In this document: piece after piece, positions 1-64,000 of the stretch
Layout of the letters: the number at the start of each line of letters is the position of its first letter
Position numbering within the stretch: position 1 is the first letter of the stretch
Source of the DNA: Paramecium tetraurelia
Taxonomy: Eukaryota; Ciliophora; Oligohymenophorea; Peniculida; Parameciidae
Direction of reading: 5' to 3'
NCBI RefSeq assembly: GCF_000165425.1
Contig: NW_001799641.1
Location: 377,027-441,026 of the forward strand
DNA length: 64,000 bases
Notes under the pieces: model-generated
Databases searched by the model: none
What the model saw: the letters and a program-made list of their open reading frames with translations, nothing else
What the model was told of the DNA's origin: nothing
Program-made: the position numbers and the translations under genes

Positions 1-2098
1 GATACAGGATTAGAAGGAACTAAATAAACAATTCATGTCGGAACTTTGATAGATGATTCATAAATTCAAATTTTGACAAATGGATATAGACACATTAGAA
101 AGAACAAACCCCCCACTGATTATATCATAGATGGCAAAGTTATTAAAGGAGTTTCAAATGAGAAATAAGTAGCATTTGCTTTGGCAGGAGGAGATGTTTA
201 CTATTTTGAATTGGATACTACAAGTGTCTCAGGAAATTTGATAGAGATTACAAAGGATCAAATGGATAATGAAATTAAAGCTTTAGAATTGGGCCCTATT
301 GAAGAGGGGAGACAAAGGTGCAAATTTCTATGTGTGGCTTTGAGTGATTAAACAATCAGATTGTTGAGTTTAGAGCCTGAATCTTGTTTTGAAAGAGGAG
401 CCATGTAAGCGTTGCCCAGTGAGGCTGAAAGCTTATGCATGATGGAAATGGCCTCTGAATAGGAAGGGTAATAAAGTTTTACAAAATAGTTATTTTTATT
501 TATAGGTTTGAATAATGGTCTCTTAATGAGAACTTCAGTTGATTAATTGTCAGGAGGTTTGTCTGACACAAGAACAAGATATTTAGGAACGAAGCCTGTG
601 AAATGTCTGAGGATTACAGCCAATTAATAACAGGCTATGTTGGCATTGTCGTCTAGATCATGGTTGTGTTATAATAACAGTGGTCGCATATTCATGTAGC
701 CATTATCTTATGATTATTTGGATTATGCTTCGGCTTTTCTTGCTAAGGAATTTTAAGGTATTGTTGGTACTAATTAAAGTACTTTACGAATTATCATGCC
801 AGAGAGATTTGGTGAAATATTTAATTAGTAGTCATTAGATTTGACATATTCTCCTAGGAAGATGATTTTTCATGAACCTAGCAAAGCAATATTCATAATT
901 GAATCTGACAACCGATCCTACAACAATATTTAATAGAAGGTTTAGGAAGTCTATTAGACTGAAGAGTTACCAGAATAATGGAATCAAATTCAAGCTGAAC
1001 AATATAAGTGGGCATCTTTGATTCGAATAGTTGATGCTACTAAATTGGAAACTGTTAACGTTCATCAATTCTATGAGAATTAACACGCATGTTCAATCTG
1101 TTACATTTAATTTGCTGGCTATCCAGAGTAATACATATGTGTTGGCACAGTGAAGGATCTTGTGAATGAGCCATCTAGGAAATTCAGCCAAGGATTCATT
1201 CACACATTTGTTTATGATAATAAGACTTTGAAGTTGAAACATTCCACTCCCATTGATGAAATTCCATACGCATTAGCAGCTTGGAGAGGAAGATTGTTAG
1301 TCGGAGCTGGATGCAATCTAAGAGTCTATGAAATGGGAAATCAAAGAATTTTGAAGAAGGCAGAAATTAAAAACCTGAATTCTTTCATCACTTCAATTAT
1401 GGTCAAAGAAGATAGAATCTATGTGGCAGAAGTGGCTGATTCCATTCATCTCCTTAGATATAATATAAGAGATCAAACATTCATGGAATTGGCAGATGAT
1501 ATCCTACCAAGATATGTAACTGCTAGTACTGTACTAGATTATCACACTGTTATTGCAGGCGATAAATTTGAAAACATTTTTGTTAGCAGAGTACCATTAG
1601 ATATTGATGAAGAATAAGAAGAACATCCATATGAATACAAGATGAAGATGGATCAAGGTTGTATGAATGGAGCTCCATTCAAAATGGATTAAATTTGTAA
1701 TTTTTATGTAGGTGAAGTCATCACTAGTCTCTAAAAAATTGCTTTAGTGTCTACCAGTTCAGAAGTGGTTGTTTATGGAACATCCATGGGATCAATTGCT
1801 GCGCTTTATCCATTTGATAATAAAGAAGACATTGATTTCTTCCTCCATCTTGAAATGTATCTTAGAGTTGAACATCAACCACTTTCTGGAAGAGATCATA
1901 TGTAATTTAGATCTGCCTATGGGCCTTGTAAAGTAAATATTCTATATAACATTTTTATAGTCTATCATTGATGGAGATTTGTGTGATCAATTTGGAAATA
2001 TGCAATATAACAAATAAAGAGCTGTAGCAGAAGAATTTGATAGGACTCCCGCTGACATTATAAAAAAACTTGAAGACATTAGAAATAAAATTTTATGA
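1..2098 (+). CDS. SF3B3: Splicing factor 3B subunit 3 (SF3B3/SAP130/Rse1), 5'-truncated
   Basis: C-terminal ~690 residues of the large beta-propeller subunit of the SF3b complex of U2 snRNP, which helps recognise the intron branch point in the nucleus. The frame is open from base 1, so the 5' part lies outside the window. Family blocks seen include SLSDTRTRYLG, the DKFENIF block, QICNFYVGEVITSLQK, PLSGRDHMQFRS and the C-terminal DRTPADIIKKLEDIR. Many in-frame TAA/TAG codons read as Gln. One intron at 1933-1960 (28 nt); after its removal the coding length is 690 codons exactly. TGA at 2096. SF3B6, a partner in the same complex, lies 5 kb downstream. Confidence 0.95.
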
Positions 2099-2382
2099 AT
2101 ATTTTAATTATACAATAAAATATAACAACATATTATTCAATTCTCATTATTCATTTTAGCATTTCTAAAATACATGGACATGTATTAATAATTTTAATAG
2201 ATTTTATGTAAAATATGAGTATATAAATGACAATAAATCTAAAAAACTACTGATAGAAATATGTTATTTAGAAGTTCTGAAAAATTTCAAGATGTACTGA
2301 TTTTTAATGTTAGAGTGGGTTAGTGAAACAGACTTTAACTTAATATAGTATTATTTAATATATTTTCATACACTTTTATTTA

Positions 2383-2899
2383 ATGATAAATATCGTAAAT
2401 ACTTTTCATCATTATTCTAGTTCCCGTTAAGTCTATTATTAACAGCCAAAGGATCAGATGTGGTATATTTTAAGGAATGATAAGAATAGGTAATTGAAGT
2501 TAAAGCTGGAGATACATACGATGGTAAATTAGAATTATTAGATAAATTTATGAATGCCAAATTAACCAATGTCAAACACACATCAAAAGTAATTGATTCC
2601 CTTATATCTTTCTCAGGATGGAAATTCATTTCATGGTATCAAAGAATTGCTAATTAAAGGAAATTCGATTAAGTATTTTAGATTGGTATGAATAGTAATA
2701 TTGATATTTAAGAATCCTGATGCTGAGAAAAAGGCTTAAGAGGAAGCTGAGATATGTAATTTTCCAATTTAAAGTAGACGAATAGCAATAATAACAAAAA
2801 TAATAAAAGCAAAATGAATAAAAATAATAAAGAAAAGCTCAAAATTAAAAGTCACGTGGAAAGTCTTATCCTTAAAAGCAGCCTCAATAGAGAAGATGA
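2383..2899 (+). CDS. LSM4: U6 snRNA-associated Sm-like protein LSm4
   Basis: Small Sm-fold protein of the LSm2-8 (U6 snRNA) and LSm1-7 (mRNA decay) rings. Five introns (2395-2420, 2463-2489, 2589-2616, 2686-2712, 2756-2774) leave 130 codons. The spliced product begins MINI then FPLSLLLTAKGSDV, has the Sm1 block VKAGDTYDGKLELLDKFMN and the Sm2 block IKGNSIKYFRL, then a Gln/Lys-rich tail with many TAA codons, in the place where other LSm4 proteins carry an RG-rich tail. The start is fixed by the first intron, which separates MINI from the conserved FPLSLL. It ends 51 nt from the stop of the opposing RINGv-FHA gene. Confidence 0.93.
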
Positions 2900-2950
2900 G
2901 TTATTTGTTATATTATTATCAAATACAAATAAAAATAAGAACATTAACTT

Positions 2951-4269
2951 TCAATCGAATTCCCCATTATTATCGATAAATGCTTATTCCACTTGAATTT
3001 AATCGTCATCTCCTACTGCACTTCCAATCAAATTATTATTGTCATCCTACTGCTGCATTTACTCATCTGATACAGAACCCCTATTGAAAATATAACTTTG
3101 ATTATTCTTACATACAACAAGTTTAAACATTCCAATCTTTTAATACTTGAAAATTGAGAACGCTTCTTCCTATCTATATAGCAAGGTTCTTATTCATATC
3201 AACTGAGACTTAAGTTGGATTTTTCATTAATACCAAAGTTCCAAATTTGGACTGTTGATCTTCAATAAAAAATTAAGCTATATCAATGAAAATAGAATTT
3301 ACAATTAGAATATTTGATTATAGCATGTAATCTTGAAACTGAAATATCAGTAATACGAACATCAGAATCATGACCTCTTCCTAATTTTATAAACTTCTTT
3401 TATGAAAAACTAATGATGTGTGTTCCTTTGCTTTGATTTCTATCTCTACTCAATATCTCTAGTGTTAAATAGGGAGGTTCTGGTTTAGGGAGTACAATTG
3501 TTTCATAAATTCTGTTTTAGTATTTGATTCTATCTGTTCATATATTTTAATATTTACTAGGAATAGGAGCTTTGCAGACTTCGCATTCGAATTATTTCCA
3601 TTAAAAGGAAACTGAGAATTTAGTGGTTTTTGGTTATAATTTATTAAGCAGCCAAGTTTACAAACATACCAAATGGATAAACTTTACTGATCCTTAGCAC
3701 TTGCAACAATCAATCAAAGGATTATTTAAATCTGTTTAAGCATCGTTATAACATATCCTACATTATGGTTCTTCCACCTAACTCTATTCATCTTCCTATG
3801 TATGAATGTTCATGAGGTTTAAACTTTTATCGGATACAAATTTCTATAATTCTGGTTCAATGGGCAACTCCTAATTATTGGGGTTGGCACTTGAACAACT
3901 GATCTCTCGAATTCTAAATCGAACTCTTCCCAACTTTATGTAATCATTTTATTTCAAGGAATAACCCTATCAAGCATAGTATAATAAATTAACTGCTTAA
4001 TCATTCTTTTGACTCTTTAATGATTTAACTACAACCCAAGGACTAAAATCCGATAAACCTTCAGTTTCCTCTGATATTTATTGCTAGTATATCGATTCAA
4101 TAAAATATTTAGTTATCTAACGATTTATTCTTATAAGTTCCTGTACATCTGATTAGTTTTGATATTACTAAAAGTAATTCATTAAAATTTATATATTACT
4201 AACAGCTCATCCTTCGTTTAAACAACTCTTATGGCTTCCTTTTATCTGATAAATATCACTTTCATTCAT
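2951..4269 (-). CDS. RINGv (RING-CH) zinc finger plus FHA domain protein, probable E3 ubiquitin ligase
   Basis: Order of parts: an N-terminal region with DYIKLGRVRFRIREI, then a C4HC3 RING-CH finger (CRIC, then the IDCCKCQGSVKFIH block, then FECEVC), then an FHA domain with FIKLGRGHDSDVRITDISVS and RLHA, and a Gln/Asp-rich tail. RING-CH fingers bind E2 enzymes; FHA domains bind phosphothreonine. Inference: a ligase directed to phosphorylated targets. Four well-formed introns (24-31 nt) are needed, plus a fifth near 4210 of 18 or 21 nt that removes an in-frame TGA; that one and the start ATG are the least certain parts. About 397 residues. No membrane spans are seen, unlike most MARCH ligases. 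Confidence 0.78.
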
Positions 4270-4523
4270 AATAATAAATACTTTTTGACGAATTGGTTTT
4301 TAATTACCCTTTTATCACATTTTTATTTTCATAATCGAACAAACCATGAGAATCTCGACTCCATGTGAAGTGTTTTATTTCTCTAATGTTACTTTACTAT
4401 TATTTACAATGATAATGCTATTTAATTAGCATTTCTAACATCATCCTAATTTGAAACACAAGTACCCATATTTTACTTTATAAAGTAATTATTTATATAT
4501 ATTAAATGAATTCCTATTTTAAA

Positions 4524-5526
4524 TCATTCATCTGCATTTTCATCTTATCCGTCTTCTCCTCCTTCTCCTACTAGTTTTTTATATTATTTCTAATAAGAGT
4601 TGAGTTTCTTCTCCAATGTTGCTTTCTCATCATATAATCGATCTAATTCATTGGTTCCAACAGCCGCTCCTGATGGACTGGCATTCTCCTTCAGAGCATT
4701 CATTCTTTCCTTATATCTTCCTTGTCTAACCATAACTAAAAATAAGTTACTATTAAAATTACCATAATTATCTTCCCATCCTCTTTCTGAGTTTTTACTA
4801 TTGGGTTCTTCTGCTTTAGTTTCTTTTCTTTTTTTATTATTTACAGTTTTTAGCACAATTAATTATCGTTTTGGACATTTATCAGATCCATCTCCAATCA
4901 AATAGTTCTATGGACATTGTATGCCATCCCCATCTAGTTAAACACAACTAATAATTATGTGCGGTTAATCTTCACACCATCCACAAGCTGTATCTTTTAC
5001 ACATGACTTTCCTTAAAAATATAAATACATCGCAATCAACATATCGAGCACATTCTCCAGCGCAATATAAATAATTATAAAAATTGCACATTGTATAAAA
5101 TGGAGCTATATTATCACCTGCTACACATTTTTCTTCCATGCTACACCAACCACATTTTGCATTTTTAGTACATGCAGCACAATCTTTAAATTCTAAGCAT
5201 TCATCAGATTTTTCATTAGTTGGCATATTATATTTCAAAGATTCTATTTAAACATTAATATCAGAAAGTCGTTTAGTGATTTTTTCTATTTATTCTTCTA
5301 AAACTACTTTTGATAATTATTTTGCCATATAGATTTATTCATCTTGTTTTGTTGCTTCACATTCCTTTTCATCTTCTTATTCTTAATTATTTTCATTTGA
5401 ATTTTCTTCTAATTCTATGTCTCCATGTAATTCTTAATATAACTTTTTTGCTTCATCCATCCCATCTCCATCTTAACATTTAATTTGTATTAAAACGAAT
5501 AAGCAAATTATTATTAATTTAAACAT
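4524..5526 (-). CDS. Secreted or lumenal Cys-rich (PSI-like) protein
   Basis: 317-residue product after two introns (5007-5028 and 4736-4762). It begins MFKLIIICLFVLIQIKC, a clear signal peptide, followed by an acidic and coiled-coil-like stretch. Then come two Cys clusters: CAACTKNAKCGWCSMEEKC, which resembles a PSI/plexin repeat, and CDSCVKDTACGWCED. The paired C-x2-C-x6-C-x2-C pattern suggests disulphide-rich modules that act outside the cytosol. The C-terminal part is charged, without a transmembrane segment. I do not recognise the family; secretory-vesicle or surface location is inference from the signal peptide. Confidence 0.75.
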
Positions 5527-5980
5527 TATTTATCTAATAAACAAAGTTCTATATATTTATATTGTATCACTTTGGAATGTTAATTTACGCACTTTGTATT
5601 CTTTAGATATAGTAGTTTGGTTTAATATTTTAAGTGGTTAGCAATTTATTATGTATGATGTTTTTCAGGTTGACAACTAATGTGAAAATTTAGATACTTC
5701 AAAATTATGCACTAAAACCCATAGATTATAATTTAGTAAATTATTAGGGAAATTTGTAGTTGTAAAACCTGCAATTTTAAAAGTGATAATAATAATTTCA
5801 GTGACATTCTTTCTCAAAAAATTATTTAAATGAAAAAATAAAAAATTCTAATATTATTTCTATTATTTAAGATATTTCAATAGTCAAATAGATTTTTATT
5901 CAATTTTCAAATATGATTTATTGATTATTATAAAGTATAGTAACATGATTTATAAATAAATTGCTATTCTCAATTATTTA
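5527..5980. other. AT-rich spacer between two minus-strand genes
   Basis: About 450 bases of AT-rich DNA between the start of the Cys-rich protein gene and the stop of the START-domain gene. No frame shows conserved motifs and I see no RNA gene. It should hold the upstream region of the Cys-rich gene. Confidence 0.5.
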
Positions 5981-6829
5981 TCATTGAATTTGTAGCATTA
6001 TCTTATTGTAATCTTCGCAACCTTTTCTTAATGAATTAATCCAACCAACAGGGGCTCTCGAAGCTACATAGTTAACTAAGCTCTATTTATATAATATTTT
6101 TGTCATACTTTTGGAATGTCCCCTTTGACATCATTATTTGAACAAAAATACAATCGACTTCCTCCAGGTATAGATTCTAAAATATAACCTGAAATTAATG
6201 TTTCTGCTCTGATATGCCCTTTGAATTTAGGGGCTTTTTTGTGATCTACACTAAAATATAAAAGACAAGTTTTTCCAGGCTTTGGAAAATCGTATTTCAA
6301 TATTCTTTTCTAACAAAACTCTCTGTTATCTACACAAGGTGGACTGTTAACATAGTAATAAATGATCTCAGTCAAAATTCTCTAAACACAAAACCTCTGT
6401 AAGTTGATGTTATTCAGATACTTGACCATAATCAATTTACCCTAAATCATCAAATTGAAGTTTACCCATTTTAGTAAGCCTTTTACTCTGATGACAAAGA
6501 TATCAAATTCAGTTAAATTTATCCCTTTTGTAGCAATTTTTTTTGAGATCTTCCTTCCTAAGTACCTTCCCAAAATTATGCCAATAGCTCCTCCACCTAT
6601 GGCTCCTAAAAAGGTAAATCCAAGGGCCAAAAAGCCAATCACTCCTAAAACTGTTATCCCTAATATAGTGCTAATTTAGTCTCATAAGCTACCCTAAGTT
6701 TTAGTTATTCCCAAGTGAAATATTAGTGAAGATGGTTCTATGTTCTAATTTTTATTTATCAGTTAGTCCATATATAGGCAAAAAAGTGGCACCACTCAAT
6801 AATTTATCCATTAATTCATTAATCTCCAT
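5981..6829 (-). CDS. START lipid-binding domain protein with an internal hydrophobic hairpin
   Basis: 266 residues after introns at 6671-6692 and 6083-6108. Residues ~55-100 form a Gly-rich hydrophobic stretch (GVIGFLALGFTFLGAIGGG) long enough for one or two membrane passes. The C-terminal half matches the end of START domains of the PCTP/StARD type: TLISGYILES, RLYFCSNNDVKGDIP, then SLVNYVASRAPVGWI and a final helix. START domains carry phospholipid or sterol between membranes. The hydrophobic insert inside what would be the START fold is odd and may tether it. Start chosen at the first ATG with an open frame into the conserved part. Confidence 0.75.
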
Positions 6830-6940
6830 TGGATTGTGAATTTTTTTTAAATACGAATTTACAAGTGAAGATAAGGATTTTGGATTTTATAATCTCATGT
6901 TAATCATATAACTTAAATTTATATTTAATAAAATTTAAGA

Positions 6941-7235
6941 ATGAATTATGAATAAAGAAATAATTGTTAATTTCAAATAGTATTTTTTCTATTTCGATTA
7001 GGTTAATGTAAACATGATATGTAGTGATTTTTATTATGAGTTCAAAAAGAATGGCGAACAACTAAGGTTAAATACTTTGAATTAAATAGAAGAAAAATAA
7101 AGACAAATTAGTGAGACAATATTTGGACTAACTCAATTTATAATGAAAATAAAAAAATTACTTCCAAGTTAATTATATAATTATTTAATTTATCATAAAT
7201 TTAATGTCTAGATAAGTTATCAGATTGCCAGCTGA
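6941..7235 (+). CDS. Possible small coiled-coil protein overlapping the SF3B6 start
   Basis: Reading from the ATG at 6941 with one 22-nt intron (GTATTTTTTC...GATTAG) gives ~90 residues with a hydrophilic helical centre (LRLNTLNQIEEKQRQ). The alternative ATG at 6948 reads through without an intron. Either way the frame stays open until a TGA at 7233, inside the SF3B6 gene, which would be an unusual same-strand overlap. I do not recognise it. With only TGA as stop, open frames of this size also occur by chance in AT-rich DNA, so it may not be a gene. Confidence 0.28.
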
Positions 7236-7618
7236 AGTAAATAGAATACTTTATGTAAGAAATTTACCATATAAAATTACATCTGAAGAAATGTATGATA
7301 TATTTGGAAAATTCGGAGCAATTAGATAAATTCGAAAGTAATTCATCTGGATTAGATTATTTTAGGGGGACTCATGGAGATAAAAAAGGAACAGCTTTTG
7401 TAGTTTATGAGGATATTTATGATGCAAAAAATGCTTTTGATAATATATCTGGTTTTAATGTTGCAGGAAGGTATATTGATATTTTTTATTAATTGTTATT
7501 TAGATATTTGATTGTGTTATATTATCAACCTTAAAAGATGTAAGAGAGACAAGACCTTGAATTTTAGAGAAAGTAAATTGAAAAACTTCGTGAATAATAG
7601 AGATAATAATAGTAATGA
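7204..7618 (+). CDS. SF3B6: Splicing factor 3B subunit 6 (SF3b14a/p14)
   Basis: RRM protein of the SF3b complex that contacts the branch-point adenosine region. Introns at 7338-7365 and 7471-7503 leave 118 codons. The product has the family signature [52 protein letters not shown] and [13 protein letters not shown]1/RNP2 positions are in place. Length is close to the human protein (125 residues), with a Gln/Lys-rich C-terminus encoded mostly by TAA/TAG. Only 8 nt separate its TGA from the next ATG on the same strand. Confidence 0.95.
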
Positions 7619-7626
7619 ATTTTATA

Positions 7627-8808
7627 ATGAATTAATAATTTACAGATATTATTAATGATGAACTTGATCCTATTCTTGGAGAATTTACATCTCAAACATT
7701 GGCATCTTCAAGTATAATAACCTCTCCTCTCAAACTTATAAGGCAGTCTAATGTGATAGAGATTCAGAATGTTCATACTAAATATAAAAGAGTAATTCAA
7801 GAAACTATATAAAAAATAATTCTTGAAATTGAGAAATACTATCAATAACTTATAGAAAGAAATTAAGCTATTAATTTTAAACTTTATTAGAGAATAGCTG
7901 AATAGACATCAAATATTTAATAACTGTAAGACATAGTGAACTAACTGACTTTAGATAATATGCAATTTAGGAATAAATAATATGAAGAAGAGATCACATA
8001 AGAATTCTATGATCCTTAATAGTATACAATTAGGTAGTAGAAAAAAGAATTATTGGAATTATATGATTTAAATGATCAATTATCAAATAAATTAAAAAGA
8101 TAAGAAAGTGTAAATAGTTAATGGCAGGATACAATAAAGAGGTAAAATTCATAATTACTTTTTTATGAAAAAAAAATTACAGAATAAGAATAATTCATAT
8201 CAGATTTGAAAATCCAGATATCAGAACTTCAAAAATAAAATACTGAATTACAATAACAGTTCAATAATATTTCGAAATAGTCCTAAAAATGCATTGATCG
8301 ATTGAATCAGCATGAAAAAAATGATATACATTCAAGCAAAGGCAAATATTCGACTTTGAATTAAAATGAAACCATAGAAACCTAATAATAATCAAATAAA
8401 CTAACAAGCTAATTAAAAATTATAAATACAACCGATCATGAAACAGCTACATAGCCATCTTAGAAATGCATACTATAAAAAAGGTAGAAACTGATTTTAC
8501 AATCTTTGGAATACTAAAATTGCAGTGACTTTGAAATCAGTGTTAAAAATAGATAATATTACTAAAATACAATTAAAAAAACAGAATTACTTGATATTTC
8601 TGACATCATAAAGCCAAAATTCTAAAAAAAACCTTAAATCTTAGATGATTTATATTTATACTCAAACAGGTAGAGAAATAGTAGTGTAGATCATTATTAT
8701 GAGCCACCAAAATAATACAGGTTTAACGTAAAGTAGACGTTACAATCTCCTTTAAGTTAAAGGAAGGGTCATTTTTCGAAGAAAAACAGGCTTTGTACAT
8801 TAGAATGA
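7627..8808 (+). CDS. Coiled-coil protein, function unknown
   Basis: 393-residue intronless frame. From ~residue 60 to 240 it is a Gln/Glu/Lys/Leu-rich helical region typical of a coiled coil. The C-terminal half is basic and Ser-rich, ending NRLCTLE. No enzyme motif is seen. The apparent intron at 8142-8182 is not needed because the frame stays open through it. The chosen ATG lies 8 nt after the SF3B6 stop, a very small gap; a later ATG is possible. The family is not recognised. Confidence 0.6.
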
Positions 8809-8875
8809 TGTTTTATTGAACTTATTTGTTTAAAGAATAAAATAAAATTTTATTTAATCTTATTTTTATAATTTA

Positions 8876-10331
8876 ATGAATTTCTATTTCTTTATTTAAT
8901 ATGCAGTTGAGGCAGAAGCAAAGCTTGAGGAAATCAGGATACTCTTAGCAAGCTAGAACAATTTTGAACCATTTACAAGTAAAATAATTATATCACAATT
9001 AGCATACAAAAGATTAGATTAGCCAAGAACTGGAGGATTAAAACCAGAAAACATCTATGAATTTTTATTGGATAATGAAATTTAAGTAGGTTAAGATGAA
9101 CTTGATTATATCTTCAGAGTTTTAGATGAAGATTCTGATAGTTTAGTAACTTATTAGGAGTATTATTTTCACATAAATAATTAGCTTCAAGAATGCGATT
9201 TTGCCTAAGATGAATGATTAGGTGAAAGATTAAGCCTTAAATCATAAGAGCTATGATCTTCCCGTAGATATGTAATTACCAAAAGAGATCGAAACTCAAT
9301 TGTCATAATTTTTTATTTAGATAAAATAAAATTATTTGTAAATTATATTATTATTTCTTAGATAATATTAGCAAATACAAGAAAAAATTGACTTGAATTA
9401 ATTGGATATTTATGATAATGATAATTAAATTACAGTTGATTCCTTGAAGAATTGGTTGTAATAATAAGGAGAAGATATTAGCAATGAAATTCTTGAGAAT
9501 TTCGTTACTATTATTTAAGGATAGCAATAATAGCTCTAAATTTTATTAGATCAAATTTATACTGAAAATTAAGAGGAACAAGAACAATAAGTAGAAGAAA
9601 ATGTTGATTAAGAACAATAACAAGAAGATTAAGAATAAGAATAAGCTTTATAAGAAGATTAAGAACAGTTTTTATAAGAAGAGGAATTGGAATAGGTACA
9701 GCAAAAAGATACTGATTAGGACGAAAATGATACCTAGTAAAACAATCAATAAGAACAATAGTCATAAGAAATAGAATATAAATCTTTGGATTACAAAAAA
9801 TCAAAAAATGACTCTTATAATGATATAGATTACCAAATTCAATAACTAAAGAATAAGATAAACAAATTAGAAGTTATTTTAGGATAGAAAAATACATCTC
9901 CTATAGGGTCGCTATTGAAGAATGAATACAATAGAGAGTTATTAAACTTCTCAAGAATGAGTTATCAAAGAAAATTCAATCCATCCTCTCCAACATAGAA
10001 GAATGATTTGATAAGATAATAATTAAGGTTAGATGAAGAAATCAAAATAGAAGAAATAAAATAAAAAATCCTATTAACATAAATAAATAATTCAACCAAT
10101 GTTCATTCATCTGGATTTTATTCAAATAGATTTTAAAAGTAATCAAAATTCATTTATATTTTAGTCAAATATTCCAAAGCCCACTTAACTAATCAAAATC
10201 AAAGTATATATCTGATAATTCTGGAAACAAAGTAAGATTATTTATAATGTTTATAGTATATTGGCAGTAATAGAAAACAGTATCCAAATTTCTTCTAGAA
10301 ATCAATCAATTTTAGCAATAGAAAATTTTGA
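8876..10331 (+). CDS. EF-hand protein with Gln/Glu-rich region
   Basis: 451 residues after four introns (25, 24, 26 and 25 nt). Residues ~65-95 hold one canonical calcium loop, DEDSDSLVTYQD, followed by F; this is only in frame if the 25-nt intron at the loop end is removed, which supports the model. A weaker second pair may exist around IYDNDNQITVDSL. Then follow a long Gln/Glu tract and a basic Ser-rich tail ending NFSNRKF. Likely a calcium-responsive structural or regulatory protein; partners unknown. It converges with the GYF gene, 37 nt between stops. Confidence 0.7.
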
Positions 10332-10368
10332 AATATATAAATAATATTATTTTTTAATTTTATTAATC

Positions 10369-11102
10369 TCACTTTTCATCAGGTGTTGGAAAACTCTTTA
10401 TATCAAGAACAAATCCCTCACCTGATTATTCGTATTGATTCCCATTTGAACTATAATACTAATTATAATGCACTTATTATGTATCCTTTTATCCAATCTA
10501 AAAGATGGTTCTATTTTAGTTGTTTCTATTTCTTAATTATCCGTATTAATTATTTTAATTGGTATATTAATATCTATTAATGTTGTTATTTTAAACGTAA
10601 TGTTGCTGGTTTATCCATTATTATGATGGCTGATTAGGTTGAGCAGGCTTGTAAGCTTTTGTTTAATCAACTGCTAAAGGATCCATTGCTTTTAATTTAT
10701 CCAAGGTCCCCTATAATATCGATTGTAAATTGTTTTAGTATTATTCCAAATATATCCACTTTCCAGGAGAACCCCATGAAATCATGAGACTGGGTTTTAA
10801 ATAATTTTACGAATACCAAATATCCATATTTTTGGTTGGAAACCCCCCTTAAGTCTAAATAAAAAAATCCAAATTACTTTGTTTGATTTATCAATATAAA
10901 ACCATAATGATTCATTAATGTCTTTGTTGTGTAATTGAGCTTGTATAGAAAATGGTGAAGTTTTAATTTATTCGCTCTTAAAAAGAATAGAAGGCAACTA
11001 ATCTACAGTTTTAGAGTTCTCATTATTGTTATTAAAACCCAAGAGTTGATTTAATTCATCATCGCTAATACAAGCTTCTTAAACTTTAGCTGTTTCTTCT
11101 GG

Positions 11103-11148
<46 letters not shown>

Positions 11149-11948
11149 GTTTAGATTTATTTAGTTAATTGTCGTTTCTCTATTTCCTCAACTGTTAGAA
11201 TATTATGATTGACTACCACAGGAGTTGCTTAGGGTTCAACATTTGTAGAAAAGAGTTCAAAAAGTTTTTATTTAGTTTCGATAGCAGCTTATGATTATTT
11301 TAATTCTTATTCTCTTTTTTCTCTGTACTTCTATTTTTCGATTTCAATACTATTAATAGCTTCTTGTTAAATTTGAAATTCTTATATCTTTTATCTTTTT
11401 TCTTCCTGTTTTTTCTCAAATGTACCATGATCTTTTTGATATTGTTCTCTTTTTGATTAAATTTCATTTTCTATATCATTTAATTTAAAAGGGGCATTGA
11501 ATTATGAGTCTTGCATCCATTAAGGTTCTTCTTCGTCACTGTGATTGCAATGTGTTGTCTAAGAAATAGGTTTGAATGGTTTAGTTGCAAATAATTATGG
11601 TATTTTTTTGGTCAGGTGGACGACTTCTTCAGGAGGTTATAAATATTCTCGATAAGCTGAAAGTAATAATTTTGCATCATAAACATTATTTTAGGGCTAA
11701 CATATTTATTATTTCTCTATTAATAATAATAGGATAAATACATTCATATTCCACTCTCTTATTATCATTTTAATAATGTTATCGATTGTTGTAATATTTT
11801 TTGTTTCTTGAAAATCCATCGTAATTGTTATTATGTGACTATGACTAATTAATTATTGAATTACTTTTCTATATGGCTAAGAATCTTTTTTTTATTCCTA
11901 TTGATCCTTAGCAATATACTAAACTTGGTAATGATATGATTTCGACAT
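10369..11948 (-). CDS. GYF-domain protein, GIGYF-like, with an eIF4E-binding motif
   Basis: 503 residues after three introns (20, 25 and 23 nt). Near residue 80 it has YDAKLLL, which fits the eIF4E-binding pattern Y-x4-L-hydrophobic. A charged helical region and a 14-residue Asn run follow. Near residue 340-400 comes a GYF domain: SLWFYIDKSNK, TQGGFPTKNMDIWYSQNYL and the LMISW strand. GYF domains bind Pro-rich peptides; GIGYF proteins combine both features and repress translation with 4EHP. I infer the same role here. The N-terminus MSKSYHYQVQYIAKDQ is fixed by the 20-nt first intron. Not a certain orthologue. Confidence 0.72.
11106..11147. repeat. (ATT)14 trinucleotide repeat coding poly-Asn
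   Basis: Fourteen perfect ATT units on the + strand, read as AAT (Asn) in the GYF gene on the - strand. In another frame it would read as TAA, i.e. poly-Gln, in this code. It lies between the coiled region and the GYF domain and is a likely site of length variation. Confidence 0.95.
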
Positions 11949-12156
11949 TCTTTATATTTTATTCTTTTTTTAAATATAATTAGAATTGCTAATTAAAATT
12001 TTATTCATTTCATTCTCCTTTGCATAATAGTCATTATTCCTATATCGTAAATAAATTTTCTATTAAAAAATATTGTACTTTATCTACTTCTTATCACCTA
12101 ATTTAGCAAAAAATTAATTAAAGAAAATCAAAAATTTTCTTCTTTCTAAATTTTAA

Positions 12157-12724
12157 ATGAATAATTTAGACATTTCTGTATCTCAAATTGTTTATAGCAC
12201 CACAAAACATTAATATTCAAACTTATACTTAGAATTACCTGTTAGAATATTTAACTGATACAAAATTTCTTATCCAATTTCGTATACAGAAGAAATTGCT
12301 TTAACAATTACAATGTCAAATTTTCATTAACATAATTATTAATTCATCAAATTATTATATCTTTAAAATTAAACTGAAATTTAATCAAATTACTGAATAG
12401 ATTTACAAATTAAAATTAGAATAAATTGATATATGGTTATAGTAATCAAAGATAATATTGACTATGAAGTGCCACAAAATTTATATTCATAACTAACACA
12501 AAACTCAACAATATCTAAATTATGAATGCAATTAGAATGTAGTTCTAACTAAATTATTAATAAACTTAAGAAGAATAAATGATCATTTTATCCGAAAAAC
12601 AAAGCCATTAAAATCACCTCTCTAAAGTTATTACTTGAGTAATATTAGCAAAAGAGAGGGATTAAGAGAATAAAATAGCGAATATAAATTATTATAAATT
12701 TCAAAGTACATAGAAAATCATTGA
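12157..12724 (+). CDS. Possible protein-coding gene, exon structure unresolved
   Basis: An ATG at 12157 opens MNNLDISVSQIVYSTTKHQ, then hits TGA. A second, longer frame ending at TGA 12722 contains KTKPLKSPLQSYYL and looks protein-like in its last 60 codons. Joining the two needs an intron of 43 or 49 nt, or other combinations; none is decisive. No family is recognised. It could be a real gene of ~170 residues or a chance open frame in AT-rich DNA. Confidence 0.3.
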
Positions 12725-13094
12725 AGAATATTTATATGATTGAGAATAATATCTTGTTTGGGATCTTAAAATATATCCTTTATTATACAACTCTACTAGT
12801 TGTGTTTATAATATTAGCAATTCCAATAAAGGAGAATAAAAATTAAGTTTTGATTATTTGTTGATTGTAATTTATTAAGTAAATTTTTTATAATTTACAA
12901 AAATTGCTATCAATATCTTAGATTATAATTTAATGATTATTGTAAAGTTAGAACAGGCGGTTAACATATATAATGGATAAGTGAATTTTAACGTAACTTC
13001 ATCATATGTACCGATTATAGAAAAGTTAAGTATGCAAAATATAGACTGAATTTATTTTATTAATATAAATAATATAATATAATATTTATCTCCA
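12725..13094. other. AT-rich spacer upstream of pinin
   Basis: About 370 bases. A + frame stays open across most of it apart from TGA codons, but I see no conserved motif. It may hold part of the unresolved gene before it or the upstream region of pinin. Confidence 0.4.
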
Positions 13095-14070
13095 ATGAAT
13101 GCTGATGATTTAAGAAATAAACTGAATGAATTAAATAAGAAGCAGGCTGATATTCTAACGAAAAGAAAGGCAATAATAAATGAGATCAGGAACTTCTCAT
13201 TTCAGTATATTAGTTAGCTATATTAATTAGAAAATAAGATAACAAAAAGGTTAAATTAAACAATGGAAAGGAATCTGTACATATAATTGTTTAGATTGTT
13301 TAGAATGTATTTCAAATAAACCTTGTGGGTGCAAAGGAAGAACGTGCAGAAAAGTAAAAGTAGCTTGATGAACAAGTACCCACTACCTTGAAAGAGAAGG
13401 ATAAACGTTTAGCAAAATTCTTATTAGGAAACCATCTCTAGAAAGCGAAATAAGACTTGATGGGTGAGAAATAAAAAGTATTTCTACTCTCCCCCTATTA
13501 TTTAGTTGGATAAATAGATTGAAATAAATAAGAGATTGGATGATAAGGATAAATAGGATTTATAAACTCTGAAAGAGGATTAAAATGTAATTGTTCTTTT
13601 ATAATTTTTTCAGAGAAAGAAGAGTTCATTAGTCAATGAAAGAAAGTAATTAGAGCAAGAGCTGGCTGCAGATGAATATAGAAGATAAGTATTAAATTAA
13701 ATTAAATTATTTTAGGTTCTATTACTTGAGCTATAAATTAAAATAATGAGAGATTTTTTTATTACGAAGTAAATTATTTGATGACCCTTTTAGAACATAC
13801 CCTCATATTTTATGGCAGCCAGCTAAAACGAATGAGGGTATGAATCCTCTAAAGGAATATAGTACTGAGAAGTTCAATGTAAAAATATTGATTTTAGGAG
13901 CATAGGAAATGGAAAAAGATTTGAAGGACTAACTATTGAGGGCTTATACTAATTTCACTGAATCGCAATATTAAAAGTTGAAGGAATAATAAGTTTAATA
14001 GGAGCACGAGAGTTCGTAATCAGAAAGTGAGGAGTCTTAAGAGAAACAGAAGGAAGAAGGGTAAGAATGA
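13095..14070 (+). CDS. PNN: Pinin (Pinin/SDK/memA domain), splicing-associated
   Basis: 280 residues after five introns (13205-13230, 13478-13505, 13587-13613, 13689-13715, 13769-13793). The Pinin/SDK/memA domain spans ~70-200: KDKRLAKFLLGNHLQKAKQ, then NERKQLEQELAADEYRRQ and LLLELQIKIM, then FITKTYPHILWQPAKTNEG, the counterpart of the animal TKTKPHLFYIPGR segment. Pinin binds RNPS1 and other SR-type proteins and modulates splicing in nuclear speckles. This version has only a short Gln/Ser/Glu-rich tail instead of the long Ser-rich tail of animals. Start at the only ATG in frame with the N-terminal helix. Confidence 0.85.
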
Positions 14071-14508
14071 TGAAAAATTATAGGTAATAATATATTAGAT
14101 TTAGTTTAATCAATATTATATCATTTATATTATAATAATAAATCATACATCCCAAAAATGGATATTCAATCCATTAATTATAAAAATGTCCAGTTAATTT
14201 GTAAATATTTTTACGATGTTAATATTTAATTTTTACAAAAAAAAAGTCTATAATGATAAGTAATCTGAGAAGTTAGGATAGTGTTTAAATGTCTATGATG
14301 TAATAGCCATATTCTTTCTAAAATGTCTATCATAGTTTTGATGGAAATGACTAGAGAATAAAGGTAAACTAATAAATAATAATGTAGATAAATTAGCTCT
14401 AAATAATTTAACATAAATTCATTAAGTGTCTAAACAATCTCATAAGACATCAAAATAATAAAAAGAAATCAAATATAATTATCTTGCCCAACCAAAATAA
14501 TTAGCTAT
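14071..14508. other. AT-rich spacer
   Basis: About 440 bases between pinin and the next + gene. A minus-strand open frame at 14226-14414 is hydrophobic and low in complexity, without recognisable motifs; I regard it as chance. Nothing else seen. Confidence 0.5.
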
Positions 14509-15336
14509 ATGTATAAATGGCTTCTAAAATAATAGGTTATCTTTTAGGACGATAAAATCTTAAGAAAAATTAAAGTCCAAGAATCTAATGATAGTACTTT
14601 CATGTCTTTTCCTAGAAATCAATTTCCTCTTATCTAATGTAAGATTTAAAAAAATCATTAGATTAACTTTATCCTTAGTATTATGCAAATTACCCACAAG
14701 AGTAGTATCAAGCCTTGCAATATTAAATTACAAATCCAATCTTATAATCTTAAGATCGATTCTTAGGCTAGCCAAAACAAGTATAATCAAGTCAGCATTT
14801 TCGAACTTCTGATTTTTAGTTTTTTGGTTCACATGATGATTCTGAATCTATCGAACCTAATTAAGCGGAAAAGGATAGTAAAGATTAAAAAAATTCTTAT
14901 TTTAAGTTAAAGAGTAAGATCAAAAAAGGAAAAGTAAATGATACTAAAAATATCACTAAAAATTTTTCTAAAGCAATCATTAGCTACATTATATAAAATA
15001 AAGATATAGGATTAAAAATAATGAACTGTGAATAATTTGAAGAATTTGTGAGTGTGTTAAAGGATAAGAAGAATCAGATGACTAACATTAAACAACTTAG
15101 AGAACTTTGGGTTGATACTAACTAAGAGAAAAGTCAACAATTTAATAAAGCATTTCGAATTTTTAGGTAATACATAATATAAAATAATTTATAGTGAATA
15201 TTTTCTAAAACAATAATCAGTATCTTACATTTACAATTCAAGAATAGCGAACACTGGATGGCATCTAAAATACAGATATAATTTACTAAGAGCTCTTAAA
15301 GAACCAGAAAATTTTAAATATATAAAAGATATTTGA
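14509..15336 (+). CDS. Unrecognised protein with conserved-looking C-terminal helical domain
   Basis: 258 residues after introns at 14639-14661 and 15167-15194. The N-terminal half is Gln-rich (YQLYPQYYANYPQEQYQ) and probably disordered. The C-terminal ~110 residues are helical and mixed in charge, with AFRIFSEYFLKQQSVSYIYN and HLKYRYNLLRALKEP. It has the composition of a folded domain, but I cannot assign it. The N-terminal start is the first ATG in the frame that leads into the first intron; a further upstream exon cannot be excluded. Confidence 0.62.
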
Positions 15337-15381
15337 AATATAAAATTTTAATATATCTTATATTTTATTTATTTCTTATTT

Positions 15382-17275
15382 TCATACATGTTTACTTAAT
15401 GCAGCCTTAACTGATTTAGCAATATTTGATTAATCCTTTTTTTCATCCTCAGTATTAGTTTATTGTTATTATTAGGGCTTTTGAGTGTATTTCAATAGAA
15501 CATTTCCAGTAGGTGCTTATTGTTAACTAATTACATTAATAAGGAATATTACTTTTATTGTAGCTTTTTGAATTAAACACTTGGAGAGACAAATTAATTC
15601 ATATTTGGAGATTCTTGAATAATAATAATTAATTACCTTCACATGCAACAGTTCTTCCTGTAATAACTGGAGTTCTCATTATCATTTACTAGTCTTTATT
15701 CTATACTTCTTTCATCTTATTGGTCGCCTGCATAACTGGAGATTTAATAGGCGAATTAGTTAATTGATTAATTCTAAGCATATCAAATTTTGCTGCCCTA
15801 AATGAATAGATTCATTTAAATACTATTCATTGATTTATTAGATTCTAACATTCAACCCTGGTTTATCATCGATATCCCCAATATTTCCATCATCTTCCTA
15901 TGCGGCATTGATAGTTTTCTCGCATAATGCAACAAATTCATATTTCAAAGCGTCGGTAGCTGTTATTCTTTTCTTAGGCGAAGGCTCCAACATATGTTTT
16001 AGCAATTCAAAAGCTGGTGGTGGTACAACATCAAACACAGGACTTTTAAAATTGATTTTAGCTTCCTTGTTTTATTAGACTATTGTGTTATAACTTCTTC
16101 CAGGAAACCCTGGCTTTCCTGTTAATAATATGTGGAAGACTAGTCCAAGAGAATAAATATCACAAACACTATCATAAGTTGTTGACATATCAGTAATATT
16201 GATAACTTCTGGAGCCACAAATCCAGGAGTACCACATCTGCAATAAAGATATACTGGCAGATTTACAAAAGTAGCTAACCCGAAATCGGCTATCACAACT
16301 GAATTGATATCGCTATTTTCGTTAATAAATAATAATATTATACTTCTATTCTTTGAATAAAATGTTTTCTAATTTTAAATCTCTATGCATAATGTTCTTA
16401 GAATGCATGTGTGCCAATCCTTCCAAAAGTCCTCTCATAATAGATTGAATTTATTTGTTTGTTAAGATTACTTTCTTTTTCATTATCTCATATAATTATC
16501 CTCCTTATAATAATTCTAATCCCATATATAAAGAATTCTGAGTTTCATAAACCTCGTATAATTTCATAATATTAGGGTGATCGAGCTCTCTCATTATTGT
16601 TATTTCATTAATTAAACCCTCCTTTAAAATTATCATAATAATTGAGTACCTTTCCATTCTCTTCTGCATAAACTGCACTTTTTGAAAATGCTTTGATAGC
16701 CATTTATTATCCGTCTTCAATTCGTTCTGCCAAATAAACACTTGCAAAATTTCCCTTTCCAATCTTTTTGAAAACTTTGAACATGTGATGAAATCCCATC
16801 TGATTGATTTTCTATCCGAAATATTTTCGAAATGTTTTTAAAATCTCTTAATCACCAGTGAAATCCCAAAATTTTTCTGTATTCTCACTTTACAATCTTA
16901 TATGCAAAATGTCACCTAGTGTTTGTACATCCTCAGGCTTGACTATATCAGCTCTAGTAGATGCAGGAGTGTTAGGAGTTGATTTTTTTTAAGATGCATT
17001 GGCTTTCAAAACAGGTGCATCTCTAAATATTTCAAATCTGGTAGTAAAATCCAAAGGGAGTAATTTATGAACATGCTTACTTTTGTCCTTTTCAATATAA
17101 CTTCAATTACTTTGAATAATAATATATGTTTATCAGTAATTACTAAATGTCTTTCGTGTTATTTCTTTCCCAATTTTGTGACTGTGGCTTCAAATTTAGG
17201 TTTAGGGAATACAAAATCCTAAGGCACAGCTTACCATAATGGTCCTTGTCCAACTTATGTTTATTATTATTACAT
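15382..17275 (-). CDS. Serine/threonine protein kinase with N-terminal PH-like region
   Basis: 578 residues after six introns. Residues ~20-90 (KLGKKQHERHLVITDKHILL) resemble a PH fold. The kinase domain covers ~170-440: glycine loop IGKGNFASVYLA, VAIK-type lysine in MAIKAF, HRDLKLENIL catalytic loop, DFGLA, and GTPGFVAPEV with the APE motif; all key residues are present. CAMK-like by overall look, but without EF-hands. The C-terminal ~130 residues are Gln/Ser-rich and contain Pro-directed sites (NSPIKSP). Probably an active cytosolic kinase; substrate unknown. The start lies in a TAA-rich Gln run (MQQQQTQ). Confidence 0.85.
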
Positions 17276-17656
17276 ATAATTAATTATAAAGCAACCTAAA
17301 TTAGATTTCTATAAAATTAAGTAAAGTCAATTAAAATATTTATAACTAATTAAACTCATTGTTTATAACATTATTTGGTATTGCACCCAGTCTAATTCTT
17401 TCATATTTACATTCTTTTATATTTAAAATTATATTGGCTTATAACATAACTAAATTATTTTCTTAATTTAAATTATTAAATAAGAGAATCAATTGTTTAG
17501 AAGTCATAATCAGATTTTTATTAACCTAGGTTTTACAAGAAACAGATTCAGAAGAGGTCGAATCTAAATCTAATTAAGTTAGACATTTAAATAGACACAC
17601 CTTAAATAATATGAGAAAAATGGTGAATTACACCAAAAATGAATAATATTTACTCA
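17276..17656. other. AT-rich spacer with a long open frame on +
   Basis: About 380 bases. A + frame is open for over 130 codons (for example QETDSEEVESKSNQ), but it has no ATG in a sensible place and no family signal. In DNA this AT-rich with only TGA as stop, such frames arise by chance. Confidence 0.4.
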
Positions 17657-19297
17657 TCAAATTTGTTATATTGACACTAAATACTCTAACTTAGTGAAGG
17701 CATCTCGAAAAACAATTTTGTCATCATTTTTGGAAAAGAATTTAATTGTTTTTTAATATCCATCCTATAATTCATAGTATATTTCAAAATATTTTTCTTC
17801 TTGTTGCTTTAAATCAGTAATAGCATTTATTGGAATTCTTTTGTATTTCTTTTTCTCTGTCTCTTGAACAAACAATGACTTAATTAGATTGGATACAAGC
17901 TTGGTAATTCCAACTTTTTTTGCTTGTTTTTAATTAAATGTATAATAAAGATCAAAGTAATCTATGCCTAAAATGACATCAATTAACTACTCTTTATATG
18001 CCCTTATCAAGTTAAATTCTTAATAACTATATAATAAAGGCAACTTCTCTACAGTTGCCAATTACATAAAGTTTATAGATAAGAAGCCACATGAATTTGA
18101 GCCTCTCATGTTCTCATGAATTGTATTATTTAATGTTCTCCCAATATTTGCCATTGATACCTCTTCTTAGGAGTCTAGAAGATTATTTCTTGCTTTTTAA
18201 ATAATAACTAACCAATGAATGGGTAATTAGTTAATAGGAAATTTTTCATTTAATTCCCCAAAATCGTAATTTACACATGAAAATTTCAGACTTAGGTAGA
18301 AATCATTTTTTAAATACTTTTTACTAACTTTTCTATTCAATTCTACTAAACAATCTCCCAAAGTTCCTTTTTTATTTACTTTAATATGATAAAAGATAAG
18401 TGATTGAGGGTCCTCTATTAATAAAATAATTGATTCAGGATTAGATATAAATGTTTGCTTTATAGTTTAAAAATCTAATCCAAAATTAGTAGTAGTAGGC
18501 AATAACTCTACCATTTTATAAAACAATTGAGATTCAAGATCTATTTCCGGCCTTTCTAAAGATTCTTCCTCTAATATTATGCTGTCATTATCAAAATTCT
18601 CGTCATTATTATATGTGTATTTTGTTGGACTTAAGTCTTAACCAACCAATTTATATGCTAAGCTAAAATTCTAATATTCGAATTTAGACTTGTCACTTTT
18701 AGGATCAGAGGCAAATCTTTTCAAAGCTAATACAATAAATTCAGCAGCTCTGATGGATTCATCAACAGAAATAATTTATTAATATTGTGTTCCAAAGTAT
18801 TTGACCTGAATTTGGATTGAAAAATTCTATTAATAGATATTTAATTATTTTGTAAATTCTGATTTTTTTTAAACTTAAGAAGATTTTATTTTCCTCAAGG
18901 TATCTGAATCATTTTTATTTGCATCATTCTCATCAATTGCAAAACCAGTTGTAGTGGTTTTGCATTTTTTATAATTTTATTTTCTGGTTGCTGATGTATA
19001 TTGTTTTTTTGGTGTATAATTAATTTATTGAGCTTCTTCTAATTTTTCAAGTTTTATTAATGAAAAATCAACAGGATCTCGTTTTTACTATTAAATAAAA
19101 GGACTTTCTCCAACGGATTATTGTAGTACAAACTCTGAAATGTCTGTGTTGCTTGGTAAATTATAGTTTTAGTAGTCAATTTATTGCACATTTTCCAATT
19201 ATTTGGCAAGCCAATCATTATCAATAAAGACACTCGTTGTGTTAGATTGAAATGAGTAAGGGGTTGCTAAAGAGTTATCAATATTGAATAAATTCAT
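17657..19297 (-). CDS. SIN1/AVO1-like TORC2 subunit, copy A
   Basis: Intronless, 546 residues. Layout fits SIN1: an N-terminal variable region; a ubiquitin-like CRIM/RBD-type middle (IQVKYFGTQYQQIISVDES, AAEFIVLALKRF); a second such block (SIILLIEDPQSLIFYHIKV); and a C-terminal PH domain that opens SYQEFNLIRAYKEQ, VILGIDYFDLYYTF and ends in a helix with KLEYLV. SIN1 links TORC2 to membranes and to substrates such as AKT. The assignment rests mainly on the PH domain and domain order, so it is moderate. The ATG overlaps the stop of copy B by 4 nt; there is no other in-frame Met for over 200 codons. Confidence 0.55.
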
Positions 19298-21060
19298 AAT
19301 TGTTATTTATATTTTATATATAAATCCACTAAATATTCTAATTTATTGTATGCATTCATTATAGTTTTCTATTGCAGATCTAATTTCGATTTCTCTTAGT
19401 TTAAATCTATTCCAAAAGTAAGTTATTTTTTGTAGTTTTGACTTTTCTCATAAACTATTATCAGATAAAAATCTTTTGTCATTTCAACTTTTTATATTTT
19501 ATTTAAAGGCAATCTCCTATAATCTTTTTGTATTACTGGCTCTTCAAATAAAATTTGAGAAATTGATTTACAAAGCTTTCCAAGAGTAAATTATCTTTGT
19601 CTCTCTTAGGTGTAAGTATAATACAAATCGAAATAATCAATTCCTAAAATCACATTATTTTTAAATTATTTATCAATTTTTAATAATTAATACTCTTAAT
19701 ACGAATATAAGGTTCGAACTTTATCTGTGCTCTCAGATGTTTTGCCTTCCTCTTGCAAAAATCTCTATGATTTATTTGCACTTTTTGAGAAGATAGTATC
19801 TTTATTGATATTCATTGTAAAGCTATCGTTGCATTATCTTAATGAACGAGTGACTTCAGTTTGAAATTTTTAAATGAGTATCAAATAATGTATTGGTAAT
19901 TTACTTATAGGTATCTTTAAATTAATTGGTTCCGTACTCATGTGAATACAAGGATATTTTAATACGAGATTATAATCGGCACTTCTAAATTTCTTATTTG
20001 CTTTTCTACTTAATTCTGTAAATAATTCTTCAACCAATTAATTCGGGCAGATTTTCATATGAAATCTGACTTGACTGATAGGTTCCTCAATAAGAATAAG
20101 TATATGATTTGGATGATATTGATGCAACATCTTTACCATCTGCAAATCAATATCTAACTATTTCGGATCTAATATTGGTACAATATCAACAGATTTATAA
20201 TAACGCATTGGAGATTCTAAATCAATTTAAATAATTTTGTCATCAATATCATCAGCTAATAATGAAATTTCAGCCTATGAAATTGGTTTCTAATCAAAAT
20301 CTATTTAATTTAAACTTTCTCTTCTTGATTTCATCATGTCTTCCAGAGAGCCAAAACTTTTGTATCTTTAGATTGGTCTACGATATGAGATTTCATCCAA
20401 ATCCTACTAATCATCCTACCCCTCAATTTAATAAGCTAAACTGTAATTTGGAAATTCATACAAAGATTAATCTAATTTGCTATCATTTTGGAACTATGCT
20501 AAAGCTAAAACAATAAATTCTGCAGCCAGCATGTCTTAGTCAATCACCAGGACTTTCGTGATTGTAGATCGAAAATAACGAACCTGAATTGGTTTCTACT
20601 ATTACCTTAAATTTGTAAGAAACATTCCAGAAAAATTGGATCTCTTGATTTTTATTCTTTCAAATGAAGTCTCAATAATTTAGTTGTTTTTTTTCACGAA
20701 GTATTTATCTGCCTTTTAAGTATTGTGCTTATGTATTGATTATCCAATCAAAACTGTGGTTTAACATCTCTTTACTAATCTCTTTTTATTCTATGACGCC
20801 TTGGTCTATTTAATTTGAGATTCACATATGCTATTTGATTTCTATTCTGAAGTCTGAGCCACCTTCTCTTAACAATCCTTTTAGATAGAAACTTCAACTT
20901 GTGATTAATGGGCGGAGTCATTATTTTGCTTTTCATTTTCTAAATCTAAAAAGTTAGTTTTCTCTGATCTTAAAGGACTGCTAAATTATTAATCTGATTC
21001 AGAGGATTAGGTGTCTGTTTATATGGATATAGATAAAGCAGAGAAATTATAATTTTCCAT
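19294..21060 (-). CDS. SIN1/AVO1-like TORC2 subunit, copy B
   Basis: Intronless, 588 residues, a diverged tandem paralogue of copy A. Shared blocks: IQVRYFRSTITKVLVIDQD with AAEFIVLALAQF, ILILIEEPISQVRFHMKI, SYQEYQLLKIDKQFKNN with VILGIDYFDLYYTYT, RRLPLNKIQKVEM and a closing KLEYLV helix. The N-terminal ~150 residues are Ser/Gln/Lys-rich and unlike copy A. The same domain order (ubiquitin-like blocks then PH) supports SIN1/AVO1 of TORC2. Its TGA at 19296-19294 overlaps the ATG of copy A as ATGA, which is unusual for a eukaryote; a read-through fusion or a shared transcript should be considered. Confidence 0.55.
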
Positions 21061-21124
21061 TATTAAATATAATATTAATTTAAGAATGAAGAACAAAAAA
21101 TTCAACCTAATTCAATTTACACTA

Positions 21125-21304
21125 CTCAAAAATATCACACTTGTGTGTCTTCAGAGAATAAAATTTGATAGCCAAATTAGGATTGAATTCTATGATTTTC
21201 TACACTGGATCTCAATTCTTAATGAATGAACCAATTAACTTTGGATCATATTTATGTATATTTGGTTTCAATGATTTTTTAGTCATTTGAGGGCATATTA
21301 ACAT
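21125..21304 (-). pseudogene. Coding-like fragment with an in-frame TGA upstream of the SIN1-like pair
   Basis: From ATG 21304 the frame reads MLICPQMTKKSLKPNIHKYD... then TGA at 21214-21212, then continues in the same frame with DPVQKIIEFNPNLAIKFYS and LKTHKCDIFE. The residue mix looks protein-coding on both sides. A 21-nt GT...AG intron could remove the TGA, but then no stop appears before the SIN1-like gene. I read it as a gene remnant; a real exon of an unresolved gene is possible. Confidence 0.3.
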
Positions 21305-21376
21305 GAAGGGAAATATTATTGTTTCTTAACAGTATTTTATAATTGATAATATAATTAAATTTTAAATTTAAACCAG

Positions 21377-23246
21377 ATGGATAAATACAAAAAGATTAGA
21401 GTAGTTGGAAAAGGTATTATGATAAAATAAATCAGGTAGTTTTGGATATGCTCTTCTAGCCTAGGCTTTGTCAAATAAGAAAAATTATATAATAAAAGTA
21501 TCAAATGATTTAAATTAGATTATTGACATATCTAAGATGGACAGGAAATAAAGAGAGGAAGCATTGAATGAAGTTCATGTATTGAAGGCCATGAGGCATC
21601 CCTATATAATTACGTATAGAGAATCATTTATGGAGAAAAAGTATGATTTTTTAATGAAACCTTTGATAGATGTCTATGTATAGTAATGGATTATGCCGAT
21701 GGAGGTGATTTGTATGGTAAGATAGCGAAACAAAAAGAACTTGGAATACTCTTTTCGGAAGAACAAATATTAGATTGGTTTGTTTAAATGGCATTGGCAA
21801 TGAATCACATACATGAGAGGAAGATTTTGCATCGTGATTTGAAAACATAAAATATATTCCTCACAAGCAAAAATGATGTGAAAATAGGGGATTTTGGTAT
21901 TGCACGTGTTCTATAACACACATATGATTGTGCCAAAACAGCAATAGGGACCCCATACTATTTAAGCCCAGAAATATGCTAAGAAAAACCATACAATCAA
22001 AAATCTGACATCTGGTCGCTTGGTTGTATTTTGTATGAGTTAACTACCTTGAATCATGCATTTGATGCATTGTCAATGAAAGAATTGGTTTTAAAAATAT
22101 TAAGAGGAACTTACCCTCCAATACCCTCACAATATTCTTCAGAATTACAATCGTTAATAGCTGATATGCTGATTAAGGATCCATCAAAGAGACCGAGTAT
22201 AAAGAGAATTTTAGAGAGAGATTTCTTAAAATAAAGAATAGGAAGTTTATTAGTTTCAACATTGAATAGACATGAATTATAGGAGTTGACAGAAATAAAA
22301 CCTACTGAAAATCTGTAACATATATAATCTTATAGTTAGTTTTATATAACCTTAATAAACTGCATAATAATTTATTTTATAATAAAAACAGTTTGAATAA
22401 AATAAGATATCTCAAAATCAGAGTTAAAATAATTCACCTATTACTTCAAGATAGATTATTCAAACTGTAGCTAGTAAGAAACCTTCACCCAAAAAGGATA
22501 ACAGCAAAGTAGAGTTAAAATCATTGTTTAATAGGCAAAATTCACCTTTGCAATCAATAAATTAAAATTATTCTATACAATAATAACAAATTTATTCTTA
22601 ATAATAATAGTAATAACTAATGGATGAAAAATTTGAAAAACCTCAGTCATTTGCTAGTGTAGTTAGTTAGAAAGAAAATCAATAATAATTGCAGCCTCCT
22701 AAATAATAATAAAATATAGAATTATTAAATAAATTTTATTTAAAAGACAATACAAACATTGTTAGATTACAAAGTAAGAGTCCAATTTTGCAGGAGCAAA
22801 AAAGAAAAGAATCAATAGTAAGTTTGGTAAGAGAAGATGACAGTTTCGAATAATAATAAGGTTATAAGTTCCTTATTAAAGACATGAGGAAATGTTTGGA
22901 TAAAAAATAATCGAAGGAAGAGGAAGAATCAATCATTGTGGATAATTTCAAAATAGTTCCTTAGTAATTTTATCAGTAATATATTTATAGATTTCTTAAT
23001 CAATAAAAGTAATTTTAAGTCCCTGGTACTTCTGAAAGAGACACTATCGGCTATAAGATAGAAGCTCTCAGATATTATTTAGAATAGCAAATGGGTTTAG
23101 ACTCTTTCATGAAAGCTTATCAGACTTTAGAGAATAGTTAAGAAAGTGAATAATTGAAATAAGCAAATTAATAACTAAATTTAGAATTAAGGAAATACAT
23201 ACCATTAATAATCTAATTAATAGTTTGTGAAGATTCATATTATTGA
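21377..23246 (+). CDS. NEK-family protein kinase 1 of window
   Basis: 597 residues after introns at 21414-21435, 21641-21669 and 22315-22339. Kinase domain at ~4-265: [11 protein letters not shown] loop, IIKV lysine, [45 protein letters not shown], then the NEK-typical [16 protein letters not shown]. All catalytic residues are present. The long C-terminal tail is Gln/Ser-rich with Pro-directed sites, then a helical end ([19 protein letters not shown]). NEK kinases act in mitosis and in cilium length control; ciliates have many. The third intron is fixed because only the 25-nt choice restores the open frame. Confidence 0.9.
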
Positions 23247-23283
23247 TCTATAGTATTCAAATTCAAAAATTTATAAGGATTTC

Positions 23284-23669
23284 TCATTTCTGTGATTAAA
23301 TACAATTGAAAATATCGTCCTCTTCTTGAATAATAGCGTGTGAGATATAAAGATTTAGCATTTTCTAAATGAAAATGGAATAAATTAATTACAATCTTCA
23401 AATTTGGATTAATAAGCATTCTTTGGCCTTACTTTGAAGCCGACACTGGTTATTTCAAGGGAATGGGGATAATAATTTTATTGTATGAGGATGAATCTTG
23501 AGTTTCTAAAGGAGTATTTTCATAATCTTCTATCTGAATTATTATAATATAAAATTACCTTAATATATTTTCTGGGGGATGGTTCTAATGATTCATTTGA
23601 TTTAGCAATATCTGTTAATCTTAATGAATCATATAATTCATCTCTTGTAGGTGTTAAGAATTATGACAT
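23284..23669 (-). CDS. Small unrecognised protein with SPRKYI motif
   Basis: 110 residues after two introns (25 and 28 nt). It begins MSQFLTPTRDELYDSLRL, contains EPSPRKYIKIEDYENTP, and ends IIQEEDDIFNCIQSQK. The SPRKYI segment recurs in the EF-hand gene at 27780-28792. No domain is recognised. It converges with NEK 1, with 37 nt between stops. Confidence 0.55.
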
Positions 23670-23811
23670 TGTTACTGGTAAAAGGATGATATTATATTAA
23701 TTAAAAATATAAATAATTAATGATAACTAACAATATTATAATATAAAAGGAGTCGAAACAACATCCAGGCTTGTTTTTTGATAAATAATTGAAAATATCA
23801 ATCAAAAGGGA

Positions 23812-24337
23812 ATGATTTAAAAACATAAGAGCGATTTTGAGATCTTCATACAACTGTTTTATGATAAGAGGTTAAATTAAAAAGCTAAAAAATTCATTTA
23901 AAATATTGGTTTGAAGTCATTTGCATTAGATTTGTACGAAATATATGGTTTATTAATACTTTCAAATATATTTCAGATCCTGGTATATTTTGAAGATTTG
24001 TATTTGTATGTGTTATAAAGCAAACTATACAATTTATGAGTTACAATAGAGTATTCTTTTAAAATACTTCACTTAAAAAAATGGAGTGTAGAATAATAAG
24101 TCATAGCATTGAAGAATTCTTCTTTAAAATTGGATGAATTTTAAGAAATCTTTAAAATTGCGCTTTTATTGGTGATGCATTTTAAGAGAATAATTTAGTT
24201 TACAAAGCATGTGATTTTATAAATTGACAATTGTTGATTAACAGTTATTAGAGAATTAATAATTGAAATTAAGATTAAATTTACTATTTGATTGTGATGA
24301 TGTAAATGATAGCATAGAAGATGAGAATGACATTTGA
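23812..24337 (+). CDS. Unrecognised gene, exon structure unresolved
   Basis: Several coding-like segments lie on + between 23812 and 24337: an N-terminal KHKSDFEIFIQLFYDKRLNQ, a middle segment that changes frame, and a clear C-terminus LLFDCDDVNDSIEDENDI ending at TGA 24335. At least three introns are needed, and more than one combination works. An earlier ATG at 23720 gives only a short frame. I cannot name a family. Confidence 0.45.
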
Positions 24338-24486
24338 TTTAGGAATAAATAAGGAATAAATTCTCAAATTTAAGCAAATAGTATTTTAATGAATTGGATG
24401 AGAGCGATTAAAATTTAAGATAAATATAAATTTTAATATATTATAAATAATTATATATATAAATAAAAAATAGAAATAGGTAGAAA

Positions 24487-26116
24487 ATGTCCTTGAAAGA
24501 CTTTTAGATTTTGTAAGAACTAGGTAAAATTTATAATGAAGTTAGGTGAGGGAGCATATTCGAAAGTGTATAAAGTAAGAAGAATAGCAGATGGTTTCGA
24601 ATACGCTTTAAAGAAAGTGAAACTACAATCATTATCAGACAAAGAGAAATAAAATGCTTTGAATGAAGTTAGAATATTAGCAAGTGTCAGACATGCCAAT
24701 GTAATTTAGTATAAGGAGGCGTTTTTAGAAGAATCTACTCAGAGTTTGTGGTATAACCTATTGTTTCTAAATAGTATTGTAATGGAGTATGCAGATGATG
24801 GAGACTTATTCCAAAAGATTGTTGAGTGTTAGAAAAAAGGAATGTTGATGGCTGAAAAGGACATTTGGAACTACTTTACATAAGTAATTCATCCATCTAC
24901 TTTAAGATAGTTAAGGGATTGAAGGCATTGCACGATATGAAGATATATCATCGAGACTTGAAATCAGCTAACGTCTTTATGAATGTAGATGGAACTGTTA
25001 AATTGGGAGATATGAATGTATCTAAAGTGGCTAAAAAAATACTATTATACACTTAAACCGGAACCCCTTATTATGCATCACCTGAGGTGTGGAAGGATCA
25101 GCCTTACGATTCCAAATCCGATATCTGGTCATTAGGTTGTGTTCTTTATGAGATGACTACATTAAAACCTCCATTTAGAGCAGAAGATATGAACGGTCTT
25201 TACAAGAAAGTTGTTAGAGGCTATTATCCAAAAATACCAACAATATATAGTTAAGATCTAAGCAATATTATCAGAGCTTTACTTTAAGTTTAACCTCATT
25301 TGAGACCATCTTGCGATAAAATCTTATAACTATCAGCAGTTGTCAATAGAATGGATGATAAGGTTCTGATTGAAGAAGAAGGGGCTAAATTCTTATTATA
25401 AACTATTCGAGTCCCCAGAGTCATGCATTATCTAACTGACAGATTACCTAAGCCGAATTATGCCCCGGTAAAAATGATGAGAATTGATAAAAATCAGTTC
25501 ATTCAAACTTTGGCTGTTTAAAAATCAAGCCAAGATAATGTTGAAGATCCTTTAACCAATTCGAATATTGAACATTTACCTAGGATTGGCCGTAGGTTAG
25601 ATGATTCTTAGATCTAATCATATGATGCTTCATCTGTTCTTAGTAAAAAATAGAATAAAGTTGATGAATCGCACATACTACCTAAGCCTTCATTAGAAAT
25701 TGCATAGTAGGGTTCTAAAAACAGTGAGAAACTCAATCTCATTCACTAGATTTATGCTGGCAATCCTGTGAAAGCTGTAAAGAAAACAAAAAAACCTATG
25801 AAACCAGAAATTCAGATACTTTAATAAAAGTTAGTATAGAAGAAATTGGATATCGAAGGTGAACCAAAACCTTTACTAATTAAAAAGTATATAATAGTTT
25901 ATAATTTAAAGTGTTAAACATCAATAAGAGGAAAAATCTCCATCTCCATTTTTGCCTGCTCTTCCTGCTATTTCTAAAGAGAAAAGAATCATGAAAGACA
26001 ACAATGAAGATGAACAATTAAAAAGGATTAAACAGACTGAAGAATAGATATAATTGCTAAAAGAAAAATAATTAAAATAAAAAAGAAAATATTAACTTAG
26101 AAATTCAGAGAAATGA
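24487..26116 (+). CDS. NEK-family protein kinase 2 of window, DMN instead of DFG
   Basis: 511 residues after introns at 24524-24545, 24751-24774, 24884-24906 and 25887-25911. Kinase domain ~5-260: [18 protein letters not shown] lysine, [10 protein letters not shown], then [11 protein letters not shown] where most kinases have DFG, then [13 protein letters not shown]. The metal-binding Asp is kept; Phe-Gly is replaced by Met-Asn, as in a known NEK subgroup with DLN. So activity is likely. The tail is basic and Gln/Lys-rich with several Ser-Pro sites. It lies 30 nt from the converging NDR gene. Confidence 0.9.
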
Positions 26117-26146
26117 TTATTCTTATATTAAAAATATCAATTGTAA

Positions 26147-27723
<1,577 letters not shown>

Positions 27724-27779
27724 ATTAATATTAACTACAGTATTTATCCGTAAAATAATTAAAAAAATATATAAATAAC

Positions 27780-28792
27780 TCATAATCTAAACCAAAATGT
27801 TGTTTTTGGTTGTGATCCTTTCTATGAATTATTTGTGAATGATTTAAATTATTTATTGGCATACTTCCTATCCTAAAATTAATATGCATATTATTGTAAA
27901 GATATTCTATCTAATGATCTACTTGATTATGAATTATTTTTTCTATTATGAGACCATCTTTACTCATAATCTCTTTATGAATTACGCTAAGGATATACTG
28001 TTTAATAATCAAATAATATCTGAGGATTTGATGGTTGCCTCCTTTGAGTATTTGGTTTCCCCAATTTCAAAGTATTTAAGTAGCTATCGAAGTCTTTTCT
28101 TATTTTGGGACTAGAATTTCTAGCATTCAATTTTGTATTAAATAAAGTATTGATTCTCTTTTATAAATTTCTTAATTTGTCTTATTGAGCATCCGCTTTA
28201 TCTTTCAAGAGAAATGAAGTTTTGGGAGGTGATATTTTCTTAGTTTGAATAAAGGTTTCTAGGTAGTTCAATTAATTATATTATTATTTAGGAGGTGAAT
28301 AGTTTTAAGTGAATTGATTAATTTAGAAATCACCTTAAATATTGATATATTTTCTGGGTGAGCTTCCTGATGCATTTGATTTAAATAGTTCTGAAAATTA
28401 TTAAGCTGATTTTTATCCAGAGGAATTGAAAACTTAATCTTCTACTTTTACATAACTTTTTTGGTCTTAAAATTTTTACTAAATTGAAGCCTGCTATACT
28501 TATTCATCAACTTAAATCCAATTCTTCTCAAACTCTTACAAGGTGATTGCACCTGTTTTTGATGCATTCAAATATTCAAACAATTATTAGATCACTCTAT
28601 AATCATACAAATCATATACTCTTCTGATTAAATGCCATGATTTTAAATTAACTCTAATTTGAGATCATCTAATTCAATTTTTTGAGAATCATTCTAATCA
28701 ATATCAACAAAAGCAGCACTTATCTTTGCATACTTTTTTTGTAGATTACCTTTAATAGTTTTCCAAAGGTTTAGCAATTCAATTTAATCCAT
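27780..28792 (-). CDS. EF-hand protein with basic C-terminal tail
   Basis: 329 residues, one 23-nt intron. The N-terminal ~130 residues hold EF-hand-like units: DIDQNDSQKIELDDL is a loop with good acidic positions, and YLNASKTGAITLQEFEKNW a more degenerate one. Then FKSNASGSSPRKYINI, a motif shared with the small gene at 23284-23669, and a long Lys/Arg/Asn/Gln-rich tail with repeated Ser-Pro. Likely a calcium-responsive cytoskeletal or signalling protein; the exact role is unknown. Start ATG precedes DQIELLNLW. Confidence 0.7.
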
Positions 28793-29077
28793 AATAAAAT
28801 TTTATTTCTATTTTAATTATTCAAGTAAATTAGAAAATTGTTACTGATGAAATTGTATTGAGCTTTTATGATGTTTCATAAGATTAAAACATAAGATTTT
28901 ATTTGAATCTCATTTAATTTTGACAAAAATTACATTTACTATTGATAGCTACATAGAGATCCATTATATGTGTTTCTAACTTTTGATATTGGAAAATCAG
29001 ATTTTAATTATGCTTTTATTTAATTATTATAAGATAAATAAAATTAAATAATTACCATCGTCTTTCTTTATTCAACA

Positions 29078-29989
29078 ATGGAAATTATACCAGTCGAAAC
29101 TAAAAAACGAATTCATGAGTTTTCTTATGCTTAAAAGGTGTCCAATTAAATTTCTCCCGATAAATCTCATATAAAACTTAATGAATCCTTATTTAAAGCT
29201 CAAATACTGGAAAAATAATCTTGCACATTAATCAAGAATATTTAAAAAGACCTCCTTATGAAAATCAAAAAATACGATTCCATATTACAGAAAAACAACC
29301 TCCAAAAAAATATATCAAGCTCATAGCCAACTTCCCCTCCAATTAGGAAAAATAATGAAGAAAATTAAGAACTTACTTAACTGTAATATCAAATTAAACC
29401 AAAAGGTGAAAAACTTTTAACTGAAATTGTTCATAAAACCACTCAAAATGATCTTCGCCGAGACTCCCTTCCTATTAAAAAATTAGATGTTAAATTATCC
29501 TATTTTTCAGAAGAAAAACCTTTATTTTCTTCTTAGGATATATCTCCAATCAAATAAGAACAACACAGTAATACTCTTTACTTAAGAAGAAACACTACTT
29601 AAAATATTGCTACACCCCAATAAAAAAAATCATCAGTCACAGATTTTTTAGGTAGCTACGCTAAGCTTCATACAAGTAAATCAGCTTCCAAAAAGAAGCC
29701 TAATTTAATGGAATGTAAAAACTAAATTTAATGTACAAAAGAAACAAAAGAGATAAAATAAAATGATATTAAAAAGATTTAATCAGGGAACAAAAAACAG
29801 AGTGAAACTACAGATTATACATTCAGACCGAAAAAAAATGAAGTGCCAATAGATAAGTAAAATAGAGCAAGGAAGAATTAAAAATAGAAGTAGAGTATTG
29901 ATCTTTGTGTCAATACAGATTTGAAGGAAATTATTCACATTATTAACGACTTAGATTTATTTAATAATAGATTAAAAAAGAAGTCATGA
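29078..29989 (+). CDS. Unrecognised basic Ser/Lys-rich protein
   Basis: Intronless, 303 residues, starting MEIIPVETKKRIHEF and ending HIINDLDLFNNRLKKKS. High in Lys, Ser, Gln and Asn, with several Ser-Pro sites (NQISPDKSH, PTSPPIRK) and no hydrophobic core, so probably largely disordered. No domain recognised. Codon use (TAA/TAG for Gln) matches its neighbours. Confidence 0.6.
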
Positions 29990-30071
29990 TGAGAATTAAT
30001 TTTGAATATAGACTATTTATTTATTAAATGACAAATCATTATTTAATTTACTTAAAAGCCTATTATAAATA

Positions 30072-30688
30072 TCATTTATGAAGTAATAATTCTTTTTATT
30101 TGAGTATTGCATATTCTGAAACAATCTATTTCAACCATTTCCAAACCTATTTTAACTGAGGTGGCGCTGGGAATTGCACTTTAGAATGAAAGCTCATAAA
30201 CATTTAAATTAGAGATTCAATGAATTTCAATTCAGAAGATCTCTTTGTACTAATAATTTAATTTTTAAGATTTACAGTTCTAAATTTTGGCATTGACTCT
30301 TTGATATTTCCTATTCTAATTTCAAAATTTCTTTGCGAAATTCAATGTTTTGTTTTTATAATATTCCATTGTTAATTAATTCTTAAAGATGTTTTTCACT
30401 AATTATTTGTAATTCCAGAAGCAACTCCTCTTATTTTTAGTTTTGCTTTTTATTTTCCTAATTCCGCTCTTCTATTTGTTATTGAAAACTAATAAGTAAT
30501 TCCTCTATATTTTAAATTTGTTCTGTCAACTTTTTTAATTGTAAGTCTTATAATTAGCAATTCTGGCATTTAGTGACATGCTTTGATCTGGCAAAAGTAA
30601 CTTTCTTTTGGTGAAAGTTTTCCCCTGTTTAGCTTGCAGTGGGTTGAGAACATACGCTTCCTTCAGGGTCTGCATCTTTATAATTCAT
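30072..30688 (-). CDS. Coiled-coil protein with conserved C-terminal helix
   Basis: 196 residues, one 26-nt intron that joins NLEL to TKRSSELKFIES. Residues ~55-150 form a Glu/Gln/Leu heptad-like coiled coil. The last 50 residues (QFPAPPQLKQVWKWLKQIVS) have Trp and Pro and look like a binding helix. It begins MNYKDADPEGSVCSQP. Family not recognised; the form suits a scaffold or centrosome/basal-body component, which is inference only. Confidence 0.62.
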
Positions 30689-30825
30689 GAGCGATCAATT
30701 AATTAAATTTAATAAAGATAAATATATTTATACCATAGAAGTCTAAAAATTATCATTATTATTTTTGAAGTTCACTCAATTGAAACACAAATATTATGCA
30801 TATCAATTAATATAGTAACAAAAAA

Positions 30826-31430
30826 TCAAATATAATTCATTTTAGATGCTAAATCATCTTTAGACATTGCCTCTTTACCCTTGCTTGCATCTTAGATAAA
30901 TTCAAGGATATCAGATTCGCTAATCTGAATATCAAGATATTAACCAAAGACATTTTTAATTTCAGCCAATCCAATTTTACGATCTCTACAATATAAATAG
31001 TTATTTCACTTTTTAACAAATAAATCGAAGATTTCATCCATCTCTTCATCTCTGCCCTTATTCTCAAACCATCTTTTTTAAATTATATGCATCACATCTT
31101 TCAATGAGAAACTATCTCGTTGTCTATGAAAAAATTCAAATAATATAAAGTTATACTCATCGACAACATCATGAATTTCTTCTTCTATGTCCTTAACAGT
31201 TTTATTAATAAAAGCAAAATTGCCTAGGATTGATCTCAAATTTTGTCGATTAATGTAACCTGACTTCTAAGGATCATAAAAGTTGAAGCAATCTCTGATT
31301 TCAGATTCCTAATTTCAAACTTGATTCATACCATATCATCTGGAAGTTTCTAAACTACTTATTATTTTGAACTTTTCGTATTGTTCTTAGGGTTTTACTG
31401 TGGCTATTGCTTTTTTTTCTCGAGTTTCAT
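30826..31430 (-). CDS. EF-hand protein of the calmodulin/centrin type
   Basis: 185 residues after two introns (23 and 24 nt). After a basic Gln/Lys-rich N-terminus the order is four helix-loop-helix units: FNFYDPQKSGYINRQNL (first loop), the EEIHDVVDEYNFILF region (degenerate), FDLFVKKDRKIGLAEI (third), and a final EFIQDASKGKEAMSKDDL. Loop residues are imperfect, so only some sites may bind calcium. Resembles centrin or dynein-light-chain-like EF-hand proteins; the exact subfamily is uncertain. Confidence 0.72.
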
Positions 31431-31633
31431 CCTGTTGAACAATTCAAAAAAATTAACAAATTAATAACAATTTAATGTAATTTAAGAAAGGAATTTAAAT
31501 ATTTCAAAAACATTCAGAAGGAATTGAGTGATGTACATATCAATATGGTTTATATTATGAGGAGGTCATTGTTGTTGAATTTTAACTTATAATTTATGAA
31601 TATTAATATTAAAGTAGAAAATTAATTATAGTA

Positions 31634-35045
<3,412 letters not shown>

Positions 35046-35076
35046 TATTAATATTATAATTAATATTATTTATTTC

Positions 35077-36098
35077 ATGCAAAATATTCCATGTATAAAT
35101 TCTTAACTAAATAGAACAAAGTGATTAACCTGAATTTCCTTATAATTGCAGAGGAGAGACCCATTTGATTATGTAATAAGTTACAACTACAAAATCTCAA
35201 AAACTTTAAGTCCTTCATTTAAAGAGAGGAGAGAAGAAAAATTCATTAATGCATTGCTTTCGTTTATTAAAGGCATCAATAGATGACGATAATTTCAATT
35301 TAATTCCAACAGAAAAGCAAATCTAAAGCAAGAAAATTATAAATTTAAAACCATTGAAGAATGTGATTGAAAAAATAGCTTTAATGAGATAATAGGATTA
35401 ACCAAGAAGAAAATCTGCATACGGAGATACATTTGGTTAATTGACAGCAAAATAATAAGCGAATCTACCAACTTAAATTTAATAACATCGTTAAATTGAT
35501 GGTTAAAGATTTGCCCTGTAAAGTTTTGCAGGCATCTTGGAAAGAAAAAAATAATAAAAAACAGCACGAAAGCCCAGTTTACTAAGGAAACTATCTAAAT
35601 AAGATACAATTGTTGGTAGTTATCTTTATTATTTTAGAATATGATAATATGGAGAGACCTCCTTCATGTAAAACTCCTCCAAAATAAATTATTGTTAAAT
35701 CAATTCATAAAACTAAAATGGAAATAGAAAAAGAAAAATATTTCAAAGTTTAAGATTTTAAGATGATTTAATTTTTATCTGGAAAATCTCAATAATTAAA
35801 ACTTTAAATCAATGGCAATAAAGCTCTCGCTCTTAATCTCTAAACAACAACTCAACAATCTTCTTCTATTATAGCCAATCGAAGAATATCAAACTTATTT
35901 CCAAAACTCCCAATCAATAAAATAAGCAGATGCATAACTAATCCTCTTGAAAATAAAATTGATCCTCAATTAAGTAGTAGATCAATGAATAATTAAAATA
36001 CGCCCTATCTCACATAAAATTTAAAACTCACAAAAAAAATTCAAATAGAACTCAAAAATTTATCTCATCCTTTATAACGATTGAGCTATCATTTATGA
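35077..36098 (+). CDS. Unrecognised protein with a conserved-looking N-terminal domain
   Basis: 325 residues after introns of 22 nt each (first in the N-terminus, second near 35620). The N-terminal ~110 residues look folded: PEFPYNCRGETHLIMQQ, LHLKRGEKKNSLMHCFRLL. The rest is basic and Ser/Gln-rich with KPSLLRKLSKQ and RPPSCKTPPKQ, likely disordered and phosphorylated. Start MQNIPQQSDQ is set by the first intron. Begins 31 nt after the DHX8 stop. No family assigned. Confidence 0.6.
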
Positions 36099-36864
36099 TT
36101 ACATGATGTTAATTATTTACTATAGAGTATTAATTTTTTAAACTAAAATTAACTCACATTCTATAATTCATTATTTTTAGATAAGTTTTTATATTTAAAC
36201 TTTGATAAATATTTAATTAACTCGAATCATTAGAATTACCATCAAAGTTTTATTTTGGGTTATTCTATTTTTTTAATGATTCCTTAAATAATGTTATGTT
36301 ATTCATTTTCATTTCTTCAAAGTTTATAAGAAGTATGACTTCTATTAAAGCAATTTAGCATCATTGGACATAAGGATAGCAATAAAAGAATAAAATAAGG
36401 ACTCTACTAAAGAATCTTATGCTAAACACTTTTATTAAAATCCAAAAGAATCCTCTTCTGTATCTTGAATATAATTAATTGACTTTCTACATAATTTTTC
36501 CATTCTTATGATCCTTATAATTATTGCATATAAAATGAATATTTGATTTCTAGGATTATTGGTATTTCAGCTTCTGAATACAACTATTTAAATTTTATTA
36601 AATTATAAAACTGACCCTAACAGTAAATCAAATGAGAGAGATTAATAATTTCGTATTATATGATTTAGAATTGTGAAATCATGCTTTTAAATACCAATTT
36701 TATTTGGATTAATTCAAATACTAATTAATTAATTAATACAGTAACTTAAGAAATAGTTCAAAGTTATTTTGCATGAAGGACGAGAATTTATGATCAGAAG
36801 TAATCAGATATCATTTAAGACTTTTAATTTATGGATATACATTTAAATTATTAATAAAATAAAT
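36099..36864. other. AT-rich spacer, 766 bases, one weak open frame
   Basis: The largest gene-poor stretch of the window. A + frame from ATG 36335 to TGA 36511 encodes 58 residues (MTSIKAIQHHWTQGQQQ), without recognised motif. Minus frames are broken by TGA. Could hold a small gene, a decayed one, or the RING-YEATS upstream region. Confidence 0.4.
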
Positions 36865-37602
36865 ATGATATCAAAAGATAATTATACATGTCCAATTTGT
36901 TTAGGGGTTTTTGTAGATCCTTGCAAATTACAATGTAACCATATTTTTTGCTTATCTTGCCTCCTTGAATTAGTTGATTTCAATTTTATTCAATATAAGT
37001 GTCCAATGTGTAGAATTTAGATTATGAATGATAAAGGTCCTTTTAAAATTGATGAAGAAATTTAACACATAGTTTAAACATGCTTCAAAGAAGAATTTTA
37101 AAAAAGATAATAGGAAATTAAGCTCAATTAAGAGGTAAATCAAAAAGAAATGAAAATTAAAATTAACTATGGAAATGAATATCGTTACTTTGAAGAGGAA
37201 AAATCTAATAAACACTAATGGACACTTTATGTAACTTTAGATTATGTAAGCTAATTTGATTAAACTCCTTTAAATTCTTTGGTATTAATAGAGTTAGTTG
37301 ATAATGTTAAATTTATATTGGACGAAACATTTTATCCAGATGTAATAGTAGTTAGAAATCCCCCATTTCAACTTACTCGCAGAGGATGGGATGTTTTTAG
37401 TATACCAATAGAAATCACTTTTAAACCACAATATAAACTTGATCCTATTAAAATTGAACATCATCTCGTTTTTCAGTAAGGTGGGATTCAGAAATGCTAA
37501 ATTAACAAAATTAATGCAGAAAATATTAAAAACCAATTGGATGCCAAAAAATAAAATCAATAATAAAAAATAGTTTAAACTAAAAAAATCTGGAAGGCAT
37601 GA
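36865..37602 (+). CDS. RING finger-YEATS domain fusion protein
   Basis: Intronless, 245 residues. Residues ~8-52 are a C3HC4 RING: CPICLGVFVDPCKLQC, NHIFCLSC, then CPMC. Residues ~88-215 are a YEATS domain: IKINYGNEYRY, HQWTLYVTLDY, LDETFYPDVIVVRNPPF, TRRGWDVFSIPIEITF and IEHHLVFQ. YEATS domains read acylated lysines on histones and occur in chromatin complexes; RINGs recruit E2 enzymes. Compared with AF9, the cage positions read F (kept), W for Tyr and F (kept), while the His and Ser positions are Asp and Thr. Inference: a nuclear ubiquitin ligase guided by histone acylation. The fusion is open in a single exon, so it is not a splice artefact. Confidence 0.85.
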
Positions 37603-37701
37603 TGATTTTATTTAATCACTTTAAAATATTATTTTAAAAAGGTTTTAAATTTAATATAAGAATGATCCATTACTATTATCAAAATAATCAATAAACTTTT
37701 T

Positions 37702-38523
37702 TCAAGAAACATTTTTTTTTTATAATTTCTATTTTTATTATTCTTTAAACTCTTTGATTTTTTTATCAAAGATACTTAATTATCTCATTTATTTTTCCTT
37801 TTCCTCTTCATCCTCTTTCTTCTACTAATATTAAAAATTGAAGTTATATATGTAATCTCCAGATAGTTCTGTTGTTTTATGGCTTTTTGCTTTTTCAATA
37901 TTGACTTAGATACCCTTGTCTTCAGTTAATAATTTATGTGAAACTCTTGATTTTTGTGAACTGATATTTTTGTTTTTATTTTTCTTGGTTGTAATTTAAA
38001 TTTGATCATTGGATATGTTACTCTTGAAACAGCTTAAATCAGCTTTTTAAGCATCTTGACTACGAGTTGAATATTGGGCAGGTACATTTAATATAGATTT
38101 TTCTTTTAAATGTTCTTTGATGGCTGGTAAGGATAAAGGTTTTTTATCCACGTGAATGCCCTAGATTAGTGATTTATTCTGAGCCAATAAATGTTAGTAA
38201 GACTCAAATATTCCTTATTTCTTCTTAAACCCTTTTGTCTTATATTCATTCAGATATCTTGGAATATAGATGTCCTTCTATTTTACGATATATTCAGGTC
38301 TTTCAACTGAATCAATGGTTTAGATTAAAGGATTATAGATTTGTAAAGGAGGTAATTTTTTAGTTATGTAATAAGTTGGTTTATCATTTTGTATTAATGC
38401 ATCTTAGTGTAGGGGACTATTAAATTATCGATTGTTTGGGAGATGACTTTAGCTCTCATACCTCATGATGTCCTTTCCTCTCCTAGTAGGTTAAGGTTCT
38501 CTATTCTCAAGAAATTTAAGCAT
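37702..38523 (-). CDS. Unrecognised basic protein
   Basis: Intronless, 273 residues, starting MLKFLENREPQPTRRGKDI and ending KEQQKQKLQKKNVS. Mid-region: PPLQIYNPLIQTIDSVERPE, YIPRYLNEYKTKGFKKKQG. Lys/Gln-rich with a C-terminal charged helix. It lies head-to-head with the dynein gene (151 nt apart), so the two may share an upstream region. The look is that of a flagellar-associated protein, but I cannot assign it. Confidence 0.6.
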
Positions 38524-38674
38524 TTTTTTATTATAAATTATGAAATTGTACACTGAAAATTTAAAGGAGCCAGTGAGATCGGGTTAAAAAGTAGAAGAGA
38601 CAGTTTTTCAATATTATATAGAGATTATCTGTTTCATTCAAAGTATATTATTAATTATAATATTAATTAATTGA

Positions 38675-41600
38675 ATGAGTTAAAAGAGATTGCCTTCGGT
38701 ATTTGAAATATTTATACAAAGGGCAAATAAGATAGACACATTTAAGCAATAAAGAAGTATCAGGAATATGAAAACAGTAAGACGAGTTAGGCTAAACTGA
38801 ATGACATGATCAAGGTGAAATGAAATTTAATTATTAGGGGACTAAAACAATTTAATTATTGCCAAAGCCAGGGGAGTTTGTGACAGTTGCTTCAGACAAG
38901 TAATCGAATTAATAGCCATACATGGATATCCCAATTAAGGATTTATTAGATGGCACTAAAACGTTTACAGAATTGAAACTGCAAAGCATAGAAAGACAAG
39001 CTTAGAGATAGATGAAGAAACCTAGGGAGAAGGATAGATTTGATGAAGGAGTTTTGAGAAGAGATGATTTAAAACCGCCACAAAGTGAATTGGATGAAGT
39101 ATTGATATATGTATTAAAATTAAGTTTGGAGTGGAGCGAGGAGTCTAACCAAAATTTACCTAAAACATCAGAGAAATAATGAAAAATTAGCACAAAGAGA
39201 TGTTGGCTCCTTCTGAATAATTGATTAAAGATCTATAAGAGAAAAGATTGCCTTAGATTTAACATTCCCATTCTCAAAAGATTGTTCGTCCGATTTCAGC
39301 CAATTTTGTTATTAAGGCCTTGAATATTGGAGATGAAAAGTTGGAGAACTCTAAAGGGATACAATAACAGTTGTTTTAGACTAAGAGAAGTTAATTATAA
39401 TCTGCAAAGCCTAGAAATTTGTATGTGCCCCATTTCCCAGAAGAAATTAAACACTTGACAGGATATCAAACTATTAAATTAAAAGCAGATGACTTTATAT
39501 AAACATACACAGAGGAGTATTTGAAGGAAAAGGAGGAAAAAATGTTGAAGAAACACTTTCAAGTTTCTGCTGTTGATCCAAGATTACAATCCCCTTATAT
39601 GAGAGTATTAATATTAATTATAATAGGTCAATCCTAATACAGGGTAGATCATTAGAGAAAAGTAGGATGAATTGGGGGAGTTAGAATTAACAAAACATAG
39701 GGAAAGACTATTTATGGCATAGCCTTTTGAGATGAAACAAATCTTTTTACCTTTAGATTACTATTATATGGAGGACGAGTCAGGTGATGATTTAATCGAA
39801 TAGTATAAGGAGAAAGAAGGAAAGTGCTTTGGATTTTCAAAGTGGTTCGATACAAGTGGAAACTTCACTTGGGAGGAATGCTTAGTTGAAAAGTATATTT
39901 ATGATGCTGACATGTATGAGATAAGGTTTCTAAAATACAATAAGACTAAATAAGTAACTAGAGTGAATCTTAGATTTAAAAGAGAGAGTGAAGCTTATTT
40001 CAAACAACAATTAGAAATAGCAGATTACTATAGAAAAAGAAGTGAAGTGTTTATTAAGTATAATTACATGATAGATAAAATGGATGATCCAACATCATCG
40101 ATCTAGGAAGATTAATTAATGAGAATACAGCTATTTTCAATGGGAATCTACTTTAAATTGGGATCTGTCAGAGATCCTATTGCATTTTATAAATTGGACC
40201 CATCCATTAAGTTTAATTTCAAAAGATATCTGATTCCAAAATAATTAAGTAGAATCGATTAAGGTCCAAAAGAATTGTGTAAGTTGAAGAAATATAGATA
40301 TGATTTATTGGTTGAACTCTCAGAAGAGGTTAAGAAGTAATTTATCAGAGCCAATCATGAAATTTAATTTAAAAGGATGTTGCCCTATCATGAAGAGAAG
40401 AAAGCCATCTTTAAAGGATATTTGCCAGAAGAATTATTTGAACCAAAACATGTAGAACCCAGATTTCCAGTATACGGCATTGGGTAGCAAAAGTTTATTG
40501 AATTGTTTACCTACATGAAGAAGAATCTCCATTAAGCTATTTAAGAGAAAAACAAGGCTTTATAAGATGCCAACATAAATTTGATTAAGTTGGAAGAATA
40601 ACATCTATTTTGTCAAAACTATCTAGAACCTTAAGATCTTCATGAATTGGACAAGGATATGAAATTTAAGATTGCAGATGCCATTAGGGATTTGAAGACT
40701 AGAATGTATGATGTGCATTATTTAATTATGGAAATGATTGAGGTTGAAGTTAAACAATTGAAGGTTATAGAAGAGGAAAGACTTAGATTGATTGTTCTTG
40801 AAGCTGAGAGACTCAAAATTCAAGAACAAGGTTTAATGAGTGAGACACTTAAACTATTACAACAATTTCAAAAGTTGATTAACATCAAGTTTGAACGATC
40901 TGGATTGGAAATGTGGTAAAGGAGCATAGCAAGATTTATCTCATATCTCAAAATTGATGTGGATCCAAATCTACCACCTTTGCAATAAATCTATCAATAT
41001 GCAAAGGATAGAGAATATCGAGTCTTTAATGATAATCTACTTATCAATATAGAGATCAAAGTATAAGGACTTTAATTGGTTCTCGAACCTAATCCTGAAG
41101 AAATTAAGAGATCCTTAAATAATTACGTTTGGTTAGCGATCAAAGAATTGACTACTGTTCCTTGTATGAGAAGTAGAGAAATAGAATCTGCAAGAGAAGA
41201 TATGATCATGCATATCTTTACAGGCATTGATGATGTTGAGATACTTAATAATAAATAACTTGTTCAATAATATTTAGATTAAAACTTTACTCTCTTTAAT
41301 GTATATTTTGAGAAATTAAATGAATTTGAATCTATATTGGATTATGATATTGAGAAGAGATTAAAGAAGGGATCATTTGAAGAATATGCTAAGGAACTAG
41401 ATAAGTTAATAATGATTAGAGAGGATATGTAAAAGTATATGTTTAAGAAAAAATTGAAATTAGGATTTTATTATTTGAATGTAGAACAATATCAATAACT
41501 ATGTGAGGATAGGTTGAGGAAAGCTTCGGATAGTTTGTACGAAAATTTAATTTAAAAGATTACTAAGGAGAACTTAAAGATTGAAGGTGAGATTAAGTAG

Positions 41601-44600
41601 ATGATATAGAAACTAACAGAAGAACCTAAAAATCTTGAGGAGATGGATGCTTTGAGGACCTATGCCAAAGACCAATTGAAAGAAGAATTGGTGATATTGA
41701 GTAAGAAAATAAATAAAGTAATGGAGAAGATGACTCTGATGGAGAAGATGAATTATAAGATAAGTTATTAGAATTTTGAAAAGACTTGGAATATTTATGG
41801 GATGCCATTGAAATTGATGAGGAAACAGGAAAAATGTTTGAAAAGGCTATAGAACAATGAAAAGAAATTCTAAGAAGATTTGATGACACAGTAGGGAGAG
41901 TTGATTGGAGAAATAAATTACATTAGCAAGGAATTGAATGAATTAATCAACGAAGAAGATATTAATTAGATAAACCAGATTGCTAATAGATTTGCTGATT
42001 TGGGGGAGAAGATGGAAAGGGCAATAGAAGAGGCAGAGATAATTAATAGAAGAGAGGCCATATTGAAGTGGAAATTGACCGATTATTAAGAAGTCGATAA
42101 GATCAAGAAACTATTCACTCCTTATTATAAGGTATGGGCCTTGGGTAGAGATTATTACTTCAAAATTCCCCCTGCCTTGAGTGGACCATTAAATAACATA
42201 GACAGAGATTAATTAACTTAGGATGTAACAGAAGCCTGGACTGAGTTATTTAAGTTGGAGAAAACGACATTTAAAATAATCCCTCATATGTATTAGGTTA
42301 CTATGGCTATTAGAAAACTGTATGAAGATTTCAAACCTTATTTACCGTTAATCAATGATTTAAGAAATCCAGCTTTGAAGAAGCAGCATTGGATTAGTTT
42401 AACAGCATTATTAAAATTGGATGATGATCCTAACTTCTCATTAAATACTCTATTGGAGAAGGGAGTGATGGACTTGAAGGAGGAAATAAGGGAAATAAGT
42501 GAAACTGCATCTAAGTAGAGTTCATTTGAAAGATCAATCAATAAGATGAAGAGTGAATGGAAGAATATCAAGTTTGAGTTAATTCAGTTTAGAGATACTG
42601 ACACACACATCTTGAAAAGTGTTGAGCCTATTTTAGACAAATTAGACGAAGATATAACCAAGATGATGAGTATAGCAAGTTCTCCATTTGTGGCATTTTT
42701 ATTACAGGAAGTTAATTCTTGGAAGGCATAATTATTTAGAGCGCAAGAGATGATTGAATTATGGTGTAAAACACAAAAGTCATGGTAGTACTTATAACCA
42801 ATCTTTTATTCTGAAGATATTATTAGAGAAATGCCTAAAGAGGGTAATAAGTATTCAGTGGTTGATAAAATGTGGAGAGCATTAATGTTGGCTACATTCC
42901 AATAGCCCTTAGTGATGGAAGCATGTTTCCAGAATAGAATGAAGGAGAACTTTGTATTTATGATCGAACAGTTGGATTAAGTTATTAAAAGCTTGAATGA
43001 TTTTTTGAATAAGAAGAGAACAGCATTTCCAAGGTTCTTCTTCTTGTCTAACGAGGAACTTCTATAGATATTAGCTTAGGCAAGAGAACCAAGAGCTGTG
43101 CAAAGACATTTATAGAAATGTTTTGAGGGGATAAATGAAATTACATTTTAGGATAATATGTTGATAACTCATATGATTAGTAGTACTTAGGAAATAATAA
43201 AGTTGATTACTGATGTAAATCCATTAAATACAGAACAAGCAGTAAGAGGAGTTGAGGATTGGTTATATGAAGTTTAATAGTCTATGAAATTAACAATTAA
43301 AACTTTGATTCCTTAGGGTGTTCAAATAGTTTCGGCAAATACATTAGATAAATCCATAGTCTAGATTCCTGCTTAATTGTGTGTATTGGCTCATGAGATC
43401 ATATTTACTAATATGGTTACTTAATTTATTTCTGATTACGAGAAGGATGCCACTTCTATTGACAAATGCATTCAGTAAGCTAACAAAGTATTGATGAGTA
43501 CAGTTTAATTATTGCATCATGAAATAGCAAATGAAAATCATTTACAAGCATTAGGTGTGCTGATAGTTTTATAAGTTAAATAAAAGGATATCACATAGGA
43601 ATTAAAAAGCAAGAATGTGAGAAGAGTGGATGATTTTGAGTGGATGTCATAAATGAGATATTACTTAGAGAAAGATGTAATTGTCAAAATGCTTCATACC
43701 TAAAGAGTTTATGGTTATGAATATTTGGGTAATCAATCAAGGTTGGTTATCACACCATTGACTGATAGATGCTATAGAACATTGATGGCAGCATTGCATA
43801 TGAACTTAGGTGGTGCTCCTGAAGGTCCAGCAGGTACAGGAAAGACTGAAACCACAAAAGATTTAGCTAAAGCAATGGCCAAACATTGTGTGGTGTTCAA
43901 TTGTTCAGATTCATTAGATTATTTAGCTATGGGTAAGTTCTTTAAGGGATTGGTGAGTTGTGGTTCATGGGCATGTTTTGATGAGTTCAATAGAATAGAA
44001 TTAGAAGTCCTTTCAGTTATAGCTCAATAAATACTGGTGATTTAGACAGCAATAGTCAGGGATAATTCGTAGAGGGTTCCTTCTAGAGTGTTCTAATTTG
44101 AAGGGTAGTAATTGACATTGGATTCAACCTGTGCTATTTTTATTACTATGAATCCTGGATATCAAGGAAGAAGTGAATTACCAGATAACTTAAAAGCCTT
44201 ATTCAGAAGTGTTGCTATGATGATTCCAAATTATGCTATGATTACAGAAATCTCTTTGTATTCCTATGGGTTCACAGAAGCCAGGGAGTTAAGTATTAAA
44301 ATTACAACATCTTTGAAATTGGCCTCTGAATAATTATCTACTCAGTCTCATTATGATTTCGGTATGAGAGCAGTTAAGTCAATTATTTTGGCTGCAGGTA
44401 GGTTAAAGAGAGAAACAAACACCAGCGATGAAATCATAGTATTGAGAGCTATTGAGGATTGTAATTTGCCAAAATTCACTTAAAAAGATGTTCCATTATT
44501 CAAAGCAATCATCTCAGATTTATTCCCAGGTGTTGAGCCAGAGGAGAGAGAATACGGGGAATTGGGTAAATTGATTATGCAATAAATTGAATCCATGAGT

Positions 44601-47600
44601 CTTACCTATAATGATAGATTTTACACCAAGATTATTTAATTGTACGAAACTGTAAATGTAAGACATGGTTTAATGGTTGTTGGTGGTACAATATCTGGAA
44701 AAACAACAATAATTAATATATTATCCAAAAGTTTGCAATCTCATATTTATGGATTGAATCCTAAATCAATAACTTCAAAATTATTGTATGGAGATGTCGA
44801 TATGGCAACTAATGAATGGTAGGATGGAATTACTGCAGTGATCTTTAGAGAATGTATTGAGAAGGAAGGTAAGAATTGGGTGTTGTTTGATGGTCCTGTA
44901 GATGCATTATGGATTGAAAACATGAATACAGTATTAGATGATAACAAGAAGCTCTGTTTGACAAATGGTGAAACAATTAAATTAACAGAGCAGATGAGAA
45001 TTATCTTCGAGGTTGAGGATTTAGCTGAGGCATCTCCTGCCACAGTTAGTCGTTGTGGTATGGTATATTTGGAACCTTAAGAAATTGGATGGTAGTCATT
45101 AATATAGGTGTGGAAAAGCCTTTTGACTCCTAATTTCTAGGAACCCTAATATATAGAATTGTTCCATTCCCTATATTAATAATTGGAAGACGTCTTTGAG
45201 GAAATAAAATATAGGTAATTGATTTACACTGCATCGTAAGAATTGCTGGCTTCTAGTTGTTTAAAATTATTTTTTGCTTTTCTGTTGAAGAACAAGACTA
45301 AGGATTAGTTGTTGTAGGATATTGAAATGGAAAACCTTAAAGAGATCCAGATTAAGAGCATTGCAAATGGAAGGTAAGGAAATCAGCAATGTAAAGAAGA
45401 TCAGATAGTTGAATGATAAAGAGAAATTTGAAGTGATAAGTTTCTTCTTCCTTTCAGTTGTATGGACAATTGGAACTTTGTTGGATGGAAATCATAGAAA
45501 ATAATTCAATCAATTGATTCGATAGAAGCTGGAATCAAATTTAGAGGCAAATCAATAACCACCAAAAGAGTTATCAGTGTTTGAGATATACTTCGATATT
45601 GATAAAAAAAATTGGTTGATGTGGAATCAAAAATTAGATTTCCATATTCCCAAAGGCACAGCTTTTCATGAAATCTATGTGCCAACAGCAGAATCGGCAA
45701 GTGTATAAGGTTTATTAAGAATCTTTTTGAATAAACAATTGCCAGTGTTATTATATGGTCGAACTGGAACTGGGAAAACGATGTTGATAAAGAAAGTGTT
45801 GTTAGATGAATTGGATTAAAGCAAATTCATTCCTACAATAACTGCATTTTCAGCAACTACTAATAGTGGATAAGTGTAGGACATTTTGGAATCGAAGTTG
45901 GAAAAGTAAAAAAGAAGAAAAGGTATTTATGGACCTGAAATTGGTAAATGCAATATAATCTTCATTGATGATTTGAATATGCCTTAGAAGGAGTAGTTTG
46001 GAGCACAACCACCACTTGAATTAATTAGACAATGGTTTATTTAATCAGGATGGTATGATAAGAAGTCCTTGGAATTCAAGACCATTATGGATATTTAGTT
46101 TTGTGCAGCCATGGGATTCGGAAGACCTAATATACCTTAAAGGTTGGTTCGACATTTTAATATGATTTATGTGTTGTCTTCCTCAGATGATGCAATGAAA
46201 TACATTTTGTCCAAATTTTTTGAATATGGATTTGATGAGTACGTAGACAAAGTGAAGTTTGTTTCAAAATAATTGCCAAGTTTATGCTTGAGAGTGTATA
46301 AGGAAGTGAGTTAAAGATTTCTACCATTGCCTTCAAGATCTCATTACTTATTCAACTTAAGAGATTTAATCAAAGTCGTTAGAGGATTATTGATGGTACC
46401 TAGTAACAAATATGATGCGACTGGAGATGCCAAATAAAAACTATTGAAATTATGGGCTCATGAGAACATGAGAGTATTCTAGGATAGATTAGTGGATGAG
46501 AAGGATCATAAATAATTTGAATAGATTTTAGTAGAGATCTTGGATGAAGATTGTGCTTTGAAATACTCCGATATTGTCGGATAATCATGTAGATATGGAA
46601 ATTGGTTAGAACCTCATACTCTTTATAAAATATATGTTGAACTAGATGATAATAACAAAGTTATGGAGGTTTTAAATGAGTACATTGGTGAATTCAATGA
46701 CTTTTATCCTAAGTTGAAATTGAACATAGTATTGTTTGAAGATGCCATAGAATTTATCTGTAAAATCAATCGTATAATCAGTCAACCCTTTGGAAATGCT
46801 TTGTTGATAGGGTTGGGAGGAACTGGATGCAGAACTCTATCAAGATTGAGTGCTTTTATGTAGGATTTCAAGATAGGAGAATTAGATTTCGATAAAGACT
46901 TGCTAGAGTGGTATGAATTTTGGAGAGAGATGTTCAAGAATCTATCATTAAAAAATGACAAAAGCATTTTCCTATTATCAGATCAATAAATAGTGACTGA
47001 AATAGTACTGGAGGATATCAACAACATTTTGAATATTGGGGAAATCATTAATCTTTATAATTACGATGACAAAGAGAATCTATTAAGTGACTTCAAAGAG
47101 AATTTATAAAAGGATCGAGAAACCAGAATCCAAGGGAACATCAGTATGTTATAGTTATGGGAATTGTTTGTTAAACAATGTAAAGCCAATCTGCATTTAA
47201 TTATTTACTTGAGTCCAGTTGGAGATAAATTAAAAACAAGACTTAGAAATTTCCCATCTCTTGTTTCATGTACTTCTATTTTATGGATGGAAAGCTGGTC
47301 CCAATAAGCATTGCAACAAGTGGCAGAACATTTGCTACCAGAATCTAGCATTGCTCAAGCTTGTGTTGGAATCCATCATGCTGTTGAATCCATGACTGAA
47401 GTATATTTAAAAAGAACGGGCTATCATTACTATGTCACACCCTTATCTTATATCCAATTACTGAATAGTTTCTAATCCATGTATAATCAATACTCAAATT
47501 CTATCCAATAGAAGAGAGACACATACATCAACGGAGTTAAGATGTTGGATGAGTGTGGATTGGTTGTGGATAAGATGAAGGAAGAACTTGAAGCCTTGTA

Positions 47601-50600
47601 ACCTATTTTGGTTCAGAAAACTCATGAGACTGATTTAATCATGAAGAAAGTCGAGTAGGAAACTGCCATTGCAGAAGATCAAAGAATGAAGGTAAAGGAG
47701 GATGAAATTGAAACTTCCAAGAAGGCAGAAATAGCACAAAATATATCGAATCAGTGTTAGGAGAGATTGAGTGAAGCAGAACCTCAATTAGAAGCTGCAA
47801 TCAAAGCTCTTAAGACACTTAAAATATCCGATTTTGTTGAAATGAAAGCATTGAAAAACCCTCCCAAACCTATCAGATTGACTATGGATTCTGTTTGTAT
47901 CATGTTAGAGAGGAAACCTAAGAAGGCACCTGATGGAGGTGAAGACTATTGGGAGGAAGCTGGCAAAGTGTTAAGTGATCCTGGGAAGTTTATTAAGATG
48001 CTTGAAAAGTACAATAGAAACAACATTCCAGAGAAAGTCATTACTAAAATGACTTAGTTCTTAGATAAAAATAAACAATTCCAACCGGCTCTTATCTCTA
48101 AGGCAAGTTAAGCTGCTGAAGGACTATGTTTATGGGTTTTGGCTATCTATAAGTTCCATTTTGTTTATAAGGAAATCACTCCATTGAGAGAAGAATTCGA
48201 CAAAGCTTAGTAATCTTTAAAAGTGGCCTAAAATGAACTTGCTGCCAAACAGTAGTTATTGCATGAGGTTGAAGAAAAATGTCAAGAATTAAGAGAAACC
48301 TTTGAGAATGAAAATTTCTAAAAGTAAAAGCTTAAGGCATAGATCCAAGATTGTGAAGTCAAATTAAAAAGAGCATTAGAATTGACTAGCGGTTTGGCTG
48401 GAGAAAAAAATAGATGGAAAGAAGAATCCATTAAATTGTCAAATAATATCAAGTCGCTTTTAGGAGATATGTTATTATCTGTTGGATATTTATCATATAT
48501 GGGAGCATTTACCATCTCCTTTAGAAAAACAATCTTAAATAAATGGCAATAGATTATCAAGGAGTAGAATGTGCCCATTTCAGAATCTTACTCTTTACTT
48601 GATTGTCTAAGTACACAATTTGAATTGCAAGAATGGATACTTTGTGGTCTACCTTTGGATGATTTCAGTAAAGAAAATGCCATTATCATGTAAAAGGCTG
48701 ATAGTTATCCCTTAATCATAGATCCTCAAGGGTAAGCGAATAAATTCATTCAGAGAAAAGAGAAGAAAGTAAATGAGCAAAACTTTAAAGTTGCTAAATA
48801 GGATAGATACTTAGGAAATATCTTAGAAACAGCAGTTAGAGATGGCCAAATATTATTGATTTAAGGCATCGAATAATAATTGGATCAAATCCTGGATCCA
48901 GTGTTAAGTAAACAATATTAGATAGCAAATGGCAAACCTATGTTAAGTATAGGCGGGAATCAAGTTTATGTCCATCCTGGATTTAGATTATACCTGGTGA
49001 CTTCATTATCAAATCCACACTATACTCCATCTATTTTGACAAAAGTTACTTTGATTAACTTTACTATTACTTAGGAGGCCTTAAAAGATCAAATGACATC
49101 AATATTAGTCAGAGAGGAAGATGCCTAATTGGAAGATGAGAAGATTAGAATAATGAACGATAACAACTATTACAAATAAAAAATGAAATAGATAGAATCT
49201 CAGATTCTAGAGATGTTATCGAAGACTGAAGGTTCATAAATGTTAGAAGATGAAGCATTAATTTTATAATTACAATAATCGAAGATATTATCTGAAGAAA
49301 TCACATTAAGATTGAAAGAAGCAAAATAAACAGAAGATCGCATTAATCAGAATAGATTGCATTATGATCTTTTGTCTACATTCGCATCTCATACGTATTT
49401 CAGTATACTGAAACTCAACTATTTAGATCCAATGTATGTATTCTCATTAGAATTCTATTAAAGAATATTTAAGAAGGCAATAAGGATAGCAGAAAAACCC
49501 CATTAGAAAAATATCAAATAGAGAATTGTGTTTATAACTGAGTCATTAAAAAGAGTTGTCTTTTAAGAGATCAGCAGATCCATATTTGTGAAACACAAGA
49601 ATCTGTTCTCATTCATGTTATTGATAACATGGTACAATAGCAACAATCTCATAACTAATAATGAATTACAATTTCTATTGACAGGATCAGTCTTGAATGG
49701 AGAAAGATTTAATATTGAAAATCCAGATCCATCGATCTTCACTTAGAATTAATGGGAAATGCTAAACAATTTACATTCCATCATTCCGGGATTATAAATT
49801 GCTAATAGCCAATCAATGATCTCATATTTAGATGATCCATAAAAGAATCAAATACCTGAATAAATCAAACATCTATCAACCTTTTAAAGACTATTGCTGA
49901 TTAGAGCAGCAAGACCACAATATTTTGGTTATTATATGAGAGAATTAATAGCTGAAGATTTGGGACAGTATTTCACTTAAAATCTTCTGTTTGGTTTATA
50001 AGAGAGTTTTGAAGATAGTAATACTACTATACCATTGATATTTGTTTTATAGCCTGGTGATGATCCTTAAGAAGAAGTTAAGAAGTTCAGTTTTGAGAGA
50101 GGAAAGGTTTTGACTTTTGTATCTTTGGGTAAAGGACAGGGAGAGAATGCAACCAATTTGATTATGGAATCTTTGGCTTTGGGTTAATGGGTCATATTAT
50201 AAAATTGTCATTTAGCAATTAGTTGGTTGCCACAATTGGATAACCTATTATAAAATATCAATAGTGAATTACTTAAGAAGGAGAAGGACAAGCTTATGAA
50301 AATCAACACAGAATTTAGATTGTGGATGACTACTATGAGCACTCCCTCATTTCCATAGTAATTATTGATGGACGCTGTCAAAATGACCAAAGATCCCCCT
50401 AAAGGAGTCAAGGATAATATCTAACAGATCTATTTGAATTAGAATAGTTCAAAGAATGAGAAGAAATTCTACGAGAGTTGTGGGGAGAAAACATAGGAGT
50501 TCAAGTAATTTTATCTAGCGTTGTGCTATTTCCATGCAATTGTCAGAGAAAGAAGAAGATATGGACCTGTAGGGTGGAATATTACTTATGATTTTAATGA

Positions 50601-51892
50601 TTCGGATTTTAGAATATCCATTCGCTAACTGAAATAAATGCTTATGGATTATTAAGAGATCCCATTCACAGCATTAATTTATCTAACTGGTGAATGCTAT
50701 TATGGTGGTAAGGTCACTGATGACTGGGATAGAAGATGTTTGAGAGTTCTATTAACTACATTCTATAGGATGGATATCTTTTATGAAAATTATAAATTCA
50801 GTCCTATCCAAGAATATTGCATACCAGATGCTCAACAATTAAATACCTTAGAATAAGCTATTGATTTTATTAATCTATTACCTGAGACCTCGTCTCCAGA
50901 GTTGTTTGGTTTGCATCCAAATGCATCCATCACTCAAGCCTAATTGGAAACTAAGCACATTTTAAATTGTCTTCTAGATGTTGGATTGGTCGAATAAGGA
51001 GCGGAAGAGAACATAGATAAAAATAAATTATTATTAGACAAGGCTGAAAGTCTACTCATCCTAATTCCTAAGCAATTTGATATCAATGTGGTCTAAGAGA
51101 AATTCAAAATTGACTATTATGAAAGCATGAATACTGTCTTATTGTAAGAGGTATTGAGATACAACAACCTATTGAACATTCTATAAAAATCATTGCAGGA
51201 TTTGATTAAAGCTGCTTAAGGTTTGATTGTGATGAGTTAACAATTAGAAAGGATGGGAGAATGTTTACTCAACAATATCTTACCAGAATTATGGAAATAG
51301 AAATCTTATCCGTCCTTGAAGAGTTTGAACAATTATCTTTAGGATTTGCAATTAAGAGTGGAGATGTTTAACAAATGGATATAATTTGGAACTCCAACTA
51401 TCTTTTGGTTGCCTGGATTCTATTTCACCTAATCCTTCTTCACAGGAGTCTTGTAAAATCATGCTAGAAAACATAGAATACCTATAGATTAATTGAAATT
51501 TGACTTTTAGATTGACGTTAAAGAAGAAGAGGGAATTATAATTGATGGATTATACTTAGAAAGTGGTAAATGGAATTAAGAAGAATAAGTGATAGATGAA
51601 CCTGTTAATGGAGTCATCTATTAAAATTTCCCTAAGGTATACTTTATAATAATATATTAGATCTAACTCTTACCAAAATAAAACTTCATTGAAAATCAAG
51701 AAGATTACATTTGTCCAGTCTATAAGACTCTAGATAGAAGAGGTACCCTGTCAACAACAGGTCATTCTACTAATTTCGTAATATTATTTCTTTATCATTT
51801 TTTAGATTATTTCCATTCCTATTAAAACTTAATTAAGTGTCAGCCATTGGGTAAAGAGAGGAACTGCTCTAGTAACATAATTAAATGAATGA
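38675..51892 (+). CDS. Axonemal inner-arm dynein heavy chain (DNAH3/7/12-like)
   Basis: 4346 residues after seven introns (38699-38721, 38815-38837, 39099-39124, 39605-39626, 45374-45404, 51637-51660, 51778-51805), unusually few for 13 kb. The N-terminal tail ([27 protein letters not shown]) leads to the linker, then six AAA modules: AAA1 [10 protein letters not shown] near residue 1684, AAA2 [10 protein letters not shown] near 1971, AAA3 [10 protein letters not shown] near 2320, AAA4 [10 protein letters not shown] near 2670. Stalk and microtubule-binding region follow, then the C-terminal cap ending [20 protein letters not shown] and [18 protein letters not shown]1 has an intact P-loop, so it is likely an active motor of the axoneme. 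The inner-arm single-headed class is by overall resemblance to DNAH3/7/12. Confidence 0.93.
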
Positions 51893-51997
51893 AAATTATA
51901 ATATATTTAAATGTATAAATTCTTATAATTAATTTGAAAAGACACAGAAAATACAAAAAATTTCGTACTTTGTCTCCAAGGTTAAATCACAAGTTCA

Positions 51998-52654
51998 ATG
52001 TAAAATTCAAATAAACTCCCTAGGACTTATAAACTTTATAAAGCCTTGAAGAAATCGAAGCCTGAAAATTCAAAAGCAATGGCTTTGATTATTAATTCAA
52101 GAGGAGTAAGTCTTTCTCATGCTTATTAATAAAAAGAAAGTTTAATTTAATTAGAAATCGATACAAAAATCCTTTGTAAACATTTGCAGAAGATTATGCT
52201 TTGTATGGAGCATTTTATTTGTTTTGTATGTGAGATAAAATATTTTGAAATAAAACTTCAATTTTTGGAGATGTGGGAATATAAATTCAAACCTTGAACA
52301 TCCTCAAATTATTGGAGCATTACAAATTGGAAGTTCTTACTAGCGAGAATCATTCCAAAGATATATTAGAAAATGTTAGCGCTTAGTAGAATTAATATTT
52401 GCTAATACAAATCAGAGAAATGCTTGGATATAGATAAAATACAGAGTCAAGTTTAAATGGATCTATTTATAATGGATAATAATTATTTGAAGAATATAAG
52501 CAAGGATTAGTATATGATTGTTAGATTCAGTGATGGCATAGGACAATATCAAAGCATTTTAGCTAAGGAATTTCATTAAAATAAATTAGAAAATGCAACT
52601 TAAAAAACTTAGAGAGAAAAAATGAAAGAGTTCTTTAAAAGTAAGTTAGATTGA
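51998..52654 (+). CDS. Unrecognised protein, one long intron inferred
   Basis: One frame runs from ATG 51998 to TGA 52652 with a single internal TGA near 52296. A 45-nt GT...AG segment around it keeps the frame and joins FLEI to ITNWKFLLARIIPKIYQ. The product (~200 residues) begins MQNSNKLPRTYKLYKALKKS, has a helical centre (SLIQLEIDTKILCKHLQK) and ends REKMKEFFKSKLD. Helical-bundle look; no family assigned. Confidence 0.5.
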
Positions 52655-52718
52655 GTGATATTATATTGCAGAGTAATTATGATTCTTGTATTATAATAAA
52701 TTTAGTAATTATTATATT

Positions 52719-53604
52719 ATGCAATATCAATTTCCTATGGAATTAGCTGTTAACAAAGATTGTAGAAAAACATAAAGTGCCAATAAATGTAGAGGGGGGG
52801 AATCGCCAAACAAATTGTACTAAAACTTTACTCATAAAAATTCAAGTCAGCCAAAAGTTGTGAATCTCTTTCGAAGTTTGATTTTGACATTCATATTTAT
52901 AGATCAGCCTAATCGATATAATCAATATTTGCAGACCTCAATAGATGTTCACGAAATAAACAAGTCTAAAAAATCGGTGACTTCTCATCAAAGAGTTAAG
53001 ACGGAGATCGACAAGCCAAATGACTTTAATAAAAGATTCTATCCGAATGAGATCCAAATGTTTTTAAGTAGAATTTCAGGTTTATAGGATAGATAAGGTG
53101 GAGATTTAAAAGAACAAGTTCAATGTGTTGAATAAGACTGCCCTCAATAAGGGCAATCGATTGTAGGCAGTTAAAGTTAATCAAGGAAGGTTTCTTCTCT
53201 ATAATATATATAGTTTATAGAGAAATCTACGATTGCAATCATTCCAAGTAAATTAGTTAACCAGATCTCTAAGATCAAATCCTGAGAAAGACCAATAATT
53301 ATTTAAGTAAAAATGATATCAAATATCAGAAAATAATCGTAATGGGCAGTCGACTCCGAATAATGTCGATGAGAACCCTCAATTCAACTACTTCCAACAC
53401 AAAATAGAGTACAGAAATAGAAGAAGCAATTTCACACAGTCCGATGATGTAACTCCGATACGACGATCAGTATTTCAATAGATTCAAGATTATAGTGATA
53501 CTAAACTGGAGTATAGACAGCATATTTAAGTTATAGTTAAATCAATGTAGCGAAGGAGGAGGAGATAATGCAGTTCTCTTTTGGTATGCAATATAACAAA
53601 CTGA
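52719..53604 (+). CDS. Unrecognised Gln/Ser/Lys-rich protein, 3' half unresolved
   Basis: Starts MQYQFPMELAVNKDCRKTQ; a 27-nt intron near 52877 joins VNLFR to QPNRYNQYLQTSIDVHEIN. Further coding-like segments are FYPNEIQMFLSRIS, RNLRLQSFQVNQLT and NGQSTPNNVDENPQFNYFQ, ending at TGA 53602. To link the last two a TGA at 53314 must be spliced out, and the available intron leaves the frame one base off in an A run. Base composition is a little richer in G than its surroundings. Probably a disordered protein. Confidence 0.45.
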
Positions 53605-53768
53605 GAGCTTTGAAAAGGTTTCCAAAGGATATATTTTATGGCGATGTTCGAAGGGCAAAGAAAAATTTATCTATGTAATGATAATTTATCCATATCTTTA
53701 TATATGATCAGAATTATTTATGAAAACTTAAGTGAATATATTTATAGTTAAAATTTCCCTTGATTAAA

Positions 53769-55626
53769 ATGCAATAGCCATAAATAGAGCTGATAAATCT
53801 AGACAAGCCAAAATTGTCAATAGCTTCAGCCCTTTTGTCAAAGAAGTCTGAAAAGAAGAATCAAAGAAAATCCAGATTTTCAAGATTCTCTAGAATAAGC
53901 AAATTATCAGTACACGACCTAAAAACCGGTTTATCTTATATCCGAGAGAGTTGGAGAAGTGGGATGGCAACAACGTTTTTAATAATGCCTTTTGCATTGA
54001 ATGCAGGAAGTTATTCAGGCTTAAATGCAAGTATTGGACTAACATCAGCATTTATTGGAAGCTTTGTAAATGGATTGTTTAGCGGAAGTAACCACTCAAT
54101 TTATGTTCCAAATTAAATGGCGACTCGATTTAATTACCACATCGTTTAAGAGTATGGAGTTGAGGCCGTGCCTTGGGTTACTTTGATGATTGGAATTATA
54201 ATATACATTTGCGGCTTATTCAAATGGCATCATTTAATTGAATTCATGCCAAGCTACGTGATAGAAGGGTATTTTTGGGGTTTGGGATTCTTAATCATTA
54301 ACAACTATATTGATTATGGATTTGGTCTTAGTGATTTACAATCAAACACAGGATTTTAAATATATGAGAATCGGTTCGAGATGTATAAAAGTTACTTTGA
54401 GCGGGGGGATTTGCATCATTTATTTGCAACAATAGGGGTTTTTCTATTTTTGTACATTGGGAATAAGGTTCATAAACCATTTCCTTGGGTGATCGTAAGT
54501 ACCTTTGTAGGGATATTCATTGGGTAATTTTATCCAGATGAAAGGTGCCTGAGAAGTGTTTATGGAGATGTCTCTTTGTCTTTTAATTGGATCGAGACAT
54601 ATGGTGAGATATTCAAGGTTGATTTCAATATTCTCTATAGATTATTCTAAGAAGCCGTTCCAATGGCACTGTTTATAATGACATAGAATTTGATTTGTGC
54701 TAAGGGAGCGGAGATAATGATGAATGTGAAATGTGATTACGATTAAGAAATTGAATGCGTTTCGGTTTGTAATATATTATCAGGGTTACTAGGAGGAATT
54801 CCATGTAATGCCCAACAAAGATTATATGTATTGAACATAAAAGTGAAGGAAGTGAATAAATGGTCATCAATTTTGAATTCGTTTTCTATTTTAATATTTT
54901 ATGGAGTATTAGGGAAGTACTTTATGGAGATCCCACTATTTATAATTGGTGGCTAAGTATTGTACTCAGGGTATTAATGTCCGACTTGGAGTTTTTATGA
55001 CAGAGTACTGGCTACAAGGAGGTATAGAACAATCCTGAAGGTTGTGGCTCTTGCCACTTTATCTGTCTATTATGGTCCTATACCTGCCTCTTTGATTGGG
55101 AGTCTATATGCATTGTTGAAATTCGCAGAAACGATGAGTGCAGCTGCCAGCGAAATAGTTCTTAAACAAGGAGTGCAGAGTGTAAAGTTAAGGCATTCGA
55201 TGACTAGATAGCAAGATGGGGAAGATGAACAAAGAGTGCAAGTAGACGTTGAAAATGATCTGTTGGATGATGTCAATACTGAATATATCATATATCGATT
55301 CAATGGATCACTGAATTACATTAATGCGAAAGTAAATGGTTGATATATTGAAAGAATCATGTCGAATAGATTAAACGATTGCCTGAGATAGATACTATTG
55401 TGTTTAGTTTTAGATATGTTAGCGTTTTGGATGAACAAGCCTTGGATCGTTTAGGGGTTATTATGGATAATTTGCTAAGTAATTGCATGTGTTGATTTTA
55501 GAGAGTGGAAGAGAATTGTATTTCACTGGTTTACATGAACAGATGATCGAGCAAATGAAATTTAATTAATTTTTTAAAGACTTTATCGAAATTAAGTCTC
55601 AAAATCTGAAATTCTTAGGAAAATGA
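53769..55626 (+). CDS. SulP/SLC26-family anion transporter with STAS domain
   Basis: 603 residues after two 23-nt introns near the 3' end. Cytosolic basic N-terminus, then ~10-12 hydrophobic spans with SulP marks: SGMATTFLIMPFALNAGSYS, GLNASIGLTSAFIG, NHSIYVPNQMATRF, IEFMPSYVIEGYFWGLGF, and CVSVCNILSGLLGGIPCN. A C-terminal STAS domain follows from YIIYRFNGSLNYINA through IDTIVFSFRYVSVLDEQAL. SulP proteins carry sulphate, chloride, bicarbonate or other anions across membranes. The substrate cannot be told from sequence. Start ATG lies just before QQPQIELINLDKP. Confidence 0.88.
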
Positions 55627-55739
55627 TGTATTTTTTTAATAAATTACCATATTATGTAATGTAGGTTTATAATATGCAATATCATATATATAAATGTCGC
55701 ACCTGATTATTACTTATGTGACATCATTAAATTTAATAC

Positions 55740-57280
55740 ATGAGATTGTTATTGTCTTTGTTTGTTTTTGTTGCACTCATTCATTGTAAAACGAAAGAAG
55801 AATGGAAGAGTCGATCAGTTTATTAATTGCTTACTGATAGATTTGCTACAAGCTAGGGCAAATCAACCTCATGCAATTTGGGCAACTACTGTGGTGGTGA
55901 CTACAAGGGAATGATTCAACAACTTGATTATATTCAGAGTAAATATAATAATAATAATTTTCAGATTTGGGATTTGATGCTATTTGGATTACACCTGTCG
56001 TAGATAACTATGATGGTGGATATCATGGATATTGGGCCAGGAATATGTATGACGTCAATCGAAATTTCGGTTCTGCTGACGATTTGAAGGCTCTTGTCAA
56101 CGCCTGTCATGCTAGGGACATATGGGTTATGGTTGATGTAGTGGCTAATCATGTAATTATCTCATCTTAAATTAGATGGGAAACACAAATCTTAATTTCA
56201 ATTAGAACTACCCCTTCAATCAATCATCTCATTATCATGACTGGTGTGATATCTCAGACAACGATTTTAACTCACATAATCTTTATAATATTGAAAGATG
56301 TAGACTTGCAGGTCTGGCTGATCTCAATTAAGATAACCAATTTGTTACAGAATAATTATTATAATGGATCAAATGGCTTGTCTAAGAATTTAAGTTTGAC
56401 GGAATCAGAATTGATACACTCATGATGGTCAAAACTGATTTCTGGTATAAGTTTTCCAATGCTGCCGGTGTCTATACAGTTGGAGAAGTATTCGATGGTG
56501 ACATGAATTTCTTAAAACAATTTGTTGGTCCTGTTGATGCCCTATTGAATTACCCTCTGTTCTACACAGCCAGAGATGTGTTCCTACATTGGAGAGACAT
56601 GAACGCATTTGAAAATTACTATAATAGTCTAACCAACTCTTGGGGCAAGTAAAACATTCAATATGCTGGAAATTTCAACGACAATCACGATAATGCAAGA
56701 TTCTTAAACGACCAAGTCTCAGGATACATTCCAGATGAAGTATTCTTAAGTGACAAACCTCATTTGACCTTTTCTGCTATCAAAAAGCTCTAATTCAAGG
56801 CCATCACTGCGTTTTGTCTCACCTCTGTGGGAATCCCTATGATTTACTATGGTAGTGAATAACTCTATGCTGGTGGTAATGATCCATAAAACAGAGAGGT
56901 TTTGTGGGGTAATTTGGATTAGTAAGAATTTAATTTATCAATAGATCATCTGAAATGTATAAATTCATCCAAGCAATCAATAATGCTCGTAAGGCTACAA
57001 ATGCAGGAAATTAAGACTAAATTCAAAGATATTCAGACTCTGAAATCTATGCCTTCACCAGAGGTACCTTGTTCGCTGCATTCTCGAGTAAATACGACAG
57101 ATAAGTTACCAAGACCATCACCTATCATCCATATGCTGAAGGTATAAAATAGATTCATAATTTTTAGGAACAACTCTTTGCAATATCTTTTATCCAACAA
57201 CCGATTGTATCAAAATTGCTAGTGGAAAATTCACATTATATTTAAATTATGGAGAAGTCAAGATCTTCGTTCCAAAATGA
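55740..57280 (+). CDS. Secreted alpha-amylase (GH13)
   Basis: 480 residues after four introns (23-26 nt). Signal peptide MRLLLSLFVFVALIHC. GH13 motifs in order: FDAIWITPVVDNYDGGYHGY, DVVANHMGN, FDGIRIDTL (catalytic nucleophile Asp), TVGEVFDGD (acid Glu) and FNDNHDNARF (transition-state Asp), then a C-terminal beta domain. It cleaves internal alpha-1,4 bonds of starch and glycogen; with the signal peptide it likely works in food vacuoles or is released. Resembles fungal-type amylases in the order and spacing of motifs. All three catalytic residues are kept. Confidence 0.92.
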
Positions 57281-57372
57281 TTTAATTTATATCATTCAAT
57301 ATAAATATAATAATATTAATAAACCTTTTTTTAAGTGAAAATAAATTATTAATAAATTTATTGTTAAAATAG

Positions 57373-58113
57373 ATGGACAATCCTATCAAACTAAGTTAAT
57401 TGAATTCCTCTTCAGAACATAAGGAAATAGTAGATAAGCTCTTCAAGATTCCAACCCAATAAATACAGAAAGTCAATTAGAAATAATAATCGAAATCTGA
57501 CATCATTAATGAATTGCGCCAAGAGAATTATGATTTAAAAAATACAGTCAATGATTTGAAATAAAGAATTCAAGAATTAGAATAACAATTACAAAATTAA
57601 TAAAATCCCCAAATTGAAGAAGAGAATTAGGAACAAGTTTCTGTTGAGAAATAGTAAAATGAAATATAAGAGGAAATGACAGAGGAAGAAAAATCAATTC
57701 ATTTAGCATTCATGTTGCAATAACAAGAAGAAATGGAATTTTAAAATCGTCTAACACAGTATATATTTTTATTCATCCTTCACTAGAATGCAGAACAACG
57801 TAGATCTCGATGAAATGAGCTATGAGTAATTACAAGAATTGCAAGAAAAGATGGGATTCGTAAGCAGAGGGTTGCTCCAGAACCAAATTCAATTGCTTTT
57901 GAAATAATGCAAAATCAAACAATAAATCAACGATTGGTATGAAATGTTGTAGATTTTAGTTGTACAATCTGCTTAGAAGATAGTGGAAGTCCTGTTGAAA
58001 TTGAGCTGGAATGCAGCCATGTGTTTCATCAAGATTGCATTTCTGAATGGCTTTCAAGGGAAAAACATTGTCCCGTATGCAAGAGAGACATAAATCTTAG
58101 TAAATTCAAATGA
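57373..58113 (+). CDS. RING-H2 finger protein with N-terminal coiled coil
   Basis: 229 residues after introns of 28 and 23 nt. N-terminal ~110 residues form a Gln/Glu coiled coil (NDLKQRIQELEQQLQN). Then SYEQLQELQEKMGFVSRGL, a helix found before the RING in plant BIG BROTHER-like ligases, and a RING-H2: CCTICLEDSG, ECSHVFHQDCISEWL, CPVCKRD. The second intron is fixed by the join D-CC-TIC, which creates the first zinc pair in frame. Probable E3 ubiquitin ligase; target unknown. Confidence 0.85.
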
Positions 58114-58404
58114 TATATGTTTTACTTATTTACTGTAAATATTTGTATTTGAATTATATCTCTGATACGAACTAATAGAATTATCAATGAAAGCAACACT
58201 AGAAATGGCCATTAATAATAGTGAACTAGAATTATAGTATATTCGGATTAAGTAATTAATTAATTTTTTACTTATTGGGAAGGTTGGATTAAATCTTCTT
58301 TTTAATTATTTGTGAGGAATCAGAGATGGCTGGATAGGGAAAGAACGAATGTTTGGAATATGAATTAATAATATATAATAATATATTATTCAGAAAAACG
58401 AATA

Positions 58405-59213
58405 ATGCAAGATCGAGATGACTTCTAAGGATCCGAATCGGACATCGGAAGAAAATAGGAGGAGGTTTTGTTTAAGAGTATACGCATTTTCATAGCATTG
58501 TCGATTTATATAATTTTGCAATTAATAGCAGTTCGAATCGAATATTAAATCAATTGGATTATTATTGGACTTATATTTTTCCTATGCGATTCAGTCATTT
58601 GGATCTTAAGCAGCAAATGGCTATGTATTTAATAAATATTTTACTAGATTAATAGTAATATCCAAGAATTGCCAAAGTGTTTTTAGCAATAGCTTAAAAT
58701 TCTACTCTGGGATTATTGCCTATTTTTATAATACTCCTTTGTTTGTAACTCGATGGAATCATAAATCAGAATCCCATACTCATTATTTTGCCCTTGTTTG
58801 TTTGGAAAATTTTATTATTATCATTCCTAATCTTTATCATACCTGGATTGTGTGATGATAATTATGGATCTAAAAAATGGGTAGCTGTCATAATAATTTA
58901 CTATGTTTCCATTATTTATACTGAAATCGCAGCATTAATTTAGTTACAATAGCATTTTGATTGGTTTTGGGTTGTTTCATTATTGTTGTTTGCCATATTC
59001 TACAATATTGTCACACTCATTACAGACTGTGCTACTTCTATAATATGGCCGTGCACAATTTTAGTATGTTTCATTTATTGTTTGACACAATTAACAATTA
59101 TTTTAAATCAGATAAACAATGACTAATAACCATCAAAATCTATCTAATATTTAACTGTAATGCCGATTCTAATAATTAGTCTAATTAATTTAATCAAATA
59201 AATAATTGTGTGA
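58405..59213 (+). CDS. Multispan membrane protein, TMEM185-like
   Basis: 261 residues, one 23-nt intron (ATTAATA|gt...aag|TGTTT) that joins FYQIN to MFLAIAQNS. About seven hydrophobic spans. LLPIFIILLCLQLDG recalls the LLALRLDG segment of TMEM185/transmembrane Fragile-X-F proteins, and VWKILLLSFLIFIIPGL also fits that pattern. N-terminus acidic and cytosolic (MQDRDDFQGSESDIGRKQ). Assignment by resemblance only; function of the family is poorly known. Confidence 0.6.
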
Positions 59214-59639
59214 ATTAATAATATCAAATTATATTATAATATCAAATCTTATCCAAATGCTGAATACTAATTATTTGATTCAACCATTCTATATTCTCCT
59301 TACCATTCTATCATATTATTTTCCAACTTATCTCTTATTTTTTTCTCTTATATACGACATTTGAGTTGATTTGAACTAAAATCTCTGGTCTATTTGAGTA
59401 CAACATAAAATCAATCAATTTAATCGAATAAATTTCGAAGTCAATACACAATCAAATTTTATAAAATAAATTATTTTGTTTTCATTCTTGTGAACAACTT
59501 CATACTTAACCTGGATTTCTTTACAAATAAACAGTATTTTAGATAATAAATTGATGATTAGCCTGATTTCAATAATATTTAATGCATAATAATAAATATT
59601 TTCTGATAGATGTTATATTTTTGTAAATATAAAACGAAT
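59214..59639. other. AT-rich convergent spacer
   Basis: About 430 bases between the stops of a + gene and a - gene. I see no open frame with motifs and no RNA gene. This is long for a tail-to-tail spacer here, where 30-50 nt is common. Confidence 0.5.
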
Positions 59640-61033
59640 TCAAACTTAAAATTTAGGTTTACAATTTAAATATTTTGGAACATCAGCGAATTTAGATGGA
59701 ACATTATAAGCTCCAGGACCTGGACTGTTATTAATATTATAAATGGGTTTTCTGCTATTCGATTTACCAAATCCCCAACATGGTCCAATTAAAATACTTT
59801 TAGAATCATAGTTTCCAGGTCCTGGCAAGGTTTCAGTAGAGAGCGTTTTAACTTATTTTGATTCTTTAACAAACTTAACAGAGCCATCATAAAAGTAACA
59901 TAATGTATCTTTAGGATTATAAGTTCCTAATGTAAATTTAAGTATAAACCTGGTCCCGGTATTTTTTATGATTGCATTTGAGCTTTTGCTCCTTTGATTG
60001 TAATATTGCCTAATTTTTAAGGCGGGCTGTCATAAGCTCCCGGTCCTGGCACAAACTAAGATTCATTGTCAGTCATAGAAATTCTATTTGCTTTTCCTAA
60101 ACTGTAACAAGGTTGCCTTTTCTTACTTCTGGCATCGTAATTTCTAAGTAGGAATAAGTATTTAGCTTACTCAGAGTAATATCTTCCAGGTCCAGGGCCC
60201 TGGGAAACCTTTTTTTAAGTAATCCTAGATTCTTTGCCTATTTTGAAGACAGGTTATGTAGATTTAATAAAAGAAACATCAGGAGAGTATTTTCCTGGTC
60301 CAGGTATTGATCTATCACATTCTTAAGTCTTTAATTTTGGCTTCAATGTAAAACTATGTTGTGTTAACGTACTTTTTAATTCGTACATTCCAGGACCAGG
60401 GGAACTTATGTCCAATGATTAATGCATTTTAAAATTGTTTTTCGATCCAAATCCCCATGAGGGTTATGATTTATGCAGTGAAAATTTATTAAGGTCTGCT
60501 ATATCGTATTCTAAAATAATTATGAGAGCATACATCCTGGCCCAGGTGAACTAGCTCCATCATCCATGGTCTTTATTCTTTTTTCAATAGGAAATTTACT
60601 AGAATTCGTTGTAAGACGGGTCTAACTCAAATCATACGTTCCAGGGCCTGGTCCAAAATTTTTGATTCTTTTATCAATTTTTACACCAATGCTATATGAT
60701 GGGATTCTTTTTTGAATGGTAAAGAATGAATCTTCTTTGTAATTGCCTGGCCCAGGAGATTAAGATATAACTTTTTGTTTCAGTCTACCCTTAAAAGTAC
60801 AACAGGGTGTCCCATTCATTAAAGATTTTTAAGGATATTATCCTGGCCCAGGAGTGCATGATTTTATTCTTATTTCCCTCCTAACTTTGCCTCCTATTCT
60901 AAAAATATAAAATCTTATACGTCCATTGGGGAGAAGTAGAATGATTTTTTAAGGAGTATGCATTTGGAGCTGGAACTAAATTTTTAATGGGGTTATCTCT
61001 TTTCCCAGTTCCTATTGAATAAGCAGATACCAT
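59640..61033 (-). CDS. Sperm-tail PG-rich repeat (SHIPPO/STPGR) protein
   Basis: 432 residues after introns of 22, 23, 27 and 23 nt. About ten copies of a PGPGxY core spaced 30-45 residues (PGPGQYPQ, PGPGNYKED, PGPGTYDLS, PGPGMYELK, PGPGKYSPD, PGPGRYYSD, PGPGAYDSP, PGPGTYNPK, PGPGNYDSK, PGPGAYNVP). Such repeats occur in axonemal microtubule inner proteins and other ciliary proteins. Two repeats are interrupted by introns, which hides them in a raw reading. Probably a structural component of the cilium. Confidence 0.9.
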
Positions 61034-61279
61034 AAAAAAACAAGAGATTAAATTTTATTGTTTACGTTTAAATAGGAAATATATTTATATTCATTGACAT
61101 GATAATTTATTTTTATATTTGTTCCATGCCCTAACATTAATATAAATCTTAAGGCTTAAAATTCGTTTCTTTGAAGTGCCTTATTATTAAAAGAACTGAA
61201 TAAAAATTTGAACTAAAAATAATTTAGCAAGATTATAAAATACTTACACATACTTTAAAACCCAACTTTATCTTGTACA

Positions 61280-61693
61280 ATGAGAAAAAAAACCAAAGTT
61301 ATGGAACCATCAAAAAGAATTGATCAAATATTCTTATAATGAAAAAGAAAAATGTTTACCTTTGCAAGAAGTAGTTGAGATACAAAATAATATTTATTTA
61401 AATTCTTATATTAGTACTTATTTGTACTCTCTTTAGACACGAAGAGTTTAGAAACAAGTAATTAATATCAATTGATATCAAAGGTATTCTAGAAGAATCA
61501 CATGAATATTGAATGACAGAAATTGAGTGGTATGAATAGATACGTAATTTAATTTAATGAATTACCTATTGGATATTAGGAAATTCTTCAATTATTATTT
61601 ATATATTTGAATTATCAGAAATCTCTTTTATTTGATAAAACACAGTTTATTAAATTGAGAATGTATTATTACTCAAATTACCAGATTAATTGA
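61280..61693 (+). CDS. Small unrecognised gene with a one-base frame break in A8
   Basis: From ATG 61280 the frame fails after the A8 run at 61285-61292. With seven A it reads MRKKPKLWNHQKELIKYSYN and stays open through two introns (23 and 36 nt) to TGA 61691, giving 117 residues ending YYYSNYQIN. The coding length is one base over a multiple of three, matching a single extra A. The middle (LPLQEVVEIQNNIYLNSYIN) is helical. No family is recognised. A true pseudogene is possible, but a base-count error is simpler. Confidence 0.45.
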
Positions 61694-61731
61694 CAATATA
61701 AAAGTAAATAAATATTATATATAAAATTGTA

Positions 61732-63406
61732 ATGGGTGGTTGTGGATCGAGAGAAAAAGAGTTGAGAGAGAAGGTTGGATTTTCTTAAAGTGATTATGAT
61801 TATGCACTAAAAAAATTTAGTAAGATGACAAAACAAAAACCAGGGTATTTATAATTTTTATAACAGGAAAACAGACGAACATTTTAGTTTTGAAGGGTTC
61901 AAGCAATATTTCACAGAGAATCCAGTGTTAGCATAAAAGCTGTACATTTTCATGAGAAACTATGGGGGCTAAAGTTATGTAGATAGCCTTACTTTTCTCA
62001 CAGTTGGTATTTAAAAAATAGGACTTTTAGTTGATTTATTTACAAGGGTTTCAATGAAGTTATAGAGCTAACTCAAGAACTTAGATATATATGCACTATT
62101 CACCTTGGTATCTTTGTCATGTCCTGACATTATGCAAAGAGATACATTCAATTTAAATAATGTATACAAAATAAGTGTGAGTTATTCAAATGCAGTTAAA
62201 CTATTTAAAGTATACAAAATTATTGATTATTAGGAACTCATCAACATGCAGAGTGATAAGGGAGATATTTTGTGTCATGATGATGATCAAGCACCAATTT
62301 TAATAATAAATAGCATATTTGAAAGTAAGTGAATTTAATATCAATTTGATCAGATCATTCCATATTGAATTATAAAGCATTTAATGATAAAATTAAATCA
62401 GAAACTCCTCTTATTTCTAAGATCGTTAAAAATTATATCGCAGGAAAATTTATTAACAAAGCTTTGAGGAATTAATTACCAAAATTGAATCCTAGTGAAC
62501 TTATGAATAAATAACTAATAGGTATTAAATAATAATTAAATAAACCAAGCATTACTTAATTTGAGTGTACCTTGGTTTTAGAAATGCATAGCACTTAATC
62601 AGATGTATAAATATGAATTGGATTCTGGACAGCAATATAATTTTAATGTCTTAGGAAATTGTTTACTTTAAGCTAAAGGGCCAAATATGATTTTGTTTAG
62701 ACATTCCCAAAAAGATAAAGATGGAGATAAATAAGAGAAATACGTATTTGGTTATTTCTCACCTTCGTAATGGAGAGTTTCTCCTGATATATCTGGAAAT
62801 AAGGGATCATTCATATTCTCCATCCATCCCAAATTCAAAATCTTCTCAACTAATGGTCAATAATAAAGTAAATTTGCTTTGCTCGTTCCAATAATTACTA
62901 AGAGACAAAGCCAAACTCTCCATTCCCCACTTAGATAAGGGCCAAAATAGCCTGGACTAGGTATAGGAGGTAGTGGGTATGATCATCACAGAATTTGGAT
63001 AGATGGTAAATAACTCTAAGCAAGTAGACTTGTGGAAGAAGACAAGACATTTTAAAGTGGTTAGATATTACCTGAAGACATACATTTACTTAATGTAAGT
63101 ATTTTAATTTATTCTTGTTAGATTGATTTGATAGAAATTTGGGATCTCTAATTAAGTACTGTAGGATAAGGCACTTCTTATTTTAAATCAGCATCCCCAT
63201 AAATACATTTTAGTGAGGATGAGAAGAGGGTTAACTAAACTTAATTGAGGGATTTAATTATTAATTTGAATCAACAATAAGGGAGAAATGATTATGTATT
63301 AAATGCATTTAATAGCTTTTAGAGAAGAGATACAAAGGAATTTTAGACTAGCAATCCTTTACTTCCCATAAATGAAGAAGAAGAAGAAAAATAATAAGCA
63401 AAGTGA
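61732..63406 (+). CDS. TLDc-domain protein, MEAK7/TLDC1-like, N-myristoylation signal
   Basis: 522 residues after introns of 22, 29, 28 and 27 nt. Begins MGGCGSREKEL, a consensus for N-myristoylation with a nearby Cys for palmitate. A helical N-terminal half follows (EF-hand-like fold in MEAK7), then a TLDc domain: KCIALNQMYKYELDSG, GPNMILFRHSQKDKDG, VFGYFSPSQWRVSP, SFIFSIHPKFKIFS, PGLGIGGSG and HHRIWIDG. MEAK7 is a lysosome-associated activator of an alternative mTOR pathway; TLDc domains also bind V-ATPase. Role here is by resemblance. Confidence 0.8.
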
Positions 63407-63438
63407 TATTTTTATCTTATATAATTAAAATATAATTT

Positions 63439-64000
63439 ATGGAATCACCAGTTTTATCAAAGCAATTAGAATTGTCAGAATTGAGATAGATAATCAAAAA
63501 TAGATTCTCCTTTGATAGAAGGAAAGTAATATTCTTTACTTTAAATTCTTGTTTATTGGGATTGGCTGTTTTTAGTTTATTTTCTGCCATCACTCTTGAA
63601 AGCAATTCATAAATCTTTAGAATTAGAACTTATCTGACAGATCAAAATTTATCTAACAGAGAATAGGCTAGAAAATTGGAGACTATATTGATTTCCATAA
63701 AATATAGCTTAATTATGCACAATTGTAGCTTCGATTATTGGGTATTATGGAATATATCAAAAATCTTAAAAAGTAATTGCTAAGTGAATATATTTAGATC
63801 TTACATCTATTCCCCATCAGCTTAGGAATCAGTTTGGCCTTCAGAACAATTGCTACTATAGTCATCATCTCTTACTTTAATACAATTAAATCAGTATCAA
63901 ATTATTGAAAATATAGGTCTTTGAAGAAGAAGTAGGTACTTTTATTACTTTACAAATTTTATTTTTGGCTTTCAATTGGTTGTTTTGTGTTTTCGCTTAT
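63439..64000 (+). CDS. Tetraspan-like membrane protein, truncated by window end
   Basis: Starts MESPVLSKQLELSELRQ, then a first membrane span (VIFFTLNSCLLGLAVFSLF). A second span TIVASIIGYYGIYQ, a third ISLGISLAFRTIATIVIISY and a fourth (TLQILFLAFNWLFCVFAY) lie in frames linked by introns of 25 and 23 nt. Between the first loop and the second span the frame differs by one base around 63710-63725 and I find no GT-AG intron to explain it. Four spans suggest a tetraspanin-type protein, unconfirmed. The 3' end is outside the window. Confidence 0.5.

Follow-up and report, generated by a model that had tools for sequence, protein, structure and literature searches.

A RING–YEATS fusion protein of Paramecium tetraurelia with two aspartates in its putative reader pocket

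The window considered here, that is, the whole 64-kb stretch of Paramecium tetraurelia DNA that was analysed (C222:377027–441026), contains an open frame that appears to join a C3HC4 RING finger to a YEATS domain. A protein that combines, in one short chain, a complete RING with a YEATS reader would link lysine acylation directly to ubiquitin transfer. The locus raises the question whether the fusion is real, how far it is spread, and whether its YEATS pocket could still read acyl-lysine in the usual way. Searches of the organism's own genome covered the 69.07-Mb assembly of 231 contigs.

The coding frame (36865–37599, plus strand) is open under NCBI table 6, in which TAA and TAG encode Gln, and it is closed by tandem TGA stops (37600–37602 and 37603–37605). 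Of its 245 residues, 16 are recoded Gln. The relatives P0002, P0003, P0004, and L008 share its N-terminus MISK, which speaks for the start at 36865. A script scan for GTA…TAG intron-like stretches of 20–35 nt found none inside the coding sequence, and both Pfam matches exceed their cut-offs: zf-C3HC4 at residues 9–49 (E 4.2e-7, 30.2 bits versus a cut-off of 21) and YEATS at residues 115–205 (E 1.9e-19, 69.8 bits versus 22). Thus, the proposal of an earlier note on this DNA, that a single uninterrupted exon joins a C3HC4 RING to YEATS, is upheld. The positions of the features are collected in Table 1.

Table 1. Features of the RING–YEATS gene, in window coordinates
Feature	Position	Strand	Basis or remark
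RING–helix–YEATS coding sequence	36865..37602	+	single open frame, ciliate code, 245 aa + TGA stop
C3HC4 RING, residues 9–50	36889..37014	+	Pfam zf-C3HC4; linchpin-position Arg50
Two helices between RING and YEATS, residues 64–92	37054..37140	+	model; conserved Arg81 of family
YEATS domain, residues 97–205	37153..37479	+	
Asp153 (GAC) at AF9 H56 / Taf14 H59 position	37321..37323	+	alignment
Asp176 (GAT) at second Gly of GWG (AF9 A79, Taf14 G82)	37390..37392	+	alignment
C-terminal helix and Gln/Lys-rich tail, residues 218–245	37516..37599	+	model

In AT-rich DNA read under code 6, long stretches stay open in several frames, and two neighbouring genes, or a dead gene, could in principle be misread as one frame. 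We regard such an artefact as extremely improbable and reject it, because the relatives are full-length and carry both domains; one of them (P0023) bears a transcriptome-project name, and the paralogues discussed below have dN lower than dS. The window protein can be aligned over its full length with P0002 of P. primaurelia (73%), which keeps 48 of 55 RING residues and 77 of 109 YEATS residues, and the regions least conserved relative to P0002 and P0003 are the tail and the linker. Because of this end-to-end alignment, and because 27 of 27 aligned relatives match both the zf-C3HC4 and the YEATS models at E up to 0.01, the fusion is, on comparative evidence, a product of neither chance nor mis-assembly.

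The earlier note had further stated that no such fusion was known in animals or yeast. A search with the single sequence yielded the window's own protein and a further one from each of P. primaurelia and P. octaurelia, three in all. A five-sequence profile yielded 30 proteins, which precomputed Pfam labels divide into 25 two-domain proteins, one YEATS-only fragment, and four RING-only entries. The named two-domain matches come from P. primaurelia, P. octaurelia, P. sonneborni, P. tetraurelia, Stylonychia lemnae, and Percolomonas cosmopolitus, the last being a transcriptome-project entry (taxid 63605). A profile built on distant members yielded 231 proteins, and the newly named ones among the 120 listed are ascomycetes, moulds and black yeasts such as Exophiala, Zymoseptoria, Curvularia, Venturia, Hortaea, and Microdochium. 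Hence the fusion recurs in other ciliates, in Percolomonas, and in many named ascomycetes, and its uniqueness has to be rejected. Among the named two-domain matches listed (120 of 231 in the widest profile), none is from an animal or a budding yeast. Back-translated patterns gave no relatives in viral contigs and prokaryote genomes, collections in which a eukaryotic gene would not be expected to sit.

Among the matches listed, we found no description of the RING–YEATS fusion in the literature. In the excerpts of PMC4966962, PMC1079808, and PMC2575384 the word YEATS is an author name, and in those of PMC11758572 and PMC9145779 it stands in a reference title alone. The listed entries to which a source gives the name "RING-type E3 ubiquitin transferase" or "Protein AF-9 homolog" are Paramecium and ascomycete proteins of the same family; these names are generic and come without a paper among the matches listed. 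Both kinds of domain are already known, as is the fusion itself in databases under generic names. The RING–helix–YEATS family is widespread and apparently undescribed, and the pocket variant considered below is new among the papers listed.

For comparison within the family, 145 sequences were collected, P0022 (the YEATS-only fragment) and P0027–P0030 (RING-only) were removed, and the Paramecium paralogue L008 was added. No two of the resulting 141 sequences are identical; they include near relatives and are not independent, and many in the family are environmental sequences.

The RING of the window protein has eight zinc ligands with C3HC4 spacing (C9, C12, C24, H26, C29, C32, C46, and C49). 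Ligands 3–8 are present in 141/141 aligned sequences and ligands 1–2 in 137/141, the other four being gapped there: P0019 (Stylonychia), P0032, P0013, and P0026 begin within the RING, and the first two ligands are absent from these entries. Arg50, at the linchpin position, which we take to be the residue directly after the last zinc Cys, is found in all 141, and Pro47 in 140. The solved RINGs nearest to the family profile are the RING2/BMI1 chimera (E 7.5e-17), TRIM21 (2e-13), BRCA1, TRIM31, and RNF168 (1.9e-12). In the structure model, which is free of zinc, the RING is less confident than YEATS, with pLDDT of 69–93 in ten-residue blocks over residues 1–60.

RING domains can be non-catalytic. 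GAS41, Taf14, and other YEATS proteins of small size are well established as complex subunits, and the protein might likewise be a YEATS subunit of a chromatin complex, with its RING a structural zinc module and not an E3. For GAS41, membership in SRCAP and EP400 is given in the excerpt of PMC11808731. Such a role seems improbable here, as the near-invariance of Arg50 and Pro47 is the pattern of active RINGs and the profile matches the RINGs of solved E3s. According to the excerpt of PMC12326332, the linchpin Arg steadies the RING–E2~Ub interface. The domain shows the pattern of an active E3, from which we infer ligase activity.

The segment between the two domains is also a family feature. 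Arg81 is kept in 136/141 members, the spacing from Arg50 to Gly103 is 45–58 residues across the 141 aligned sequences, and a linker motif, P..aromatic..R/K, which is common but does not define the family, occurs in 108/141, whereas 200 shuffles gave 2.6 of 141 on average and never more than 7. In the window protein and P0002 a Lys replaces the Pro of this motif, and the Arg is retained. The window protein has the features that define the family, a RING followed by YEATS at this spacing and Arg81, the definition being drawn from the same sequences. Beyond the linker, the model has the immunoglobulin-like fold of YEATS and matches structures of YEATS with acyl peptides, for example YEATS2–H3K27cr (5iql); the rows of the fold alignment (VIA-align) covered mainly residues 88–226. 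Together with the Pfam match, this bears out the suggestion that the second domain is a full YEATS fold.

The wide distribution leads to the question of one fusion or several. A tree of the YEATS domain alone was built from 23 of the 141 rows and six unfused YEATS proteins (29 rows), and another tree from 38 of the 141 rows. In the YEATS-only tree, the six unfused proteins, including a Paramecium GAS41-like one, lie on one side of a 93/99 branch (unstarred), opposite the ciliate and fungal RING–YEATS proteins; the ciliate RING–YEATS proteins form one group in 17% of its 200 bootstrap trees. The 38-row tree carries warnings of long branches for P0023, P0026, P0020, and P0049 and of odd composition in nine rows, including P0005–P0008. 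The simplest reading would be one old fusion, within the limits set by how few unfused proteins were sampled, by the shortness of the alignment, and by the bias of searching by architecture. Independent fusions in fungi and ciliates are rather unlikely in our view. They would agree with the patchy distribution, with the long branch to the fungal members (1.67 in the 38-row tree), and with a comparison in which only six unfused proteins are set apart by an unstarred branch. However, the domain order is identical, the spacing and Arg81 are shared, the linker motif far exceeds its shuffled frequency, and one branch (93/99) sets off the six unfused YEATS proteins. The linker motif may nevertheless belong to the RING subtype and is no independent proof of a single fusion, because the family RING profile, when its positions 3–82 are aligned to RNF168, spans the same helix.

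The reader pocket is where the window protein departs from its family. As described in the excerpt of PMC8927147, Taf14 holds the acyl-lysine between a GWG arm and a pentapeptide arm beginning at residue 59; the acyl carbonyl is bonded to G82, and the amide is held by a Thr that is itself bonded to H59. The same excerpt terms the pocket histidine invariant and GWG the most conserved YEATS motif. The Ser/Thr that bonds the acyl amide is S58 in AF9 and T61 in Taf14, and the aromatic sandwich is formed by F59 and Y78 in AF9 and by F62 and W81 in Taf14 (excerpts of PMC12362337 and PMC8927147). The GWG motif has an exception in AF9, which carries GYA at that site.

In the window protein T155, F156, and W175 are in place, F156 and W175 making up the aromatic sandwich, and what is missing is the pocket histidine (D153) and the GWG motif (GWD at 174–176). 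Of the 141 members, 135 have His at position 153, five have Asp, and one has Gln; at position 176, Gly occurs in 136 and Asp in five. Asp occupies both positions in the same five rows, namely the window protein, P0002, P0003, P0004, and L008, and the codons of Asp153 and Asp176 are unaffected by the choice of genetic code. The earlier note had described an altered pocket with changes at the His, Ser, and Tyr positions. Only the first of these is truly unusual: Thr (133/141) and Trp (139/141) are family norms at the AF9 Ser and Tyr positions, and Taf14 itself has T61 and W81 (excerpt of PMC8927147), so Thr155 and Trp175 were rejected as peculiarities. Conversely, a second rare change, the Gly-to-Asp replacement in GWG (5/141), had been missed.

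From the altered pocket the note had derived a possible shift of acyl preference. The change of the pocket stands, but its extent goes beyond a mere shift of preference, and loss of acyl binding appears at least as likely. That the protein is an ordinary acyl-lysine-reading E3 with a modestly shifted preference is therefore unlikely: the pocket Thr, Phe, and Trp are intact and the fold is that of the acyl-peptide complexes, but Asp takes the place of the histidine, termed invariant, and of the second Gly in the motif termed the most conserved (excerpt of PMC8927147).

The history of the Asp pair can be followed within Paramecium. There are three RING–YEATS genes in the P. tetraurelia genome: the window gene; a minus-strand gene at C222:600841–601551, also with Asp at both pocket sites; and a plus-strand gene at C90:29542, with a canonical pocket. 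The protein of the latter (L009) is identical over 239 aa to P. tetraurelia P0005, and the two were counted once. When columns 153, 175, and 176 were masked, the 38-row tree grouped the five Asp rows at 99/96, with one change needed; this group adjoins four canonical Paramecium proteins, and the nine rows stand together at 100/99. Because the five rows form one group with the pocket columns masked, the double Asp change is, by this tree, a single event in Paramecium, apart from the C90-type lineage, within the sampled sequences. The pair was retained in two Asp-bearing (D-type) lineages, which comprise the P. primaurelia, P. octaurelia, and P. sonneborni proteins and the two P. tetraurelia genes. 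A separate observation is that the second D-type paralogue (L008:1486-2211, minus strand) has Tyr for Trp at 175 (GYD), unlike P. octaurelia P0003. Comparison of the paralogues (window versus L008, dN 0.36 and dS 1.37; window versus L009, dN 0.58 and dS 1.33; L008 versus L009, dN 0.46 and pS 0.77, with dS not finite) suggests constraint, as dN is below dS, although this is a rough measure since synonymous change is near saturation.

The retention of the pair bears on another explanation, in which the double Asp abolished ligand binding and YEATS became an interaction or dimerisation module beside the RING. This is a genuine possibility, though short of probable. Two highly conserved pocket positions were altered together; their counterparts in Taf14 are G82 and H59, with the contacts given above (excerpt of PMC8927147); and the D-type copy L008 has lost the Trp at 175 as well. 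On the other hand, relaxed loss should lead to drift, whereas the Asp pair, F156, T155, and W175 (the last in four of five) are kept across the D-type lineages.

The genome also contains two unfused YEATS genes of the GAS41 type (L001 and L005/L006), in which His and GWG are in place; no RING match was found in the frames scanned of either. L001 (contig C188) has an apparent 24-nt in-frame intron (GTA…TAG) at L001:1613-1636, whose translation forms an insertion when compared with human GAS41 and Arabidopsis TAF14b. L005/L006 (C3:443500-443761), an apparent duplicate of L001, gives two matches split at the same place. Around the RING–YEATS gene, the window encodes a helicase with HA2 and S1 RNA-binding domains, of DEAH type by its domains (31634-34483, plus strand, open frame of 949 aa), and a large dynein heavy chain segment with AAA_6 and DHC_N2 (39714-45416, plus strand, open frame of 1900 aa). 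A 273-aa frame without a Pfam match (37702-38523, minus strand) runs towards the RING–YEATS gene, whose stop is about 100 bases away. Neither tRNA nor Rfam features were found in the 64-kb window. A frame adjoining the canonical paralogue (L009:2726-3670, plus strand) has no Pfam match; its LVPIADFLNHS recalls SET-domain methyltransferases.

Taken together, the data favour, with a probability of roughly 0.6, a small chromatin-directed RING E3 with an altered pocket that probably does not read acyl-lysine in the standard way, because both pocket arms are altered and retained across duplication and species. The RING, with its eight zinc ligands and linchpin-position Arg, would bind E2~ubiquitin; the helical linker would keep it at a near-fixed distance from YEATS; and YEATS would pick the substrate by docking on a lysine-bearing protein, most likely a histone tail. 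The analogy with AF9, GAS41, YEATS2, and Taf14 makes histones the likeliest target, and we infer a nuclear location and a histone substrate for the window protein. Nearly all family members sampled have a canonical pocket (His, Thr/Ser, Phe, GWG), and the ancestral function was therefore likely acyl-lysine-guided ubiquitylation. In the Paramecium subgroup, both arms have changed (His to Asp, GWG to GWD) and have been kept so through duplication and in several species, and the window copy probably either binds a different ligand or docks in a purely structural role. The coupling of lysine reading to ubiquitin transfer, proposed in the earlier note, is consistent with the complete RING and YEATS fold.

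A more speculative and doubtful idea is that the two Asp residues make the YEATS cage read charged lysine, unmodified or methylated, so that the E3 would ubiquitylate chromatin that lacks acylation. A negatively charged cage would disfavour the acyl-lysine carbonyl and might favour a charged lysine. If so, this ligase and the canonical C90 paralogue would give the cell two RING–YEATS ligases whose read-outs are opposed. The Paramecium subgroup amounts to a natural pocket swap, with one canonical RING–YEATS paralogue and two Asp-pocket copies in one genome, and this set bears on the roles of the pocket histidine and the GWG glycine and on YEATS reading beyond acyl-lysine.

Among known systems, Taf14, GAS41 (YEATS4), YEATS2, and AF9 share the YEATS domain, and the window protein differs from them in its N-terminal RING and in the His-to-Asp and GWG-to-GWD changes. 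The histone-directed E3s RING1B/BMI1 and RNF168, as well as TRIM21-type RINGs, likewise combine a RING with a post-RING helix and have Arg after the last zinc Cys; in the window protein, however, recruitment would be via YEATS in the same chain. A parallel in concept is provided by TRIM24/TRIM33-type E3s, RING ligases that carry their own reader of lysine marks, although there the reader is a bromodomain of unrelated fold (RING with PHD–bromodomain) and the architecture is much longer.
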